From contig NZ_SSMQ01000063.1 in the NCBI RefSeq assembly GCF_005144585.1, positions 1 through 64,000 on the forward strand: DNA of 64,000 nucleotides, written 5' to 3'. The notes below the pieces were generated by a model that saw nothing but the letters and a program-made list of their open reading frames with translations, did not search any database and had not been told where the DNA came from. The position numbers were made by a program, and so were the translations under genes. This document shows, piece by piece, positions 1 to 64,000 of this stretch (position 1 is its first letter; each line of letters begins with the position of its first letter). The DNA comes from Polyangium fumosum (GTDB lineage: Bacteria; Myxococcota_A; Polyangia; Polyangiales; Polyangiaceae).

Positions 1-294
1 CTCAAGCACCTCGCGCGCACCCAACCGGACCTGCCAGCGACCGCAGAACTCGCGACACACGAGGTCGAGGCCTTGGTGCTGCTCAAGCGGAAACGAAAGA
101 AGAAGAACGAGCAGATCCCCGATGGGATCCCGCCGCTCGCGCTCGCCGTGCAGTGGATCGCCGAGCTCGGCGGCTACACAGGCAAGTCTTCGGGAGGTCC
201 CCCCGGCTCCGTCACCATCAGTCGCGGCCTGGAACGCCTAGCTCCCGCAGCAGAGATGCTGCGCGTCCTCAGGGAGAATGGGCTCGTAAGATGA
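1..294 (+). CDS. IS4-family (Tn5-like) transposase, C-terminal fragment
   Basis: The reading frame is open from the first base of the window and ends at TGA 292-294, giving about 97 residues of the C-terminus. The stretch WIAELGGYTG followed by a Gly/Pro turn and SRGLERL matches the end of IS4/IS50-type DDE transposases (typically WIAxLGGF...LWRGLxRL). A basic run KRKRKKK precedes it. The catalytic DDE residues lie outside the window, so intactness cannot be judged. A dispersed palindromic repeat begins 13 bases after the stop, but no clear terminal inverted repeat of an insertion sequence could be assigned. The family call is fairly secure; activity is unknown. Confidence 0.7.
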   Translation, partial: LKHLARTQPDLPATAELATHEVEALVLLKRKRKKKNEQIPDGIPPLALAVQWIAELGGYTGKSSGGPPGSVTISRGLERLAPAAEMLRVLRENGLVR

Positions 295-307
295 GACCAG
301 TGCTCAG

Positions 308-372
308 GGCCGTGCCTGGTCCGGGGTCGAGGGGGCGGACAGCCCCCCGCGGGGTCCGGGGCAGCGCCCCGG
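308..372. repeat. Dispersed GC-rich palindromic repeat, copy 1
   Basis: About 65 bases that recur almost unchanged in inverted orientation at 10472-10533 and in diverged direct orientation at 10733-10802. The unit contains two small dyads, one around GGGGGCGGACAGCCCCC and one around CCGGGGCAGCGCCCCGG. It lies between the transposase fragment and the ureohydrolase gene. It has the look of a REP-like intergenic element. Confidence 0.7.
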
Positions 373-424
373 CGGCGAGACCCAAGTGCGCGCGGGGGCC
401 TTCTGGCCTACGCTAGGCCCCGCC

Positions 425-1546
425 ATGACGCCGATCGAAGAGCTCGCCATTCTCCTTCGGCCCGCGGGAGGCGGGCTCCACCTGGTTTCCACCGGGCGTG
501 CCGAACAGCTCGCCTTGCAACGTGCGCTCTACCAGGTCGCGAGCGACGAGGCTGTGCAGGCAAAACACCTCGAAGCGCTCGCGCGGATTCCGACGGCGCG
601 GGTCGTCGTGCTCGGCGTGCCCTCGGATGTTGGCGCGGGGTTTCGGCGTGGGGCGAACCTCGGCCCTCAGGCGATACGGGCGCGCTTGCTCGAAGAGCAG
701 CCTGATTTTCCGTTGCGTGCGGCGGAACGCGGCGTCGTCGACATCGGCGACGTTTTTGTCGTCCCTCAGCTCCTCTCGGACGACATGCTGAGCGAGGCGC
801 AGAAGGCTGCCTCGCGGAAGGCGCTTTACCCGAATGTCCCTGCGGCTGTGGCCGAGCGCTTGCCTGTCTCGCCGCTCTCGATTGCCGAGCGTGCGCTCGA
901 TCTCGTCTTTCAGATGAACCCCGCTGTGAAGCCCTTCGTCATCGGCGGGGATCATTCGACGGCCTGGCCTGTCGCTGCTGCGCTTGCGCGTGTTCGTCCG
1001 CCGGCGAAGGAGCGCTGGGGCATCGTCCAGCCGGATGCGCATACCGATCTCTTGCCCGAGCGCCTCGGGATTCGGATGTGCTTCGCGACCTGGTCGTACC
1101 ACGCGAATGAGCTCTTTGGCCGGGATGGACGGCTCGTGCAGGTCGGCACGCGGGCCTCGCGGCACGAGCGTGGCCACTGGGAGCAGGGCCTCGGCGTGCG
1201 GCAATTCTGGGCGGACGAGTGCCTCGCCAAACCCGAGGCTACGCTCGATGCGCTCCTCGCGCACCTCAAATCGCATGGCGTCACGGGCGTTTATTTCTCG
1301 AATGACATCGACGGCACCGACGAGCGGTTCGCCGATGCGACGGGGACGCCTGAGCCTTTTGGGCTCGAGCCGGATTTCGTGGTCGAGCTGATCCGGCGGC
1401 TCGGCCGCGAGGTGGGGATCGTCGCGGGGGACGTAATGGAGGTCGCGCCCGTGCTTGGCCCGAGCCCGGAGAGCCAGCGGCGGACGGTGGGGCTCGCGGT
1501 GCGCTACCTCGACGAGACGCTCCGCGCGATGCTCGCGGGGGCCTGA
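425..1546 (+). CDS. Arginase/agmatinase/formiminoglutamase-family ureohydrolase
   Basis: This 373-residue protein belongs to the manganese ureohydrolase superfamily, which hydrolyses guanidino or formimino compounds such as arginine, agmatine or formiminoglutamate. All metal-binding motifs are visible: GGDHS near residue 175, DAHTD near 204 and NDIDGTD near 293. The last lacks the proline usual in DxDxxDP. An N-terminal extension of about 60 residues precedes the usual core. The start at ATG 425 is preferred over an in-frame ATG at 386, which would place the first 13 residues on the repeat-flanking sequence. The substrate cannot be decided from sequence; no arginine or histidine pathway gene is adjacent. 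Confidence 0.85.
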   Translation: MTPIEELAILLRPAGGGLHLVSTGRAEQLALQRALYQVASDEAVQAKHLEALARIPTARVVVLGVPSDVGAGFRRGANLGPQAIRARLLEEQPDFPLRAAERGVVDIGDVFVVPQLLSDDMLSEAQKAASRKALYPNVPAAVAERLPVSPLSIAERALDLVFQMNPAVKPFVIGGDHSTAWPVAAALARVRPPAKERWGIVQPDAHTDLLPERLGIRMCFATWSYHANELFGRDGRLVQVGTRASRHERGHWEQGLGVRQFWADECLAKPEATLDALLAHLKSHGVTGVYFSNDIDGTDERFADATGTPEPFGLEPDFVVELIRRLGREVGIVAGDVMEVAPVLGPSPESQRRTVGLAVRYLDETLRAMLAGA

Positions 1547-1615
1547 GGCCATTCCTCGCGGACCCGTTGACAGCTTTACGTCGCTGCTGTCTCCTCCCGG
1601 AAAGTCGGAGGGTCC

Positions 1616-2311
1616 ATGAGTCGTCGTAACAAGGGTTGGAGCGCGGTTCCCGTCGTGATGGTCCTGGCCATGGGATCTTGGGGCTGCGCGCACCTGCCCA
1701 AGACGGGCACCGAGTCCACGGGGGAGCCGCTCAACGTCGAGGTCCGCACCGAGACGCACACGTACGTCACGCAGGCGAAGGTCGGCGAGGTGCAGCACCG
1801 TGACTCGTCCGGCCGGCTCGTCGGGACCTCGTCGCTCTACGAGAACCAGGTCGGCTCGTACGACGTCACGCGCTGGCAGGTCTTCCAGGGCGAAATGAAC
1901 ATCGACGATCAGGACTTTTACAGCATCGCGGGGGACGCGGATGCGGCGGCGCAGATCGCCGACTACCGCTCCACCGGCGTGACCATGAACCGTGTTGGCA
2001 TCGGGCTCGCGATCGCTGGCGGCGCGGCCATGCTCGCGGGGATCATCCTCGGCTCCTCGCTCTCGACGAAGGACGAGTACGGCATCGCGTCGCGCCCGAC
2101 GTGGACGACGGCGGCGGCGACGGGTGGCATCCTCATGGGCCTCGTGGGCGGCGGCGTGGCGTGGGCCGGCTATGCGCGGACGAAGCGCGAGCACCCGATC
2201 GACGACCCGCAAAAGGCGGCCAACGCCGCGCGCCGGTACAACAAGCAGATCGGCGAGCAGCCCGAGCCTGAGCCTGAGGAAGTGCGCCCGCGCCGCAAGC
2301 GGCGGCGTTGA
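1616..2311 (+). CDS. Putative lipoprotein with two membrane segments
   Basis: A 231-residue protein with an N-terminal signal ending in the lipobox-like GSWGC (Cys about residue 25), so it is probably lipidated and exported. Two hydrophobic glycine/alanine-rich segments follow at about residues 128-146 and 160-180. The C-terminus is highly charged, with PEPEPEE followed by a run of Arg/Lys. GGAGGG at 1607-1612 is the ribosome binding site. TTGACA at 1567-1572 could be a -35 element, but no convincing -10 is seen. No known domain was recognised. It converges on the membrane protein gene at 2313 with one base between stops. Confidence 0.7.
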   Translation: MSRRNKGWSAVPVVMVLAMGSWGCAHLPKTGTESTGEPLNVEVRTETHTYVTQAKVGEVQHRDSSGRLVGTSSLYENQVGSYDVTRWQVFQGEMNIDDQDFYSIAGDADAAAQIADYRSTGVTMNRVGIGLAIAGGAAMLAGIILGSSLSTKDEYGIASRPTWTTAAATGGILMGLVGGGVAWAGYARTKREHPIDDPQKAANAARRYNKQIGEQPEPEPEEVRPRRKRRR

Positions 2312-2312
2312 G

Positions 2313-2708
2313 CTAGGGTTGAACTTTGCCGGCGAGATCGAACACCGGCGCGTAGAGCCCGTAGAACGAGAGCCCGACCGCGCCGAGGGCGAGCGTGATC
2401 CCGCCGCAGAGGAGCCCCACTGCGAGCCTGCCTCCGCCTCGTTTGCGCACAAACATTCCCGCCACGGCGAGCCCGATCGCTCCCGCGGCCCCGCCGAGCG
2501 GGGTCACGTGGGCGAGCACGGCGCGCGTCACGAGCGGCAAGACTGCGTTGCTGCCGAACTCGTCGTACATCTTTGCGAAGGCCGGGAGCACGAGCCTGTC
2601 GAGCAGCACGAGGGCCGTCGCGAGCGAGGCGACGACCAGCGCGAGCACGAAGTCTACGGGGTTCAGGCCCACCACGCGGGCTTCCTGGGGTTCTGCCGGA
2701 GTCGTCAC
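2313..2708 (-). CDS. Small membrane protein, three predicted TM segments
   Basis: About 131 residues from a GTG at 2708; a longer frame up to 3044 would read through the 43-bp tandem repeat and is unlikely. Three hydrophobic segments are visible (about residues 17-35, 62-80 and 92-112). The tail FYGLYAPVFDLAGK and the central LPxF-KMYDEFG-LPLVTR pattern weakly recall one half of GspF-type secretion inner-membrane proteins, but the protein is far too short to be a normal GspF and this is only a hint. The start codon is uncertain; another GTG lies 12 codons downstream, just before GLNPVDF. Function unknown. Confidence 0.55.
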   Translation of the reverse strand: MTTPAEPQEARVVGLNPVDFVLALVVASLATALVLLDRLVLPAFAKMYDEFGSNAVLPLVTRAVLAHVTPLGGAAGAIGLAVAGMFVRKRGGGRLAVGLLCGGITLALGAVGLSFYGLYAPVFDLAGKVQP

Positions 2709-2752
2709 GTTCGTTCGTCGCCTCGGGCCGGGGAGTGTACGCGCCCGCCTGC

Positions 2753-2978
2753 CTCGCGCGCGAGGCCCGCGCCCATGTCGGACCCCCTCCGGGTCTCGCC
2801 GACGAGGCCCGCGCCCTGATCGGACCCCGCCGCTTGCCTCGCGCGCGAGACCCGCGCCCATGTCGGACCCTGTCCGGGGTCTCGCCGACGAGGCCCGCGC
2901 CCTAATCGGACTAGCTCCGGGGTCTCGCCGACGAGACCCGCGCCCATGTCGGACCCCGTCCGGGGTCTCGTCGACGAG
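2753..2978. repeat. 43-bp tandem repeat, five units plus a partial sixth
   Basis: Units begin at 2753, 2795, 2838, 2881, 2924 and 2967 (period 42, 43, 43, 43, 43). Each unit opens with a 12-base palindrome, CTCGCCGACGAG or CTCGCGCGCGAG. It then carries CCCGCGCCC and a second dyad, best preserved as GACCCCGTCCGGGGTC. Alternate units differ in the middle (CATGTCGG versus CTGATCGG or CTAATCGG), which suggests an 86-base higher-order unit. It fills most of the 307-base gap between the divergent... strand-distinct neighbours at 2708 and 3016, both transcribed on the minus strand. Confidence 0.85.
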
Positions 2979-3015
2979 GCAAACGGGTGAACTTACGTTG
3001 TGTTGAGATGTAGGT

Positions 3016-3639
3016 TTAGCAGCCGCCTTCGACCGGGAGCGCATCGACGTCGAAGGGCTCGCTCGTCGGGACCCACGGGTCTGGCGCTTCGAACGAGAGC
3101 GTGCCGTGGAGCGAGATCGAGCAGGGGAACGTCCCTTCGACCACCAACGTTCCGGCGCCGGAGACGGCCGGCGCGGCGTTCATCGGTTGCGGGGGAAAAC
3201 CTCCCGGCGTCGCGCAGTCGCTCGCCTGGTTCGTCACGTCCGCGAGCGAGACGATCCAGGGCGGCGTGGTCTCGATCGCGAGGGTCGGGGTCGTGCCCAT
3301 CTCGACGAAGAGGCGGAAGCAGACGTTTCGCGTAGGGTCGGCCTTGAAGATGATGAACCGCGGGACGTGCGTGAAGAGGTTCGACGCGGAGTAGCCGTCT
3401 CCTCCTCCGCCCGCGCCGCCGCTGCCCCCGGCGCCGCCTTCGCCGCCTTCGCCGCCTTCGCCGCCGCTGCCGCCTTCGCCGCCGCTGCCGCCTGCGCCCC
3501 CGCTGCCGGTTCCGCTGCTGGTCCCGCCCCCGCTTCCGTGGGTCGTGTTCGTGACTTCGGTCCCGCAGGCGAGCAGGGCCAGGGCGAGGGCGGCGTTCGC
3601 CATGAGAAATCGCGTGGGTCGAAAGGAAGAAAGGTGCAT
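3016..3639 (-). CDS. Gly/Ser-rich lipoprotein
   Basis: A 207-residue protein with signal peptide and lipobox LLAC, Cys at about residue 25. It is followed by a low-complexity tether of GSGG/GGEGG repeats over about residues 35-80, a layout very common in myxobacterial surface lipoproteins. The C-terminal part (about 85-207) is an ordinary globular sequence with three or four cysteines and no recognised domain. GGAGG lies 8 bases before the start. It is divergent from the VWA/MopE gene at 3768, and the shared style suggests a cell-surface cluster. Function unknown. Confidence 0.75.
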   Translation of the reverse strand: MHLSSFRPTRFLMANAALALALLACGTEVTNTTHGSGGGTSSGTGSGGAGGSGGEGGSGGEGGEGGEGGAGGSGGAGGGGDGYSASNLFTHVPRFIIFKADPTRNVCFRLFVEMGTTPTLAIETTPPWIVSLADVTNQASDCATPGGFPPQPMNAAPAVSGAGTLVVEGTFPCSISLHGTLSFEAPDPWVPTSEPFDVDALPVEGGC

Positions 3640-3767
3640 CGAAGATCCTCCGGCTGTCCTTCGACGATGGTACGCCGCGAAGCGAAGGACGTCACTGTCG
3701 CGACGCGATCACGCGGCCCTTCCACCATGGACAAGGGGACGTCGTTTCTCTAGATTGCTCTGTTGGC

Positions 3768-6700
3768 ATGTTACGCTTTCGCGCTTTCGCGTGCGCCTTC
3801 GCTGCGCTCGCCGTCCTCCTCCTCCTCGGCCCGCGTGCTCTCGCCGCGGACCTGATCCTCAACGGCAGCGCTGCCGGGCCCGCGGTGTGCCCCGACGGCG
3901 GAACGCCCGTGGATCGACTCTGCCAGGTCAACGCGACCGCCGCGCAGAACAACGCCTGTCGTTACGGCGGCGAAAAAACGTTCGGCGTGGTGTCGTTGAC
4001 CAACGGCGCCCTCGTCTGCGTCGCGCCCTACGACGGAACGAACAAAACCAACACGGGCAACCTCGTCCTCAAGGCCAACCAGATCACCATCGACGCGACG
4101 TCGCGGATCCTCGCGAAGGGCGCGGGCTACCGAGGCCTCTTGTGCAACGACGGCGAGGGGCCCGCGACGTTCCCGCTCTCCGGCGGGCGCGGCGGCTGCT
4201 CGGTGCTCGACTCCGGCGGCGGCGGCGCGCATTTCGGGCAGGGCGGGCGCGGCACGAAGGACTGCCAGATCATGGGATCGGCGACCGCGTGCGAGTTCCC
4301 GCAGGAGTGGGAGGAGGACTGCGGAAACCTCAATGCGGCCGGCAACGCCTGCGTCGCGGCGAACGATCCGAACAAGGCCGTCTGTTACGGCACGACGAAC
4401 AGCGCGAACGGCGCGGGCGACGGGTTTCCCACGGTCGCGGGCCAGCCGTATCGGCACAGCATCTACGAGGTCGAGTTCGGCGCGGCCGGCGGCGACAAGG
4501 GGTGTCGCGACGGCTACGAGGCGGGGCTCCGCGCGGGGCGCGGCGGCGGTCGTATCGTGCTCTTCGCCGCGACGGCGGCCCAGGATGGCAAGATCGACAT
4601 CGCCGGCGGCGTCAGCTCCGATGGGCACCGCGGCTGCGCCGTGGGCAACGACTCGGCGGGCGGCGGCGCGGGCGGGTCGATCCTGATCATCGGCGATCAC
4701 GTGAACGTGCAGAGCTCCGCGCGCATCAGCGCGCACGGCGGCCGCGGCGGCGACTCGCAGCCGAAATGCCTGCCTTGCACGGCGAACGGCGACTGCGAGA
4801 CCGGACAAACCTGCCAGGCGGGCCGCTGCGGCCCCTGCAACTGCACGCCGTGCACCTCGAACGCGCAATGCAACACCTTGCTCGGGCAGACGTGCAAGAA
4901 CCTCGGCGGCCAGCTCGGCATGGTCTGCGCGAACGCGTCGAACCAGTGCACGCCCCTCGACCCGATGGACAACGAGGTCGAGTGCCGCGCCACGCAGAAC
5001 AACGGCACCTGCGACGATTGCGCGGGCGGCGGCGGCGGCGGCATCATCAACGTGCAGTCGCGCGTCGGCACCATCCACCCGCAGGCGATCTTCGACGTGC
5101 GCGGCGCGAACGGCGGCATCTGCCCGATCTGCGCCGGCGAGGCGGGCGGCGGCGCGGGCGAGCTGCAGATCGACAGCGCCTACGTCGGCGAGATCTGCGA
5201 CGGCTGGGACAACGATTTCGACGGCATGGTCGACGAGGACCTCGGCGTGATCCCCTGCCCGGACGGGTCGATGATCCCGGCGTGCTTGAACGGCGTCCCG
5301 CAGATCTGCAACTACGATCCGGCGCAGTGCCTCGTGCCGGCGTCGGATGCGCGCCCGCGCTTCGCGCTCGTGCTCGACACGTCGGGCTCGATGCTGAACG
5401 ACCTCGCGGGCAACCCCACGTTCGGCGACGGCTCGGCGGCGCACCCGGGCGTCGACACCGGCAGTGATCCCGACGCGCTGGCCGGCAACAACGCGCGCCT
5501 GTTCATCGCGAAGCAGGCGCTCACGCAGGTGCTCAGCGCCTTCCCGGAGAGCGATTACGCGCTCGCCCGGTATTACCAGGACGTCGGCGTCAACCGGAGC
5601 TGCCAGTCCGCGGCGAACTTCGAGTGCGCGCAGAGCTGCTGCTCGTACGACGATCCCTCGGACAACCTCCCGCCGCCGTACCCCTCGGTGTACCCGGACA
5701 ACCAGTGTGTCCTCTCGCAGCTCTATCCGGGCGCGGGGTACCCGAACAACGCGACGTTCACGGGGAACATCCCGATCGGCTGGCCGCAAGAGGCGATGGA
5801 GATGACGCCGACCTCGGATTGCATCAACTACGCCGGGTCCTGCGGGCCTCCGCGGCGCGGCGCGCAGTTCCTCGTCGGGTTCAACCAGCCCGTCAACCGG
5901 TATTTGCGGTGGCTCGACGGCGTCGAGGACGCCGACGCGATGTTCGACGCGAGCACGCTGGAGGGCAACCACTGCGCCATGGGCAACTGCGAGGTGCGCG
6001 GCTCGGGTCCGACGCCGCTCGCCGGCGCGCTCCAGGCGACGCACGATTACCTCAAGCCCGTCGTCACCTGCGACAGCGCCGCGGCGTGCCGCTCGTACGC
6101 CGCGATTCTGCTCACGGACGGCGCCGAGAGCTGCCAGGGCAACCCCCAGGCGGCCGCGGCGGCGCTGCTCGCCGGCATCAACGGCAAGCCCATCCCGACC
6201 TACGTGATCGGCTTCTCCGTGCTCGCGAGCGAGCAAACGCAGCTCAACCAGATCGCGGCCGCCGGCGGCACGGGGCAGGCGTTTTTCGTGTCGTCGAAGA
6301 GCGAGCTCGCGAACGCCCTCGCGCAGATCATCGGGCAGAACCAGAAGTTCGAGCTCTGCAACGGCCTCGACGACGATTGCGACAACCTCATCGACGAGGA
6401 CTTCCCCGAGAAGGGGCAGCCCTGCACGGACGGCGAGATCGGCGCTTGCCTCGGCGTCGGCACGTACGTTTGCAAGGCCGACGGCTCGGGCACCGAGTGC
6501 GGCATCACGGATCCGGGCGCTTCCCCGATGACCGAGGTCTGCAACAGCATGGACGACGATTGTGACGGCCTCGTCGACGAGGACGCCGCGGGCCTGCCGC
6601 TCGATTGCCCGAACTGCATCCCTTCGCCGGAGATCTGCGACGGCGTCGACAACGACTGCGATTTCAACATCGACGAGGAGCCGGACGTCTCGATGAACCA

Positions 6701-7337
6701 GCCGATGGTCTTCGGCGTGCCCTGCGGCGAGCTCACGGCGCCGAACGATCAGAGCCCCTGCCAGCTCGGCACGGTGCTCTGCATCAACGCGATGCCCGTG
6801 TGCGTGGGCTTCGTGGGACCGAAGGAGGAGCTCTGCAATGGGCTCGACGAGGACTGCGACGGCGTGGGTGACAACATGGCGCCGTGCCCCGGCGACAGCA
6901 AATGCATCGAGGCGCAATGCGCGATCCCCTGCACGGGCGGCGAATTCCCGTGCCCGCCGGGCCTTTCGTGCAACGACGACGGTTATTGCCTCAAGGTGAC
7001 GTGCGACCAGGTGAACTGCGGCCCGGGCCAGGTCTGCATGGCCGGCGTCTGTTATAACGCGCCCGACGGCGGCATGGGCGGCGAGGGCGGCGACGGCGGG
7101 TCGGGCGGCAGCGGCGGCTCGGGCGGCCTCGGCGGGGATCCCACGAGCAGCTCGGGCAGCGCGGGCGCGTCGAACGACGACGCGTATGGATTGGCCACGG
7201 GCGGCGGCGGCTGCACGTGCGGCATCGCGGCCGACGAGCGGCAGAACGCGGGCGTTTTCGCGGGGCTCGTCGCCCTCGCGGCGCTGGGTCTCGGTCGTCG
7301 CCGCGGCGCGCGCGCGTCGCGCAAGGAGGCGGCATGA
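3768..7337 (+). CDS. Secreted VWA-domain protein with MopE-type motifs and MYXO-CTERM-like tail
   Basis: A 1189-residue exported protein. Residues 1-26 form a signal peptide. Glycine-rich, Cys-containing sequence follows to about 470. A first MopE-like motif (ICDGWDNDFDGMVDED) sits near 476. A von Willebrand A domain with an intact MIDAS motif DTSGSM near 538 extends to about 860. Four more motifs of the form CNG-D-DDCD-xxDED lie at about 862, 924, 956 and 1023. The C-terminus has a Gly/Ser tether, a CTCG motif, a hydrophobic helix and an Arg cluster (GLGRRRGAR), as in MYXO-CTERM sorting signals. It probably acts as a surface-anchored adhesion or metal-binding protein. Its stop overlaps the next gene's start (ATGA). 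Confidence 0.85.
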   Translation: MLRFRAFACAFAALAVLLLLGPRALAADLILNGSAAGPAVCPDGGTPVDRLCQVNATAAQNNACRYGGEKTFGVVSLTNGALVCVAPYDGTNKTNTGNLVLKANQITIDATSRILAKGAGYRGLLCNDGEGPATFPLSGGRGGCSVLDSGGGGAHFGQGGRGTKDCQIMGSATACEFPQEWEEDCGNLNAAGNACVAANDPNKAVCYGTTNSANGAGDGFPTVAGQPYRHSIYEVEFGAAGGDKGCRDGYEAGLRAGRGGGRIVLFAATAAQDGKIDIAGGVSSDGHRGCAVGNDSAGGGAGGSILIIGDHVNVQSSARISAHGGRGGDSQPKCLPCTANGDCETGQTCQAGRCGPCNCTPCTSNAQCNTLLGQTCKNLGGQLGMVCANASNQCTPLDPMDNEVECRATQNNGTCDDCAGGGGGGIINVQSRVGTIHPQAIFDVRGANGGICPICAGEAGGGAGELQIDSAYVGEICDGWDNDFDGMVDEDLGVIPCPDGSMIPACLNGVPQICNYDPAQCLVPASDARPRFALVLDTSGSMLNDLAGNPTFGDGSAAHPGVDTGSDPDALAGNNARLFIAKQALTQVLSAFPESDYALARYYQDVGVNRSCQSAANFECAQSCCSYDDPSDNLPPPYPSVYPDNQCVLSQLYPGAGYPNNATFTGNIPIGWPQEAMEMTPTSDCINYAGSCGPPRRGAQFLVGFNQPVNRYLRWLDGVEDADAMFDASTLEGNHCAMGNCEVRGSGPTPLAGALQATHDYLKPVVTCDSAAACRSYAAILLTDGAESCQGNPQAAAAALLAGINGKPIPTYVIGFSVLASEQTQLNQIAAAGGTGQAFFVSSKSELANALAQIIGQNQKFELCNGLDDDCDNLIDEDFPEKGQPCTDGEIGACLGVGTYVCKADGSGTECGITDPGASPMTEVCNSMDDDCDGLVDEDAAGLPLDCPNCIPSPEICDGVDNDCDFNIDEEPDVSMNQPMVFGVPCGELTAPNDQSPCQLGTVLCINAMPVCVGFVGPKEELCNGLDEDCDGVGDNMAPCPGDSKCIEAQCAIPCTGGEFPCPPGLSCNDDGYCLKVTCDQVNCGPGQVCMAGVCYNAPDGGMGGEGGDGGSGGSGGSGGLGGDPTSSSGSAGASNDDAYGLATGGGGCTCGIAADERQNAGVFAGLVALAALGLGRRRGARASRKEAA

Positions 7338-8779
7338 ACACGGGACGAACGAAGCGGCTCGGGGTGGCCCTTGCCTTGGTGCCGGCGATGTTCGCCGTCC
7401 TGCTCGGGAGCGGCTGCGTCGACGACGCGTTTTGCTTCTCGTGCGGCGCGGAGCCCTCCGGCAGCGGCGCCTCCGGCGGCATGGGCGGCGTGGGCGGCGA
7501 GGGCGGCGAGGGGGGCATCGGGTTCGGCGGGTTTTCGCAGGTGGGCGGCGGCCCGCCCTGCGATGCCGACCTCTTGAACGACGTCGACAACTGCGGCGCG
7601 TGCGACAACAAATGCCTCCTGCCGAGCGCCTTCCCGCGCTGCGAGCAGGGGGTCTGCGTCGTCGACACGTGCGTGGCCGGCGCCTACGACGTCGACGGGG
7701 ATCCGAAGAACGGCTGCGAGTACGCCTGCCCGGTGCCGGTCCTCGGCCCCGAGCAATGCAACGGCATCGACGACGATTGCGACGGCAAGGTCGACTCGGC
7801 CGACCCCGATCTCGTCCCGCCCTCGAACCTCTGCACCGTGACGGCCGGGACGCCCTGCGAGGGGACGATGGTCGTCTGCAACGGCTCGTCGGGCTGGTCG
7901 TGCGTGTATCCGCCCGAGGTCGAGGTCGTCTCCGGCTTCGTGCGGATCACCGAGACCCGCTGCGACGGCGTCGACGGCAACTGCGACGGCAGCGTGGACG
8001 AGTGGTTCCAGGAGCTCGGCTCGGCCTGCGACGACGGCGGCCTCGGCAAGTGCGCCGATGTCGGCGTGGTCGTCTGCGACCCGACGAACCCGGCCACGAC
8101 GACCTGTGATCTCTCGGTGCTGCCCGACGCGCTCCCGCCGACGGCCGAGTCATGCAACGGCGCCGATGACGATTGCGACGGGTTCATCGACGAGGAGTTC
8201 GATCCTTCCGCGTTCGACATGGATCCCATTCCCGGCTCGAACCCGCCCGCCTTCGTGGACCGTTACGAGGCCTCGCGGCCCGACGCGAGCATGCAGGCGG
8301 CCGGCATCCTGGAAACCGTGGCCTGCAGCAAAGGCTCGGTCTTGCCCTGGACCGGCGGCTCCTACACCGAGGCCGCGGCCGCATGCGCGGCGCGTGGGCC
8401 GGGCTTCCGGCTCTGCTCCGCCGGCGAGCTCGAAGCGGCCTGCCGCGGTCCCGCGAGCATGTTGTATCCGTACGGCGCGACGTACGACGGCATGGCCTGC
8501 CTCGGCGTGGACAACCCCGCGGCCATGGGCGGGGCCGCCGCGACGGGCAGCCTCGCCGCGTGCGTCTCGGGCGCGGGTCCGCGGGATCTCTCGGGCAACG
8601 TGACGGAATGGACGCGCACGCAGACGAACGCCGCGGCCGCGCCGAACCGGATCTTCCAGCTTCACGGCGGTTCGTACCTTTCTCCGCAGCTCGGCCTCGC
8701 CTGCACGATGGAGCTCCCGGCCCGCGCGGCCGAGGGGACGCTCCTGCCGAACATCGGCTTCCGCTGCTGCCGGCAATAG
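7334..8779 (+). CDS. MopE-motif lipoprotein with C-terminal FGE-sulfatase-like domain
   Basis: About 481 residues from ATG 7334, which overlaps the preceding stop by four bases, so translation is probably coupled. The signal peptide ends in the lipobox GSGC (about residue 25), then comes a Gly-rich tether. At least three Cys/Asp-rich MopE-type motifs follow (CNGIDDDCDGKVDSADPD, CDGVDGNCDGSVDE, CNGADDDCDGFIDEE). The C-terminal 170 residues resemble the formylglycine-generating-enzyme/SUMF1 fold: FRLCSAGELEAACRG, DLSGNVTEWT, GGSY and the closing GFRCC. Such domains often act as C-type-lectin-like or cofactorless scaffolds, and catalytic activity is not implied. It is likely a partner of the VWA protein at the outer membrane. 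Confidence 0.82.
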   Translation: MNTGRTKRLGVALALVPAMFAVLLGSGCVDDAFCFSCGAEPSGSGASGGMGGVGGEGGEGGIGFGGFSQVGGGPPCDADLLNDVDNCGACDNKCLLPSAFPRCEQGVCVVDTCVAGAYDVDGDPKNGCEYACPVPVLGPEQCNGIDDDCDGKVDSADPDLVPPSNLCTVTAGTPCEGTMVVCNGSSGWSCVYPPEVEVVSGFVRITETRCDGVDGNCDGSVDEWFQELGSACDDGGLGKCADVGVVVCDPTNPATTTCDLSVLPDALPPTAESCNGADDDCDGFIDEEFDPSAFDMDPIPGSNPPAFVDRYEASRPDASMQAAGILETVACSKGSVLPWTGGSYTEAAAACAARGPGFRLCSAGELEAACRGPASMLYPYGATYDGMACLGVDNPAAMGGAAATGSLAACVSGAGPRDLSGNVTEWTRTQTNAAAAPNRIFQLHGGSYLSPQLGLACTMELPARAAEGTLLPNIGFRCCRQ

Positions 8780-8812
8780 TTTTCCCCCGACGAGCGGGGT
8801 AGAGTCGCGTCC

Positions 8813-9646
8813 GTGACGCCTCTGCCCCCCATCGCCACCAAGCACCTCTTCCGTGACGTCTCCGCGGCCCTGCACGAGCTGCTCGGCTCGCTCGGCCCAG
8901 ACGACTGGAGCAAGCCGACGGTGCACGCGACGCGGGACGTGAAGGACCTGGCGGCGCACCTGCTCGACGGCTCGTTCCGGCGGCTCTCGTTCCAGCGGGA
9001 TGGGCAGTTCATCCCGGCGCCCGAGATCCGCTCGTTCGAGGCGATGGTCGAGTTCATCCAGCGCCTCAACACCGAGTGGATGCTGGCCGCGCGGAGGCTT
9101 TCGCCGCGCGTGCTCATGGATCTCCTCCGCCGCGCCGACGAGGAGGTCGCCGTGCTCTTCGACGGGCTCGATCCGGAGGGACCGGCGATCTTCAGCGTGG
9201 CGTGGGCGGGCGAGGAGTGGTCGCAGAACTGGTTCGACGTGGCGCGCGAGTACACGGAGAAGTGGCACCACCAGCAGCAGATCCGCGACGCCGTGGGCCG
9301 GCCGGGCCTGAAGGAGCGGCGCTACATGCACCCGGTGATCGACGCCTTCCTGCGAGGCGCCCCGCACGCCTATCGCAATGTCCCGGCCGCGGACGGCGCA
9401 GGGGTCGATCTCGTGATCACGGGCGAGGCGGGCGGGACGTGGCACCTCGCGCGCGCGGCGGATCGGTGGGAGCTCGTGGCCGCACGGGAGACGCCTGCGC
9501 AAACGACGGTGGAGCTCGACGCGGACAGCGCATGGCGGCTCTGGACGAAGGGTCTCGACCCGGAGAAGGCACGCGCGCAAGCCATGGTGCACGGGGACGA
9601 GGCGCTCGCGGCGCCGATCTTCCGGATGGTCACGATCATGGCCTAG
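8813..9646 (+). CDS. Maleylpyruvate isomerase-family (DinB-like) protein
   Basis: A 277-residue cytosolic protein starting at GTG 8813, the only sensible start after the upstream stop. The N-terminal 160 residues have the pattern of the DinB/YfiT-like helical bundle of mycothiol-dependent maleylpyruvate isomerases: DWSKPT-x-VKDLAAHLLDG early, and a late EYTEKWHHQQQIRDAVG helix carrying putative metal-ligand histidines. The C-terminal part includes ITGEAGGTWHL and TTVELDADSAWRLWTKG, similar to the SCP2-like C-terminal module of this family. Myxobacteria are not known for mycothiol, so the thiol cofactor and reaction are open. No operon partner is obvious. Confidence 0.75.
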   Translation: MTPLPPIATKHLFRDVSAALHELLGSLGPDDWSKPTVHATRDVKDLAAHLLDGSFRRLSFQRDGQFIPAPEIRSFEAMVEFIQRLNTEWMLAARRLSPRVLMDLLRRADEEVAVLFDGLDPEGPAIFSVAWAGEEWSQNWFDVAREYTEKWHHQQQIRDAVGRPGLKERRYMHPVIDAFLRGAPHAYRNVPAADGAGVDLVITGEAGGTWHLARAADRWELVAARETPAQTTVELDADSAWRLWTKGLDPEKARAQAMVHGDEALAAPIFRMVTIMA

Positions 9647-9683
9647 CGTGCATCTGAAGCACACTCGTAGTAAGGCCTCGGCC

Positions 9684-10451
9684 ATGCACGTCGCGATCAC
9701 GGGTGCGTCCGTTGGCATCGGGGAGGCCTTGGCGCGCGCGTTCGCCGCGAAGGGCGCGGTCGTCTCGCTCGTCGCTCGGCGCAAGGAGCGGCTCGACGCC
9801 ATCGCACGGGAGCTCTCGGGCCGGGCCTTCCTCCACCAGGCCGACCTCTCGCGCCCAGAGTGCGCGACCGACTGGATCGCGCCCGCCGAGAAGGAGCTCG
9901 GTCCCATCGACGTGCTCGTGAACAACGCGGGCGTGCAGAACGTCGAGCCGACCGAGCTCGCCGGGGTCGACGCGGGCGAGATGCTCCTGCGCTTGAACGT
10001 GCTCACGCCGCTGCGCCTCACGCGCGCCGTGCTGCCGGGCATGCTCGCGCGGCGCAGCGGCGCGATCGTCGACATCGCCTCCATGGCGGCGATCACGCCC
10101 ATGCCGGGCATGTATTATTACAATGCCTCCAAGGGCGCGCTGGCGAATGCCTCGGAGGGCCTGCGGGGCGAGCTGCGCGGCACGGGCGTGCACGTGGTCA
10201 CGGTGTATCCGGGCCCGGTCGACACGGACATGGGGCGCAAGGGCTACGAGAAGTACGAGCCCTCGCTCACAGCGCGGTTGTCACCGGTAGGCACAGCGGA
10301 CGGGCTCGCGCGGCTCGTGGTGCGCGCCGTCGAGCGGAAGAAGGCGCGCGTCGTGTACCCGCGTTCGTATGGCGTGGCGCTCTGGTTCCCGCGGATCGCG
10401 CGCTGGGTGACGTCGCGGTTCTCGCCGCCGATCAAGCGGCTCTCGGCTTAG
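9684..10451 (+). CDS. Short-chain dehydrogenase/reductase (SDR)
   Basis: A 255-residue classical SDR. The NAD(P)-binding motif TGASVGIG stands at residues 6-13, NNAG follows near residue 80, and the catalytic YxxxK is seen as YNASK around residue 147 with a preceding Ser. A basic residue pair after strand 2 (VARRKER) favours NADPH. ATG 9684 is chosen because it places the Rossmann strand at the N-terminus; an in-frame ATG at 9648 would add 12 residues. A hydrophobic/aromatic C-terminus (about WFPRIARWVTS) may touch the membrane. Substrate unknown. Confidence 0.88.
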   Translation: MHVAITGASVGIGEALARAFAAKGAVVSLVARRKERLDAIARELSGRAFLHQADLSRPECATDWIAPAEKELGPIDVLVNNAGVQNVEPTELAGVDAGEMLLRLNVLTPLRLTRAVLPGMLARRSGAIVDIASMAAITPMPGMYYYNASKGALANASEGLRGELRGTGVHVVTVYPGPVDTDMGRKGYEKYEPSLTARLSPVGTADGLARLVVRAVERKKARVVYPRSYGVALWFPRIARWVTSRFSPPIKRLSA

Positions 10452-10545
10452 CAGCTGGGGCCGCCGCTGCGCCGGGGCGCTGCCCCGGACCCCGCGGGGG
10501 CTGTCCGCCCCTCGACCCGGACCAGGCACGGCCTGGACCGAAGGT

Positions 10546-10574
10546 GGAAGAACTGCGCGGTGCGCAGTTCTTCC
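10546..10574. repeat. Hairpin with 13-base perfect stem
   Basis: GGAAGAACTGCGC pairs with GCGCAGTTCTTCC around a GGT loop. It shares its core with the hairpin at 10698-10724 inside the same composite element. Confidence 0.8.
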
Positions 10575-10697
10575 AACGGGCCGGTGGCAAGACCATGGAG
10601 GTGGGTTTCAAGCCGGCGACGCGTACGCTGCCGGTTGAACCAGCAGCGCCGCGGCCTTCGTGGGCAGGCCCGTCGCAGGTCTTGACCCTGGCCGTTC

Positions 10698-10724
10698 GAT
10701 GAACTGCGCATCGCGCAGTTCATC
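10698..10724. repeat. Hairpin with 12-base perfect stem
   Basis: GATGAACTGCGC pairs with GCGCAGTTCATC around an ATC loop. It is the partner of the hairpin at 10546-10574, about 125 bases away. Confidence 0.8.
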
Positions 10725-10811
10725 GTCCTGGGTCCAGCGCCTCGCTGGTCCGGGTCCAGGGGTGGACAACCCCTGGTCGGGGCCCGGGGTGAAACCCCGG
10801 CGCGGCGCACC

Positions 10812-11030
10812 CTAGAAAAACCCGCCTTCGAGCATCGAGGCGAGCAGCTCCTCGTCCTCGGGGGATTTGTCGGTGCGGGCCTCGGTCGTGGAGGGGTCCT
10901 TCGACGGGGGCGTGTCCGCGGGGGGAGCGGGCGGGGGCTCCCGGAAGTTTGGGCAGCCCCGCGTCGCGCACTCCACCGTCAAGACCCCCACGTAGGTCGC
11001 TCGCGCGCCGCAGCGGGGGCAGACGGTCAT
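10812..11030 (-). CDS. Small zinc-ribbon protein
   Basis: A 72-residue protein with an N-terminal zinc-ribbon-like motif: CPRCG at residues 4-8, then Cys21 and Cys26. A proline-rich linker and an acidic C-terminus (SPEDEELLASMLEGGFF) follow. Its ATG overlaps the stop of the acyl-CoA dehydrogenase gene by four bases (ATGA), so the two are almost certainly one transcription unit and translationally coupled. The protein is too small for an enzyme; a role as a partner or regulator of the dehydrogenase is inference only. Confidence 0.7.
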   Translation of the reverse strand: MTVCPRCGARATYVGVLTVECATRGCPNFREPPPAPPADTPPSKDPSTTEARTDKSPEDEELLASMLEGGFF

Positions 11031-12193
11031 CCCTTCACCTCGTACTCGCTCTGCAGGAGCTTTGCGATCGTGGCGAGTTGCATGTTCGACGTGCCTTCGT
11101 AGATCTTCCCGATCTTCGCGTCGCGGAAGAACTTCTCGGCGGGGTACTCCTTCGTAAAGCCCACGCCGCCGAAGAACTCCACGCAGAGGGATGCCGTCCG
11201 CTCGGCGACCTCGGACGAGAACAGCTTTGCCATCGCGGCTTCCTTCAGGAAGGGCAGACCGGCGTCCTTGCGGCGCGCGGCGTTGTAGACCATCAGCCGC
11301 GCGGCTTCGATCTCCGTCGCGACGCGGGCGTACTGGAACTGCATCCCTTGGAAGCTTGCGATCGACTGACCGAACTGCTTGCGCTCGATCATGTACCGCA
11401 TCGCTTGGTCGAACGCGCCTTGCGCGAGGCCGATCATCTGCGCGCCGATGCCGATGCGCCCTTCGTTCAGCGTCTCGATCGCGATCTTGTAGCCCTTGCC
11501 GACCTCGCCGAGCACGTTCTCTGCGGGCACCTCGCAGTCTTCGAGGACGAGCTCGCACGTGCTCGATGCGCGGATGCCGAGCTTGTTTTCCTTCTTGCCC
11601 ACGGAGAAGCCCGGGAAGCTTCGCTCCACGAGGAAGGCCGTGATGCCGCGGTAGCCCTTGCTCGGGTCCACGTTTGCGAGGACCAGGAAGAGCGAGCTCT
11701 CGTTTGCGTTCGTGATCCAGAGCTTGCGACCGTTCAGCACCCAGCGCCCGTCCTTCTGCGTCGCGCGGGCTTGGAGAGCGAACGCGTCGGAGCCGCTGCC
11801 GGCTTCGCTCAGCGCGTACGAGCCCACCCAGTCTTTGCAGAGGCGGGGCAGGTACTTCTCCTTCTGCGCGTCGTTCGACCAGCGCAGGAGCGCGTTTGCG
11901 ACGAGCGTGTTTTGCACGTCCACGAGCACGCTCACGCTCGGGTCGACGACGGCGAGCGCCTCGACGGCGAGGATTGCGTTGAAGAAGCTCGACCCGGCGC
12001 CGCCGTAGGTCTCGGGGATCTCGACGCCCATGAGGCCGAGTTCGAAGAGGGACGGCAGGAGCGCGGGATCGAGCGCGCCTTTCTCGTCCATCTCGCTGAC
12101 GAGCGGCGCGACGCGCTTCTTCGCGAAATCGAGCACTGAGTCGCGGAAGAGCGTCTCTTCCTCGGACAGGTGGGTGAGGGGGGGATGCGACAC
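11027..12193 (-). CDS. Acyl-CoA dehydrogenase
   Basis: A 388-residue flavoenzyme of the short/branched-chain acyl-CoA dehydrogenase type, catalysing alpha,beta-dehydrogenation of acyl-CoA with FAD. All three domains are present. The FAD/substrate signature YALSEAGSGSDA lies in the beta domain, the ERKQFGQSIASFQ helix is in the C-terminal domain, and the catalytic Glu lies in IYEGTSNMQL near residue 367. The GTG start at 12193 has GGAG 8-9 bases upstream (AAGGAGATCACACGTG); an upstream ATG frame would add 44 non-conserved residues. It is followed without a gap by the zinc-ribbon gene. It probably acts in branched-chain amino acid or fatty acid oxidation. Confidence 0.92.
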   Translation of the reverse strand: MSHPPLTHLSEEETLFRDSVLDFAKKRVAPLVSEMDEKGALDPALLPSLFELGLMGVEIPETYGGAGSSFFNAILAVEALAVVDPSVSVLVDVQNTLVANALLRWSNDAQKEKYLPRLCKDWVGSYALSEAGSGSDAFALQARATQKDGRWVLNGRKLWITNANESSLFLVLANVDPSKGYRGITAFLVERSFPGFSVGKKENKLGIRASSTCELVLEDCEVPAENVLGEVGKGYKIAIETLNEGRIGIGAQMIGLAQGAFDQAMRYMIERKQFGQSIASFQGMQFQYARVATEIEAARLMVYNAARRKDAGLPFLKEAAMAKLFSSEVAERTASLCVEFFGGVGFTKEYPAEKFFRDAKIGKIYEGTSNMQLATIAKLLQSEYEVKG

Positions 12194-12239
12194 GTGTGAT
12201 CTCCTTGGTAGCCCCAGGCGTCGAGGGGTCGGGGGCTCG

Positions 12240-12273
12240 GGGGCTCTGCTCGGCTTGCGCCGGGCGGAGCCCC
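12240..12273 (-). terminator. Terminator-like hairpin
   Basis: GGGGCTCTGCTCGG can pair with CCGGGCGGAGCCCC (12 of 14 positions) around a six-base loop. It lies after the minus-strand lipoprotein gene at 12348 and before the dehydrogenase start. No T-run follows, so a terminator role is only likely. Confidence 0.4.
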
Positions 12274-12347
12274 TGAACGTTGAAAGCGGGGGCGGATTAT
12301 GGGGGGGCGCGTGCGGGGTCGTCAACCGAGCCGACGGGGCGGCGGGA

Positions 12348-12860
12348 TTACCATTGCCAGCGCAATCGCACCATCGTCCCGGGGGCGAAATGGAAGGCCT
12401 TCTGGCCGTTGATGGGGGCGTCCTTCTCGTCGAGCACGGTGACTTCGACGCTCTTGCCTTGGGCCCAGGTCTCGCCGACCTCGCCTTCGGCCACGAGCAG
12501 CCAGTCGCTCTCGGCGCCGTTTTTGCCGATGACGCGGAAGATCTCGGCCTTGTTGCCCTTCTGCGGCACGGTTTGGCTCGTCGCCACGAGGGGCTCGATG
12601 AGCAGCTTCTTGCCGGCCTTCAGCTTGACTTTGCCGTGAATTTCCGCTTGGTGGATGACGATCTCGGTCGTGTACTTGCCGGGGGGCGGCTCGGGGTTCG
12701 CGGCCGTGGCGGACGGCGTGGCCTTGGGCGGGGGCGGCGTGGGGGCGGTCGCGACGGGCGGCGGGGGCGTGACGTGCGGCTGCGGCGGGGGCGGGGGCGG
12801 GGGCGGCTGCCCGCCGCCGCAGGCTGCGACGCCCAGCGCGAGCGCGAGGGAAATCCTCAT
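12348..12860 (-). CDS. Proline-rich lipoprotein
   Basis: About 170 residues from ATG 12860, preceded by GGAG 7-8 bases upstream. A short signal peptide ends in the lipobox VAAC at about residues 11-14. A long Pro/Thr/Ala-rich tether of roughly 45 residues with runs of eight prolines follows. The C-terminal 110 residues (from KYTTEIVIHQAEIHGKVKLK) form a compact beta-rich-looking domain of unknown family. It is transcribed in the same direction as the acyl-CoA dehydrogenase, but a 154-base gap with a hairpin separates them. Function unknown. Confidence 0.7.
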   Translation of the reverse strand: MRISLALALGVAACGGGQPPPPPPPPQPHVTPPPPVATAPTPPPPKATPSATAANPEPPPGKYTTEIVIHQAEIHGKVKLKAGKKLLIEPLVATSQTVPQKGNKAEIFRVIGKNGAESDWLLVAEGEVGETWAQGKSVEVTVLDEKDAPINGQKAFHFAPGTMVRLRWQW

Positions 12861-13081
12861 TGAAAAACTCCACGTCATCGGTCGCATCTTCGTCCCTCGC
12901 CTCCCCGCGGCTCTGTGCCAGCGTCCTTGGTACAGCAAGTCGGGCGGGCCACGCTAGCAGGATTTTGACCTCCCTCGGGTGACGCAACGGCAGGTGGTAA
13001 GAGCGTGGATCAGAGTCGATTCGTTGACGGATCGAGGCGCCGCGTCTCGACGGCGCTGGGGCCGTGATAGAAGGCGATTCC

Positions 13082-13855
13082 ATGCGTCGCCTCCGCTCCG
13101 CCTCGATGTTCGTCGCTGCGTGCGTTTGTTTTTCCGGCTGCGCGGAGAGCGCCTCGAATCCGAAGACATCGCCCAGCGCGGAGAGCGCGCCTGCGGCCGC
13201 TTCTGCTTCCGCTTCCGCTTCCGCGCCGCCTCCTGATTCTCGCCACGCCTACATTGTCGCGGCGATGGGCGATTCCCTCACGGATGCCCGCTCCCACGGC
13301 GGCAAGTTCCTCGACTATCTCCACGCGCATTGCCCCGAGAGTCGATTCGACAATTACGGCATCGGCGGACAGATGGTGAACCAGATGCACCGCCGCTTCG
13401 CGCGCGACGTGCTCGGCGAGCCCCCGCCTTCGGACAAACCGGCGTACACCCACGTCATCGTCTTCGGCGGCGTGAATGACCTTTACAGCGACGAGACGGC
13501 CTTCCGCACGCCCAAGCTCATCCAGAACGACCTCGCGGGGATGTATGCCCTCGCGAAGGGGCGCAAGATGCAGGTCGTCGCCTTGACCGTCGCGCCCTGG
13601 GGCGGTTTTTCCAAATACTGGAACGACAAGCGCGCGGCGGCCACGGCGCAGGTGAACGAATGGATCCGGGCGCGCAAGGCCGCGGGCGAGGTCGATCACG
13701 TGGTCGACGCTTTTGCGTTGCTCTCGTGCGGCAATCCGAACCGGCTTTGCCCCGAAGATGCGGCGCCCTTCAAGGACGGGCTGCATTTCGGGCCGAAGGG
13801 ACATGAAAAGCTCGGCGAGGTGCTCCTGCGCGAGGTGTTTGCGGATTGCCGCTGA
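13082..13855 (+). CDS. SGNH/GDSL-type hydrolase lipoprotein
   Basis: A 257-residue exported esterase-like protein. The signal peptide ends in the lipobox FSGC with Cys20, followed by a Ser/Ala/Pro tether. The SGNH blocks are clear: MGDSLTDA (nucleophile Ser), IGGQM (Gly block), GGVNDL (Asn block) and DGLHFGPKGH (catalytic Asp-x-x-His). It should hydrolyse an ester or acyl group outside the cytoplasm. ATG 13082 is preferred over GTG 13064, since GAAGG sits 8 bases before it and the signal then starts with MRRLR. Substrate unknown; no operon partner. Confidence 0.85.
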   Translation: MRRLRSASMFVAACVCFSGCAESASNPKTSPSAESAPAAASASASASAPPPDSRHAYIVAAMGDSLTDARSHGGKFLDYLHAHCPESRFDNYGIGGQMVNQMHRRFARDVLGEPPPSDKPAYTHVIVFGGVNDLYSDETAFRTPKLIQNDLAGMYALAKGRKMQVVALTVAPWGGFSKYWNDKRAAATAQVNEWIRARKAAGEVDHVVDAFALLSCGNPNRLCPEDAAPFKDGLHFGPKGHEKLGEVLLREVFADCR

Positions 13856-14128
13856 GGGAAGCGCGCCCGGCCCCTCGAAGAAACGGAGAGCCCACATCTC
13901 CCCTTCGCGACCCCCGTGAAGCCGGTGCTCTGTGTGCGGAACTACGGACCGGCCGCCGCGAAGCCTCTCCGTAACGTACGGAACGCCGTCGCGGGCGTCG
14001 GCGTCGCGTCCTCTTCTCTACGTCACGCCCGCGCGACGCGTCCGGGCTGGACACGGTCGGGCCGTGGCGCGTGAGGTTCCTCTCTCGAACGAGGCGCGGA
14101 CGCATCGGATCACGTACATTGCCCCCGC

Positions 14129-15307
14129 ATGGGGTTCGTCGAGGAGCTGAAACACGGACGGCGCGGCGTTCGATTCGCCGTGCCGCAGGGGTTCGAGGTC
14201 TCGGAGGAGACCGACCGCTCCGCCCTGTTCGTCGACAAGGCCCGCGGCTTTTCCCTCTCGCTCGGGGTGTTCACGCACCGCCTCGACCTCCTGCCCGCGC
14301 ACGACGCGCTCCTCCGCCGCGACGTCGAGCGGCACGCCCGGGACCTCTTCGAAACGTGCTTCCGCTCGACCCCGCCCGCGGATCCAAAGGCGCGACCCCG
14401 CACGGACGACAAGGCCTGGTCGCCGGTCGTCGAGGTCGCTCCGGTCGTGATCGGCGCCGCGCGCGCGCTCCGCGTGGTGCATCGCCTCTGGTACGAGCCG
14501 GGCCGCGAGACGTTGATGGGCCACCTCCTCGTGCCGCTCGCGCGGGGCCTCTTCGAATGCCGCGTCCTGCCGCCCACGTCGCGGCTGACCGGCGTCCGCG
14601 AGGCGGCCGTGGCCGATCGCGCGGCCGCCGCCCTCGCCGGCACCGATCCCACGGCCTTCTTGCGGGCCATCGATCAACACGCCTCCGACGATCCCGCGCT
14701 CGACGCCTCGTTCCCGCGGCATCCGCTCAGCGTGGCGCGAAAGGGATTGCGTTTTCTGCTCGAAGAAGCCGCGCTCGAAATCCTCGATCCCGACGCGGCG
14801 ACGCGCCCCGGCGAGGTCGAGCTCACGGCCGCCGGATTCGCCGTCACGCCGCCGCCTCGGTATCGGCTCGTCGAGAAGGATCCGCCTTCGCCGAAGCTCG
14901 CGTCGTGGAGCCGCGTTTCGTTCTCGGGGACCGATGGCATTCAGCTCCTCACGGTCTCGCGGACGGGGACGCGCCTGCCCGCGCGCAAGGGTCGACAGCT
15001 CGCGCGGATCGCGGAGGAGCTCACGCGCGCGTCCGTGCCCGCGGGCGCCGAGGCCGTACGCGTGAGCGCGGTCGCGCTCCCGGACGAACGCGGGCGTTCC
15101 CATGCGGAGACGTATCACGCCTATTCGAAGGGCGCGTCGCGGCAACAATCGCTCTTTCGCTGGTTCACCGAGCCCGACGGCGAGGTCGTGATGATCGCGC
15201 TCGGCGCGGCGATGTGCGTGCCTTTGGACGAGCTCGCGGAGGACGCGGAGGCCGTGGTGCGATCGTTCCGGCGGCTCGGGGCGAAGAAATGGTGGCAGAT
15301 TTTCTGA
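14129..15307 (+). CDS. Conserved hypothetical protein
   Basis: A 392-residue protein without signal peptide or membrane segment. It starts MGFVEELKHGRRGVRF and has two stretches of similar style, each a short beta strand region followed by an amphipathic helix: FAVPQGFEVSEETDRSALFV near the start, and RYRLVEKDPP to ARIAEELTR near residue 250-310. An internal duplication is therefore possible but weak. The C-terminus ends GAKKWWQIF. No family was recognised. The 270 bases before it hold no gene, only a small dyad TCCGTA-ACG-TACGGA at 13968-13982. It lies in the same direction as the amidase but 75 bases apart. Confidence 0.6.
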   Translation: MGFVEELKHGRRGVRFAVPQGFEVSEETDRSALFVDKARGFSLSLGVFTHRLDLLPAHDALLRRDVERHARDLFETCFRSTPPADPKARPRTDDKAWSPVVEVAPVVIGAARALRVVHRLWYEPGRETLMGHLLVPLARGLFECRVLPPTSRLTGVREAAVADRAAAALAGTDPTAFLRAIDQHASDDPALDASFPRHPLSVARKGLRFLLEEAALEILDPDAATRPGEVELTAAGFAVTPPPRYRLVEKDPPSPKLASWSRVSFSGTDGIQLLTVSRTGTRLPARKGRQLARIAEELTRASVPAGAEAVRVSAVALPDERGRSHAETYHAYSKGASRQQSLFRWFTEPDGEVVMIALGAAMCVPLDELAEDAEAVVRSFRRLGAKKWWQIF

Positions 15308-15382
15308 GCCGCCGGCCGCGGGGTGTTGCGAACCGCGGTCCGAGGACACTACGATGCGCCCCTCGCTCCACCACGTTCCGCC

Positions 15383-17071
15383 ATGACGTACGATCTCAAG
15401 ACCGCCCATGCCCCCCGCATGACGGGCCTCGCGCTCGAAGCCGCAGCGCTCGCCCTCGAAAACCCGGCCACGGGGCACCTCCTCGGGCAGAAGCTCCTGA
15501 AGGACCTCGGCATCCTGGAGCTCCGGTACTCGCTCCTCCCCGAGGCGCCCTCCGTCGCGCCGACCCTGCCGCGCCCCGCGAGCTTCTCGGCCGCGGCCGC
15601 GCCGCCCGTCGACCTCGAAGGCCTCGCGCGCTCCGCCCGAAAGACCCCGGGGTTCGCCTTCGAGTCGGCCGTGGACTTCGTCGCCGCCTACCGCGAGGGG
15701 CAAACCGATCCGGTGGAGGTCGCCGAGCGTTTCCTCGCGGTGGCTCCGCGTCTCGACACCGGCGAGCGTGCGCTCCGGGTGTTCATCGAGCGAAACACCG
15801 ATCGCCTGCTCGCCGCGGCGCGCGAGAGCCGCGAGCGCTATCGGAAAGGCGCGCCCCTCGGCCCGCTCGACGGCGTGCCCGTGTCCGTGAAGGACGAGCT
15901 CGACGTGGAAGGGTATTCGACCACCGTCGGCACGCGGTTCTTGAAGCTCCGGCCGACCGAGGACGCCACCACGGTCCGCCGCCTGCGCGAGGCCGGCGCG
16001 TTGATCCTCGGCAAGGTCAACATGCACGAGATCGGGATCGATACCTCGGGCTTCAATGCGCACCACGGGACGCCGACGAACCCGTATGCGCCGGGGCATT
16101 ACACGGGCGGCTCGTCGAGCGGATCGGCCGCCAGCGTCGCGGCCGGGTTTTGCCCGATCTCGATCGGCGCCGACGGCGGCGGCTCGATCCGCATTCCCGC
16201 CGCGCTCTGCGGCATCGTCGGGCTCAAGGCCACGTGGAGCCGCATCAGCGAGCACGGCGCTTATCCGCTCTGCGCCAGCGTCGGCCACGTCGGCCCGCTC
16301 GGCGCCACGGTGCGGGACGTCGCCCTCGCGTATGCCCTCATGGCCGGCCCCGACGCAAAAGATCCGAATTCGCTCCATCAGCCGCCGGTTCACCTCGACG
16401 GCCTCGGCCGTGAGGACATCGAAGGCGTGCGCATCGGCGTGTATCGCCCCTGGTTCGAGCACGCCACGCCCGAGATCGTCCGCGCCGCGGAGGGCGCGAT
16501 CGAGCTCTTCCGCTCCCGGGGCGCGCAGATCGTCGAGGTGGAGATCCCCGAGCTCGAGCGTGCGCGCGTGGCGCAGGGCGTCACCATTCTCTGCGAAATG
16601 GCCTCGGGCATGGCGCGGCTCGACGCCGAGCACCGGAAATCGTTCGGGCTCGGCGTGCGGATCAACCTGGCGATGGGGCGGGCGATCGCGGGCATCGATT
16701 ACGTGCAAGCGCAGAAGGTGCGGACGCGTTTCTCCGAGCACCTCGCCCGGGTGTTCCAGGCGGTGGACGTGATCGTCACGCCGACGACCGCGCTCACGGC
16801 GCCGCGCATCGCGGACGACGTGTTTCCGCGCGGCGAGAGCAACCTGGAGGTGACGAGCGGGCTCATGCGGTTCGTATATCCGGCGAACCTCACGGGCAAC
16901 CCCGCGCTCAGCGTGCCCGGCGGGTATGGCGCGAGCGGGCATCCGATCGGCATTCAGCTCCTCGGGCGTCCCTGGGAAGAGCACCTCCTTTTGCGTCTGG
17001 GGGAGGTGCTGGAGCAAAACGTGCCGCGGAGGGCGCCGTCGATTCACGTGCGGCTGCTCGAAGGGGCCTGA
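15383..17071 (+). CDS. Amidase (amidase-signature family)
   Basis: A 562-residue serine hydrolase of the amidase-signature family, which includes GatA, fatty acid amide hydrolase and many aryl or alkyl amidases. The Ser-cisSer-Lys triad is visible: Lys in VSVKDELDVEG near residue 170, cis-Ser in the GADGGGSIRIP segment near 265, and the nucleophile in the GGSSSGSAASVA stretch near 243. The roughly 100 N-terminal residues before the core are extra compared with GatA. No GatB or GatC gene is near, so a role in tRNA amidation is unlikely. ATG 15383 is the first plausible start; an upstream in-frame TTG or ATG region overlaps the intergenic spacer. Substrate unknown. Confidence 0.88.
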   Translation: MTYDLKTAHAPRMTGLALEAAALALENPATGHLLGQKLLKDLGILELRYSLLPEAPSVAPTLPRPASFSAAAAPPVDLEGLARSARKTPGFAFESAVDFVAAYREGQTDPVEVAERFLAVAPRLDTGERALRVFIERNTDRLLAAARESRERYRKGAPLGPLDGVPVSVKDELDVEGYSTTVGTRFLKLRPTEDATTVRRLREAGALILGKVNMHEIGIDTSGFNAHHGTPTNPYAPGHYTGGSSSGSAASVAAGFCPISIGADGGGSIRIPAALCGIVGLKATWSRISEHGAYPLCASVGHVGPLGATVRDVALAYALMAGPDAKDPNSLHQPPVHLDGLGREDIEGVRIGVYRPWFEHATPEIVRAAEGAIELFRSRGAQIVEVEIPELERARVAQGVTILCEMASGMARLDAEHRKSFGLGVRINLAMGRAIAGIDYVQAQKVRTRFSEHLARVFQAVDVIVTPTTALTAPRIADDVFPRGESNLEVTSGLMRFVYPANLTGNPALSVPGGYGASGHPIGIQLLGRPWEEHLLLRLGEVLEQNVPRRAPSIHVRLLEGA

Positions 17072-17116
17072 CGCGCATTGACAACGAGCCCACGCCCCGG
17101 AGACGATGCCCCGCGC

Positions 17117-18370
17117 ATGGAGGCAGCCCCGCTCCCGCGTTCGCGCTCTCGCCTCGGGCCGCTCCTCTTTCTCGCCCGGAAGAGCCTGCTCGGGAGCCGC
17201 TTCACGTTCGCCCTGCTCGTCCTCTCGGTCGCCGCGGGCGCGGGGTTTCAGATTCCCAATACGGCGAACCTCGCCGGCTTCTCCGAGGCGCTGCTCGAAG
17301 AGGAGCTGCGGCACGGGGGCGGTGACGTGCGCGTCGAGCCGCGGGAGAAGCGGCACTTCGAGGACGGCGCCGCCGCGGCCGCGCGGGTGTCCGAGGCCCT
17401 AGGCGCGTCCGTCCGCGCCGCCGTGCCCGTCCTCGTCCTGCCTGGCGCGGTCGGCAAGGGCGGCCGGTTCCAGAATGCGCTCGTCTACGGCTACGACTTC
17501 CCCGGGGAGCCCGCGCTGCGGCCCTTTCACTTGACGAGCGGCGCGCTCCCCGCGCCCGGCGATGCGAACGGGGTCCTGCTCGGCACGTCGCTCGCGAACC
17601 GGCTCGGCGTGAAGGTCGGCGACGCCGTCGACCTGCGGATCATCCTCGGCGGCCCGCCCGGCGGCGCCGGCGAGGCCGTGGGCGGCCCGCCCGGCGGCGC
17701 CGGCGAGGCCGTGGGCGCGACCGTCATGACCGTGCGGGGCCTCGTCTCGGGCAGCGCCGGCGCCTACCGCAGCGCCTTCCTCGACCGCGCCTCCCTCGCC
17801 GAGAAGACCGGCGCCCGGGCCGCCGCCTCCGCCATCCACGTCCACCTCGACGACCACTTCGCCGCCTCGGACCTCGCCCCGCGCCTCGAAGCCCGCCTCC
17901 CCGAGGCCCGCGCCGTCGGCTGGAAGGAGGACGACCCCTACGTCACGAACTACCTCGCCGCGAACCGCACCATCAACGCCGTCTCGTACGCGATGGTCGT
18001 CGCGGCGATCAGCATCCCGGTCTGGGCCCTCTTCCACATCCACGTCCTCGGCCGCCGCCGCGAGATCGGCATCCTCGCGGCGCTCGGCTTCTCCCGCCGT
18101 GAGATCTTCGGGCTCTTCCTCCTGCAGACCCTCGTCGTCGCGCTCGCCGGGCTCAGCGCGGGCGCGGCGCTCGGCTACGGCATGTTGCTCTACTTCGACG
18201 CCTACCCGATCTTCTCGTGGGAGGCGCTCGTCGTCCGCCCCGTCGTCACGGCGGCCGTGCTCGCCGGCCCTTGCCTCGCCGTCCTCGCGACGACGTTGCT
18301 CGCCGGCAGCGTCCCGGCCTGGCGCGCGGCCCGCACCGACCCGGCGCGGGTTCTCCGAAGGATCGACTGA
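17117..18370 (+). CDS. ABC transporter permease, FtsX/MacB-LolC type
   Basis: About 417 residues. One N-terminal membrane segment (about residues 24-44) is followed by a large periplasmic domain. Three C-terminal segments (about 295-315, 340-365 and 380-405) follow the FtsX-like motif GRRREIGILAALGFSRREIF. This is the classical type VII ABC exporter layout used for lipoprotein extraction, peptide or antibiotic efflux. The stop overlaps the ATPase start by one base (TGATG). A 33-base tandem duplication lies in the periplasmic domain. The start is uncertain: ATG 17117 is chosen, while TTG 17078 would add 13 residues and has a GAAGGGG upstream. Confidence 0.85.
   Translation: MEAAPLPRSRSRLGPLLFLARKSLLGSRFTFALLVLSVAAGAGFQIPNTANLAGFSEALLEEELRHGGGDVRVEPREKRHFEDGAAAAARVSEALGASVRAAVPVLVLPGAVGKGGRFQNALVYGYDFPGEPALRPFHLTSGALPAPGDANGVLLGTSLANRLGVKVGDAVDLRIILGGPPGGAGEAVGGPPGGAGEAVGATVMTVRGLVSGSAGAYRSAFLDRASLAEKTGARAAASAIHVHLDDHFAASDLAPRLEARLPEARAVGWKEDDPYVTNYLAANRTINAVSYAMVVAAISIPVWALFHIHVLGRRREIGILAALGFSRREIFGLFLLQTLVVALAGLSAGAALGYGMLLYFDAYPIFSWEALVVRPVVTAAVLAGPCLAVLATTLLAGSVPAWRAARTDPARVLRRID
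17648..17713 (+). repeat. 33-base in-frame tandem duplication
   Basis: Two identical 33-base units encode GGPPGGAGEAV twice within the periplasmic domain of the ABC permease. The frame is preserved. Confidence 0.9.
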
Positions 18371-19023
18371 TGCCGAAGGTTCTTCGTTGCGAGAGCCTCG
18401 TGCGCCGTCTCGGCGCGCATGACGTCGTCCGCGGCGCCTCGCTCGACCTCGACGAGGCCGAAGCCGTCGCGCTCGTGGGCCCGAGCGGCTGCGGCAAGAC
18501 GACCTTGCTCCAGATGATCGGCTTGCTCGATCGACCGAGCGCCGGGCGTGTCGTCCTCGCTGGTCACGACGCCTGGTCCCTCGACGATGCAGTGCGCGCC
18601 GAGGTGCGGCTCGCGTGGATCGGGTTCGTGTTTCAACAGAACAACCTCGTCGAGGCGCTGAGCGCGCGGGAGAACGTGGCGCTGCCCGCGTGGCGGCTCG
18701 GCTCGTCGCGCCGCGAGGCCGAGCGCGCGGCGGACGCGCTGCTCGAACGGTTCGGCCTCGCCGCGCGCCGCGACGCGCCCGCCTCGGAGCTCTCCGTGGG
18801 CGAGGCGCAACGCGTGGCCATCGCCCGCGCGCTCGTGAACCGCCCGCGCCTCGTGCTCGCAGACGAGCCGACGGGCAGCCTCGACAGCGCATCGGCCGAC
18901 GTCGTGATGGAGGCGCTCGCCGCGGCCTCGGCCCTCGGCGCGGCGCTGCTCGTGGTCACGCACGATCTGCGGATCGCGGCGCGCGCGGGGCGGACCGTGG
19001 AGATGCGCGACGGGCGGCTCTGA
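18370..19023 (+). CDS. ABC transporter ATP-binding protein (LolD/MacB type)
   Basis: A 217-residue ATPase that pairs with the permease just upstream, with which it shares a TGATG junction. Walker A is GPSGCGKTT near residue 37, the Q-loop is FVFQQNN, Walker B is LVLADEPTG and the H-loop is VVTHD. The ABC signature reads [15 protein letters not shown] instead of the usual LSGGQ; such changes at positions 3 and 5 are tolerated in some LolD-like proteins. The last 68 bases overlap the 3' end of the acyltransferase gene on the other strand. Confidence 0.9.
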   Translation: MPKVLRCESLVRRLGAHDVVRGASLDLDEAEAVALVGPSGCGKTTLLQMIGLLDRPSAGRVVLAGHDAWSLDDAVRAEVRLAWIGFVFQQNNLVEALSARENVALPAWRLGSSRREAERAADALLERFGLAARRDAPASELSVGEAQRVAIARALVNRPRLVLADEPTGSLDSASADVVMEALAAASALGAALLVVTHDLRIAARAGRTVEMRDGRL

Positions 19024-20056
19024 GGAGCAGGAAGGCGCCGAGGCAAACGGCCGTCGTGAGCGTGACGACGCCCGCGTACTTCAAGGGACCCGGCCACGCG
19101 AGGCGTGCGGCGGCGATCTGGAGGAGGACGACGATCGGCAGGTGCGTGACGTACACGAAGTACGACGCATCGGCGAGCAAGCGGACGAGCGGGCGCGCGC
19201 GGGTGACGAGCCGGCCGCACGTGCCGAGAAAAACCGCGACGGTGAGGCACGAGAACGCCGCGCTCGTGACGAGCGCCCACGCGGGCGCGCGCGCAGGGGC
19301 GCCCGCCGCCGTGCTCGCGAGGAGCGGGGGGACGAGCGCGGCGAGCAGCACGAGCGCGAGCCCCACGAGCCACGGGAGCCTGCGCGTATACGCCGCGAGG
19401 CCTTCGGGATCGAGCAGCCACCCCCACGCGAAAAATACGGCGAAGTAAGCTGCGATCTGCGGTTCGACGAGGAACGAGAGCGGCGTGTCGAGCTGGAGCT
19501 TGCCCGCGACGAGCAGGACGACCGACACGGCGGCGATCGCGATCGCGGGCAAGGCGAGGGGCGCGCGCGCGGGGCGACGGGGCAGGACGGCGGCGAGCGT
19601 CGAGAGCAGGAGCAGGTAGTAGAGGAACCAGAGGTGCGCGAGCGTGACGGGGAGCTCGGAGGCATGCAGCGCGGGCACCTGGCTGCCCACCGCGGCGCGG
19701 CCTTCGAGGGTTCGTCCGTGGTCCCAGAGCGCGTTCATCGCCGCCGAGACCGGCACGAGCGCGAGGAGCAACGGCACGAGCACCCGCGTGGCACGCTCCC
19801 GGGCAAACCCCCGGAGGCCCCGGCGCGTGACGATGCCGCGCGAGACCATGCCGGAGAGGAGGAAAAAGACCGGCATCAGGAACGCGCGGCCCACCCACAC
19901 CACGAAGTCCGCGGCGAGGTGCGTCGACCGATCCTTGATCGCCCAGCCGATCGGCGTCTCCAGGAACGAGAGCAGGCCGTGCAAGAGGACGACGAGCGCC
20001 GTGGCGAAGGCGCGCGCGCCGTCGAGCGCGTGGATGCGCGCCCCCTCGCGCTCCAT
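18956..20056 (-). CDS. Acyltransferase family 3 membrane protein (OafA/OPgC-like)
   Basis: A 366-residue integral membrane protein with about ten hydrophobic segments. The N-terminus RIHALDGARAFATALVVLLHG carries the family's Arg/Asp and conserved His in the first membrane helix. GRAFLMPVFFLLSG and LWFLYYLLLL are further hallmarks. Members transfer acyl groups such as acetyl or succinyl to sugars or glucans across the inner membrane. Its ATG overlaps the stop of the upstream minus-strand gene by one base (TGATG), so the two form an operon. The 3' end overlaps the ABC ATPase gene by 68 bases in convergent orientation. Confidence 0.88.
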   Translation of the reverse strand: MEREGARIHALDGARAFATALVVLLHGLLSFLETPIGWAIKDRSTHLAADFVVWVGRAFLMPVFFLLSGMVSRGIVTRRGLRGFARERATRVLVPLLLALVPVSAAMNALWDHGRTLEGRAAVGSQVPALHASELPVTLAHLWFLYYLLLLSTLAAVLPRRPARAPLALPAIAIAAVSVVLLVAGKLQLDTPLSFLVEPQIAAYFAVFFAWGWLLDPEGLAAYTRRLPWLVGLALVLLAALVPPLLASTAAGAPARAPAWALVTSAAFSCLTVAVFLGTCGRLVTRARPLVRLLADASYFVYVTHLPIVVLLQIAAARLAWPGPLKYAGVVTLTTAVCLGAFLLLRAARRASPRSAPRAPRSADRA

Positions 20057-21093
20057 CAGCCGCGCGGCCCCTGGGGGCGTTCGGCGTGCTCGCAGAGCAG
20101 ACCGCCGAGCAGGTGATACTCGAGGTAGGCCCGCGCGACGTCGATCGCGCCGTCCATCTTGGCACTCTTGCCGCCGAGCCCGATCTCGCCTTCGCCTTTC
20201 TGGAAACGAAACGCGAGCGTCTCGCCCGCGCAAAGCCCGCGCGTCATCACGGGTTCGAGCAGCGGCTCGCGATCGAGCCCGAACAGGAACAGATCCCGTT
20301 GCACGATCGACGAGAGTTTGTCCGAGAGGGCCGTGAGCGAGAGCTCCCACGCGCCCTCGCGTAGCATCGCGGCGACGGAGCCTTGGCGGATGAGGTCGGC
20401 GTTTGCTCCATCGAGCGATCGCAGCTCCGCGCGCACGAGCATCCAGGCGAGCCCGAGCGCGCCGAAGCCGAGCGAGAGATCCGCGACGCGATAGCCTTTC
20501 CGGTGCGGATCCTGAAACGAGCCGCGCGTGTTGTCGCGCATGGCCATGAACGCCTTCACCACGCGGTGCGCGATCGAAGGTGCACGCACGAGCGCGCGCG
20601 CGCGTTCTTCCGTGTAGACCGTCTCGGGCCGCGGCCCTCCCTCGACGACGACGTCGAAGGGCTCGAAATCGGCGTCCGCGAGCGGCTCCTGTGTGCGCAG
20701 GTGCCGGTGCAGATCGAGCGACAGCGCGTCGCCTTTCTTGAAGATTTCGAGGTGGATCGCGATCGGCGTGCGCGCGCCCGTCGTCGTCGTGCCGTCGGCG
20801 AGGAACTCGAGATCGGCGATCAGCGTCTTTTCCGGGTATCGGCGCGTGTTCTTCACCGTGATGCGTTGCGCGCGCCGATCGATCGTCACCTCGGTGTCGT
20901 CGTTCTCCAGCGCGAGCCGGTTGCTCTCGTTCGCGCCACGTCTGCCGACGCCCGCGAGCGGGCAAACGATGCGGCCGGGAAAATATCGTACGCCGTGTTT
21001 CCGATGGGTCTCGATGTCAGGCAACATGATTGATGGTCCGGCTGGAATCATGCCGCGAGCGTGGTCCCAAGCGTGTCGAAAAGCATAACGCAC
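20056..21093 (-). CDS. Hypothetical protein co-transcribed with acyltransferase
   Basis: A 345-residue protein, probably cytosolic, with many charged residues and a few Gly-rich turns near the end (KGEGEIGLGGKSAKMDG). Alternating hydrophobic residues over about 75-130 suggest a beta-rich N-terminal half, followed by a helical region. No domain recognised. The ATG at 21093 is used because AAGGTG lies about 7 bases upstream; ATG 21051 and ATG 21027 are alternatives. Its stop overlaps the acyltransferase start, which suggests a shared task, perhaps modification of an envelope glycan. That is inference. Confidence 0.6.
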   Translation of the reverse strand: MRYAFRHAWDHARGMIPAGPSIMLPDIETHRKHGVRYFPGRIVCPLAGVGRRGANESNRLALENDDTEVTIDRRAQRITVKNTRRYPEKTLIADLEFLADGTTTTGARTPIAIHLEIFKKGDALSLDLHRHLRTQEPLADADFEPFDVVVEGGPRPETVYTEERARALVRAPSIAHRVVKAFMAMRDNTRGSFQDPHRKGYRVADLSLGFGALGLAWMLVRAELRSLDGANADLIRQGSVAAMLREGAWELSLTALSDKLSSIVQRDLFLFGLDREPLLEPVMTRGLCAGETLAFRFQKGEGEIGLGGKSAKMDGAIDVARAYLEYHLLGGLLCEHAERPQGPRG

Positions 21094-21112
21094 CTTGTCG
21101 AAGTCGTGTCGG

Positions 21113-21128
21113 CGTTAGATGCCTAACG
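21113..21128. promoter_or_regulatory. Operator-like palindrome
   Basis: CGTTAG-ATGC-CTAACG is a perfect 6-base inverted repeat in an AT-richer patch between divergent genes at 21093 and 21245. It may bind a regulator of either. Confidence 0.35.
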
Positions 21129-21199
21129 AATAAATCGTTGCCGAGGTGCGCGTGCGGCTTGTGGGTCGGCTTTGATCGCCTGTAACCTTTTCAAGTTCC

Positions 21200-21219
21200 G
21201 TGGCGCCATGTAGCGCCAC
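21200..21219. promoter_or_regulatory. Operator-like hairpin before BPSL0067 gene
   Basis: GTGGCGC-CATGTA-GCGCCAC is a perfect 7-base inverted repeat ending about 25 bases before the start codon at 21245. It could be an operator or a 5'-leader hairpin. Confidence 0.4.
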
Positions 21220-21244
21220 CACAAACTCAAGAGAGGAGCCCTTC

Positions 21245-21589
21245 ATGGCGTATCGCACGAACACCCCGGAGCTTTACGAAGGCAGGCATTACGGCGAGAG
21301 CGAGCAGTGCGTCGCGCTCGTCAAGTTCGCCTGCGGCGCGCCCCACACCTCGGCGTGGAAGAAGGGCGCTCTCGTGCTCGGCAACGCGGCGATCCTGCCC
21401 GGCACGGCGATCGCGTGCGGCTGGGAGGACGGTCGTTACATGAGCCGCGCGCGCGGCAACCACGCGGCGATCTACCTCGGCCAGTTCGGCAACACGATCG
21501 AGGTCGTCGATCAGTGGTCGGGCGAGCCGGCGAAGCGCCGCTACAAGACGCACAAGCCCGAGAAGGCGTACTACATCATCGAAGGCTGA
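21245..21589 (+). CDS. BPSL0067-family protein (putative NlpC/P60-CHAP-like amidase)
   Basis: A 114-residue protein that matches the BPSL0067 family over its whole length. The invariant QCVALVK (Cys22), TSAWKKG, GTAIACG, GNHAAIYLG (His73) and VVDQW-SGEPAKRRY are all present in order. Cys and His in this arrangement suggest a papain-like peptidoglycan amidase/CHAP fold. No signal peptide is seen, so export would need a dedicated system, or the target is internal. GAGAGGAG stands before ATG 21245. No neighbouring immunity-like gene was recognised. A hairpin with T-run follows at 21719. Confidence 0.75.
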   Translation: MAYRTNTPELYEGRHYGESEQCVALVKFACGAPHTSAWKKGALVLGNAAILPGTAIACGWEDGRYMSRARGNHAAIYLGQFGNTIEVVDQWSGEPAKRRYKTHKPEKAYYIIEG

Positions 21590-21590
21590 G

Positions 21591-21711
21591 AGGTGTATTC
21601 CCCAGGCTGCTGCGCGGCTCGATGCGTCGGTCGGCCTCGCTCGACGTACAGAGTACGCCTCGCTCGGCCTTCCTAGCCTCGAGCCGCTCGCGACGCCTGA
21701 GAAATACCCCT
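21591..21711. repeat. 121-base imperfect dyad centred on 21651
   Basis: The ends AGGTGTATTCCCCAGGC and GCCTGAGAAATACCCCT are inverted with four mismatches. Further in, CGGCTCGA pairs with TCGAGCCG. The exact centre is GTAC-AGA-GTAC. It begins two bases after the stop codon of the BPSL0067-family gene. It could fold into one long stem as RNA or act as a REP-like DNA element. Confidence 0.65.
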
Positions 21712-21718
21712 GGAGACG

Positions 21719-21762
21719 AAAGCCCGCTCGTGCTGGAAGGCGCGAGCGGGCTTCGCGTTTTT
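21719..21762. terminator. Rho-independent-like terminator
   Basis: AAGCCCGCTCG and CGAGCGGGCTT form an 11-base stem around a loop of about ten bases, followed by GCG and a run of five T at about 21758-21762. It lies between the plus-strand gene ending at 21589 and the minus-strand amine oxidase ending at 21776, so it can serve the plus strand. Confidence 0.75.
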
Positions 21763-21775
21763 CCGGGGTGGGCGA

Positions 21776-23248
21776 TCAAGCCTTCTGCAGGATCTCGTCC
21801 GCGGCGCGTTTGCCGCTCTCGATCGCGCCCTGCATCCAGCCGGCCCAGATCGAGGTGTGCTCGCCGGCGAAATGGATCCGGCCCTCCGACCGCGGGATCA
21901 CCGCCATCATCCACCACTGGTTCGGCAGGATCTCCGTCCACGCGCCCTGCGACCACGGATCCTCGGCCCAGACCTTCATGTGGAACGAGAGCTTCTCGGC
22001 CTCGATGTCCGGGAAGAACTTCGCCATCTCGGCCTGGATGTACGCCTCGCGCTCGGGCGCGGCGAGGGCCGCGAAGTCGTCGGCATTCTCGTCTTGCATG
22101 TACGCGAGCAGGAGGCCCGTGTCGCCAGGCTGGGTCGCGCTCAGATCCCAGACGCGCTCGGCCTTCGTGTCCGTCTTCGCGAGCTTGAGCCCGCCGAGCT
22201 CGCCGAGCGGATCGTTCTTCCAGAATCGCGTCTTCGTCTGAAACATGGCGCGCGACGCCGTCATCATGTGGACCTCGTCCATCGCCTTCTGCTTGTCGTC
22301 CGGCAGCGCAGGCGAGAACGCGACGTCGCGCAGCGGCTTGAAGGGGATCGTGCAGACGAGGTAATCGGCCTCGTACGTCTCCGACGTACCCTTTGCGTCG
22401 ACCGTGACCGTGACCTTCGTGTCGTCCTGCGTGATCGATTTCACGACCCGCTCGAACTTCACCTTGCCGTCGAGCTTCTCGGCGAGCTTCTGCGCGATCT
22501 GATCGTTGCCGCCCTGGACGTGGTAGGTGAGGTCCCAGTCCTGGTCCGCGACCTCGAGCGCCATCCACGCGAGGCAGCCGATCTTGTAGACCTCGGTGCC
22601 GTTGTCCGACACGTAGAGCGGGAGCCACGCCTCGGTCGCGCCCTTTTCCTTGAGGAAATCGGTCATGACCATTTTGTCGTATTGCTCGAGGATGCCCTCG
22701 CGCGGGAAGCTCCCGTCTCGGGGATTGCCGAACGCCTCGAAATTGGCCGCGATGTACGTCGACCACATGCCGAGGCCTTCCATGGCCTCCTCGGGCGAGA
22801 GGCCCGCGAGCGGCCAGGGCGTGCCCTCCGTGTGAACGAAGCGTTGGCCCCCCAGGTAATACAGCGGCGTCCCGCCCGGGAACTCTTCGAGCTTCAGGCC
22901 GAGCTCCTCGACGTAGGCGATCGTGTGATCGTGCACGTCGGGAATACGCGTCGCCCCGAGCTCGGCATACTGGCCGTTCTCGAAGCCATCGCGCTGGGTC
23001 AGGACACGGCCGCCGGCGTGGGCTTGCGCCTCCAGCACGGTGACGTCCCATCCCTTCTTTTGAAGCTCGTACGCCGCCGAGAGCCCGGCGAGACCGCCGC
23101 CGAGGACGAGCGCCTTTTTCGTCGATGCAGGCGGATTCGCCGGCGGTTGCCCGTCGTCCGACCCGCAGCCCGGCAGGTACACGGCGACGCCGGCCGCAGA
23201 CAGGAGCTCGAGGAAGCGACGGCGATCGAACCTGGTCTTGCTTTTCAT
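21776..23248 (-). CDS. Flavin monoamine oxidase family protein, Tat-exported lipoprotein
   Basis: About 490 residues from ATG 23248. The twin-arginine motif DRRRFLEL at residues 8-15 is followed by a hydrophobic core and PGCGSDD, so the protein is probably Tat-exported and lipidated. The dinucleotide motif VLGGGLAGLSAAYEL and following VLEA and GGRV match FAD-dependent amine oxidases. The C-terminal FAD motif IHFAGEHTS is followed by GWMQGAIESGKRAA. It should oxidise an amine or amino acid in the periplasm with release of hydrogen peroxide and ammonia; substrate unknown. It is divergent from the cupin gene. Confidence 0.88.
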   Translation of the reverse strand: MKSKTRFDRRRFLELLSAAGVAVYLPGCGSDDGQPPANPPASTKKALVLGGGLAGLSAAYELQKKGWDVTVLEAQAHAGGRVLTQRDGFENGQYAELGATRIPDVHDHTIAYVEELGLKLEEFPGGTPLYYLGGQRFVHTEGTPWPLAGLSPEEAMEGLGMWSTYIAANFEAFGNPRDGSFPREGILEQYDKMVMTDFLKEKGATEAWLPLYVSDNGTEVYKIGCLAWMALEVADQDWDLTYHVQGGNDQIAQKLAEKLDGKVKFERVVKSITQDDTKVTVTVDAKGTSETYEADYLVCTIPFKPLRDVAFSPALPDDKQKAMDEVHMMTASRAMFQTKTRFWKNDPLGELGGLKLAKTDTKAERVWDLSATQPGDTGLLLAYMQDENADDFAALAAPEREAYIQAEMAKFFPDIEAEKLSFHMKVWAEDPWSQGAWTEILPNQWWMMAVIPRSEGRIHFAGEHTSIWAGWMQGAIESGKRAADEILQKA

Positions 23249-23374
23249 GAGGACCTCTTTGCGTTGCGCCGCATCCGCGCCGGGCGCCACGCGACCTCCC
23301 CCATGCCCCAATCCCGTCCCTGCGGCAATCAGGGTCGCACGGTATCGGCGTATCCACGAACGCTCCTATGTGTT

Positions 23375-23393
23375 CAATTTTACTAGGTAATTG
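23375..23393. promoter_or_regulatory. AT-rich palindromic promoter/operator candidate
   Basis: CAATTTTACTAGGTAATTG is a near palindrome (TTAC-TAG-GTAA core) in the most AT-rich part of the divergent gap between the amine oxidase (23248, minus) and the cupin gene (23488, plus). Confidence 0.4.
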
Positions 23394-23487
23394 TACTGCG
23401 CCAAACGCGTGGCGTGAGCGTGGTTCCCCCTCTCACGTCGTCGCGAAGGGATTGACGCGGATGTGCGTCTCGGTTTACGCCCCTCGT

Positions 23488-23850
23488 ATGCCGACCTTCA
23501 TCGAGAAGCCGAGCCGCATCGAGGCGGCCGGGAACAAGCCGAAGCTCATCGACGAGTACGTGGGGCGCATCAACACGCGGACCGAGGGCGCGAGCGTGGC
23601 CCACATGCGGAGCCCCGGAGGCTGGGTGGAGCCCGGCCAGCGGCCGGCGTTCGACGAGTTCACGGTCGTGCTGCGCGGGTCGCTGCACGTCGAATACGAG
23701 GGAGGAGCGGTCGACGTGCGCGAAGGGCAGGCGATCATCACGCACAAGGGAGAATGGGTCCGCTACAGCACGCCCGGCGACGAGGGCGCGGAGTACATCG
23801 CGGTCTGCCTGCCGGCCTTCTCGCCCGCGACGGTGAACCGCGACGCCTGA
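23488..23850 (+). CDS. Small cupin-domain protein
   Basis: About 120 residues with the shape of a single cupin barrel: GWVEPGQRPAFDEFTVVLRGSLHVEYEGG, a turn, then REGQAIITHKGEWVRYSTPGDEGAEYIAVCLPAF. The two metal-binding histidines of motif 1 (HxH) are replaced by PAF and Asp-Glu, and motif 2 has HKGEW, so the classical metal site seems altered. It is likely a sugar or small-molecule binding or isomerase protein. ATG 23488 is chosen because the longer frame from 23368 encodes a non-conserved Cys/Trp-rich lead through the promoter region. It converges on the lipoprotein gene at 23854. Confidence 0.72.
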   Translation: MPTFIEKPSRIEAAGNKPKLIDEYVGRINTRTEGASVAHMRSPGGWVEPGQRPAFDEFTVVLRGSLHVEYEGGAVDVREGQAIITHKGEWVRYSTPGDEGAEYIAVCLPAFSPATVNRDA

Positions 23851-23853
23851 GCC

Positions 23854-24549
23854 TCAGGGAGAGGGCGGCGGCACGATCACGAGATCCACCGCGCCGCGCG
23901 GGGCAATCTCGTACCTGTCGAGGTATTGCTGGGCAAACCCCGTGATCTCCACGGCGGTGCCCTTCGTGAGCTTCGTCGTATCGATGAGGGGTTTGTCGCC
24001 CGCAAAGCACACGTAAATCTCGACCTCGCCGGAGCCGTCGTCTACGTACGCCTTGATCCCATAGGGTTTGTCCTCGACGATGGGATTCGACACGATGCCC
24101 TTCACGCGGACGAGCAGGCCCTCGGTCGATTCGTTCACCTCGCCCGTCGCGACGTCCTTCGGCGTGACGGCCTCGATTCCCTGCAGGAGCTCGGGGCCGG
24201 TGACATTCGTGACGAGCACGGTCTGCTTGGAGACCTGCGCGATTTTGCCGATGACGCGGATCTTCGCCCCGATGAGGATCTTCAGCTCCTCGTAGAGGCT
24301 GACATAAATGCCGCCGGTATCGTCCTGGATCGCGAATCCGAAGTCCCCCGTGGCCGTGACGAACGTGCCCGCCGGGACGCTGACGAACCCCTCGATCTGC
24401 GTGTATTCATCCACGGGCAGGGCGCGGGCTTCGGCGATGGGGACGACCTCCGGAGCGGGGAGGGGATCCGACGTCGGGAGCTCGTCGGAGCCGCAGCCGG
24501 TGAGGAGCGCGGCGAGGGGAACCACGAGGAGGAGAGCGCGGGGGTGCAT
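23854..24549 (-). CDS. Lipoprotein with two OB-fold-like segments
   Basis: A 231-residue lipoprotein with signal peptide and lipobox LTGC (Cys about residue 19). Two beta-rich stretches of similar layout follow. The first (about 46-125) runs TQIEGFVSVPAGTF-GDFGFAIQDDTGGIYVSLYEE. The second (about 140-228) runs GLLVRVKGIVSNP-KAYVDDGSGEVEIYVCFAG. Both recall the nucleic-acid-binding-like OB folds found in secreted DUF/YdeI proteins, where the turn DDTGGI or DDGSGE is typical. A role in surface binding is possible. It is the second of two consecutive minus-strand lipoprotein genes, 47 bases after the one at 24597. Confidence 0.72.
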   Translation of the reverse strand: MHPRALLLVVPLAALLTGCGSDELPTSDPLPAPEVVPIAEARALPVDEYTQIEGFVSVPAGTFVTATGDFGFAIQDDTGGIYVSLYEELKILIGAKIRVIGKIAQVSKQTVLVTNVTGPELLQGIEAVTPKDVATGEVNESTEGLLVRVKGIVSNPIVEDKPYGIKAYVDDGSGEVEIYVCFAGDKPLIDTTKLTKGTAVEITGFAQQYLDRYEIAPRGAVDLVIVPPPSP

Positions 24550-24596
24550 CCGCAGGATCTACCGCGCCGGGGTCGTGCCGTGCAAGGCAGAGGGCT

Positions 24597-25265
24597 TCAG
24601 GGAGAGACGGGGCAGCGCGGCGCGGTGTATTCGCCGTTGGGATTGGCAGCCCAGAGCGGGCCCGTGAGCTCGACCCGGAAACGCACCTCGGTGTCGTCGA
24701 TCGAGAGGATTTCCAGCGTGCCCGCGCCGATCGACCCGCCGCCCCACGGGCAATCCTCGGGGTTCGGCGAGTTCATGTCGCCGGTCTCGGACATGTGGCT
24801 GTACGCCAAAAGCTCCGGGCTCTCGAGGTCGTAGACGCCGACCTGCTGCAGCGCCGGGGGGAGCGCGATGCTGAGCTGAAAATGACCGCCGCAGGTCAGG
24901 TCCGTGGTGGGAGAGCCGCAGGAGGTGCCGAGGTCGGAGATGCGAAGGAAGAGGTCGTCCGGATTCAGCTCCGGCTCGGCGCCCGAGCTGACGGAGGTGC
25001 CGCCGGTCGGATCCTGGTTGGCCCAGTATTCGTCCCAAAGAACTTCGAGCTGCGCGCGGGTGAGGGCGACCGCGGGCTGCGCCGGATCGGGGGTGTCGTC
25101 GCCGCTGGAGGTGCTGCCGCCGGCACCGCCGGCACCGCCGGTGCCGCCCTGGCCGCCGGTGCCTTGGCCGGCGTTTTTTTCATTGCTGCCACCTTGGACG
25201 ACGTAGTTGCCGCAGGCGGCGAGGAGGATGGGGAGGAGAACGAAAGGAAGGCGCTTGAGGTTCAT
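24597..25265 (-). CDS. Gly-rich lipoprotein of unknown function
   Basis: A 222-residue lipoprotein. The signal peptide ends in lipobox LAAC (Cys about 18), then comes a Gly/Thr-rich tether (GTGGQGGTGGAGGAGG). The globular region has four to five cysteines and the pattern GSPTTDLTCGGHFQLSIALPP, with a C-terminal RFRVELTGPLWAANPNGEYTAPRCP. No family recognised. It is likely co-transcribed with the OB-fold lipoprotein downstream. Confidence 0.7.
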   Translation of the reverse strand: MNLKRLPFVLLPILLAACGNYVVQGGSNEKNAGQGTGGQGGTGGAGGAGGSTSSGDDTPDPAQPAVALTRAQLEVLWDEYWANQDPTGGTSVSSGAEPELNPDDLFLRISDLGTSCGSPTTDLTCGGHFQLSIALPPALQQVGVYDLESPELLAYSHMSETGDMNSPNPEDCPWGGGSIGAGTLEILSIDDTEVRFRVELTGPLWAANPNGEYTAPRCPVSP

Positions 25266-25342
25266 GCCCGCGACATGAGCACGTTCCGGGCCAGGCTGGA
25301 GAGCTTGGGATTTCGCGGCTTTGTGGGGATCTGTGCCAGGTG

Positions 25343-25373
25343 TGTCGGCACATTGTGTCCAGATGTGCCGACA
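25343..25373. promoter_or_regulatory. Perfect 11-base inverted repeat
   Basis: TGTCGGCACAT and ATGTGCCGACA flank a nine-base spacer. It lies between msrB (stop at 25407) and the lipoprotein start at 25265, both on the minus strand, so it could be an operator for the lipoprotein pair or an end-of-transcript hairpin for msrB. No T-run follows. Confidence 0.5.
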
Positions 25374-25406
25374 TGGGACGGGGGGGTGGGCGCTTGGCCC
25401 AACCCT

Positions 25407-25799
25407 TTACCGCGGCACGAAATCCAGCGACGCCGAATTGATGCAATAGCGCATCCCCGTCGGAGGCGGGCCATCGGGGAAGACGTGTCCGAGGTGGGAG
25501 TCGCATTTCGCGCAGCGGACCTCGGTGCGGAGCATGCCGTGGCTCGTGTCTTCGATCTCCTTGACGATGTCCTTCGCGATCGGGGCCCAGTAGCTCGGCC
25601 AGCCGCTGCCGGAGTCGTATTTGGTGGCCGAATCGAAGAGCGGCTCGCCGCAGCAGACGCAGACGTAGCGCCCGTCGGCCTTGTGGTTCCAGAACTTGCC
25701 CGTGAAGGCCCGCTCGGTGCCGCCGCATCGGCTGACGCGGTATTGCTCGGGAGAGAGGCGCTCGCGGTAGGGATCCTCGCGCTCGGGTTGGCTCGACAT
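25407..25799 (-). CDS. msrB: Peptide-methionine (R)-S-oxide reductase MsrB
   Basis: A 130-residue single-domain MsrB that reduces methionine-R-sulfoxide in proteins. The zinc-binding pairs C47/C50 and C96/C99 are intact, as is the catalytic Cys119 in [24 protein letters not shown] and [10 protein letters not shown] are family signatures. No signal peptide is visible, so it acts in the cytosol. Length is normal for the family. It is a single gene, divergent from the Uma2-type gene. Confidence 0.95.
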
Positions 25800-25942
25800 G
25801 AGAAAGGTCCTCCGGCCCGCATCCTAGCGCGAGGCGCCCCGCCGTTCGAGCCCCGCCGAGCGAGCAGGGCCGAGGCGCGCTTGACGGGCCTCGGGGGAGG
25901 CTGTAGCGGCTAGGAGGCCCCTGCTGATGGAGGAGTGACGCC

Positions 25943-26554
25943 GTGGCTGCCAAGATGCCCCTCGTGACCGAGGACGAGTACATCGAGCTCGAGCGCAAGA
26001 GCCTGGTCAAGCACGAGTTCTGTCGTGGTGTGATCACGGCGATGGCCGGCGCCTCGGCGCGGCACAACGCGCTCTGCGCGAACATGATCGGGCTCCTCTT
26101 CGGCGCCCTTCGTGGAGGCCCGTGCGCCGTCCTGACGAGTGATCAACGCGTCCACGTCGAGGCGACGGGGCTCTTCACCTACCCCGACGTCGTGGTCGTC
26201 TGCGGCGCGCCGCAGTTTCACGCGAAGTACCGCGAGAACCTCTTGAACCCCCGGGTCCTCGTGGAGGTCCTCTCGCCCACGACGGCGCGGCACGACCAGA
26301 CGTCCAAGTTCTCCCATTATCGGATGCTCCCCTCGCTCGTCGAGTACGTGCTCGTGTATCAGGACGAACGACGGATCGAGCACTACCGGAAGCTTCCCAC
26401 GGGGCAATGGTTGCTCACGGAGTGCACGGGCGAGGAGGCGAGCGTGGAGCTGCCCGCGCTCGGATGTACGATCCAGCTCACCGACGTGTATGCAGGGGTC
26501 GACCGGTTCGCGCCGGAGGCAGAACGCCAGGGAAACGAGGGGAACGAGCCCTGA
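25943..26554 (+). CDS. Uma2-family (DUF820) PD-(D/E)xK nuclease-like protein
   Basis: A 203-residue protein of the Uma2 family, common in cyanobacteria and myxobacteria. The nuclease-like core is intact: EDEYIELE at the start, KHEFCRGVITAMAG, YPDVVVVCG (catalytic Asp), RVLVEVLSPTT (Glu) and the following TSKFSHYRMLPSLVEYVLV (Lys). GTG 25943 is preceded by GGAGGAG. The role of the family is unsettled; restriction-like or transposon-linked functions are often suggested. Its stop lies seven bases from hmgA, which converges on it. Confidence 0.85.
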   Translation: MAAKMPLVTEDEYIELERKSLVKHEFCRGVITAMAGASARHNALCANMIGLLFGALRGGPCAVLTSDQRVHVEATGLFTYPDVVVVCGAPQFHAKYRENLLNPRVLVEVLSPTTARHDQTSKFSHYRMLPSLVEYVLVYQDERRIEHYRKLPTGQWLLTECTGEEASVELPALGCTIQLTDVYAGVDRFAPEAERQGNEGNEP

Positions 26555-26560
26555 GCGGGC

Positions 26561-27721
26561 TCACCCCTCGACGAAGCTGTCCTGATACCCCGGATCCTCC
26601 GCCCCGAGCGCGGCCTCGGTCGGGAGGAGCGGATCAAACGTATCGATCATGACCGCGAGCTCGCTCGTCTCCTTCGTGCCGATGCTGGCCTCGTAGGAGC
26701 CCGGGTGCGGGCCGTGCGGGATGCCCGCCGGGTGGTGGGAGATGCTGCCCGGTCCGACGCCGCGGCGGGACGTGAAGTTGCCGCGGCAATAAAAGAGGAA
26801 CTCGTCGCAGTCGTACGACGAATGCGGGTACGGGCAGGGGATCGCCTGCGGGTGGAAATCGACGACGCGCGGGACGAAGCTGCAAATGAGCGCGCCGCGC
26901 GCGGCGAAGGTCCCGTGCCAGTCGGGCGGCAGGTGCACGAGGCCCGCCCGCGGCTGGAAGTTCAGGATCGGGAAGACGAACGGATAGACCGTGCCGTCCC
27001 AGCCGACGACGTCGAGCGGCGAATGCGCCATCGAGAAGCCATGGAAGCCGCCGTCGCGCTTGACCACGAGCTTGCGGATCCCCTCGTCCATGGGTCCGAC
27101 GAAGCTCGGCTTCTTGAAGTCGCGGTGGCAGTACGGCGCGTCCATGCGGAGCTGCCCGACGTCGTTGCGCCATTTCGAGGGGATGTGGATTCCGCCGATC
27201 GCCTCGATGCAAAGCCACGATTGCAGGCCCGCGTCGGGGATGAAGCGATAAAAGAGGCCCCGCGGGACGTAGATGTAATCGTCCTTCTCGTACCGAAGGT
27301 CGCCGAGCATCGTCCGCAAGAGGCCGCTGCCCTCGAAGACGTAAAAGAGCTCGTCGGCGTCGGCGTTCGAAAAATAGACGGGATCGGGCGCGTCCGGGCG
27401 GGCGATGCCGAGGACGACGTCGCCGTTGTAGAGCAGAGGGACGCGCCCGTCGATCTGCGGGCCGCTCGGCGTCGGGACCGAGGTCGAACGATAATGGCGC
27501 TTCGCCAGGGGGCGCTGCGGGGCCGGCGTCGGGAGCGCGAACCCGTGTTCGGCGGGCGCGACGCGGTGCTCGTGCGGGCGCCGCTCGTGATACGCAATGG
27601 TGTAGGGCCCGTCGAACCCGCGACGCGTCAGGCACTCCTCCCAGCGGAGCGCGCCTTTCGCGTCGCGGAGCACCGTGTGGTGCTTCGGCGGCAGCTCCCC
27701 GAAGGCGAGGCGCTCGATCAC
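26561..27721 (-). CDS. hmgA: Homogentisate 1,2-dioxygenase
   Basis: A 386-residue Fe(II) dioxygenase that opens the ring of homogentisate to maleylacetoacetate. Family signatures include NADADELFYVFEGSG, a conserved HSSYDCDEFLFY segment, GSISHHPAGIPHGPHPG and KETSELAVMIDTFDPL. The catalytic histidines and Glu lie in these C-terminal segments. The GTG start at 27721 overlaps the hppD stop by four bases (GTGA). It is the last gene of a four-gene operon and is shorter than the eukaryotic enzyme, as in several bacterial forms. Confidence 0.92.
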   Translation of the reverse strand: MIERLAFGELPPKHHTVLRDAKGALRWEECLTRRGFDGPYTIAYHERRPHEHRVAPAEHGFALPTPAPQRPLAKRHYRSTSVPTPSGPQIDGRVPLLYNGDVVLGIARPDAPDPVYFSNADADELFYVFEGSGLLRTMLGDLRYEKDDYIYVPRGLFYRFIPDAGLQSWLCIEAIGGIHIPSKWRNDVGQLRMDAPYCHRDFKKPSFVGPMDEGIRKLVVKRDGGFHGFSMAHSPLDVVGWDGTVYPFVFPILNFQPRAGLVHLPPDWHGTFAARGALICSFVPRVVDFHPQAIPCPYPHSSYDCDEFLFYCRGNFTSRRGVGPGSISHHPAGIPHGPHPGSYEASIGTKETSELAVMIDTFDPLLPTEAALGAEDPGYQDSFVEG

Positions 27722-28872
27722 GCGACCTTGCCTTCCGTCTTTTGCTGCCGCTCGATGCTCTCGAAGAGCGCGCGGAAATTGCCGCCGCCAAACCCGCGAT
27801 CGCCCTTGCGCTGGATGATCTCGTAGAAGAACGGCCCGGCGTGCGGATCCCCGTGTGTCCCGGAGGACTCCTTGAGGAAGATTTGCAGCAGGTATTTGCC
27901 CTCGGCCTCGCCGTCGACGAGGACTTCGAGGTCGCGCAGCACGTTCACGTCCTCGTCGATCTGCTGGACGCCGAGCGACTTCAGGCGCGCAGGCAGCACG
28001 TCGTAATACGAGCCCGGCGTCGGCATGAACTGGATGCCGAGCTCGCGCATGTGCTTCACGCTGGTGAGGATGTCCTTCACCGCGATCGCCGCGTGCTGGA
28101 CGCCGTCGCCGCGGTGCTCCTCGTTGAAGATGTTGATCTGCGAGCTCTTGAAGTACGGCCGATACGGCTCGTTGTTCGCGAACTTCACGCCCGAGGCCGG
28201 ATCCCACATGACGGCCGAGCGCAGGCCGGAGCCGTGATCGCCGCCCTTCTTGACGTCCTCGGTGTGGAACTGGATCTCCCAGAACCGCTCGAACCCGAGC
28301 ACGTGCTCCATCCAGAGCAGCGCGGGCGCCATCGTCTGGAAGTTCGTCGTGATGTGATCGAAATGCGTGAAGCCGAGCGAGTTCTTGCCCCCGCGCGGCG
28401 TGTCGTAATGCACGGCGCCCGGGAAGAGCTTGCGATACCCCTTGCGCTCGACGAAGCGGAACGTCGTGTCGCCGAAGGGCGACGTGATCGAGAACGAGGC
28501 GAACTCGCCGCCGTCCTCCTTCACGCGCGTGATCTCGTCGATCGGCGTGCCGCCGCGCCCGTCGAGCAGGCGGAACGCGCGCTCGATGTCCTCGACCTCG
28601 AAGATGAGCGTGCCGACGCCGTCCGGGTGCTTGCGCAGGTACCGCCACGCCCGCCCGCCCTCGCCGAGCGGCTGCGAGCACATGACGATGCAGTCGCCCG
28701 CGCGGAAGACGACCGAGCGCTGCTTGGCCGCCTCCTCGAGCTCGGGGCTCGAATGGGCGATCTCCTCGAAATCGAGCTTCTCCGTGTAGAACTTGCGGCT
28801 CCGCTCGAGGTCGCGGACGTAATAATGAAGCGCCTCGAGGCGCTTGATCCCGATGGATTCCACCTTCGACAT
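27718..28872 (-). CDS. hppD: 4-hydroxyphenylpyruvate dioxygenase
   Basis: A 384-residue Fe(II) dioxygenase that converts 4-hydroxyphenylpyruvate to homogentisate. Two vicinal-oxygen-chelate halves are visible. The iron ligands are His173 (FDHIT), His260 (VQHAAI) and Glu351 (FYEIIQRKG), and the C-terminal FGGGNFRALFESIE helix that closes the active site is intact. ATG 28872 is chosen, with AAGGAG 11 bases upstream; another ATG lies eight codons earlier. It sits between maiA and hmgA, overlapping hmgA, and a strong hairpin separates it from maiA. Confidence 0.95.
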   Translation of the reverse strand: MSKVESIGIKRLEALHYYVRDLERSRKFYTEKLDFEEIAHSSPELEEAAKQRSVVFRAGDCIVMCSQPLGEGGRAWRYLRKHPDGVGTLIFEVEDIERAFRLLDGRGGTPIDEITRVKEDGGEFASFSITSPFGDTTFRFVERKGYRKLFPGAVHYDTPRGGKNSLGFTHFDHITTNFQTMAPALLWMEHVLGFERFWEIQFHTEDVKKGGDHGSGLRSAVMWDPASGVKFANNEPYRPYFKSSQINIFNEEHRGDGVQHAAIAVKDILTSVKHMRELGIQFMPTPGSYYDVLPARLKSLGVQQIDEDVNVLRDLEVLVDGEAEGKYLLQIFLKESSGTHGDPHAGPFFYEIIQRKGDRGFGGGNFRALFESIERQQKTEGKVA

Positions 28873-28905
28873 GGTTTCGATGTCTCCTTCAGCCATGCAA
28901 CGTTC

Positions 28906-28940
28906 GGGGGCTACGCTCGGACGAGCCGAGCTACGCCCCC
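28906..28940 (-). promoter_or_regulatory. Intercistronic hairpin between maiA and hppD
   Basis: GGGGGC...GCTCGG pairs with CCGAGC...GCCCCC (12 of 15 positions) around a five-base loop. The hairpin overlaps the maiA stop codon. It may stabilise, process or attenuate the operon mRNA. Confidence 0.45.
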
Positions 28941-29590
28941 GACCCCCCGACGACGGCATCAATCTGCTTGTCCGGATGAGCGGCCTGGAAGGCCGGTAAC
29001 GACGCGCATTGCTCCTCGATGCGCACGAGCGAGGGGAACGTGGTGACATCCACGCCGAAGCGCCGCGCTGCGAAAAGTTGGGGCACGAGGCACGCGTCCG
29101 CCACCGTGGGCGTGTCGCCCACGGAGAATCGACCCTGGACGGGCTCGGCGAGCGCCTGGAATGCGGCGAGGCCCTTCTCGATGAAGCGGCGCGCGAACGC
29201 CTGCTCGTCGCCGCCGAGCTCGGTCTTCACGAGCTTGAGCACCGAGAGGTTCTGGAAGGGCTGGATGCCGGCGTTGATGGTCTCGGCGAGCTGCCGCGTC
29301 CGCGCGCGGAGGAACGAATCGGCCGGCAAGAGCCGCGGCTCGGGATAACGCTCCTCCAGCCATTCGATGATCGCGAGCGATTGCCCGAGCTCATGCGTGA
29401 CGCCGCCCTCCTCGACCACGAGCGTCGGCACCTGGGCCATCGGGTTTTTCGCGCGGTAGTCGTCCCGGAACTGCTCGCCGCCGTCCTTGACGAGGTGGAC
29501 GGGGATATACTCGAAGGGGACGCCTTTGAGGTGAAGCGCGATCCGCGCGCGATAGCTGCAGGAGCTACGCCAGTATCCGTAGAGCTTCAT
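28931..29590 (-). CDS. maiA: Maleylacetoacetate isomerase (zeta-class GST)
   Basis: A 219-residue glutathione-S-transferase of the zeta class that isomerises maleylacetoacetate to fumarylacetoacetate. The N-terminal thioredoxin-like domain carries the active-site motif SSCSYR at residues 9-14. NPMAQVPTL and LGQSLAIIEWLEE form the glutathione site, and QPFQNLSVL with PTVADACLVPQLF lies in the C-terminal helical domain. Its ATG overlaps the fahA stop (ATGA). Length is typical. Confidence 0.94.
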   Translation of the reverse strand: MKLYGYWRSSCSYRARIALHLKGVPFEYIPVHLVKDGGEQFRDDYRAKNPMAQVPTLVVEEGGVTHELGQSLAIIEWLEERYPEPRLLPADSFLRARTRQLAETINAGIQPFQNLSVLKLVKTELGGDEQAFARRFIEKGLAAFQALAEPVQGRFSVGDTPTVADACLVPQLFAARRFGVDVTTFPSLVRIEEQCASLPAFQAAHPDKQIDAVVGGSGA

Positions 29591-30564
29591 GGAGAGACCA
29601 CCTTCTGCTCGATGCGGCCAAAGATGTCGCGCCCGTCTTCGCCCCGCATCTCGATGGCGATGGTGTCACCGGGCTTCATGAACGGGGTCTTCGGCGCGCC
29701 CTCGTCAATGGTCTCGATCATGCGCCGCTCGGCGAGGCAACTCACGCCGCGCGCGCGATCGACGTTGGAGACGGTGCCGCTGCCGAGGATCGTCCCGGCG
29801 CCGAAGGCGCGGGTCTTCGTGATGTGCTCGATGAGCTCGAAGAACGAGAAGTGCATCTCGGGCCCGGCCTCGGGATCACCGATGAGCGCGCCGTTGTAGG
29901 TCGAGCAGAGCCGGAGATGGACGCGGCCGTCGCGAAACGCGCCGCCGAGCTCGTCGGGCGTGACCGCGAAGGGCGAGAACGCCGTGGCGGGCTTCGATTG
30001 AAAAAAGCCGAATCCCTTGGCGAGCTCGGCAGGGACGAGGTTTCGCAAGGTGATGTCGTTCGCGAGGCAGAGCAGGCGCACGAAGCGCCCGGCGTCTTCC
30101 TTTTTGGTGCCGAGCGGGACGTCGCCGAGGATCACGCAGACCTCGGCCTCGAAATCGAGCCCCCAGCGCGCGTCGTGGAGGACGATGTCCTCGCGCGGGC
30201 CGAGGAGCACGGAGGAGCCGCCCTGGTAGACGAGCGGATCGGTGCGGAGCGTCTCCGGCGGCTCGGCGCCGCGGGCTTTGCGGACGAGGACGATGTGGTT
30301 GATGTACGCGGAGCCGTCGACCCACTCGGAGGCGCGCGGCAGGGGCGATACGAGCTTCGTGAGGTCGAGGGGCTCGCCGGGGATCTCGCCCCGGTCGAGG
30401 CGGGCGGCGAGGTCCCGCAGGCGCCCCTCGCTCTCGTCCCAGCGATCGAGCGCGGCCTGCATCGTGGGGATGTCAGCCGGCGCTGGGGTGAAGACTGCGC
30501 CGTCGCCTCGGACGACGATGAGCGTGCCGTCCCTTCCCGGTCCTCGTAGGCTCGCGAGCTTCAT
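29587..30564 (-). CDS. fahA: Fumarylacetoacetate hydrolase family protein
   Basis: A 325-residue member of the FAH family and first gene of the operon; it cleaves fumarylacetoacetate to fumarate and acetoacetate. The metal site is seen in DFEAEVCVILGDV (ExE), and ILGSGTVSNVDRARG and PGDTIAIEM are C-terminal FAH signatures. The N-terminal 90 residues differ from eukaryotic FAH and match the shorter bacterial type. It is divergent from the serine hydrolase gene; the 228-base gap holds nested inverted repeats. Confidence 0.9.
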   Translation of the reverse strand: MKLASLRGPGRDGTLIVVRGDGAVFTPAPADIPTMQAALDRWDESEGRLRDLAARLDRGEIPGEPLDLTKLVSPLPRASEWVDGSAYINHIVLVRKARGAEPPETLRTDPLVYQGGSSVLLGPREDIVLHDARWGLDFEAEVCVILGDVPLGTKKEDAGRFVRLLCLANDITLRNLVPAELAKGFGFFQSKPATAFSPFAVTPDELGGAFRDGRVHLRLCSTYNGALIGDPEAGPEMHFSFFELIEHITKTRAFGAGTILGSGTVSNVDRARGVSCLAERRMIETIDEGAPKTPFMKPGDTIAIEMRGEDGRDIFGRIEQKVVSP

Positions 30565-30592
30565 GCGTTCCGTTCTCTCCGCCGTGCTTGGC

Positions 30593-30717
30593 GTGGGTCG
30601 GGTAGCACGAAGGGGGAGGGAGGTTCAACCCCGGAGGCGAGGGCCCTTGCGAGCGTGGGGCGGGGATGCTGCGAGCCCCTCCAGGACCCTCGCAAGCGTC
30701 TGGCGGGCCCGACCCAC
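30593..30717. promoter_or_regulatory. Nested inverted repeats in divergent promoter region
   Basis: Three concentric pairs are present: GTGGGTCGGG (30593) with CCCGACCCAC (30708), CTTGCGAG (30646) with CTCGCAAG (30689), and GGGGC (30657) with GCCCC (30675). They lie between fahA (minus) and the serine hydrolase gene (plus) and may form a cruciform or operator array. Confidence 0.4.
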
Positions 30718-30792
30718 GGCAAGTTCATCGCGTGAGGTTCGAGCCGCCGAAGGGGCTATCGCCATGCCCACGGCGGGTTTAGGGTCGGGGGC

Positions 30793-32355
30793 GTGTTGCG
30801 CCGCTCCGCGATCCTCGTCTCCGCCCTCCTGGCGTCGGCCTGCGCGTCCGCGCCGCCCCTCCCGCCTGACAAACCCGCGCCGCCGCCGCCCGTCGAGGCC
30901 TCGCCCGCGCGCGTGGACCCGCTCGCCGGCCTCGACGTGGATGCGGCGGAGACGCTCGCAGCTTGGAAGGCGCCGGGCATGGCGATCGCCGTCGTGCGCG
31001 GCGACGAGGCGGGGGGCCACGTCGTGCTCGCCCGCGGCTATGGGACACGCGAGCTCGGCGGTACGGCGCCGGTCGACGCGCACACGCGTTTCCCCGTCGC
31101 GTCGCTCACGAAGACCTTCACGGCCGCGGCCGTGGGCAAGCTCGTGGAGGACGGCAAGCTCGGCTGGGACGACCCGATCAAGCGCCATTTCCCCGGCTTT
31201 TGCGTGAAGGACCCGCACGTCGGGGCCACGCTCTCGATCCGGGACGCGCTCGCGCACCGGAGCGGGCTCGAAGAGTCCGCGGATCTCTTGTGGCTCGGCA
31301 CCGGGTTCGACCGCGGCGAGGTGATCCGGCGCCTCTGCGAAGTGGGCCAGGAGGCGCCGCTCCGCGCGAAGTTCAGCTACAGCAACGTGCTTTATACCGT
31401 GGCCGGCGAGCTTGCGGCGCGCGCGTCGGGGCAGACCTGGGAAGAGCTCGTGACCTCCCGCCTGCTCGATCCAGCCGGGATGCGCGAGAGCGGCTTCGGC
31501 GCGCCCGCGCCGGGCGGCGAGAACAGGGCGAGCCCGCACGCCGAGCGGGACGGCGTCCTCGCGCGGATCGCGCCGCGCGACGTCACCAACATCGGGCCCG
31601 CGGCAGGGCTCGTGACGAGCGCACATGACCTCGCGCGCTGGCTCTTGCTTTTGCTCGGACGCGGCACGATCGAGGGCAAACGTGTCCTCGCCCCGGAGGT
31701 CGTCGATGCGCTGTTCACGCCGACGACGATGGTCGGCCTCCGGCCCTGGCAAAAGGAGCTCTACCCGGAGAGCCATTTCCTCGCGCAGGGGATGGGCTTC
31801 ATGCTCCAGGATTACCGCGGCCGGCTCGTCGCCTGGGGGACGGGCGGGATCGACGGGTATTCGTGCTCGATGGCGCTCCTCCCCGAGGAGAAGCTCGGCA
31901 TCGTGGTCCTCACGAATGTCCCGTTCACGGGGTTGCCCGAGGGAATGGTGTTCCGGCTCGTCGACGCGCACCTCGGCGCGCCGCCGAAGGACTGGAGCGG
32001 GAAACGCCTCGCCTTGTCGCTCGCGAGCCGGGCGCGGGGCGCAGCGGCGCGCAAGGAGCGCGAGAGCAAACGCGAGACGACGTCGTTCCCCGTGCCCATG
32101 GAGAAGTTCGGAGGGGTGTACGCCTCCCCGAGGTTCGGCGACGCCGTGATCGAGCCTCGGGACGGGGGGCTCGGCTTGCGCTTCGCGAAGGCGGCGCGCG
32201 CGACGCTCGAGCCCTTTCGGCCCGGGGCGCTCCTCGCCCGCTTCGAGGACGCGGACCTCGGGACGTCGCTCGTGACGTTCACGGTGGATGCGCGTGGCGT
32301 GGTGACGAGCTTTTCGCTGGAGGATCACGGGGCGTTCACGCGCGTCACGCGGTGA
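30793..32355 (+). CDS. Serine hydrolase, beta-lactamase/class C penicillin-binding-like lipoprotein
   Basis: A 520-residue exported protein beginning at GTG 30793. The signal ends in lipobox ASAC (Cys about 17), then comes a Pro-rich linker. The catalytic motifs of the beta-lactamase-like fold are SLTK (SxxK) near residue 104, YSN near 198 and GGIDG near 354 in place of KTG/HxG. The C-terminal 140 residues look like the beta-barrel DUF3471-type tail of many esterase/peptidase relatives. It probably acts as a peptidase, esterase or D-aminopeptidase; true beta-lactam resistance is not implied. Confidence 0.87.
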   Translation: MLRRSAILVSALLASACASAPPLPPDKPAPPPPVEASPARVDPLAGLDVDAAETLAAWKAPGMAIAVVRGDEAGGHVVLARGYGTRELGGTAPVDAHTRFPVASLTKTFTAAAVGKLVEDGKLGWDDPIKRHFPGFCVKDPHVGATLSIRDALAHRSGLEESADLLWLGTGFDRGEVIRRLCEVGQEAPLRAKFSYSNVLYTVAGELAARASGQTWEELVTSRLLDPAGMRESGFGAPAPGGENRASPHAERDGVLARIAPRDVTNIGPAAGLVTSAHDLARWLLLLLGRGTIEGKRVLAPEVVDALFTPTTMVGLRPWQKELYPESHFLAQGMGFMLQDYRGRLVAWGTGGIDGYSCSMALLPEEKLGIVVLTNVPFTGLPEGMVFRLVDAHLGAPPKDWSGKRLALSLASRARGAAARKERESKRETTSFPVPMEKFGGVYASPRFGDAVIEPRDGGLGLRFAKAARATLEPFRPGALLARFEDADLGTSLVTFTVDARGVVTSFSLEDHGAFTRVTR

Positions 32356-32389
32356 GCGGGTGTCGTCCGCGCCGGCTGTGCCGCCGTGT

Positions 32390-32415
32390 GCCGCCCGGCG
32401 TCGAATCCGGGCGGC
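32390..32415. terminator. Convergent hairpin, likely bidirectional terminator
   Basis: GCCGCCCGG and CCGGGCGGC form a perfect 9-base stem around an eight-base loop. It lies between the plus-strand serine hydrolase (stop 32355) and the minus-strand DUF3160 gene (stop 32443). There is no T-run, as often in GC-rich genomes. Confidence 0.55.
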
Positions 32416-32442
32416 CACGTCAGGGCATGCGCTTTGTGCTTT

Positions 32443-34680
32443 TCAGCGGGAGACGAGGTCCGTCATCCACGGCACGTCGGCGGGCGTCGCGCCCTGGAGG
32501 CCCTGCGCCCATTCTTCGTCGGTCATTCGCTCGAAGTTCGACGTGATCTTCTCGAAATAGGACGAGGCCAGGCCCACGAAGGCCCGCGGCGTGCCGCACG
32601 GGTCCGCCGTCACGACCATGAGGCGCGGCAGGCCCGTCCCCACGTGCAGGACGCGGCCGACGGGGCTCCCGACCTCGTCGGTCGGCTGCGTGTGCACGTC
32701 GGCGATCGTCGGATCTTCCTGGACGCTCTGGAAGTTGTCGAAGAACAGGTTCGCGTACCAGCCCGTCGCGCCTTCCGGATCACCGCAGCCCATCTGCACC
32801 TTCACGGCCTGGTTGATGAAATCGAGGTGCTCCTGCGTGAGCGGGATGCCCTCGCGCTCGTTCTTCGCCATCTCGCCGAGCTTCTGCGCGACGTCGCGCA
32901 GCGTGGCGAAGTACTCCGGCAGCCGCTGGGCGAGGTAGGCGCTGCCCGAGAGATCGAGGGTCCCGACCATGGCGGAGCCGTGCTCGGCGAGCTCGGCGAT
33001 GCGCGCATAGAAGCCCGGGTACGGGTCCACGAACGCGTCCGGGAACTGGCACGAGGCGCCGCCCGTGTACGATTGCTTCGCGTAGAGCAACGTGTCGTGC
33101 CGGAGCTCGGCCCAGGACGCGAACTGCGTGTTCATGAGCCTGCGGCCCCAGGCCTCCGTCTTCGCGACCCCGGGCAGGCCCGCCGTGTCGCCCCCGAGCG
33201 TCTTGTTCGGCGAGAGCTCGCGCAGCGAGACGAGCCAGCGGTTGTAGAGGTTGTCGTTCCAGAACGATTCGGGGTGCGCGTCGACGAGGACCCGCATCAT
33301 GTGGAGGTCCGGCGCGTACTTGAACTGTTCGAGCTCGGGGAGCAGGAGTTGCCCGGCCTGATCGTTGCCGAGCGCGGCGAAGCCGACATCGAGCGGGTTC
33401 GGCATCATCCGCTTGACGGCGCCCTTCTGCACGCGGTCGTAGACCACGTTCGAGAAGACGTGCGAGTCGACCACGTACCGCTGGCCGAAGAGCGCGAAGC
33501 TCGACGAGAGCGGCAGCGTGCCTTGCCCGAGGCCGTTGATCATGATGTGGCTCGAGATCCGCTGCGTGCCGTAGCCTTTTTGCAGCACGGTCTGGGCGAT
33601 CTTCGCGTCGTCGAGCCCGGCGAGCCCCGCGGCGTCGGCCACGCCGAGATCCACGAGCAGCTTGTCGAGCTGGGGCAAGGTCATGTAATCGCTTTCGCCC
33701 ACGAAGGAGCGGATCGCGTTGTCGATGCGGCTGTGGCGCTTCTGCTGCTCGCCTTGCGCGAGGGCGTGGAGGACGTAGGCGCCTTCGAGTTGCCTGCGCT
33801 GGAAGATCTGCGAGCCGTCGCTTTGTGTCTCGACGATGCGGAAATCGATGCGGCCGAGCCACATCATCGCGCGGAAGTACCGCTCGAGCTCGGGCGCGTC
33901 CGTGTAGTGGCCGCGGGGCTCGAACTGCGAGTAGTCCACGAGTCGATTGCTGCCGAAGAGGCGCGTCTCGCCCATTCCCTGGTGGGCCTTCGCGCCGTCC
34001 ACGAGCGCGACGATGTTCGACTCGTTCGCGCCCGCGACGGGCGGGACCGCCTGGTCGGTGAGGAGCGAGAGCGCCACGGCCGTGAAGAGGTCCGCGTCCG
34101 CGCGCGCCTCGGCGCCGAGCGCGGAGCCGCCGCCGGCCGCGAGCTCGGCGCGCATCGATTCGAGCAGCGTCTTCAGCTCGGGCGCGAGGGACGCGAGCTC
34201 GACGGCCTTCAGGATCGCGTCGTAGGAGCGGTGGACGGCGTAGAGGACCGAGTCCGCCGACACGTAGAGCGGCAAATCGAGCGCATAAATGCTCTCGTAG
34301 CCGTACACGAACGTGGGGAATTTTTTCTTCTCCGAGATGACGAAGCCATTCTTCTGGAGCTTCTGCATCTCGTCTGCGTCGAGGCCGAGCGAGGAGGCCT
34401 GGATCAGCGGGAGGCCGTCGGCCTGCGCGGGATCGTAGGAGAGGCCATTCGTGAAGGAGACCGCGTATTGGTTCGTGAAATCGGCGGCGGTCATGTTCGC
34501 CGATTTTTGCGCCTCGGCGAGGAGCGCGTCGAGCTCGGCTTGTTGATCCGGCGCCATCGGCGTGGGCGGGATGGCCGTTCCGTCGGGCTTCCTGGGTTGA
34601 TCCTCGAATGTCGTGAAGCAGGCGGTGGCGAGGACCGCGAGGAGCGGGACGGAGCACAAGCGAAGCAGCGGCGTGCGCAT
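32443..34680 (-). CDS. DUF3160-domain lipoprotein
   Basis: A 745-residue lipoprotein. The signal peptide ends in lipobox LATAC (about residue 21). Nearly the whole mature protein matches DUF3160, a large helical family of unknown function frequent in myxobacteria and thermophiles. FVYGYESIYALDLPLYVSADSVLYAVHRSYD, SFVGESDYMTLPQLDKLL and RYVVDSHVFSNVVYDRV are representative segments. ATG 34680 is chosen at the signal peptide; the open frame extends upstream to 34902 without sense. Single gene, no operon partner. It probably resides at the outer membrane. Confidence 0.85.
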   Translation of the reverse strand: MRTPLLRLCSVPLLAVLATACFTTFEDQPRKPDGTAIPPTPMAPDQQAELDALLAEAQKSANMTAADFTNQYAVSFTNGLSYDPAQADGLPLIQASSLGLDADEMQKLQKNGFVISEKKKFPTFVYGYESIYALDLPLYVSADSVLYAVHRSYDAILKAVELASLAPELKTLLESMRAELAAGGGSALGAEARADADLFTAVALSLLTDQAVPPVAGANESNIVALVDGAKAHQGMGETRLFGSNRLVDYSQFEPRGHYTDAPELERYFRAMMWLGRIDFRIVETQSDGSQIFQRRQLEGAYVLHALAQGEQQKRHSRIDNAIRSFVGESDYMTLPQLDKLLVDLGVADAAGLAGLDDAKIAQTVLQKGYGTQRISSHIMINGLGQGTLPLSSSFALFGQRYVVDSHVFSNVVYDRVQKGAVKRMMPNPLDVGFAALGNDQAGQLLLPELEQFKYAPDLHMMRVLVDAHPESFWNDNLYNRWLVSLRELSPNKTLGGDTAGLPGVAKTEAWGRRLMNTQFASWAELRHDTLLYAKQSYTGGASCQFPDAFVDPYPGFYARIAELAEHGSAMVGTLDLSGSAYLAQRLPEYFATLRDVAQKLGEMAKNEREGIPLTQEHLDFINQAVKVQMGCGDPEGATGWYANLFFDNFQSVQEDPTIADVHTQPTDEVGSPVGRVLHVGTGLPRLMVVTADPCGTPRAFVGLASSYFEKITSNFERMTDEEWAQGLQGATPADVPWMTDLVSR

Positions 34681-34991
34681 GTTGGATTTCCCCTTTCGCG
34701 GCGGCTCGAATCGCCGCGCGCGCCGTGGGCCTAGCAAGGCGCGTGCCCCGCGCGCTCGCCTGGTATGTTCCGCTTGAACCGATCTCCGCCTGGCAGCGCA
34801 CCGGACCCCGCGTGCACGCGTTGCAGACGGGTCTCCGACGTAGGTCGTGCCGTTTGCACGCGTTGCAGACACCTTTCGGAGCGCGCCGAGCGCCGTTTTC
34901 ACGGGGAGGGGACGTCGACGGGGTCGTCGATCGTGGAGCGTACGCCGGCAGCCTTGTGGGCTTGCACTCTATCTTCTAGCGTGGCGTCGCC
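34681..34991. other. Gene-free interval before the toxin array, with a 16-base direct repeat
   Basis: No convincing gene. TGCACGCGTTGCAGAC occurs twice, at 34813-34828 and 34855-34870, exactly 42 bases (four helical turns) apart. They lie between the divergent DUF3160 gene (34680) and the first toxin gene (34992) and could be tandem binding sites of a regulator. Confidence 0.5.
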
Positions 34992-36554
34992 ATGACTTCG
35001 CGCCGCGTGTTCGTTTCGTCGTTGCATCTGCGTCTGTGGATGCTCGGGGCTCTGCGGTTCTTTTGGCGCGGGCTGCTGGGGCTCGTCGCTTTTGGTGTTT
35101 CGGTAGGGCTCCTCGGGTGCGGCGCGGCGCGCATGCATACCGAGGCTTGGGCGCAGGAGCTGCACGGAAAGAGCGTGTTTCGCGTCTGCCGGCGTCATCC
35201 CCGCGTCGGCCCGCATGCGCGCGCCTGGTACGAGATCGGGGACGGGGTGCATCGACCGGCATTCGAGCCGCTCGAAAAGCTCCTGGAAAACCCTTCGGTC
35301 AAGGCGGTCTTCCTCCATGACCCCCACGCGCCGCCGGAGAGCCGGCGGCTTTTGGGGCTCGCGTACCAGGATCTGCCCTGCGACAAGCCGCCGCCGCCTC
35401 CGGCGCCTCCGGAGAAGATTGCGGCGAAAGAGCCGGATGCCGCGCCGGCCAGGCGTACGACCGTCCGAATCGAGACGCGGACGTCGGCGATACGGCCCTG
35501 CGAGAGGCCGCGCAATAGGCCACCCGATCCGCGTCTCCTCGGGCAAACGGCGCCCACGCCTGCGCCCGCGCCGGGGATGAGCGCGCCGTGTCCGCCGCCT
35601 CCGCCCGGGAATACATACGAGGAACAGAAAGTCAACCTGGCGCGGAGGGACGCCGAGGAGGAGGCGAGGCGCACGGGGGAGCGGATTGGGCGCGAATGGG
35701 GGGCGACGCTTGGCGGGGCGGATGGAACGAAGGCCACCTTCGACGGCTTCAGTCTCGGCGGGGCGCCACACTTCGACTATTTGGCTAGAAGCAACCCCGC
35801 ATTCCTGGAGGAGATCCAGGTCAAACTTGCCAAACAGTTGAATGCAATCCCGGACCTGCCGACGTACGACGACGAGGGGCTCGCCACGATCGCGTGGGAG
35901 GCATTCCTCAAGGGGTATGGCAGAGGCTGGGCGGATGCCGAGCTGAAGTTCGCGATCCTGAACGCCCTGGCGGATACGGCATTGACGATCGCCACGATGG
36001 GAACGGCGAGCCTGGAGACCGCGGGGACGAGGGCGCTGCGGGCGGCTCAGCAGAGGCTCCGGAGCATGCCGGTGTTCCTGCCGAGCGCGGCGGGCGGACC
36101 GGGCGGGTTTCTGCGACGGCCGAAGCTGCCGAGCCCGCCGGCCGCGAGCCCGTCGAAGGCAACGGCGCCGCCAAGTGGGACGACGGTCACGACGACGACG
36201 AAGCCCGTGTCGAGCCCAAACGGCGTGGCCGCAGGGCAGGCGAGGACGCCAAAGATCCGGAACATGCACCTCGCGGGCAAGAAGCACCCCAAGACCGGCG
36301 TGCCCTTTGATGCCGAGGGGTATCCTGATTTCAAGGCAGCGGGCGTCGTGAAAAAGGAGGTGAAGATCAACCAGACGGGGAACAGGGAGGTGGATGACCG
36401 GCTGGCAAACAAGGCAGCGGGAATCGATGCGACGACGACGAAAGACCATACGTGGCACCATCATCAGGACGGGACGACGATGCAGCTCGTGCCCAGCGAT
36501 ATTCACGGGAAAACGGGACACACCGGGGGAGTCGCAAATCAAAGGAGACGATGA
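34992..36554 (+). CDS. Polymorphic toxin lipoprotein 1 with C-terminal WHH-type HNH nuclease
   Basis: A 520-residue protein. The signal region ends in lipobox GLLGC (Cys43; or about Cys27 if translation starts at the internal ATG 35040). A conserved domain follows (about 50-240) with a Pro-rich insert. Next comes a 35-residue patch that differs between paralogs, a shared helical stretch, and a Pro/Ala/Thr linker ending TTTTKP. The C-terminal 90 residues are a WHH nuclease: HPKTGVPFDAEGYPDF, then HTWHHHQDG, MQLVPSDIH and HTGG. It likely kills by cutting nucleic acid in neighbours lacking immunity. The immunity gene starts two bases after the stop codon. Confidence 0.82.
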   Translation: MTSRRVFVSSLHLRLWMLGALRFFWRGLLGLVAFGVSVGLLGCGAARMHTEAWAQELHGKSVFRVCRRHPRVGPHARAWYEIGDGVHRPAFEPLEKLLENPSVKAVFLHDPHAPPESRRLLGLAYQDLPCDKPPPPPAPPEKIAAKEPDAAPARRTTVRIETRTSAIRPCERPRNRPPDPRLLGQTAPTPAPAPGMSAPCPPPPPGNTYEEQKVNLARRDAEEEARRTGERIGREWGATLGGADGTKATFDGFSLGGAPHFDYLARSNPAFLEEIQVKLAKQLNAIPDLPTYDDEGLATIAWEAFLKGYGRGWADAELKFAILNALADTALTIATMGTASLETAGTRALRAAQQRLRSMPVFLPSAAGGPGGFLRRPKLPSPPAASPSKATAPPSGTTVTTTTKPVSSPNGVAAGQARTPKIRNMHLAGKKHPKTGVPFDAEGYPDFKAAGVVKKEVKINQTGNREVDDRLANKAAGIDATTTKDHTWHHHQDGTTMQLVPSDIHGKTGHTGGVANQRRR

Positions 36555-36555
36555 C

Positions 36556-37056
36556 ATGCAGATCCACGACCGCGGAGAACCTCTGAGTGAGCAGTCCCTC
36601 CAGGAGCTGGAGGAGAAACTCGGCGTGCGCCTGCCCGCGCCCTATCGCCGCTTCCTGCAAGAGTACAATGGCGGCAGGCCAGAGCCGGACGTACTCGACA
36701 TCGCCGGAGCCCCCTTCGGGACCGTAGGCGTCAGGGAGTTCTTCGGCGTGGGAAAAGACTACGAAACATACGAGCTTCTCTGGCTCTTGGAGGAGCGGAG
36801 GGCCAGCTTGGGCGATGATGTTCTCGCAATCGCGTGTGATTCGAGCGGAGATCTCTACGGCATCGTCACCAAGGGGGAGCAGCGAGGACGCGTGTACTTT
36901 TTCGACTACTATGCGAGCTGGGAGCCCTATTTCGTCGCCAGCGACTTCGACGCCTTCCTCCAGAAGTTGCGCCCGCTGACGCCCGAGGAGCTCGCCCTCA
37001 TCGAGGCGGGAGCGGCGACCGCGGTGGTCGTTGACCTCGACAAACCTGTCGAGTAG
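36556..37056 (+). CDS. SMI1/KNR4-family immunity protein 1
   Basis: A 166-residue cytosolic protein of the SMI1/KNR4 superfamily, the most frequent immunity fold of nuclease polymorphic toxins. LSEQSLQELEEKLGVRLPAPYRRFLQEYNGGRPE is the N-terminal hallmark and SSGDLYGIVTKGEQRGRVYFFDYY follows in the middle. It starts at ATG 36556 with AAAGGAG at 36541-36547 inside the toxin 3' end, so the pair is one transcript. The homologous gene in cassette 3 diverges most around residues 55-85, as expected for a toxin-specific surface. It most likely neutralises the WHH toxin encoded upstream. Confidence 0.85.
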   Translation: MQIHDRGEPLSEQSLQELEEKLGVRLPAPYRRFLQEYNGGRPEPDVLDIAGAPFGTVGVREFFGVGKDYETYELLWLLEERRASLGDDVLAIACDSSGDLYGIVTKGEQRGRVYFFDYYASWEPYFVASDFDAFLQKLRPLTPEELALIEAGAATAVVVDLDKPVE

Positions 37057-37072
37057 GATTCGCGGCAGAGAC

Positions 37073-37192
37073 ATGGCAGGCCCGCTCGACCTCGGTCCGG
37101 CGTACGCGCCGCCCGTCGTGTCGCCGCCGCCGGCCCCCCGGGCGTCACCTTCGCGCCCCGCTTCGTTCAGGTCGATCCCATCTCCGCCTTGA
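37073..37192 (+). pseudogene. 5' remnant of the cassette membrane-protein gene, copy 1
   Basis: The first codons read MAGPLDLGPAYAPPVV, nearly the start of the intact membrane-protein gene at 42819 (MDDQLDLGQAYAPPVA). It sits at the same distance after an SMI1 gene. After about 17 codons the similarity is lost and a stop follows at residue 40. The rest of the gene is absent. It marks a deletion or recombination point after cassette 1. Confidence 0.7.
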
Positions 37193-37379
37193 TCCGCGCG
37201 AGCACGGCCTTCTTCGTCTCGTCGACGAGGAGATCGAGGACATCGTCGGCGGCCACCATGAGCGCCTTGGCGAAGGCGATCCCGTCGAGGAGGGCGTCTT
37301 CCTCGACCTTGTGCTTGCGGAGCTCGGCGCGCAGGGCCGCGAAGGGCTCGTCGATGGCCATGGTGCGTGGTCCGATCAT
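37167..37379 (-). CDS. Small hypothetical protein between cassettes
   Basis: A possible 70-residue protein, helical and charged (FAALRAELRKHKVEEDALL and DDVLDLLVDETKKAVLARIK). The start may be ATG 37379 or, more likely, ATG 37361. A shortened, frame-damaged copy of the same DNA lies in the next spacer (about 40371-40436), where most of the middle is deleted. It overlaps the tail of the membrane-protein remnant on the other strand. No family recognised; it may not be expressed. Confidence 0.4.
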   Translation of the reverse strand: MIGPRTMAIDEPFAALRAELRKHKVEEDALLDGIAFAKALMVAADDVLDLLVDETKKAVLARIKAEMGST

Positions 37380-37383
37380 GGGG

Positions 37384-37804
37384 TGCGACCGTACAAGGCA
37401 TGCGGGGAAGGTGTGAAGGGGACAGGGGTCAGGAGCAGAACGGGGGCGGGAGGCTTCGGGGAGGAGCGCGTCTTCGCGTGGAGCCGCGCGGGGAGGCGTC
37501 GACGCGAGGTTTCGGGCGAGGCGCGCCGCGCGGGGAGGGGTCCCCGCGGGAATTTCCCGGCGGGGAGGTCAGGGGGAGAGGGGCTCCCCGCGGGATTTTG
37601 TCGGCGAGGGGCGGGCGGCGGAGGGGTCCCCGCGAAGAAGTGCAGCGCGGATCCTCGGCGGGGGAGGGGTCTCCGGGGAGGAGCGCGGCGCGGACATGTT
37701 CGTGGGGAGGCTTCCCCGGGGTGGGCGCGGTTGGGTTCGGTCGGCTGCGGAGGGCCCGCCGTTGACAGGGGGGGCCGCCGTGACCTGTCCTGGTGGGCAT
37801 GGGC
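37384..37804. repeat. Duplicated inter-cassette spacer, long copy
   Basis: A 420-base purine-rich stretch without a convincing gene. Its two ends recur almost base for base at 40454-40706 before cassette 3, which lacks about 170 bases from the middle. The internal part contains several GGGGAGG/CCCCGCGG runs that can pair. It carries the promoter-proximal region of cassette 2. Confidence 0.75.
37764..37789 (+). promoter_or_regulatory. Conserved inverted repeat upstream of cassette 2
   Basis: GACAGG and CCTGTC flank a GC-rich centre, and the left half lies in TTGACA (37762-37767), a -35-like hexamer. The element is identical before cassette 3 (40666-40691), so it is a candidate shared promoter/operator. 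Confidence 0.4.
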
Positions 37805-39349
37805 ATGACGTCGCGTCGCGGGCTCGCACCCTCGTGGAACCCTCGCCCGTGGATCACCGGTGCCGCGCGGATGCTCGTGGGCGCCGCTCTGCGGTTCTTT
37901 CGGCGCGGGCTGCTGGGGCTCGTCGCTTTTGGTGTTTCGGTAGGGCTCCTCGGGTGCGGCGCGGCGCGCGTGCCGACGGAGGCTTGGGCGCAGGAGCGAC
38001 ACGGCAAGAGCGTGTTTCGCGTCTGCCGGCGTCATCCCCGCGTCGGCGCGCATGCGCGCACCTGGTACGAGATCGGGGACGGGGTGCATCGACCGGCATT
38101 CGAGCCGCTCGAAAAGCTCCTGGAAAACCCTTCGGTCAAGGCCGTCTTCATCCATGACCCCCACGCGTCGCCCGAGAGCCGGAGGCTCCTCGGGCTCGCG
38201 TACCAGGATCTGCCCTGCGATAAGCCGCCGCCACCACCGCCACCGCCGCCTCCGGAGAAGATTGCGGCGAAAGAGCCGGATGCCGCGCCGGCCAGGCGTA
38301 CGACCGTCCGAATCGAGACGCGGACGTCGGCGATAAGGCCCTGCGAGAGGCCTCGCAATAGGCCTCCGGATCAGCGTTACCTCGGGCAAACGGCGCCCAC
38401 GCCTGCGCCCGCGCCGGGGATGAGCGCGCCGTGTCCGCCGCCTCCGCCCGGGAATACATACGAGGAACAGAGAGTCAACCTGGCGCGGAGGGACGCCGAG
38501 GAGGAGGCGAGGCGCACGGGGGAGCGGATCGGGCGTGCGTGGGGGGCGACGCTTGGCGGGGCGGCGGAAGCAGCGAGCTCGCTCAACCGCAGTCCAGGCG
38601 GGGGGCGCCCCTTCGACGTAGCGCTTTGGAACAACCCTGCAGGCGCCGACAAGATGCGGGCCGATGTGGCCAGACAACTGAATGCAATCCCGGATCTGCC
38701 GACGTATGACGACGAGCAGCTCGCCAAGATCGCCTGGGAGGGCTTCCTCAAGGGGTATGGAAAAGGCTGGGCGGATGCCGAGGCCAAGTACGCCATCGTG
38801 AACGCCCTGGCGGATACCCTTTTGACGCTTGCCACGGCGGGAGCAGGGGCCCTGGAGACCGCAGGGGTGCGGGCGCTGCGGGCGGCTCAGCAGAGGCTCC
38901 GGAGCATGCCGGTGTTCCTGCCGAGCGCTGCGGGCGGACCGGGCGGGTTTCTGCGAAGGCCGAGGCTGCCGGGTCCGCCGGCCGCGATCCCGCCGAAGGC
39001 AGCGGCGCCGCCCAGCGGGACGACGGTCACGACGACGACGAAGCCGGTCACGGGGCCGAACGGCGCGGCGGGGAGTGCTGGCGGGCCGAGAGCTGGTAAG
39101 CCATTCACAGCAAAGGGGAAGGCGGAGCTCGACGCGGCCAACGCCGCGCGACATGGAGGCGTGAACGTGTGCGAGACCTGCGGTTCCCCAGCCGTACCCG
39201 CTCAGAAGTCACAACGCGGTGTCCGCCCGCCAGGAAACGAGCGACATCGCGACCACAAGATTCCTCGAAGCAAAGGCGGCGACGGTGATCCGTCCAATGG
39301 TCAGATCCTGTGCCGCGACTGCAATCTGGAGAAACGCGATACGTTATGA
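37805..39349 (+). CDS. Polymorphic toxin lipoprotein 2 with C-terminal HNH nuclease
   Basis: A paralog of the proteins at 34992 and 40707, 514 residues from ATG 37805. GGTGGG lies 7 bases upstream; GTG 37793 and ATG 37799 are alternatives. The lipobox GLLGC, the Pro-rich conserved domain and the TTTTKP linker match the paralogs closely. The C-terminus is unrelated to theirs. It is a classical HNH nuclease with two zinc-ribbon-like Cys pairs (CETCG and CRDC) and the core RHRDHKIPRSKGGDGDPSNGQILC. The stop overlaps the immunity gene start (ATGA). The nuclease module and its partner gene appear to have been exchanged as a unit. Confidence 0.82.
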   Translation: MTSRRGLAPSWNPRPWITGAARMLVGAALRFFRRGLLGLVAFGVSVGLLGCGAARVPTEAWAQERHGKSVFRVCRRHPRVGAHARTWYEIGDGVHRPAFEPLEKLLENPSVKAVFIHDPHASPESRRLLGLAYQDLPCDKPPPPPPPPPPEKIAAKEPDAAPARRTTVRIETRTSAIRPCERPRNRPPDQRYLGQTAPTPAPAPGMSAPCPPPPPGNTYEEQRVNLARRDAEEEARRTGERIGRAWGATLGGAAEAASSLNRSPGGGRPFDVALWNNPAGADKMRADVARQLNAIPDLPTYDDEQLAKIAWEGFLKGYGKGWADAEAKYAIVNALADTLLTLATAGAGALETAGVRALRAAQQRLRSMPVFLPSAAGGPGGFLRRPRLPGPPAAIPPKAAAPPSGTTVTTTTKPVTGPNGAAGSAGGPRAGKPFTAKGKAELDAANAARHGGVNVCETCGSPAVPAQKSQRGVRPPGNERHRDHKIPRSKGGDGDPSNGQILCRDCNLEKRDTL

Positions 39350-40131
39350 GCCATGAACGTCGGCCTGAGCATGTTAAAATTCTATTCGATGTCGAAAACG
39401 AGGACGGGACTGTCGACATCGAGAGCCTGTGGGCCATTCCCGTATCAAATGGGTACAGGATAGACAATATCCCGTTCTACGCCCGAGGCGTGGCATGCAA
39501 CGACATCGTGGCGGCCACTCCCGATGAAGGTGGCATGTTGCGTTCTTCCGGGTTGGTGACGGCGTCTGGTCACAGCACTGTCCGCTTGTTGTTCGAAGAC
39601 GAAGCGAATGTTCCTGCTGTGCGAGAGCACTTTCGACAAATGGGGTGCGCGTCCGAGTTGGACCTGGCTCGACTCGTTGCCGTTGATATTCCGCCGACGG
39701 TTCCTTACAATGCCGTGCGCAAGTTCTTGGAGGAACAGGAAGCTGCCGGGGTTCTCGAGTACGAGGAGGGTTGCCTGGGGGAAGCGGCGGCAAACGCTGT
39801 GACAGGAGAAATGATGGGTTATCCCAACGATGCCGATGGCGCTGCCCTGCGTCGCCTGGCGGACCGATGCGACATGTCGGAGCCGATGAATATCGACTTC
39901 GTCGTATCTGTTCCGGATCAAGCTGCGGGCGAGGAATTGGCGCGGTTGGTGACGAAGCGTGGCTATACTCCGTCGATCGAGTTCGACGAAGAGGCAGAGG
40001 AATGGACCTGCTATTGCACCAAACGGATGGTTCCCACCTACGAAGCGGTCGTTGCCGCGCAGCAGGAGCTCGATGAACTGGGAGCCGAGGTGGGGGGGGA
40101 CTCCAATGGATGGGGGACATTCGGCGACTGA
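39346..40131 (+). CDS. DUF4265-RraB fusion, probable immunity protein 2
   Basis: A 261-residue two-domain protein. Residues about 10-145 match DUF4265 (IESLWAIPVSNGYRIDNIPFYARGVACNDIV and SGHSTVRLLF). Residues about 155-258 match RraB, the RNase E inhibitor family (YPNDADGAALRRLADRCDMSEPMNIDFVVSVPD, the closing CTKRMV and DSNGWG). The start ATG 39346 overlaps the toxin stop by four bases. Base composition is visibly more AT-rich than its neighbours, hinting at recent transfer. Position and coupling make it the likely antidote of the HNH toxin. Confidence 0.78.
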   Translation: MSHERRPEHVKILFDVENEDGTVDIESLWAIPVSNGYRIDNIPFYARGVACNDIVAATPDEGGMLRSSGLVTASGHSTVRLLFEDEANVPAVREHFRQMGCASELDLARLVAVDIPPTVPYNAVRKFLEEQEAAGVLEYEEGCLGEAAANAVTGEMMGYPNDADGAALRRLADRCDMSEPMNIDFVVSVPDQAAGEELARLVTKRGYTPSIEFDEEAEEWTCYCTKRMVPTYEAVVAAQQELDELGAEVGGDSNGWGTFGD

Positions 40132-40145
40132 GTGCGGACGAGCCG

Positions 40146-40241
40146 TGACTTCGACTCGTTAGGCCCGAAGAGCTGGCCGAGATCGAGAAGCTCGCGGCGG
40201 CGAACACGGCGGCCGTTGACCCCGACAAACCCGTCGCGTAG
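40146..40241 (+). pseudogene. 3' remnant of an SMI1/KNR4 immunity gene
   Basis: Bases 40164-40241 translate as PEELAEIEKLAAAN-TAAVDPDKPVA and a stop. This is almost the C-terminus of the intact SMI1 protein of cassette 3, which reads PEELAEIKKLAAEN and ends DPDKPVA. Just before it, GTGACTTCGACTCGTT matches the DFDAF codons of the intact gene, with the intervening piece deleted. No start or core is left. It shows that cassette 2 once carried an SMI1 gene where the DUF4265-RraB gene now sits. Confidence 0.85.
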
Positions 40242-40258
40242 GGTGCGCGGCGAGAGAC

Positions 40259-40486
40259 ATGGCCGGCCCGCTCGACCTCGGTCCGGCGTACGCGCCGCCC
40301 GTCGCGTCGCCGCCGCCGGCCCCCCGGGCGTCACCTTCGCGCCCCGCTTCGTTCAGGTCGATCCCATCTCAAGGTCATCTCGGTAGGGCGAAGCTCCTCG
40401 TCGATGTCGTCGAGGGGCTCGTCGATGGCCATGGTGCGGTTCCGATCGTGGGGTGCGACCGTACAAGGCATGCGGGGAAGGTGTGA
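40259..40486 (+). pseudogene. 5' remnant of the cassette membrane-protein gene, copy 2
   Basis: It begins MAGPLDLGPAYAPPVAS, like the intact gene at 42819 and the remnant at 37073, and then runs into unrelated spacer sequence (through a damaged copy of the 37167-37379 region). The remaining frame of 75 codons has no membrane segment and is not expected to be functional. Confidence 0.65.
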
Positions 40487-40706
40487 AGGGGACAGGTGTC
40501 AGGAGCAGAACGGGGGCGGGAGGCTTCGGGGAGGAGCGCGTCTTCGCGCGGAGCCGCGCGGGGAGGAGGGGTCTCCGGGGAGGAGCGCGGCGCGGACATG
40601 TTCGTGGGGAGGCTTCCCCGGGGTGGGCGCGGTTGGGTTCGGTCGGGTGCGGAGGGCCCGCCGTTGACAGGGGGGGCCGCCGTGACCTGTCCTGGTGGGC
40701 ATGGGC
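40451..40706. repeat. Duplicated inter-cassette spacer, short copy
   Basis: Nearly identical to the two ends of 37381-37804, with one internal deletion relative to it. It contains no gene of its own beyond the tail of the remnant at 40259. Confidence 0.75.
40666..40691 (+). promoter_or_regulatory. Conserved inverted repeat upstream of cassette 3
   Basis: GACAGG and CCTGTC in the same context as at 37764-37789, including TTGACA at 40664-40669. Confidence 0.4.
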
Positions 40707-42284
40707 ATGACGTCGCGTCGTGTGCTCGCACCCTCGTGGAACCCTCGCCCGTGGATCACTGGTGCCGCGCGGATGCTCGTGGGCGCCGCTCTGCGGTTCT
40801 TTCGGTGCGGGCTGCTGGGGCTCGTCGCTTTTGGCGTTTCGGTAGGGCTCCTCGGGTGCGGCGCGGCGCGCGTGCCGACGGAGGCTTGGGCGCAGGAGCT
40901 ACACGGAAAGAGCGTGTTTCGCGTCTGCCGGCGTCATCCCCGCGTCGGCCCGCATGCGCGCGCCTGGTACGAGATCGGGGACGGGGTGCATCGACCGGCA
41001 TTCGAGCCGCTCGAAAAGCTCCTGGAAAACCCTTCGGTCAAGGCCGTCTTTATCCATGATCCCCACGCGCCGCCGGAGAGCCGGAGGCTCCTCGGGCTCG
41101 CGTACCAGGATCTGCCCTGCGACAAGCCGCCGCCGCCACCGCCGCCTCCGGAGAAGATTGCGGCGAAAGAGCCGGAAGCCACGCCGGCCAAGCGTACGAC
41201 GGTCCGAATCGAGACGCGGACGTCGGCGATACGGCCCTGCGAGAGGCCTCGCAATAGGCCTCCGGATCAGCGTTACCTCGGGCAAACGGCGCCCACGCCT
41301 GCGCCCGCGCCGGGGATGAGCGCGCCGTGTCCGCCGCCTCCGCCCGGGAGTACATACGAGGAACAGAAAGTCAACCTGGCGCGGAGGGACGCCGAGGAGG
41401 AGGCGAGGCGCACGGGGGAGCGGATCGGGCGCGCGTGGGGGGCGACGCTCGGCAAGGCGGCTGGAGTGAAGGACTCCATCGACGTCACGTATTTAGGAAA
41501 CTTCGATTATGACATTCGGGACAAACCTGATGCCCAAGTCTTCGAAGACATCCGGACCAGTCTCGCCAAACAACTCGATGCAATCCCCGACCTGCCGACA
41601 TACGACGACGAGCGGCTCGCCACGATCGCCTGGGAGGGCTTCCTCAAGGGGTATGGGCGAGGCTGGGCGGACGCCGAGCTGAAATTCGCGATCGTGAACG
41701 CCCTGGCGGACACCTTGTTGATGGTCGCCTCCGGGGGAGCGGCGGCCCTGGAGACCGCGGGGGCGAGGGTGCTGCGGGTCGCCCAGCAGAGGCTCCGGAG
41801 CATGCCGGTGTTCCTGCCGAGCGCTGCGGGCGGACCGGGCGGGTTCTTGCGGCGGCCGAAGCTGCCGGGTCCGCCGGCCGCGATCCCGCCGAAGGCAGCG
41901 GCGCCGCCCAGCGGGACGACGGTCACGACGACGACGAAGCCGGTCACGGGGCCGAACGGCGCGGCGGGGCAGGCGAGGACGGCGACGATCCGGAACGGTC
42001 ACCTCGCGGGCAAGAAACACCCCGAGACCGGCGTGCCCTTCGATGCCGAGGGGTATCCCGATTTCAAGGCTGCCGGGGTCGTAAAAAAGGAGGTAAAGAT
42101 CGCCCAGACGGGGAAACGGCCTAAGGACGAAAAGCTGGCAAACGACGCAGCGGGAATCGACGTGACGCCGAAAGACCATACGTGGCATCATCATCAGGAT
42201 GGGAAGACGATGCAGCTCGTGCCCACAGATATCCACAAGGCCACGGGCCATACCGGCGGGGTCGCAAATCAAAGGAGACCATGA
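40707..42284 (+). CDS. Polymorphic toxin lipoprotein 3 with C-terminal WHH-type HNH nuclease
   Basis: A paralog of toxins 1 and 2, 525 residues from ATG 40707 (GTG 40695 is the longest alternative). The lipobox is GLLGC (Cys51). The Pro-rich domain, the helical stretch (QRLRSMPVFLPSAAGGPGGFL) and the linker are nearly those of toxin 2. The 35-residue patch just before AKQLDAIPDLPTYDDE is unique (VKDSIDVTYLGNFDYDI). The C-terminus is a WHH nuclease close to that of toxin 1: HPETGVPFDAEGYPDF, HTWHHHQDG, MQLVPTDIH and HTGG. SMI1-type immunity follows after one base, as in cassette 1. Confidence 0.82.
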   Translation: MTSRRVLAPSWNPRPWITGAARMLVGAALRFFRCGLLGLVAFGVSVGLLGCGAARVPTEAWAQELHGKSVFRVCRRHPRVGPHARAWYEIGDGVHRPAFEPLEKLLENPSVKAVFIHDPHAPPESRRLLGLAYQDLPCDKPPPPPPPPEKIAAKEPEATPAKRTTVRIETRTSAIRPCERPRNRPPDQRYLGQTAPTPAPAPGMSAPCPPPPPGSTYEEQKVNLARRDAEEEARRTGERIGRAWGATLGKAAGVKDSIDVTYLGNFDYDIRDKPDAQVFEDIRTSLAKQLDAIPDLPTYDDERLATIAWEGFLKGYGRGWADAELKFAIVNALADTLLMVASGGAAALETAGARVLRVAQQRLRSMPVFLPSAAGGPGGFLRRPKLPGPPAAIPPKAAAPPSGTTVTTTTKPVTGPNGAAGQARTATIRNGHLAGKKHPETGVPFDAEGYPDFKAAGVVKKEVKIAQTGKRPKDEKLANDAAGIDVTPKDHTWHHHQDGKTMQLVPTDIHKATGHTGGVANQRRP

Positions 42285-42285
42285 C

Positions 42286-42801
42286 ATGCAGATCCACGAC
42301 CGCGGAGAACCCCTGAGCGAGCAGTCCCTCCAGGAGCTGGAGGAGAAGCTCGGCGCGCGCCTGCCCGAGCCCTATCGCCGGTTCTTGCAGGAATACAATG
42401 GAGGCCGGCCAGAGCCGGACATCCTCGACATCGCCGGTGCTCCCTTCGGGGGCGCGAGCGTCAGGGAGATCTTCGGCGTGGGAACGGAGCGCAAGTGCGG
42501 CGATCTCTTGTGGAACAAGGAGACGCTCGACGGTGCCTTCGCCGAGGATTGGCTCCCCATCGCCGACGATTCGAGCGGAGACATCTACTGCATCGTCACC
42601 AAGGGGGAGGATCGAGGCCACGTGTACTTTCTCGACTACTACGCGAGCTGGGAAGCCTACTTCGTCGCCAGCGACTTCGACGCGTTCCTCCAGAAACTGC
42701 GAGCGTGGACGCCCGAGGAGCTCGCCGAGATCAAAAAACTCGCTGCGGAGAACGCGGCGGCGAACGCCGTGGAGCTTGACCCCGACAAACCTGTCGCGTA
42801 G
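42286..42801 (+). CDS. SMI1/KNR4-family immunity protein 3
   Basis: A 171-residue SMI1/KNR4 protein, close to the one at 36556. The first 50 residues and the C-terminal third are nearly the same. The middle (about 57-85, around GTERKCGDLLWNKETLDGAFAEDWLP) differs and is the likely toxin-recognition surface. It starts at ATG 42286 with AAAGGAG just upstream. It is the likely antidote of the WHH toxin of cassette 3. The C-terminus DPDKPVA is the one preserved in the remnant at 40164. Confidence 0.85.
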   Translation: MQIHDRGEPLSEQSLQELEEKLGARLPEPYRRFLQEYNGGRPEPDILDIAGAPFGGASVREIFGVGTERKCGDLLWNKETLDGAFAEDWLPIADDSSGDIYCIVTKGEDRGHVYFLDYYASWEAYFVASDFDAFLQKLRAWTPEELAEIKKLAAENAAANAVELDPDKPVA

Positions 42802-42818
42802 GGTGCGCGGCGAGAGAC

Positions 42819-43499
42819 ATGGACGACCAACTCGACCTCGGCCAAGCGTACGCGCCGCCTGTCGCGTCGCCGCCCGTCGCGCCCCTCCCCGACGTGATCT
42901 CGCCCTACGATAGGATCGTGAGGTTCTCTTTCCCGGTCGGCGCCGTGGTCGGGCTGGTCATGGGCAGCGTGGTGTATCTCCAGTCCGCCAACGCGCTGAG
43001 CGTCTTCAATGCGCAGAGAAACGCCCCGGGAATCGTATGCGTCGCCGTGCTTCGCGGGATCGGCCCCGCAAGCGCCGTGCTTGCCGTATCCCTCACGGCG
43101 GCCGTCCTCCTCCATCGCGCGGGGCGCAGGGCGAGCGGACCCCTCGAGGTCGATCACGCGCGCGTGCTCCTCGTCCTGGCGACGTTCCCCCTCCTCAGCG
43201 TCGTCACGACGCTGTTCTGCATCCTCGCCTCCGTGCTGCTGTGGCTGGCAGAACCCGCGGGGACGCCGAGCGAGTATCTGGCATCCCTGTCCGATTTCAT
43301 GAGATGGCCGGATCCCGCATTCGGCCTGGTCGTGGCCGCAGGCAGCGGGGGGTTTCTCACGTGCCTGCTCCGCATCGGGGCAAAGTGGCTCACCACGAAG
43401 AAACACGGCCTCGCCCTGAAGCTCTTCGTCGCGTATCTCTCGCTCGCCATCCCCAATGCTTTGCTACGAGCGATCTTCTTGCTCGTGGACCCGGCTTGA
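42819..43499 (+). CDS. Multi-pass membrane protein at the end of the toxin array
   Basis: A 226-residue protein with a Pro-rich cytoplasmic N-terminus (AYAPPVASPPVAPLP) and about five hydrophobic segments near residues 38-55, 70-98, 115-145, 160-180 and 200-222. It starts 17 bases after the SMI1 gene of cassette 3, so it is in the same transcript. Truncated copies of its start lie after cassettes 1 and 2, which suggests that toxin-immunity-membrane protein was the original three-gene unit. No family recognised; a helper for delivery, membrane protection or immunity is possible. Its 3' end overlaps the P450 gene by 36 bases. Confidence 0.7.
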   Translation: MDDQLDLGQAYAPPVASPPVAPLPDVISPYDRIVRFSFPVGAVVGLVMGSVVYLQSANALSVFNAQRNAPGIVCVAVLRGIGPASAVLAVSLTAAVLLHRAGRRASGPLEVDHARVLLVLATFPLLSVVTTLFCILASVLLWLAEPAGTPSEYLASLSDFMRWPDPAFGLVVAAGSGGFLTCLLRIGAKWLTTKKHGLALKLFVAYLSLAIPNALLRAIFLLVDPA

Positions 43500-44840
43500 G
43501 CCGCGCCGCTCCATGACGAGCGGCATTCCACGAGAAGGCGCGATCGTCACCCCGCGACGGACCTCGTGCACCTTGCCGAAGAGCGGCAAACGCAGCTCCG
43601 CGCGCGCGAGGATCGTGGCGAGGATCATCTTCATCTCATAAAGCGCGAAGGCCATCCCAATGCAGCGGCGAATGCCGCCGCCGAAGGGGAGCCACTCGTG
43701 GGGCGCGAATCGCTGGCGCAAAAAGCGGTCGGGATCGAAGCGCGTCGGATCCGGGTAGAGGTCGGGCCTTCGGTGAATGAGGTAAATCGAGACGAGCGCG
43801 GGCGTGCCGGCTTCGAGATCATGCCCGCCGATGCGCATGGGCCGCTGGAGGAGGCGGCCGACCATCGGCACCACAGGCTGCAAGCGCAACGTCTCCCGCG
43901 CCGTCGCGTCGAGCAGCGCGCAGCGGGCAATCCGCTCGGGCGCGAGATCCGGCAGCGCGCCCTCCGTTTCGAGCTCGCGCACGAGGCGCGCGACCAGGCT
44001 CTTCGAGGCGAGGATCCACCGCAGCCCCCAGGAGAGCGCGGTGGCCGTGGTCTCGTGGCCGGCGACGAGCAGCGTCATGAGCTCGTCGCGCAGCTCGCCG
44101 TCGCTCATGGGCTCGCCCGCCTCGTCGCGCGCGTCGAGCAGGAGTGAGAGGATGTCGTCCCCGCGCTCGCCCGAGGTCCGGCGGCGTCGGATCTCCGCGT
44201 AGAGCATTTCGTCGGCCTCGTGGAGGGCCCGGACCAGGCTGTTCCAGCGCGTGAGGGGGCCGAGGTCCCGCTGGAACAGGGGCACGAGGAAGATCGGGTT
44301 CGTCGCGAGCTCGAGGATCTCCACGAGCCGCTCGCGCAATCGGTGGAAAAGCTCGCCCTCGCCGATGCCGAAGACGACGCGCAAGATGACGTCGAGCGTG
44401 ATCGCCTGCAGGCGCTCGTGCACCGGGAAACGCTCGCGCGCGGGCCAGCCGGCGATCGAGGCCTCGGTGAGGGCGATCATGCGCGCGCCATAGGACGACA
44501 TGCGCTCGCCGTGCAAGGGCGGCATGAGCAGCTTTCGCTGGCGCAGGTGCTCTTTGCCGTCGAGCAGGAGGAGCGAGGCTTTTCCGAGGATCGGCCCGAG
44601 CACCGCGTTGACCTGCCCCGCATGCGCGTCGTCCGGGCCAAGGGCAAAAATCTCCTTCGCGGCGTCGGGGTGGTGGAAGACCACGGCGGGCTTGGGATTG
44701 GCCGGAAAGCGCATCGTGAAGACGTCCGGGTACCGCTTGGCCATGGCCTCGAGGAAGGGGAACGGGCGGTAGAGATACGGCACGAGGGTGAAGGCCGAGG
44801 GCAGGGGGAGTCCGGGCAGGGGCCGCATGGGGCGCAGCAT
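43464..44840 (-). CDS. Cytochrome P450
   Basis: A 458-residue P450 monooxygenase. The I-helix oxygen-binding motif is AGHETTATAL, the K-helix is ETLR, a PERF-like segment appears as FDPDRF, and the heme ligand Cys393 lies in FGGGIRRCIGMAFA. Overall style is near CYP102/CYP110-like bacterial class enzymes with a hydrophobic, Pro-rich N-terminus (MRPLPGLPLPS). ATG 44840 or 44828 may be the start; neither has a strong ribosome binding site. No ferredoxin or reductase gene is adjacent, so redox partners are elsewhere. It is divergent from the oxidoreductase gene. Substrate unknown, perhaps fatty acid or terpenoid. Confidence 0.92.
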   Translation of the reverse strand: MLRPMRPLPGLPLPSAFTLVPYLYRPFPFLEAMAKRYPDVFTMRFPANPKPAVVFHHPDAAKEIFALGPDDAHAGQVNAVLGPILGKASLLLLDGKEHLRQRKLLMPPLHGERMSSYGARMIALTEASIAGWPARERFPVHERLQAITLDVILRVVFGIGEGELFHRLRERLVEILELATNPIFLVPLFQRDLGPLTRWNSLVRALHEADEMLYAEIRRRRTSGERGDDILSLLLDARDEAGEPMSDGELRDELMTLLVAGHETTATALSWGLRWILASKSLVARLVRELETEGALPDLAPERIARCALLDATARETLRLQPVVPMVGRLLQRPMRIGGHDLEAGTPALVSIYLIHRRPDLYPDPTRFDPDRFLRQRFAPHEWLPFGGGIRRCIGMAFALYEMKMILATILARAELRLPLFGKVHEVRRGVTIAPSRGMPLVMERRGSSRVHEQEDRS

Positions 44841-44931
44841 AGGGGGGATTCCGAAAGAGGGAAGGGGCGGCGCGCGGACGGTTGCTCGGGGCGCCCCGGC
44901 CGGATAGGGTGCGCCGCGAGAGGAGTTGACG

Positions 44932-45945
44932 ATGACTGAAGTGAACCGTTCCTGGCGGCTCGCCGCGCGCCCCGAGGGGATGATCAAAGACAGCGATTTC
45001 ACCTGGCACGAGGAGCCTTTGCCGGCCGAGCTCGGGCCGGGGCAGATCCTCGTCGAGACGTTGTATCTCTCGGTGGATCCGACGCAGCGGATCTGGATCG
45101 AGCGTGACTCGTACCTGCCGGCCGTGGCGATCGGCGAGGTGGTGCGCGCGGGCGGCGTCGCGCGTGTGCTCCGTTCGAGCCTGCCCGGCTTCTCGCCGGG
45201 GGATCTCGTGTTCGGGATGACGGGGTGGCAAACCCACGCCGTGATCGAGCCCTCGATCCGCGGCCCGCGGAAGCTGCCGGAGGGCGTGTCGCCGACGATG
45301 GCGGTCTCGCTCTTCGGGCTGACGGGGCTCACCGCATATTTCGGGCTGCTCGACGTGGGGCAACCGAAGGAAGGGGAGACCGTCGTCGTCTCGGGCGCGG
45401 CGGGCGCGACGGGCAATGCAGTGGGGCAGATCGCGAAGATCAAGGGGTGCCGGGTCGTGGGCATCGCGGGCGGCCCGCAGAAGTGCGCGTGGCTCAAGGA
45501 CGATCTCGGGTTCGACGCGGTGATCGATTACAAGTCCGAGGACGTCGCCAAGCGGCTGGGCGAGCTCTGCCCGAACGGCATCGACGTGTATTTCGACAAC
45601 GTCGGCGGGTCCATCCTGGAGGCCGCGCTCTCGCACCTCGCCATGCGCGGGCGGGTCGTGCTCTGCGGCTCGATCGGCGACTACAACAATGCGACGGGCT
45701 CGACCGGGCCGAGGAACCTCATGAACCTCGTCATGAAGCGCGGCCGCATGGAGGGCTTCCTCGTGAGCGACTACGCCGCGCGGTTCGGCGAAGCCATCGG
45801 CGACCTCGCGCGGTGGGCAGCCGAAGGGCGCATCAAGGATCGCGTCGACGTCGTGGAGGGCCTCGAGAACGCGCCGGCCGCGCTCCGGCGCCTCTTCACC
45901 GGGGCGAACACCGGCAAACAGCTCATCAAGGTGGCGGCAGGCTGA
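44932..45945 (+). CDS. NADP-dependent MDR oxidoreductase (PTGR/CurA-like)
   Basis: A 337-residue zinc-independent medium-chain reductase, of the family of prostaglandin/leukotriene reductases and bacterial CurA that reduce the double bond of alpha,beta-unsaturated ketones with NADPH. YLSVDPTQRIW near the start, VSGAAGATGNAVGQIAKIKGC (nucleotide motif) and DVYFDNVGG are hallmarks. ATG 44932 has GAGAGGAG upstream. It is divergent from the P450 gene with 91 bases between, which might reflect joint regulation; no other biosynthetic genes are near. Confidence 0.9.
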   Translation: MTEVNRSWRLAARPEGMIKDSDFTWHEEPLPAELGPGQILVETLYLSVDPTQRIWIERDSYLPAVAIGEVVRAGGVARVLRSSLPGFSPGDLVFGMTGWQTHAVIEPSIRGPRKLPEGVSPTMAVSLFGLTGLTAYFGLLDVGQPKEGETVVVSGAAGATGNAVGQIAKIKGCRVVGIAGGPQKCAWLKDDLGFDAVIDYKSEDVAKRLGELCPNGIDVYFDNVGGSILEAALSHLAMRGRVVLCGSIGDYNNATGSTGPRNLMNLVMKRGRMEGFLVSDYAARFGEAIGDLARWAAEGRIKDRVDVVEGLENAPAALRRLFTGANTGKQLIKVAAG

Positions 45946-46037
45946 CGCCTTTCCACGGGGGGGGCGCCTCGCCCTCCGGCGATCGCCACGTCCCCGCGTA
46001 GGGAGCCCGCCTCGGGCACCGTCCAAGGGGAACGATC

Positions 46038-47345
46038 ATGACATCTCCTCGAACCAACGAGCCGACCGGCGGGGATCCCGAGGTCCTCCAGGTCGTCGCG
46101 CGGGGCAAACGGCGGCGGCTGCCGTGGGTGCTGCTCGCCGCCGTCCTCGTCGCCGGCGGCGGGGGCGGCTTCTACATGTGGAAGAAGAAGACCGCCGCCG
46201 CCGCGGAAGGCACGAAGTACCAGTCGCAGAAGGTCGAGCGCGGCGACCTCCGGGTGACCGTCACCGCCACCGGCACGCTGAAGGCGCGGAACACCGTGGA
46301 GGTCGGCGCGGAGATCACGGGCCGCGTCCTCGAAGTCCACGTCAATTTCAACGACAAGGTGACGAAGGGCCAGATCCTCGCGGAGATCGACACCGAGCAA
46401 TACACGGCCCGGATCGAGGAGGCGACGGCGCAGCTCGCCTCGGCGAACGCCTCGCTCATGAACGCGCGCACCACGGCGAGCGAGAACAAGCTGAAGCTCA
46501 CGCGGGCCGAGGGGATGCTGGCGCAGGGGCTCGCGCCGGCGCAGGACGTCGAGACCGCGCAGGCGAACTACAAGCGCGCCGAGGCGCAGGTGGCGTCGTC
46601 GTCCTCGCAGGTGACGCTCGCACAGGCGTCGCTCAAGGTCGCGAAGACGAACCTTTCGAAGGCGGTCATTCGCTCGCCGATCGACGGGGTCGTGCTGAAC
46701 CGCGCGGTCGAGCCGGGCCAGACCGTGACCTCGGGCATGCAGACGCCGGTGCTCTTCGTGCTCGCGGCGGACCTCGGTCAGCTCCAGCTCAACGTGCAGG
46801 TCGACGAGGCCGACGTGGGCTCGGTGAAAGAGGGGCAGGAGGCGAGCTTCACGGTCGACGCGTACGCGCAGCAATCGTTCGTGTCGAAGGTGCTCGCCGT
46901 GAAGAACATGCCAACGACGGGGACGACCGTGGTCACGTACGAGGCGTGGCTCTCGGTCGACAACACGAAAGGATTGCTCCGGCCCGGGATGACGGCGACG
47001 GCGACGGTCGTGGTCGACGAGCGCAAGAACGTGCTGCTCGTCGCGAATGCGGCCTTGCGGTTCAACCCGAACCGGAAGACGACGAGCACGCAGCAGCAGG
47101 GCATCTCGGTGAACCAGTTCTTGCCGACGGGGGGCCGGCCGGGGATGGGGCAGCAAAAGCGCCCGACGGGCACGGGCACGGGCGCGCCACGTGAGCCGGC
47201 GCTCTGGCTGCCGACGGGCGGTGAGCCTCGCCGGGTGAAAGTGGAGGTCGGCGCGACGGACGGCATTCGCACGGAGGTCCGCTCGGAGGAGATCTCCGAG
47301 GGGACCGACATCGTGGTGAGCATGACCGAGGCGCCGCGTGGCTGA
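46038..47345 (+). CDS. Periplasmic adaptor (MacA/HlyD-like membrane fusion protein)
   Basis: A 435-residue adaptor of a MacAB-type exporter. It has a basic cytoplasmic N-terminus and one membrane segment (about 28-47). The lipoyl half-motif GTLKARNTVEVGAEITGRV is followed by a coiled-coil hairpin with many Ala/Glu (about 120-200), the second lipoyl half IRSPIDGVVLNRAVEPGQTV and a beta-barrel domain. A Gly/Thr/Gln-rich insertion near residue 345-390 is unusual. AAGGGG precedes ATG 46038. The 3' end overlaps the ATPase gene by eight bases. Confidence 0.9.
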   Translation: MTSPRTNEPTGGDPEVLQVVARGKRRRLPWVLLAAVLVAGGGGGFYMWKKKTAAAAEGTKYQSQKVERGDLRVTVTATGTLKARNTVEVGAEITGRVLEVHVNFNDKVTKGQILAEIDTEQYTARIEEATAQLASANASLMNARTTASENKLKLTRAEGMLAQGLAPAQDVETAQANYKRAEAQVASSSSQVTLAQASLKVAKTNLSKAVIRSPIDGVVLNRAVEPGQTVTSGMQTPVLFVLAADLGQLQLNVQVDEADVGSVKEGQEASFTVDAYAQQSFVSKVLAVKNMPTTGTTVVTYEAWLSVDNTKGLLRPGMTATATVVVDERKNVLLVANAALRFNPNRKTTSTQQQGISVNQFLPTGGRPGMGQQKRPTGTGTGAPREPALWLPTGGEPRRVKVEVGATDGIRTEVRSEEISEGTDIVVSMTEAPRG

Positions 47346-48047
47346 GCCGCCTCGCGCGGACGCGCCCTCTCCGATCGTCGAGTTCCGGCGCGTCGAGAAG
47401 ATCTACGGCGAGGGCGAGTCCGAGGTGCGCGCGCTCGACGGCGTCGACATGCGCATCGAGCGCGGGGAGTTCGTGAGCATCATGGGGTCCTCCGGCTCGG
47501 GCAAATCGACCGCCATGAACATGATCGGTTGTCTCGACGTCCCCACGTCCGGCGCGTACCTCTTCCGCGGCGTCAACGTCTGCGACCTCGATCAGGACCA
47601 GCGCGCGCTGCTCCGGCGCCATTTCATCGGGTTCGTCTTCCAGGGGTTCAACCTGCTCGCGCGGACGACGGCGCTCGAGAACGTGGAATTGCCGCTCGTC
47701 TACCGGCGCGTGCCGGCGGAGGAGCGGAAGAAGAGGGCGCTCCGGGCGCTCGATCTCGTGGGCCTCTCGTCGCGCGCGGGGCATACGAGCGCGAAGCTCT
47801 CGGGCGGTCAGCAGCAGCGCGTCGCCATTGCGCGGGCGCTCGTGACCGAGCCGTCCTTGCTCCTCGCGGACGAGCCGACCGGCAACCTCGATACCGCGCG
47901 CAAGGCCGAGATCATGGAGCTCATGGTCCAGTTGAACCGCGAGCACGGCATCACCGTGGTCATGGTGACGCACGAGCCGGACATGGCCGAATACGGGACG
48001 CGGACCATCGTGTTTCGTGACGGCAAAATCATCTCGGGGAATGGCTG

Positions 48048-48048
<1 letters not shown>
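47338..48048 (+). CDS. ABC exporter ATPase (MacB/LolD type)
   Basis: A 236-residue ATPase from GTG 47338. Walker A is GSSGSGKST, the Q-loop is FVFQGFN, the signature is [15 protein letters not shown], Walker B is [12 protein letters not shown] and the H-loop is VMVTHE. The position between the adaptor and permease, with overlaps at both ends (8 bases and TGATG), fixes its role as motor of the tripartite pump. In E. coli MacB this domain is fused with the permease; here they are separate. Confidence 0.94.
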
Positions 48049-49245
<1,197 letters not shown>

Positions 49246-49253
<8 letters not shown>

Positions 49254-50784
49254 AACGTCGAAATGGTGCGTCGCCGTGTGTTCGCTCGCGCTCGCCCTCT
49301 CCTCCGCGGACGCGTTCGCCCAGCAGACGCCGAGCGCGTCGAGCCGGCCGGGCTCGCCCGTGGTCCACGAGATCACGGAGAACGACGTCATCCTGCTCGT
49401 GCTCCGGCACAACCCCGACGTCGCTTCGGCCATTCTCTCGGAGAAACAAGCGGCGATCTTGGTGCGGGCGCAGGAGGTGCGGTATCCGTTCGTGCTCACG
49501 GCGAACGGGGGATACACGCACAGCGCGTCGCCCGCGCTCGGGCGGGATGGCCAGGTCTCGGTCGGCGAGCGTGACGTCTTCTCGCTGAACGCGGCGCTGC
49601 GGAAGGATTTCGCGACCGGCACGGTGATGTCGCTCTCGGTCCAGAGCAGCCGCAGCTCGACGTCGAACCCCGTCGGTGAGCTCGTCACGGCGGGCGCGGC
49701 GGGCGTGGGGTATTCGATGTCGACGCGGCTCTCGCTCACGCAGCCCATCCTCCGCGGCGCGGGGACGCGGATGGGCGAGGCCGGGCTCCGGGCCGCGGAG
49801 CTCGATCGCGCTGCGGCGCACGAGGGGCGCGAGCGTGTGGCGAGCGAGGTTGTGCGTGACGCGCTGACCGCGTACTGGGAGCTCTGGTATGCGTCGCGCT
49901 CGCTCGGCATCGAGCAGGCCGCGCGAGACTTCGCGAAGGTCGAGCGGGACGCGGCCGATCAGCGGCGCGAGAGGGGCGCGCTCGCGGCCGTCGACGTCCT
50001 CTCGTACGAGACGCGCATCGCGACGCTCGGCGAGTCGGTCACGTCGGCGGAGCTGTCCGAGCTTCAGCGGGGGCTCGAGCTCGCGCAGATCCTCGCCGTC
50101 ATCGATCCGAACGTGCGCCTGCGCGCGGCCGGCAGCCCCGACAGCCCGCCGGTGCCGACCGTGGCGGAGGTGGAGAAGGCGCTCACCTCGCTCTCGCCGG
50201 AGCTCAAGGAGCTCGAGGCGCGCGTCGCCTCGGCCGAGTCGCGCGCGCAGGTGGCGGGCGACGCGTATCGACCGCGGCTCGACGTGGAGGGCTACGTGGA
50301 GCTCCGTGGCCTCGGCAATGGCAGCATCGCGCCGGCGTTCGCGCAGATCGGGACGTTCGGCGCCGTCGGCGGGTATGTAGGGTTCGTCTTCGAGGCGCCG
50401 CTCACGACCGCGCGGGAATCGGCGGAGGTCGAGAATGCGCGCATCAACGCGCAGATCTCGAAGAACCAGCTCGAATCGGCGCGCAGCCGGATCCGCATCC
50501 TCGCGCTCCGCCTCGTCGCGCAGCTCGAATCCGCGGAGGCCCGGCGCGCGGCGGCGGCGCAGACGGTGGCCATCGCCGAGCGGCAACTCGAAGCCGAGCG
50601 CGCGCGCTTCGCGCTCGGCGCGTCGACGCCGCTCCAGGTGCAACAAGCCGAAGACTCGCTTCGCACCTCGCGCCTGCGCGTCACGCGGGCGACGGTCGAT
50701 CGCACCCAGGCCTTGCTCGCGCTGGAGCACGCGATGGGGCGCATCGCGGCGCGGATCGGCGACGGTTCTACGCCGTCGAAATGA
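49246..50784 (+). CDS. TolC-family outer-membrane channel
   Basis: A 512-residue outer-membrane efflux protein. The signal peptide ends near AFAQQ (residue 25). Two duplicated OEP halves are seen, each with long Ala/Glu/Arg-rich helices: [33 protein letters not shown] in the first, and the C-terminal half with [42 protein letters not shown]. It completes the adaptor-ATPase-permease operon. The gene converges on 50788 with three bases between stops. Confidence 0.9.
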
Positions 50785-50787
50785 ACG

Positions 50788-51834
50788 TCAGCGGGGGGGC
50801 CGGGACGAAAACGGGCGCCGCGGCCGCACGCGGCCGGTGAGCGCGAGCCACTCCGCGGCGCTGAGGGGTTCTTCGAAGAGCGACGCGTCGCTCCCGTGCA
50901 ATCGAAACAGCTCCACGATGAAGCGCATGCGATCGGCGAGCGCGTCCCAGCGCTCGGCGCGGCTGCCGCACGTCGACGCGATGTCGGCGTCGAAGCGCAG
51001 GACGAACGTGACGAGCTCCGGGTCTTCGAGCGCTTCGAGGTGCTCGCCAAAAGGCCCATCCGGCAGATCCGCGCCGAGCCGATGGATCGCCGTGCCGCCG
51101 CCGAGCTCGAGCTCCAGCATCGCCTTCGTGACGAGCGCGCGTGTGGTCGGGCCGCCGGGCATCGCCGCCGCGATCCGGCCTTGCAGGCGCGTCTGCTCCT
51201 GCAGCGCGACGTACAGGTTCGCCGCGTAGAGCAGCTCGGCTTTGCGTTTGCCCGCGGGCGCGCGGGCGGCTTCGAGGTAACATTCGAAGGCGCGGCGCAG
51301 GATGTCCTGTCCACCTCGATCCGGCGGGCCTTTCGTGAACGAGGCGAAAAAAGCGGCGAGGGCCTCGTCTCCTTCGCGGAAGGCGCGCGCGAAGCCAGCG
51401 AAGGCCGGCGCGACTTCCAGGAACACCTCGCGGTTGCCCTCGCCGACCTCCCGCGAGACGTCGCGCATGGTATCGACGAGGAACCGCGCGCCCGGGACAC
51501 GCGCCGCGGCGCGGGCGACGTAGTGTTGTCCCGGGAGATCCTCGCCGCGAATGGACTGTCCGGCGCGGCGCGAGGCCCAGGCGGCCATCGTGCACCAGTT
51601 GATCCCCGCGCCGCTGCCGAGGAGGTCCGCGATTTCGAGCGAGAGATCGCCGTAGGCCTGGGTGATGAGCAGGTTGCGCGCGGCGGCGTCCTGCATCGCC
51701 ACGACCTGCGTGATGTACGCCTCCGTCACGACGCGCTCGACGCGCTCGCCCGCCTCGGCGAGGCGCGGGGATTCCTGGAGAGCGGGCCGACGGGGGAGGA
51801 CGTCCCATGCAAAGCTGAGGAGGAGCGCGATCAT
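50788..51834 (-). CDS. Conserved hypothetical protein
   Basis: A 348-residue protein rich in helices. Recognisable features are the segment GSGAGINWCTMAAWASRRAGQSIRGEDLPG near residue 72-102, with a single Trp-Cys pair, and a strongly charged C-terminal half ending in an Arg/Pro tail (RVRPRRPFSSRPPR). I recall similar NWCT-WAS segments in actinobacterial hypothetical proteins but cannot name a family. The N-terminus is moderately hydrophobic (MIALLLSFAWDVLP), not a clear signal. Divergent from the PHP lipoprotein. Confidence 0.6.
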   Translation of the reverse strand: MIALLLSFAWDVLPRRPALQESPRLAEAGERVERVVTEAYITQVVAMQDAAARNLLITQAYGDLSLEIADLLGSGAGINWCTMAAWASRRAGQSIRGEDLPGQHYVARAAARVPGARFLVDTMRDVSREVGEGNREVFLEVAPAFAGFARAFREGDEALAAFFASFTKGPPDRGGQDILRRAFECYLEAARAPAGKRKAELLYAANLYVALQEQTRLQGRIAAAMPGGPTTRALVTKAMLELELGGGTAIHRLGADLPDGPFGEHLEALEDPELVTFVLRFDADIASTCGSRAERWDALADRMRFIVELFRLHGSDASLFEEPLSAAEWLALTGRVRPRRPFSSRPPR

Positions 51835-52149
51835 GCCGTTTCTTCAAGCACGCCCCGGGCCAGCCCAGCTCGGCCCGCCGGCCCGCGGTTTTTTCGCGAA
51901 TGGGCCCGACGCCGCGGTTTTCGGCGTAGAAAATGTGCTCGGGTGCAGGCCCGAGCCTGCAGCGTTGCGGGGTCCGGTGCGCAGGCAGGACTTCGTCGAA
52001 GGGCCGTGATTCGACGAGAAAGCTCCCTTTCGCGCCTCTTTCCGTCTCTCCGAGGTTTGCCCAGGCTCCAGGGTCCTCGTTTGCCGATCCGGCGCCCAAG
52101 CTCCGCGCTTGCCGCGCCGTCCAAGCCCGGCCATGACAAGGAGAACCCC
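51835..52149. other. Divergent promoter interval
   Basis: No convincing gene in these 315 bases. Two small hairpins are visible: CGCCG...CGGCG near 51910-51926, and GCAGGC-CCGA-GCCTGC at 51945-51960. AAGGAG just before 52150 is the ribosome binding site of the PHP lipoprotein gene. Confidence 0.5.
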
Positions 52150-53376
52150 GTGACACGCGCGCCCGAGACGACGGCCCTCTTCCTCGCCCTGACGCTCCTC
52201 GCCGGCTGCGGCCGTTCGATCTCGCATCACCTGCTCGACGCCGGCATGTCGAGCGCCCACCGGCCGGCCCGGCCCGATGTCGCCGCGGCGGTCCTCCCCG
52301 CGGCGAAGAGCCCTTATCGGATCCTCGGCGGGGACATGCATTGCCACGTGAGTCCTCCCGATTCGCCCCGGCACGTGAGCCGCGGCATGGAGGAGACGGT
52401 GGAGCTCGCCCGCGCCGAGGGGCTCGATTTCGTGGTGCTCACGCCCCACGTGCCGGCGCGGTTCTTCCAGAACGATCGGCTGCGCGAGGAGGTGCGCGAA
52501 GAGCTCGCGGCGCTCGAACGCGCCGTGCCGCGCGGGGAGGGGGAGCCGATCTTCATCGTGGGCTTCGAGTACACCGATCATCGGTATGGCCACATCGGCG
52601 CCTCGTTCGCGGACCTCGGCGTGGTGCTCGCGGAGGTCTCCGCGCCCGCCGCCGTCGAGGAGCCGGCGCGGTTTTTCCAGGCGTATCTGCGGCGCGGCGG
52701 CTTGCTCGTCGTCAACCACCCGCTGCTCACGCCGGTCGACTCGATCATTCGAATGGCGCGGGCGAACCTCTCGTGGCGCCCGTTCACCGCGCCGGGGCCG
52801 TATCCGGCCGAGATCGTCGATCTCGACCGGACCGCGCAGGCGTTCGAGGTGTACAACCTCGCGGTGACGGAGCTCCGGGATCGCTTCCTGCTCGGGGACT
52901 CCATGAGCACGCTGGAGGCGACGCTCGCGCGGCTCGATCAGGAGGTCCCGCTGCGCGCGCGGCCCCTCGTGCCGGTCGGGGGCTCGGACAGCCATAGCGG
53001 CCATTTGCGGGCGGCGACGTTCGTGCTCGCGGAGGAGCGCTCGGCGAAGGGCGTGCGCGAGGGCATCGTCGCGGGGCGCGTCTGCGTGCGGGATCCGGCG
53101 GCGTGCTCGTTCGAGGTGCGCGCCGCGGGCGGCGCGTGGCTGCCGCCCGGGAGCGTGATCCGCGACGCGACGATGGTCGAGGTGCGCGCCCAGGGCGAGG
53201 AGATCCGCTTTTACGCGAACGGCGCCGTCCTCACGCGGGAGGCGCCGGGGCATACCGTGTTCGTCCCGGTCACGCCGGGCCAATGCAGCGTCCTCCGGGC
53301 GCGGGTCGACGCGGGGTATTCGGGGCCCGTCTACGTGAATTGCCCGTTTTCGCTGGGCGCGGGCCTTTCGCCGTGA
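52150..53376 (+). CDS. PHP-domain lipoprotein, putative phosphoesterase
   Basis: A 408-residue lipoprotein from GTG 52150. The signal ends in lipobox LAGC (about residue 19). The PHP metal site begins with DMHCHVSPPD near residue 62 and continues with ARAEGLDFVVLTPH, GFEYTDH, NHP (LLVVNHPLL) and GGSDSHSGH near residue 280, giving the usual His/Asp set for trinuclear metal binding. Such proteins act as phosphoesterases or nucleases; outside the cytoplasm the substrate is unknown. The C-terminal 90 residues form an Ig-like or beta-sandwich tail. eutA starts 13 bases later. Confidence 0.82.
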   Translation: MTRAPETTALFLALTLLAGCGRSISHHLLDAGMSSAHRPARPDVAAAVLPAAKSPYRILGGDMHCHVSPPDSPRHVSRGMEETVELARAEGLDFVVLTPHVPARFFQNDRLREEVREELAALERAVPRGEGEPIFIVGFEYTDHRYGHIGASFADLGVVLAEVSAPAAVEEPARFFQAYLRRGGLLVVNHPLLTPVDSIIRMARANLSWRPFTAPGPYPAEIVDLDRTAQAFEVYNLAVTELRDRFLLGDSMSTLEATLARLDQEVPLRARPLVPVGGSDSHSGHLRAATFVLAEERSAKGVREGIVAGRVCVRDPAACSFEVRAAGGAWLPPGSVIRDATMVEVRAQGEEIRFYANGAVLTREAPGHTVFVPVTPGQCSVLRARVDAGYSGPVYVNCPFSLGAGLSP

Positions 53377-53389
53377 TGTATTTGCCCGG

Positions 53390-54811
53390 GTGAGCGGTAC
53401 CGTCAGCCTGCTCGGTCTCGATTTCGGCAGTACGACCTGCAGCGCGATGGTCGCGTCCGCCACGATGGTCCGCAATTGCGTCACCGGCCGCATGGAGCTG
53501 AGCCGGCTCACCGAGGACGTTCGCTCCGTCCCGGTCTTCACGCCCCTCCGCGAGGGACGTATCGACGAGGCCGCGGTCGCGGCGCTGCTCGACGGGTGGC
53601 TCGCAGGCGGGGGGCTCGAAGGGAAGGCGATCTTCGGCGGCGGCGCGCTCATCACGGGGCTCGCGGCCCAGCGGGAGAACGCGGCGGCGCTCGCGTCGCT
53701 CCTGCGGACGCGTCTCGGCGATGCCATTCTCGTGGCGACGGGCGACGCGAACCTCGAATCGTGGATGGCGTTCCTCGGGAGCGCGGCGAGGCTCTCGCGA
53801 CGCCATCCGGAGGTCGAAATCCTCAACCTCGACATGGGCGGCGGGACGACGAACCTCGCGCTCGGGATCGATGGCGATGTCCGCCGCACGGGGTGTTTGT
53901 TCGTGGGGGCGAGGCATGTGCAGGTCGAGCCCGGGACCTATCGCATCACCTCCGTATCAAGGTATGCCCGGGCGCTCCTCGATCACCTGGGCATGGCCCG
54001 GGGGCCCGGGGACGAGCTCTCCCCGGGCGACGTCGACGTGGTGCTCTCGTTTTACGTCGAGCTTCTCGAAGCCGCGGTCACCGGGCACGCCGAGGCGTTC
54101 ACGACGGACGCCGCGCGCCTGCATCTGCACACGGACATCGCGCTCGAACCCCCCGCGCCGCACGTCCCCCGCATCGTCACGCTCTCCGGCGGCGTGGGCG
54201 CGCTCGTGTACGACAAACTTCGAGGCGCGCCGTGGCCCTCGACCACGTTGTTCGGGGATCTCGGCATTGACCTTGCCCAGCGAATCCTCTCGTCCGACGT
54301 CCTCGCGCGTGACCTTTCGGCGTGGGTCCCCGACCATTTCGGCCGCGCGACGGTCTTCGGAATGATGCGGCACAGCATGGACATCTCCGGCGCGACCGTC
54401 TTCCTCTCGTCGCCGGACGTCCTGCCCCTGCGTGATCTGCCCATTCTCGGCCGCCTGGGAAGCGACGCCGATGCCGGCCGCGTGGAGACGCTCCTTCGTC
54501 TCGTGCGCGAGAGCCAGGCCGGCGGATGCTTGCGGATCGAAGGGGCTGGGCCCTCGCTCGCTGCCCTTCGCCGGCTCGGCGCCTTGCTCGGCGACGTATT
54601 GAGGGCGCATCCGCTGCGGCCCGAACAGACCTTGGTTCTGTTCGTGGCCGAAAACGTGGGCAAGACCGTCGGCCACTATGTCAGCGATTGGGGCAAGAGC
54701 CCCGTCAAGCTCGTCGTCATCGACGAGGTCGCCGTCAAGGACGCCCGCTTCGCGCAGATCGGGCGCATGAAGGACCACGTCGTTCCTGTGTGGTATTACG
54801 GGCAAGATTGA
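53390..54811 (+). CDS. eutA: EutA, reactivating factor of ethanolamine ammonia-lyase
   Basis: A 473-residue member of the actin/Hsp70-like ATPase superfamily. LLGLDFGSTTCSAMVAS is the phosphate-1 motif and LNLDMGGGTTNLALG the phosphate-2 motif. IVTLSGGVGALVYDK is the adenosine motif. EutA swaps damaged cobalamin out of ethanolamine ammonia-lyase in an ATP-dependent way. It starts at GTG 53390 and ends 14 bases before the lyase gene. No eutBC-independent genes for uptake or shell formation were found. Confidence 0.93.
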   Translation: MSGTVSLLGLDFGSTTCSAMVASATMVRNCVTGRMELSRLTEDVRSVPVFTPLREGRIDEAAVAALLDGWLAGGGLEGKAIFGGGALITGLAAQRENAAALASLLRTRLGDAILVATGDANLESWMAFLGSAARLSRRHPEVEILNLDMGGGTTNLALGIDGDVRRTGCLFVGARHVQVEPGTYRITSVSRYARALLDHLGMARGPGDELSPGDVDVVLSFYVELLEAAVTGHAEAFTTDAARLHLHTDIALEPPAPHVPRIVTLSGGVGALVYDKLRGAPWPSTTLFGDLGIDLAQRILSSDVLARDLSAWVPDHFGRATVFGMMRHSMDISGATVFLSSPDVLPLRDLPILGRLGSDADAGRVETLLRLVRESQAGGCLRIEGAGPSLAALRRLGALLGDVLRAHPLRPEQTLVLFVAENVGKTVGHYVSDWGKSPVKLVVIDEVAVKDARFAQIGRMKDHVVPVWYYGQD

Positions 54812-54825
54812 GAAGCGAGGAAGCG

Positions 54826-57024
54826 ATGGAGAAGGTTACGCAGGCGCTCGTGCCAGGGTCGGACATCGTCGTTCCCCCGCCCGGGCCGCCGGAGCGGTAT
54901 CGGGCGACCGTCCTCGACGAAGAGATTTCGTTCCTCGGCCTGAAAGCCCTCCTCGGCGCTGCCGACGAGACCAAGGCGGGCGACCGCAATGCGGGGCTCG
55001 CGGCGAAGAGCGCCCGGCACCGCGAGGCCGCCCGGACGATCCTGTCTTCGTTGACGCTGCGGCACCTGTATGACCACCCGCTCACCGACGACGACGGGAA
55101 CGTCGATTCCGTCATGCGGGTCAATTACGCGATCGATCACGCCGTCTTCGCCGAGATCGAATCGATGACCGTGGGCGGGCTGAAGAACCATCTCCTCCGC
55201 TCGCCGGGCGTGGAGAGCGCGCGCGTGGGCAAGGCGTTGACGGGCGTGATGGCGGCCGCGCTGGCGAAGATATGCGACGTGCACGAGCTCATCTTCCTGG
55301 CCAGGCGCATCTCGCGGCCCACGAAGGCGCGGACGAACCTGGGGTTGCCCGGGACCTTGTCCTCGCGCTTGCAGCCCAACCATCCGACGGACGACCTGCG
55401 CGGGATCTCGCTGCTTTTGTATTGGGGACTCTCGGTCGGCGCAGGGGACGCGCTGCTCGGCATCAACCCCGCCATCGACACCGTCGAGAACGTGTCCGGG
55501 CTCCTGCGCCACCTCGACAAACTTCGCCAGAAGACCGGCGTCCCCACGCAGATCTGCGTCCTCAGCCATATCAAAACCCAGCTCGCTTGCCTCGAACGAG
55601 GCGCGCCCGTCGAAATCCTCTTTCAGAGCTTGGCCGGCACGGAGAAGACGCTCACGTCCGAGTTCGACGTGACCGTGGAGCTGCTCGATCACGGCTATCG
55701 CACCATGCGCGAAAAGGGGCCTCTCGGACCGGACGCGCGGCAGTTCATGTATTTCGAGACCGGCCAGGGGAGCGAGTTCACCTACGGCAAGCACCATGGC
55801 ATCGACATGACGACGACGGAGGCCCTCTGTTATGGCCTCGCGCGCCGGTACGATCCTTTCATGGTGAACAACGTCACCGGCTTCATCGGGCCGGAGACGC
55901 ACCTCGACAATTTCGAGATGATCGTGTCGAACCTCCAGGACCATTTCATGGGCAAGCTCCTCGGTTTGCCCATGGGCATGGCGCCGTGCTTCACGCTCCA
56001 CTCGCACATCACGCTCGAAGGCCAGCAGATGGCCACGCAGATGCTCACGGCGGCGGGCGCGAATTATTACATGGATGTCGCGCTCAACACCGATCGAATG
56101 CTCGCCTATTTCGATACCAGCGGCCACGACGACCAGACCTTGCGCGAGCTCTACGGCAAGCGCGTGACGCCGGAGTACGAGGCGTGGGCGATCGAGCGGG
56201 GGATCTTCCGCAAAGAAGAAGACGGCAGCCTCGCCCGCGGGCCGAGCTGGGGAAATCCTCGGCTGTTTCTTTCGTCGGACGCGGAGCTCCAGGGGCTCGT
56301 CGCGACCACGCCGGCCCTGCATGGCTTCGAGAATGCCGGGCCGCGGCCGGCCGACGAGGTCAGCCGCCGCGTTCGCCTGCATCAGGCCGTGGGCCGGGAG
56401 GCGACGCAGAGCGAGCTGCGCGTGGGCGAGCTGCGAGAGGTCGTCGATTTTCGCGTGATCGCCACGGAAGCGCCTTCCAAGGAAGCGCACCTCCATTCGC
56501 CGCACCTCGGCGCGCGGGTCGCCGCCGCAGACCGCGCCGCGCTCGTCCCGGAGCACCGGAAGGTGCAGATCCTCGTCTCCGACGGCCTGAGCGCCGAGGC
56601 CGTCCACCACAATGCCGGCGACCTGCTCCCCGTCCTCCTCGACGGCTTGAACGCCCGCGGCATCCCCATGGGCAAACCGATCCTGGCCCCGAACGGGCGG
56701 GTGAAGCTCGCCGAGGACGTCGCCGAGCTCGTCCAATGCGAGCTCGTGATCTGCCTGATCGGCGAGCGCCCCGGCGGCGACGCCCTCGCGTCGCGTAGCC
56801 TCTCGGCTTATCTGGTGTATTGCCTGCGGGAGGACGAAACGAGACGGAGAGCCGTCGCCTTCAGCGGCAATCCCGAGGTTCGTTTCGAGGTGACGGTGAT
56901 CTCGAACATCTATGCCGGCGGGCTGCCGCCGCTCGAAGCGGGCGGCGTCATCGCGGAGAAGGTGTTCGAGGTGCTGGAGCGTCGCGCGGCGGGCAATCGC
57001 CTGGAGGCGTTGCTCTTGGCTTGA
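54826..57024 (+). CDS. eutBC: Ethanolamine ammonia-lyase, fused EutB-EutC
   Basis: A single 732-residue frame holds both subunits of the adenosylcobalamin-dependent enzyme that converts ethanolamine to acetaldehyde and ammonia. Residues about 25-485 are EutB (VPTQICVLSHIKTQLACLERGAPVEILFQSLAGTEKT, then FIGPETHLDN and YYMDVALNTDRML). Residues about 515-732 are EutC (VQILVSDGLSAEAV, VICLIGERPGGDALASRSLSAYLVY and SNIYAGGLPPLEAG). The usual EutC N-terminal helices are altered or short. ATG 54826 is preceded by GAGG. The E. coli proteins are separate, of 453 and 295 residues. Confidence 0.92.
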   Translation: MEKVTQALVPGSDIVVPPPGPPERYRATVLDEEISFLGLKALLGAADETKAGDRNAGLAAKSARHREAARTILSSLTLRHLYDHPLTDDDGNVDSVMRVNYAIDHAVFAEIESMTVGGLKNHLLRSPGVESARVGKALTGVMAAALAKICDVHELIFLARRISRPTKARTNLGLPGTLSSRLQPNHPTDDLRGISLLLYWGLSVGAGDALLGINPAIDTVENVSGLLRHLDKLRQKTGVPTQICVLSHIKTQLACLERGAPVEILFQSLAGTEKTLTSEFDVTVELLDHGYRTMREKGPLGPDARQFMYFETGQGSEFTYGKHHGIDMTTTEALCYGLARRYDPFMVNNVTGFIGPETHLDNFEMIVSNLQDHFMGKLLGLPMGMAPCFTLHSHITLEGQQMATQMLTAAGANYYMDVALNTDRMLAYFDTSGHDDQTLRELYGKRVTPEYEAWAIERGIFRKEEDGSLARGPSWGNPRLFLSSDAELQGLVATTPALHGFENAGPRPADEVSRRVRLHQAVGREATQSELRVGELREVVDFRVIATEAPSKEAHLHSPHLGARVAAADRAALVPEHRKVQILVSDGLSAEAVHHNAGDLLPVLLDGLNARGIPMGKPILAPNGRVKLAEDVAELVQCELVICLIGERPGGDALASRSLSAYLVYCLREDETRRRAVAFSGNPEVRFEVTVISNIYAGGLPPLEAGGVIAEKVFEVLERRAAGNRLEALLLA

Positions 57025-57030
57025 GGCGGG

Positions 57031-57591
57031 TCAGGGCACGCGCTTCGCCGTGGCCTTCACCGTGATCGGGCCGGAGCCGGGCGTCGGGCACCCACACTTC
57101 GAGTACACGAGCGTGCCCATGGCATCGTCGCCCGCGAATTGCAGCGTGAGTTCGCGCTTCTCGCATTGATCCTCGCCGGAGAAGCAATACGACGTGTCGC
57201 TTTCGGCGGTGAGCGTGCATCCGTCCGCCGAGACGGATCCGGTCGCCGTATACGAGGCGGGCTCGGGGGGCATCGGGTTGCACGTATGCATGGGCATCGT
57301 GTCGTCGCCCTCGAACGTGACGCTGATCGAGACGTCGGACGCGTTGGGCGTGATCGTCAAGAGATCCCCCGCGGGGACGCAGCCGGCCATGTCTTTTTCG
57401 TACGTGATTTCCCATTTGCCGGCGGCGGAGCAGGTCCCTCCGCCGCCCGCGCCGCCGGTCCCGCCGGTGCCACCGGACGCGCCGGCGCCCCCATTGCCGG
57501 TATCGCCGCCGTCGCCCCCACAGGCGGGGGCCCCGAAAAGCGCGAGGGTTGCTGCAAGAAATGCCGAAGAGAACACAAGAGAAGGTCGCAT
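57031..57591 (-). CDS. Gly-rich Cys-containing lipoprotein
   Basis: About 186 residues from ATG 57591. The signal ends in lipobox APAC (about residue 24), followed by a GGTGGTGGAGGGG tether. The mature domain has eight to ten cysteines, likely forming disulfides (for example CSAAGKWEITYEKDMAGC and CFSGEDQCEK). The style matches secreted myxobacterial lipoproteins with a lipocalin-like or beta-sandwich module, but no family was recognised. It converges on eutBC with seven bases between stops. Confidence 0.7.
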   Translation of the reverse strand: MRPSLVFSSAFLAATLALFGAPACGGDGGDTGNGGAGASGGTGGTGGAGGGGTCSAAGKWEITYEKDMAGCVPAGDLLTITPNASDVSISVTFEGDDTMPMHTCNPMPPEPASYTATGSVSADGCTLTAESDTSYCFSGEDQCEKRELTLQFAGDDAMGTLVYSKCGCPTPGSGPITVKATAKRVP

Positions 57592-57696
57592 GGGGCCGAG
57601 GATAGCCGCCGGGGGCGGATCTCGCCAGGCCACAAAACTGCTCCCGCGCGGGATTAGGAAGGGGACGGGAAGGGGACGGGAACGAGGCGCTTCGTT

Positions 57697-59352
57697 TTAC
57701 TGCGCGAGCCGGCGAATCTCGCCGAGCACGCGGTAAAACCCGCCGCCCGCGACTTCGCGCACCTCGTCGACGACGTACTTGGCGCCCTCGACGCGAATGT
57801 TGCGCGGGAACTGGCAATTGTACGACGACTTGAAGCCCGGCGAGACGACCCGCACGCGGAGCTTGCCGGCTTGCTTCACGCATTCGACGATCACGCCCTT
57901 CGACGTGTCGCGCGTGGTCTCGAGCTGCGTCGAGGGGATCTCCTCGACCTTCGCCGGGGCCTTGATGTCGCGCGGCGTGGGCACCTCGCCCGCCTGCGCC
58001 TTCTGGATCGCCTCCTCGCTCGCGTCGATGCAGGCGAGCGAGCCGTCGGTCGTGACGATGTAGAGCCGCTCGTCGCGGTATTGCATCGAGTACGCCGAGC
58101 CGCACCCGGTCGCGAGCTTCCACAGGCGCTTGCCGGTCGCGTCGAAGCAATAAATCGTGGAGCTCGAGTCGCCGCCGAAGATGTACTTGCCGCCGGGCGA
58201 AGCCGCGCAGGAATAGACCGTGTCGTCGCAATCGCAGACCACGCCGGGCTTGCCGCCCTTCGTGAAGACGTAGACCTTGTCGTCGGTCGTGCCGGCGTAG
58301 ACGTCCGAGGCCTCCTGCCAGCCGAAGAGCACCGAGCCGCCCGTCTTCGCCTCCCAGACCGATTTTCCGTCCTTCCAGGCGTACTTCGTCACGCCCGCGG
58401 AATGGCCGTGGTAGACGCCGTTCTCGTCGGCGCGCACCATCCAGCCGCTCGACCCCTTGCTCTTCTTGCGCCAGTTCGTCTCGTTCTCGTGATCGAAGAT
58501 CGCGAGGTTGCCGTCGGCGTCGGAGACGCAGAGCTTGCCGCGGTAGATGTCGATCCAGAAGATGTCGACGTTCTCCTCGACCTCGTACGCGAGGCGCGGG
58601 ACGTGGCCGCCGAGGTCGTAGACGTTGCCGTCGTCGCAGCCGGCATAACGCCAGTCGTCGTCGGCGATGATGCATTTCACGCCGTCGGGGAGCTTGTATT
58701 GCTGCTCGATCGTGCCGTCGGCCGTCACGGCGAACACGGCGCCGCGCTGGTTGCCGACCCAGAAGAGCTTCGTGTCGATGTAGATGCCGAGCGCGGCCGC
58801 GCCCGAGTTGAACTTCCACAGGACGGGCGCGCGCTTCGCCGTCGAGGGCGAGGGCTTGCTCATGATGGTCCGGCGCGTGACGGCGCGCTTTTGCCGCTCG
58901 CCCATCACGGCCGCCGCGTAGCCCTTCTTCTTTTTCTCGTTGATCTTCTTCTGCGCGAACGCGGTCGCCTCGGCCGCCGTGCGGAACTTCTGCTCCTGCT
59001 TCTGCCCGCCGTCGCCGATCCGGCCATATCGGATGGAGACCTTCGTCCCGTCGATCAGCACCTCGTAAAACTTGTGCGAACCCCCGCCGTCCTCGGAGAG
59101 CTCGAGGTACGTCCGGTTCGCGTCCGCGGCGGCGGGAGCGGGAGCGGGAGCGGCGGCGGCAGCGGCAGCGGGCGCGGCGGCGGCCGTCGTGGTGCGGCCG
59201 GAGGAGGAAGCGGCGCGGCTGCGTTTGGCGGCCGGGGCGGGGGCGCGGGCGGCGCTCGTCCGCGGGGCCGAGGTGGTGCGGGTCGACGCGGCGCTCGGAG
59301 ACGCTTTGCGCGCGCTCTTTTTCGTGGTGCTCGGTGTGCGTTTGGTGGCCAT
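57697..59352 (-). CDS. WGR-domain protein with beta-propeller-like C-terminus
   Basis: A 551-residue protein. Residues 1-78 are a low-complexity Ala/Pro/Ser/Thr/Arg tail rich in basic residues. Residues about 80-147 form a WGR domain (RTYLELSEDGGGSHKFYEVLIDG, then RYGRIG in place of the usual WGRIG, and FRTAAEATAFAQKKINEKKKKGY). The rest (about 175-470) has six or seven repeated strands of the PQQ/WD-like type (KLFWVGNQRG, YAGCDDGNVY, YVFTKGG, YIFGGDSSSTIYCFDATGK). WGR domains bind DNA ends or poly(ADP-ribose)-linked proteins. GGAGGAG precedes ATG 59352. Confidence 0.78.
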   Translation of the reverse strand: MATKRTPSTTKKSARKASPSAASTRTTSAPRTSAARAPAPAAKRSRAASSSGRTTTAAAAPAAAAAAAPAPAPAAADANRTYLELSEDGGGSHKFYEVLIDGTKVSIRYGRIGDGGQKQEQKFRTAAEATAFAQKKINEKKKKGYAAAVMGERQKRAVTRRTIMSKPSPSTAKRAPVLWKFNSGAAALGIYIDTKLFWVGNQRGAVFAVTADGTIEQQYKLPDGVKCIIADDDWRYAGCDDGNVYDLGGHVPRLAYEVEENVDIFWIDIYRGKLCVSDADGNLAIFDHENETNWRKKSKGSSGWMVRADENGVYHGHSAGVTKYAWKDGKSVWEAKTGGSVLFGWQEASDVYAGTTDDKVYVFTKGGKPGVVCDCDDTVYSCAASPGGKYIFGGDSSSTIYCFDATGKRLWKLATGCGSAYSMQYRDERLYIVTTDGSLACIDASEEAIQKAQAGEVPTPRDIKAPAKVEEIPSTQLETTRDTSKGVIVECVKQAGKLRVRVVSPGFKSSYNCQFPRNIRVEGAKYVVDEVREVAGGGFYRVLGEIRRLAQ

Positions 59353-59441
59353 GGCGTGCTCTCCTCCGGGGTTCCGGGAAACCGATGAGAGCACGACGCA
59401 CGGGCGTGCGTCACCAGGGATCAGGGCCGTTCGAGGCGGAT

Positions 59442-60713
59442 CTACGCCATGAACGACCGCTCCTCCTCCGCGTAATCGACCTCGACGTCGAAGCGGGCGA
59501 GGACCGAATAGAACCCGAACTGGAGGCGGTTCATGAAGAGCATGCCCTCGGGCATGGGCACGAAGGAGGGGTCCCCGGTCTTGAGCGTCTCCTTGCCCGC
59601 CTCCCGCATGTGGTGGACGAGGCTCGCCACATACTCGCGCGTGATGCGAAACGGCGAGGAGAACTGGGGCTCGAACGCGCGGCGGATGTACGAGAGCACG
59701 CGCTTTTCGTGGTCGCCGCCGCGGGTCTCCAGCATGATCTTCGCGGCCTCGGTGAACGTCGCCTCGTCGCGATCGATCGCCGCGCGGTGGAGCTTGTGCG
59801 CGACGCCGCGTCGTTTCTCGTAGATGGGCTGCACGCAGCCGAAATCGAGGAACGCCACGCGGCCGTCGTCCTGGAAGAAGTAATTGCCCGGGTGCGGGTC
59901 GGCGTTGAACATGTCGCCGAGGAGCGTGCCCTTGTAGACGAAGCGCCAGAGCGTGCGGCAAAGCGCGACGCGATCCCGCTCGGGCAGGGCGCTCGCTTCG
60001 TCGAGGCTCCGGCCGCGGACGAACTGGCTCGTGAGCACGCGGCGCGACGAACGATCGTGGTCGACCGCGGGAACCAGGATCTTCGGGTCGCCTTCGAAGA
60101 TGCGGGCGAACTCGATCTGGTTGCGGGCCTCGATGGTGTAATCGAGCTCCTCGCGGAAGCGGGTGCGGACCTCCTCGAGCATTTTCGCGGAGCCTACCTT
60201 GCGCGTGCCCATCATCGAGAGGGCGCCTTCGAGCAGGCCCGCATTCTTCAGGTCCGCCTCGACGGCCTCGGCCACGCCGGGGTGCTGGACCTTGACCGCG
60301 ACCTCTTCGCCTTCGAGGGTGCGGGCGTGGTGCACCTGGCCGATCGAGGCGCTCGCGACGGCCTGGTCGTCCCATTCGGCGTAGAGGCGATCGAGCGGGG
60401 CGCCGAGCTCTTCCTCGACGACGCGGCGAATGGCCTCGGGCGAGGAGCGGGGCGCGGCGGCGAGCAGGGTCTTCATCGAGCGCTGGTAGGCGTCGCGGTG
60501 CTCCTCGGGGACGAGGCCGTCGATGTAGCCGGCCATCTGGCCGACCTTGGCGGCGACGCCGCGCAGGTTGCCGAGGACCTCGGCCGCGCGCTTGGCGGCC
60601 GCGTCGTCGCCTTCGCGGCGGAGGAGCAGGCTCGTCCCGGTGCGCGCGCCGATCTCGGCGAGGCGGACGAGGCGGCCGAGGCGGCCCGAAGGGAGCTTGG
60701 TTTCGTCCGACAT
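59442..60713 (-). CDS. AarF/UbiB (ABC1/ADCK) family kinase-like protein
   Basis: A 423-residue atypical kinase. The family-specific KxGQ motif is KVGQMAGYIDG at residues 56-66. The kinase core shows ASASIGQVHHA (A-rich loop), VAVKVQHPG (catalytic Lys), FNADPHPGN (catalytic loop) and LDFGCV (DFG-like). Members support ubiquinone synthesis or lipid metabolism. No C-terminal membrane anchor is obvious. It is a single gene between the WGR and HugZ-like genes. Confidence 0.88.
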   Translation of the reverse strand: MSDETKLPSGRLGRLVRLAEIGARTGTSLLLRREGDDAAAKRAAEVLGNLRGVAAKVGQMAGYIDGLVPEEHRDAYQRSMKTLLAAAPRSSPEAIRRVVEEELGAPLDRLYAEWDDQAVASASIGQVHHARTLEGEEVAVKVQHPGVAEAVEADLKNAGLLEGALSMMGTRKVGSAKMLEEVRTRFREELDYTIEARNQIEFARIFEGDPKILVPAVDHDRSSRRVLTSQFVRGRSLDEASALPERDRVALCRTLWRFVYKGTLLGDMFNADPHPGNYFFQDDGRVAFLDFGCVQPIYEKRRGVAHKLHRAAIDRDEATFTEAAKIMLETRGGDHEKRVLSYIRRAFEPQFSSPFRITREYVASLVHHMREAGKETLKTGDPSFVPMPEGMLFMNRLQFGFYSVLARFDVEVDYAEEERSFMA

Positions 60714-60758
60714 GGCAGGGGCGGAAATAGCAGCCGGACGATGCGGGGTAAAGAGCTC

Positions 60759-61601
60759 TTACCCCTCCTCCGCCCGCCCCGCCATCTCGATGAGCGCCTT
60801 GCGCGCCTCCTCGCGGGTCACGATCTCCGCGTCGAAGGCGAGCCGCACGCGCCGCTCGCCCGAGGGGGTCGTGACGGCCATTTCGATGCCATACCGATCC
60901 ACGCCGGTCATCTGCGCGTCCGTGGCGTCGCCGATGCCGGCGAGCTTGCGCGCATAGGCGAGGATCGACGCGGCGTGGTCGTCGTTCATGTGCTCGAGGA
61001 TGCGGGGCGCGAAGGCGGCGAGCGGATCGGGCTCGGCGCGGGCGTACGCGGCGGCGTCGACCCAGGACATGCGGCCGAAGCCACCGACATAACGCAAGGA
61101 GCGCGGCTCGATGCGGTAATACGAAAAATCCGAGAAATCGGCGTACGTCGCGGCGTCCGGGTGCGCGGCGAGGAAGAGCGCGCGGCATTCGGGCGCCTCC
61201 TCCGGCGGGACGGCCGTGCACGCGCCGATGAGCGTGACGCGGCCGTGTTCGAGGAGTTTTTCCCCGACGATGGGGGATTCGAGGAGGAGGACGGAGGCCT
61301 CGGGGCGGGCGAGCAGGTTTTGCGTGTGCTCGGCGAGGCGGGAGAGCAAAAGGACGGCGCGGCCGCGCGCATCCGTGGCGAGCGCCACGAGCGAGGCATA
61401 AGGGAACCCCTCCGGATCACGCGCCATCGTGGCGAGGGAGCCGAATCGGGCGGCGCGGGCGAGCGTGCGCGCGCGTTCGGCGTGGCTCGGCGCGCGGGGG
61501 GAGGCCGAAGACGGACCCGTCCCTGCGGCCGTGGATCGCGACTCCACGCCTTTGCCTTCGTGTTCGTTCCCGGCGGCATTCTGCTCGCGGCCCTTCGTCA
61601 T
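60759..61601 (-). CDS. HugZ-like heme-utilisation / PNPOx-fold protein
   Basis: A 280-residue protein with a charged N-terminal tail of about 40 residues. A split-barrel FMN/heme-binding PNPOx domain follows (ARFGSLATMARDPEGFPYASLVALATDARGRAVLLLSRLAEHTQNL). A DUF2470-type C-terminal domain is marked by EHMNDDHAASILAYARKLAG. This pairing is typical of the HugZ family, whose members bind or degrade heme. The start at 61601 is the longest; starts about 25 to 45 residues later are possible. No heme-uptake genes adjoin it. Confidence 0.82.
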   Translation of the reverse strand: MTKGREQNAAGNEHEGKGVESRSTAAGTGPSSASPRAPSHAERARTLARAARFGSLATMARDPEGFPYASLVALATDARGRAVLLLSRLAEHTQNLLARPEASVLLLESPIVGEKLLEHGRVTLIGACTAVPPEEAPECRALFLAAHPDAATYADFSDFSYYRIEPRSLRYVGGFGRMSWVDAAAYARAEPDPLAAFAPRILEHMNDDHAASILAYARKLAGIGDATDAQMTGVDRYGIEMAVTTPSGERRVRLAFDAEIVTREEARKALIEMAGRAEEG

Positions 61602-61662
61602 GATAGGGCCGTCATAACACGGCGCGCCGGCTCTTTCGATGCGGGCCTTGCGGACGATGGAC

Positions 61663-62406
61663 TCAGGGCGTGGCCTTTTTCTCCTCCACCTCCTCGGGGG
61701 GGCCGTCCTCTTCCTCCCGCCGGACCTCGATGTTCACGCGCCGCTCGCCTTTTCCGTCCCCTTCCACCTTGACGTTGACCTGCCCCTCGACGCCCTGCGC
61801 GGCGAGCTGCGCGAGGATCTTCTGCCGCACCACCTCGACGTCCTGGTCGTCGGTGATGTCGAGGTTGAAGAGGTCGTGGCCGATCTTCCGGCCGAGCGTG
61901 CTCTCGAGCTTGCCGGAGAGCGGCTTCTCCGTGATCTTCGCCGAGGCGAGGGCGGGCATGGCCTCGCGCAGCTTGTCGGCGAGCGACGTGTCGCCGAGGT
62001 CCTCGCCCCACGCCTCGATCTGCAAGGTGACGTCGCCGTTCACGTGGCGGCCGCGGACCTTCACTTGGTCGAGCTTCACCGAGCCTTCCAAAGCCTTCAT
62101 GACCTCGGGCGGCTTGGGGCTCGCCTCGGTCTCTGCATACGTGACCGTGAGGCTCCGGCCGACCTCGACGTCGACCTCCACGGGAGCCGCGCAGGCCGCG
62201 AGGCCAATCACCGCGGCGATCGCCGCGCCAAACGCTACCTTCCGCAACACGTGTTTTTTCTGCATGGGTTTCCTCCTTTGTTCCGGGGTCATCGAATCGA
62301 ACTGGGCGAGGAGCGACGCTTCGAGCGCGGCGCGGTGCTCCGGACGAGGCGCGCTCGGGGGCTCGAAGACCTTCTCGAGCTCTTTTTCGCGATCAGAACC
62401 GAACAT
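61663..62406 (-). CDS. Membrane-anchored probable anti-sigma factor
   Basis: A 247-residue protein whose start (ATG 62406) lies inside the sigma factor gene, overlapping its 3' end by 14 bases. The N-terminal 50 residues are cytoplasmic and charged (EHRAALEASLLAQF). One membrane segment (about 58-76, VAFGAAIAAVIGLAACAA) follows, and then a periplasmic domain of repeated beta strands. The position after an ECF sigma gene and the one-helix topology suggest an anti-sigma factor, although no ZAS or FecR domain was recognised. An LAAC motif at the end of the helix could also mean a lipoprotein. Confidence 0.65.
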   Translation of the reverse strand: MFGSDREKELEKVFEPPSAPRPEHRAALEASLLAQFDSMTPEQRRKPMQKKHVLRKVAFGAAIAAVIGLAACAAPVEVDVEVGRSLTVTYAETEASPKPPEVMKALEGSVKLDQVKVRGRHVNGDVTLQIEAWGEDLGDTSLADKLREAMPALASAKITEKPLSGKLESTLGRKIGHDLFNLDITDDQDVEVVRQKILAQLAAQGVEGQVNVKVEGDGKGERRVNIEVRREEEDGPPEEVEEKKATP

Positions 62407-62998
62407 CGACCACCTCACCTTCCTGGAGCACTTCGCGGAGCGACCGCTGGGCGCGCGAGAGCCGCTGCTTGACGGCGGCCGTGGACTCTCCGAGCAGCGC
62501 CGCGATCTCGGCGTGTTCGAGGCCGTCGCCGTACCGAAGCGCGAGCAGCTCCTGCACGTGATCGGGCAAGGCCGCGACGGCGGCGCGGAGGGCGCGGACG
62601 CGCTCTTTCTGCACGAGCGAGTCGAGGGGCGTGCCTCGATCGTCGGCGAGGATCGGCGCGACGTCGTCGATCGGTGTGCCCTCGCGGCGGGCGCGGGCAT
62701 GATCGATGACGGCGTTCCTGGCCATCGAGAGGACGTACATGCGCACGGAGCCGCGGCGGAGATCGACGTCGCCGAGGTGTTCGAGCAGCTTGTGAAAGAC
62801 GCGGCCGACGAGGTCCTCGGCGTCCTCGCGTCTGCGGACGCGCCGGCCGACGAAGCGGCTGACCGGGTCGTAGAGGTCCTGGTAGAGGGCCCGGAACGCC
62901 TCGCGGTCGCCCGCTTGGGCACGCGCGAGGAGAGCGCGATGGCGATCGTCGGGGTCCGCCCAGGGCCAGGGGAAGAGGCGCATGAGGTGCTCGCCCAT
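62393..62998 (-). CDS. RNA polymerase ECF sigma factor
   Basis: A 201-residue ECF sigma factor. Region 2 runs from about 38 to 105 (DLYDPVSRFVGRRVRRREDAEDLVGRVFHKLLEHL and MARNAVIDHARARRE). Region 4 runs from about 140 to 195 (LPDHVQELLALRYGDGLEHAEIAALLGESTAAVKQRLSRAQRSLRE). ATG 62998 or 62983 is the start; a Shine-Dalgarno is weak for both. It overlaps the probable anti-sigma gene. The promoter interval upstream carries two copies of a palindromic site. Confidence 0.92.
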   Translation of the reverse strand: MGEHLMRLFPWPWADPDDRHRALLARAQAGDREAFRALYQDLYDPVSRFVGRRVRRREDAEDLVGRVFHKLLEHLGDVDLRRGSVRMYVLSMARNAVIDHARARREGTPIDDVAPILADDRGTPLDSLVQKERVRALRAAVAALPDHVQELLALRYGDGLEHAEIAALLGESTAAVKQRLSRAQRSLREVLQEGEVVDVRF

Positions 62999-63358
62999 GC
63001 TCTACGGGGCGGGCGGGGGGAGGTGACAGAAAAGATGCGGGATGGGGGGACGTGTGAGGTGGAACGCTGGAGACCGTGGACGGAGGGGGTAGAAACGTTT
63101 CGCCCCCCTTCGGTCGATGATGACCTGCGGGGGTAGAAACGTTTCGCCCCCCTCGGGAGTCCGGCGCAACCGCTCCTGTCCTCGTTGTCGGGTTCGCGTG
63201 TCGCGTCACGAAAAGTTTTTTTTTCGTAACGGTGGTAGGCGGCGGGCCCAAGGAGAAATCAAGCCAAGCGACGCAACCGACCGAGCTGGGTTCCCGCGCC
63301 GCGGTTGAACCCTCCGGAAACCCCCCCCTCGCGCCGCTCGGCCCTGGAGACAACGAAC
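62999..63358. other. Divergent promoter interval between sigma factor and protease
   Basis: These 360 bases hold no convincing gene. They contain the paired palindromes at 63085-63153 and an AT-rich stretch at 63208-63227 in which ACGAAAA and TTTTCGT are inverted around a T-run. The first gene is transcribed leftwards, the second rightwards. Confidence 0.6.
63085..63153. promoter_or_regulatory. Two direct copies of a GAAACGTTTC palindromic site
   Basis: Two 25-base copies, at 63085-63109 and 63129-63153, are 44 bases apart. Each has the core GAAACGTTTC flanked by GGGGGTA on the left and GCCCCCC on the right, so each is nearly a full palindrome. The even spacing of about four helical turns suits cooperative binding of a regulator that could control both divergent genes. 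Confidence 0.55.
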
Positions 63359-64000
63359 ATGAATACGACCCGTATTTCCTTGCGAACGGCCCTCATCGTC
63401 CTCCTCACCGCCGGAACGGTGACGCTCGCTGGCTGCGTGGTGGCCACGGAGCCGGAGGAGAACATGTTCGAGGAGGACACGTCGTCGAGCAGCGATGCGA
63501 TCCTCAATGGGACGAGTGTCACCGAGAAGTACCCCGAGGCTGCGACGATCGATGTTGGGACGAGTCCCCTTTGCAGCGGCACGCTCATCGCGCCCATGGT
63601 CGTCCTTACCGCGGGCCACTGTGTCCTGGGGTCGACGACGTTGACCGTGAAGGTTGGGGCGGAATCGCGCACGACGACGGGCAGCGCGGTCTACGATTGG
63701 ACATCCGGCAGCTCGAAAAATCCCGCGCAACACGACGTCGCGCTGCTGTTCCTGAGCAAGCCCATCTGGCTCATGTGGTACCCGACGATCGAGCAAACGG
63801 CGGTTCTTGCGAACACGCCGGTGACGAACGTGGGCCGCATTCACAACGGCCCGACTTCGACGCTTTGGGGGGCGGATGTGTACGATCTCAACGACGGGAC
63901 CATGATCGGCGCACCGCCACCCTATTCCGGCACCTTCGCGTTCGACTACTGGGCCAGCAACGTGCTCGAGAAGGGCGACTCCGGCGGACCGGTCTTCATC
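63359..64000 (+). CDS. Trypsin-like serine protease lipoprotein, 3' end beyond the window
   Basis: The frame from ATG 63359 is open to the last base, 214 residues. The signal peptide ends in lipobox LAGC (about residue 26) and an acidic/Ser-rich propeptide-like segment follows. The S1 peptidase triad is complete: His87 in TAGHC, Asp126 in HDVALL and Ser208 in GDSGGP. AILNGT near residue 48 resembles the mature N-terminus of trypsin-like proteases. GGAGA stands about 8 bases upstream. It is probably a secreted or surface protease, in keeping with predatory myxobacteria. The C-terminus is not visible. Confidence 0.88.
   Translation, partial: MNTTRISLRTALIVLLTAGTVTLAGCVVATEPEENMFEEDTSSSSDAILNGTSVTEKYPEAATIDVGTSPLCSGTLIAPMVVLTAGHCVLGSTTLTVKVGAESRTTTGSAVYDWTSGSSKNPAQHDVALLFLSKPIWLMWYPTIEQTAVLANTPVTNVGRIHNGPTSTLWGADVYDLNDGTMIGAPPPYSGTFAFDYWASNVLEKGDSGGPVFI

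Follow-up and report, generated by a model that had tools for sequence, protein, structure and literature searches.

ERIC and other long intergenic palindromes are dispersed, imperfect and more than 100 bp in length, as is the palindromic element of Polyangium described here. REPs, REP dimers and BIMEs, as presented in the accessible part of PMC3733652, are high-copy palindromes that lie in convergent gaps less than 20 bp from the 3′ ends of open reading frames, prefer heterodimers and serve as targets of insertion sequences (ISs), all of which holds for the Polyangium element as well. Prokaryotic MITEs, according to the accessible part of a review (PMC10969869), are short, non-coding and intergenic, carry terminal inverted repeats and target duplications, and have a likely mobilizing IS in the same genome; the review also mentions nested palindromic elements in pneumococcus (BOX/RUP/SPRITE), and in each of these respects the Polyangium element is alike. 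With the Tn5/IS50 group of the IS4 family (NF033590, PF02281; PDB entries 1mus and 1muh) the Polyangium system shares the transposase family, the 9-bp target duplication and palindromic, G/C-bounded targets (PMC1525189, accessible part). The same part of that source describes ISRm22 of Sinorhizobium meliloti, an IS4-family IS that similarly targets REP-like palindromes and whose nine copies lie in REPs. In a REP survey (PMC12306157) none of the terms 'Myxococc', 'Polyangi' or 'Sorangium' occurs in the main text; that of the MITE review does not contain 'IS4' and, in the accessible part, names Tn5 only as the full transposon or in a reference. No description of such a repeat in Polyangium or other myxobacteria, or of such a Tn5-type MITE, was among the matches listed from the open-access literature, which is a weak negative.

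The window analysed here is a 64 000-nucleotide stretch of the genome of Polyangium fumosum (G000). A nested palindrome of 330 bases without coding sequence had been predicted at positions 10472–10802, and it proved to be real, imperfect and non-coding, with no gene found there by our home-made gene caller. The predicted mirror symmetry was recovered as three nested inverted-repeat pairs, the outermost at 10465–10494/10778–10807 (77% identity), the middle one at 10497–10539/10731–10773 (81%) and the innermost at 10542–10584/10687–10729 (81%), together with a perfect hairpin at 10545–10575. The flanking genes converge, ending at 10451 (+ strand) and 10812 (− strand), and the palindrome fills the gap between them. 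Folded as RNA, 10472–10802 reaches −242.4 kcal/mol compared with −166.7 ± 6.3 kcal/mol for 100 dinucleotide shuffles, none of which folds as well (z = −12.1). Homology from copy to copy shifts both edges outward by about 7 bases, to 10465–10809. This segment (+ strand) belongs to the long-core subfamily and in an nhmmer search covers positions 4–348 of 351 in a profile built from 36 copies (E 1.3e-107). It has no recognizable transposon ends, the best match to the 18-bp end described below being 10/18 on either side.

Each arm of the element is a row of four local hairpins (H1–H4), giving eight hairpins per full copy. In the left arm of the window copy these are H1 (CCGGGG..CCCCGG) at 10472–10488, H2 at 10496–10512, H3 (CCAGGC-ACG-GCCTGG) at 10522–10536 and H4, of the GGAAGAACTGCGC type with a perfect 14-bp stem, at 10545–10575; in the arm alignment 99.4, 99.5, 99.8 and 96.8% of their cells, respectively, are paired. 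H3 is the kind of hairpin into which the Tn5-like IS inserts, as read from the IS junctions. The core of 121 bases (10576–10696, + strand; alignment of cores from 29 copies) separates H4 from H4′ of the right arm, which is of the CGATGAACTGCGC type and was located at 10697–10725 by the arm alignment, and H3′ (10734–10748), H2′ (10758–10774) and H1′ (10784–10800) follow from the arm alignment and pair counts. Core length in the 29 copies is 92–93 bases in 11 and 116–122 bases in 16, with single cores of 103 and 140 bases, and the core sequence differs between subfamilies. The two arms of a copy are not identical: 27 of 32 copies pair one CGATG-type H4 with another type, and the non-CGATG types are GGAAG in 15 copies and TGAAA in 11; of the remaining copies two have CGAGG there and three have an H4 that the pattern does not recognize. 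Within a copy the arm-to-arm identity (0.774) is lower than that of re-paired arms (0.800), a value as low being reached in 14 of 5000 re-pairings. A giant single hairpin or cruciform, which we considered as the selected fold, is not favoured in view of this low arm identity and of the pairing of the local stems. In several arrays a further small palindrome, the repeat GGGGCGTAGCTCGGCTTGCCGAGCGTAGCCCC, is nested within the H2 region (G000 C22:95970–96112 and its counterparts in G001 and G004). There are also longer composite arrays, in which two half elements surround several hundred bases of other DNA (G000 C22:137401–138395, C44:72035–72817, L313, L343 and L344), some of them with Tn5-like ends.

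A genome-wide search revealed many copies, so that the element is far from unique. With the element as query 79 matches were obtained on both strands of its own genome (40 of 373 candidates being scored), and the 12.98-Mb genome contains the pattern GAACTGCGC-N3-GCGCAGTTC 248 times, with none for the reversed control pattern. The profile finds 41 arrays in an 861.5-kb sample of G000, corresponding to 1.18% of the sampled DNA; these are not all independent, as some gaps hold two. By extrapolation from this sample the genome may hold roughly 600 related arrays. The element is present in all six Polyangium genomes searched (G000 and five of the same genus), and of 33 other relatives from the same family or order two yielded a single weak match apiece (E about 1e-4). 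Among named organisms, Polyangium sp. 6x1, 15x6 and y55x31 have the closest counterparts of a window gene, with protein identities of 90–93%.

The start of the window links the element to an IS. Positions 1–294 (+ strand) encode the C-terminal end of a Tn5-like (IS4 family) transposase that is cut by the contig start and matches PF02281 at the cut-off; a full-length relative of 481 amino acids in the sister species G004 scores 254.8 bits with NF033590 (cut-off 160), matches PF02281 and PF14706 and finds the Tn5 transposase structures in the PDB with an E value of 4.6e-36. The right terminal inverted repeat of the IS is an exact CTGAGCAYKGGTCTCATC at 290–307 (− strand). It is followed at 308–316 by GGCCGTGCC, a 9-bp sequence that is duplicated around an IS copy in G004, where locus L177 shows the same junction sequence and a perfect 9-bp duplication. 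Since the IS end runs straight into GGCCGTGCC and the rest of an arm, positions 308–374 (− strand; nhmmer cluster 302–374, E 3.2e-12) are half a copy, comprising a fragment of H3, H2 and H1. The outer arm thus recurs beside a transposase fragment, as had been claimed for 308–372, but as the right half of an IS-split copy and not as a separate type of element. Five intact IS copies of 1503–1504 bp have the ends CTGAGCAYTGGTCTCATC and CTGAGCATTGGTTCCATC, the IS of G002 having the CTGAGCAYTGGTCTCATC form at both ends; IS ends deviate from the CTGAGCAYKGGTCTCATC pattern by 0–2 bases, and the duplications at the five copies agree at 9/9 positions in three, 8/9 in one and 4/9 in one. Among IS copies with a readable junction in G000, G002 and G004, 16 of 18 lie inside palindromic arrays, which make up 1.18% of the sampled DNA; this count leaves out six of 24 loci without a pattern-fitting end and three of 14 G000 matches that returned no locus, and one of the two junctions at L174 has no profile match. 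Within the arrays the insertion point, judged by eye, is mostly in H3. The transposase tail has 14 matches in G000, every one of them at the end of a contig, indicating that the draft assembly breaks at this IS.

The same ends also enclose palindromes. CTGAGCAYKGGTCTCATC occurs 64 times in G000 with at most one mismatch (reversed control, none), and 14 of the 64 read CTGAGCACTGG, the form of one IS end, which equals the number of transposase-tail matches in that genome. In 13 units of G000 the palindrome profile lies between two inward-facing ends, each agreeing at 14–18 of 18 positions and, in nine units, at 17 or more on both sides. Twelve of these units come from 40 end-flanking stretches (37 from G000 and three from G004), all 12 being in G000, and the thirteenth is C167:143799; L323, in which 287 bases separate the second end from the palindrome, was excluded, and units of G004 stand outside the 13. 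Target-site duplications, which had been proposed as a check on mobility and were scored as the best of three offsets, are perfect (9/9) in six of the 13 units, 8/9 in two, and 6/9 or worse in five. In the clearest unit, C167:143799–144190, a full palindrome stands between perfect IS-like ends, and the 9-bp duplication is perfect as well. Twelve of the 13 units measure 350–392 bp and one is a composite of 885 bp; two of the three G004 stretches gave composites with duplications, one of 1011 bp (L343; 9/9) and one of 1033 bp (4/9). The interiors of four two-ended units are 82–84% identical to the window element, and by eye no likeness between the interiors of these units and of the IS was noticed beyond the ends. 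None of the 41 sampled arrays overlaps a called gene by more than 40 bases, the element being short and devoid of a transposase.

Most copies, that of the window included, have no recognizable ends (13 two-ended units against some 600 estimated arrays), but degraded relics are enriched at their edges: at 115 copy ends, including the two perfect ends of C167:143799, 12.2% score at least 16, compared with 0.9–3.5% in three controls (p 6e-4 to 8e-6). These values are from a repeat with full-length copies only; a first, ungapped scan gave a weaker excess, to which similar-looking H4 stems in half elements contributed. Direct repeats were also sought at the borders of the conserved inner palindrome, with a negative result (5.34 versus 5.21 ± 0.12); the true edge is a few bases plus 18 beyond these borders. 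When the targets were rejoined, four of 14 were centred on a stem of at least seven pairs, compared with 1.8–2.4% of random sites; the four are the targets of three palindrome units and of a 252-bp unit, and the other ten have stems of at most five pairs. The 252-bp unit (G000 C167:180898–181149) has Tn5-like ends, a different interior without the palindrome and a perfect 9-bp duplication, and sits in H3 of a palindromic array.

From these sequence comparisons the element is, with good probability, a non-autonomous mini-transposon (MITE) of a Polyangium Tn5/IS4-type IS, and the original suggestion of a non-autonomous mobile element is supported by the copies bounded by Tn5-like terminal repeats and 9-bp duplications. 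A unit of about 350–392 bp would consist of the 18-bp inverted end CTGAGCAYKGGTCTCATC, a few bases, H1–H2–H3–H4, the core, H4′–H3′–H2′–H1′ and the other end, and would be moved in trans by the transposase of the 1.5-kb IS with duplication of 9 bp of target. Both IS and MITE would tend to land in GC-rich hairpins, a preference for which there is strong evidence in the case of the IS and weaker evidence in that of the MITE. After insertion the ends would decay in most copies, as in that of the window, and the local hairpins would stay paired.

The position of the arrays relative to genes was counted with the home-made caller, which uses codon log-odds, so that the counts are approximate. Twenty-five of the 41 arrays lie between convergent genes, compared with 12.6% of element-free intergenic bases (p 4e-13), and at least one array is present in 22 of 113 convergent gaps. 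A stop codon is within 25 nt of 33 of the 41, four adjoin no gene 3′ end, and the 12 between co-oriented genes cluster at the upstream stop (Kolmogorov–Smirnov p 4e-6). Element-free convergent gaps are themselves rich in hairpins, with 59% of 22 having a fold z below −2 compared with 14% among 170 gaps between co-oriented genes and 11% among 44 between divergent genes (gaps of 25–160 nt). At three sites (C22:147267, C22:137401–138395 and C44:67087) sister species, inspected by eye, have unrelated short hairpins in the same gap. A short hairpin, CCCTCTCCC..GGGAGAGGG, recurs in convergent gaps of G000, G001 and G004 (e.g. C22:51315) and is itself a target of mini-transposons (L306 and L332). The 16 end-bearing copies, some of them one-ended, lie in seven convergent, six co-oriented, one divergent and two unclear gaps, and ten of them are at most 25 nt from a gene 3′ end, which points to targeting rather than to later selection alone. 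GC-rich hairpins of this kind occur both next to gene 3′ ends and within older copies, a distribution that would explain the convergent-gap position as well as the nested arrays. The position fits a terminator, but no U-tract follows the hairpins in the sequences read by eye; the hairpins probably act as, or replace, two-way hairpins that end transcription or protect 3′ ends.

A REP/BIME-type repeat that spread by other means (a transposase since lost, or gene conversion), was kept for a function at 3′ ends and is occasionally carried off between the ends of an IS that lands in it, is possible but clearly the less likely history. Its location and heterodimer habit are those of published REP dimers (PMC3733652, accessible part), the IS4-family ISRm22 is reported to insert in REPs in the part of PMC1525189 cited above, and the lack of ends in most copies, with hairpins still paired where the ends are gone, is as it would predict. 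The end relics at copy edges speak against it, and 13 two-ended units with several end/interior junctions and different targets are many for chance capture. The REP/BIME likeness noted in the original prediction extends to gene 3′ ends, convergent gaps and use as an IS target and stops at the RAYT gene and the constant GTAG/CGTC tag. RAYT (NF047646) exceeds the cut-off in none of the six Polyangium genomes, with weaker matches in three, and a RAYT-driven REP was rejected as the present-day mover on that ground; before H1, CGTC is found in 11 of 67 arms and GTAG in none. The table of PMC3733652, as far as accessible, lists CGTC REP families without associated transposase genes, so that the missing RAYT does not exclude the CGTC subgroup. 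G000 has a single IS200-type Y1 transposase gene (L088, C165:65272–65628), and its contig also carries outer-arm matches at distances of about 3 and 8 kb from it; there is no sign that this gene moves the element. We therefore class the element as a MITE variant that behaves as REPs do, the family as a whole showing the marks of a MITE and lacking the RAYT and tag of a REP.

Comparison with G004 shows that individual sites differ in occupancy, orientation or subfamily. Of the 41 G000 arrays 25 could be placed in G004, where 15 sites are occupied and ten unoccupied, and of 23 G004 arrays 16 could be placed in G000, where one site is empty. At the empty G004 sites the flanking repeats, judged by eye, are short and variable (about 3–5 bases, e.g. 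CTGAG and GAGA) or absent; they may be scars of deletions rather than duplications made by the element. In G004 just 17 bases are found at the empty window site, which is occupied in the more distant 15x6 and y55x31, so that G004 may have lost its copy; one gene upstream of this site, G004 and 6x1 carry a copy that is missing in G000. The subfamily differs at four of 11 full-length orthologous pairs in a core alignment read by eye, in which the C22:211527 pair is less cleanly aligned, and one of the 11 pairs, at C22:52932, is inverted (core identity 0.93 inverted versus 0.74 direct). An invertible or exchangeable site-specific element, with a core that is flipped or swapped as a regulatory switch, could be read from this inversion, from the subfamily changes and from the window-site copies of 15x6 and y55x31, which also match better inverted (0.87 versus 0.79). 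We regard it as very improbable: a single inverted pair among 11 could stem from recombination or template switching between inverted arms, and at C22:107499 the outer junctions have changed too, which is more like replacement.

The pairing of the stems is conserved across copies, so that the refuting case named with the original prediction, a unique element without conserved pairing, does not apply. Among 67 aligned, hand-picked arms, pairing holds in 98.7% of cells. Changes on both sides are seen in 137 cells compared with 40.6 in shuffles, and in nine pairs compared with 6.0. Further pair types number 13, below the shuffle mean of 15.1, all 500 shuffles being at least as high. Sliding the stem partners out of register reduces pairing to 32–51%. 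The 67 arms were taken from 76, nine having been omitted by hand without a fixed rule; restoring them gives 98.6% of cells paired, with 97.9% for the nine alone. Such covariation could also arise at the DNA level, through mutation or conversion. A structured RNA, raised in the original prediction and here taken as a family of regulatory or small RNAs, is favoured by the covarying stems, the strong fold and a place just after stop codons at which it would probably be transcribed. It is nevertheless very improbable, since the core differs between subfamilies, the spread is explicable by transposon ends and no Rfam family matches above its cut-off (in a scan of window positions 9500–11500 the best matches reach 22.9 and 18.7 bits compared with gathering scores of 90 and 55). 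Palindromes arising by chance, or an error in assembling a GC-rich genome (69% GC in the sample, with contig ends falling in IS copies) can be dismissed given the fold z of −12, the many copies, their presence in six genomes and above all copies at the same sites in other genomes, including the 13.2-Mb contig of G004.

Returning to the mini-transposon, the loss of ends in most copies alongside kept hairpins counts against that model. More tentatively, and with less than even confidence, we suggest that a hairpin-targeting transposase has made gene ends into exchangeable slots: native terminator hairpins would draw in the IS and its MITE, and the MITE, with tandem hairpins of its own, would assume the two-way terminator role and become a target itself, to be inverted, exchanged or lost at a later time. 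On this view transposition would renew the transcription terminators of a whole genus. One genus here joins MITEs, REP-like gene-end palindromes and hairpin-targeting insertion sequences, which are usually handled separately, in a system with ends still intact, target duplications, insertions within insertions, and orthologous sites that are empty or swapped. It provides a concrete case for how REP-like repeats without a RAYT spread and for terminator turnover by transposition.

Set against the known systems, the Polyangium element is about 345 bp long with four hairpins per arm, whereas REP units measure 20–40 bp (accessible part of PMC3733652), and it lacks both the RAYT and the constant GTAG/CGTC tag and has Tn5-type ends in some copies. 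It differs from MITEs in its interior, where two unlike arms together carry eight covarying hairpins in mirror order, in the loss of ends and retention of the interior in most copies, and in targets that include hairpins at gene 3′ ends. Unlike members of the Tn5/IS50 group the palindrome carries no transposase, and as far as noticed the ends alone are common to IS and MITE. In the ISRm22 system the targeted palindromes are REP-like; some copies of the palindrome targeted in Polyangium have IS-like ends of their own.
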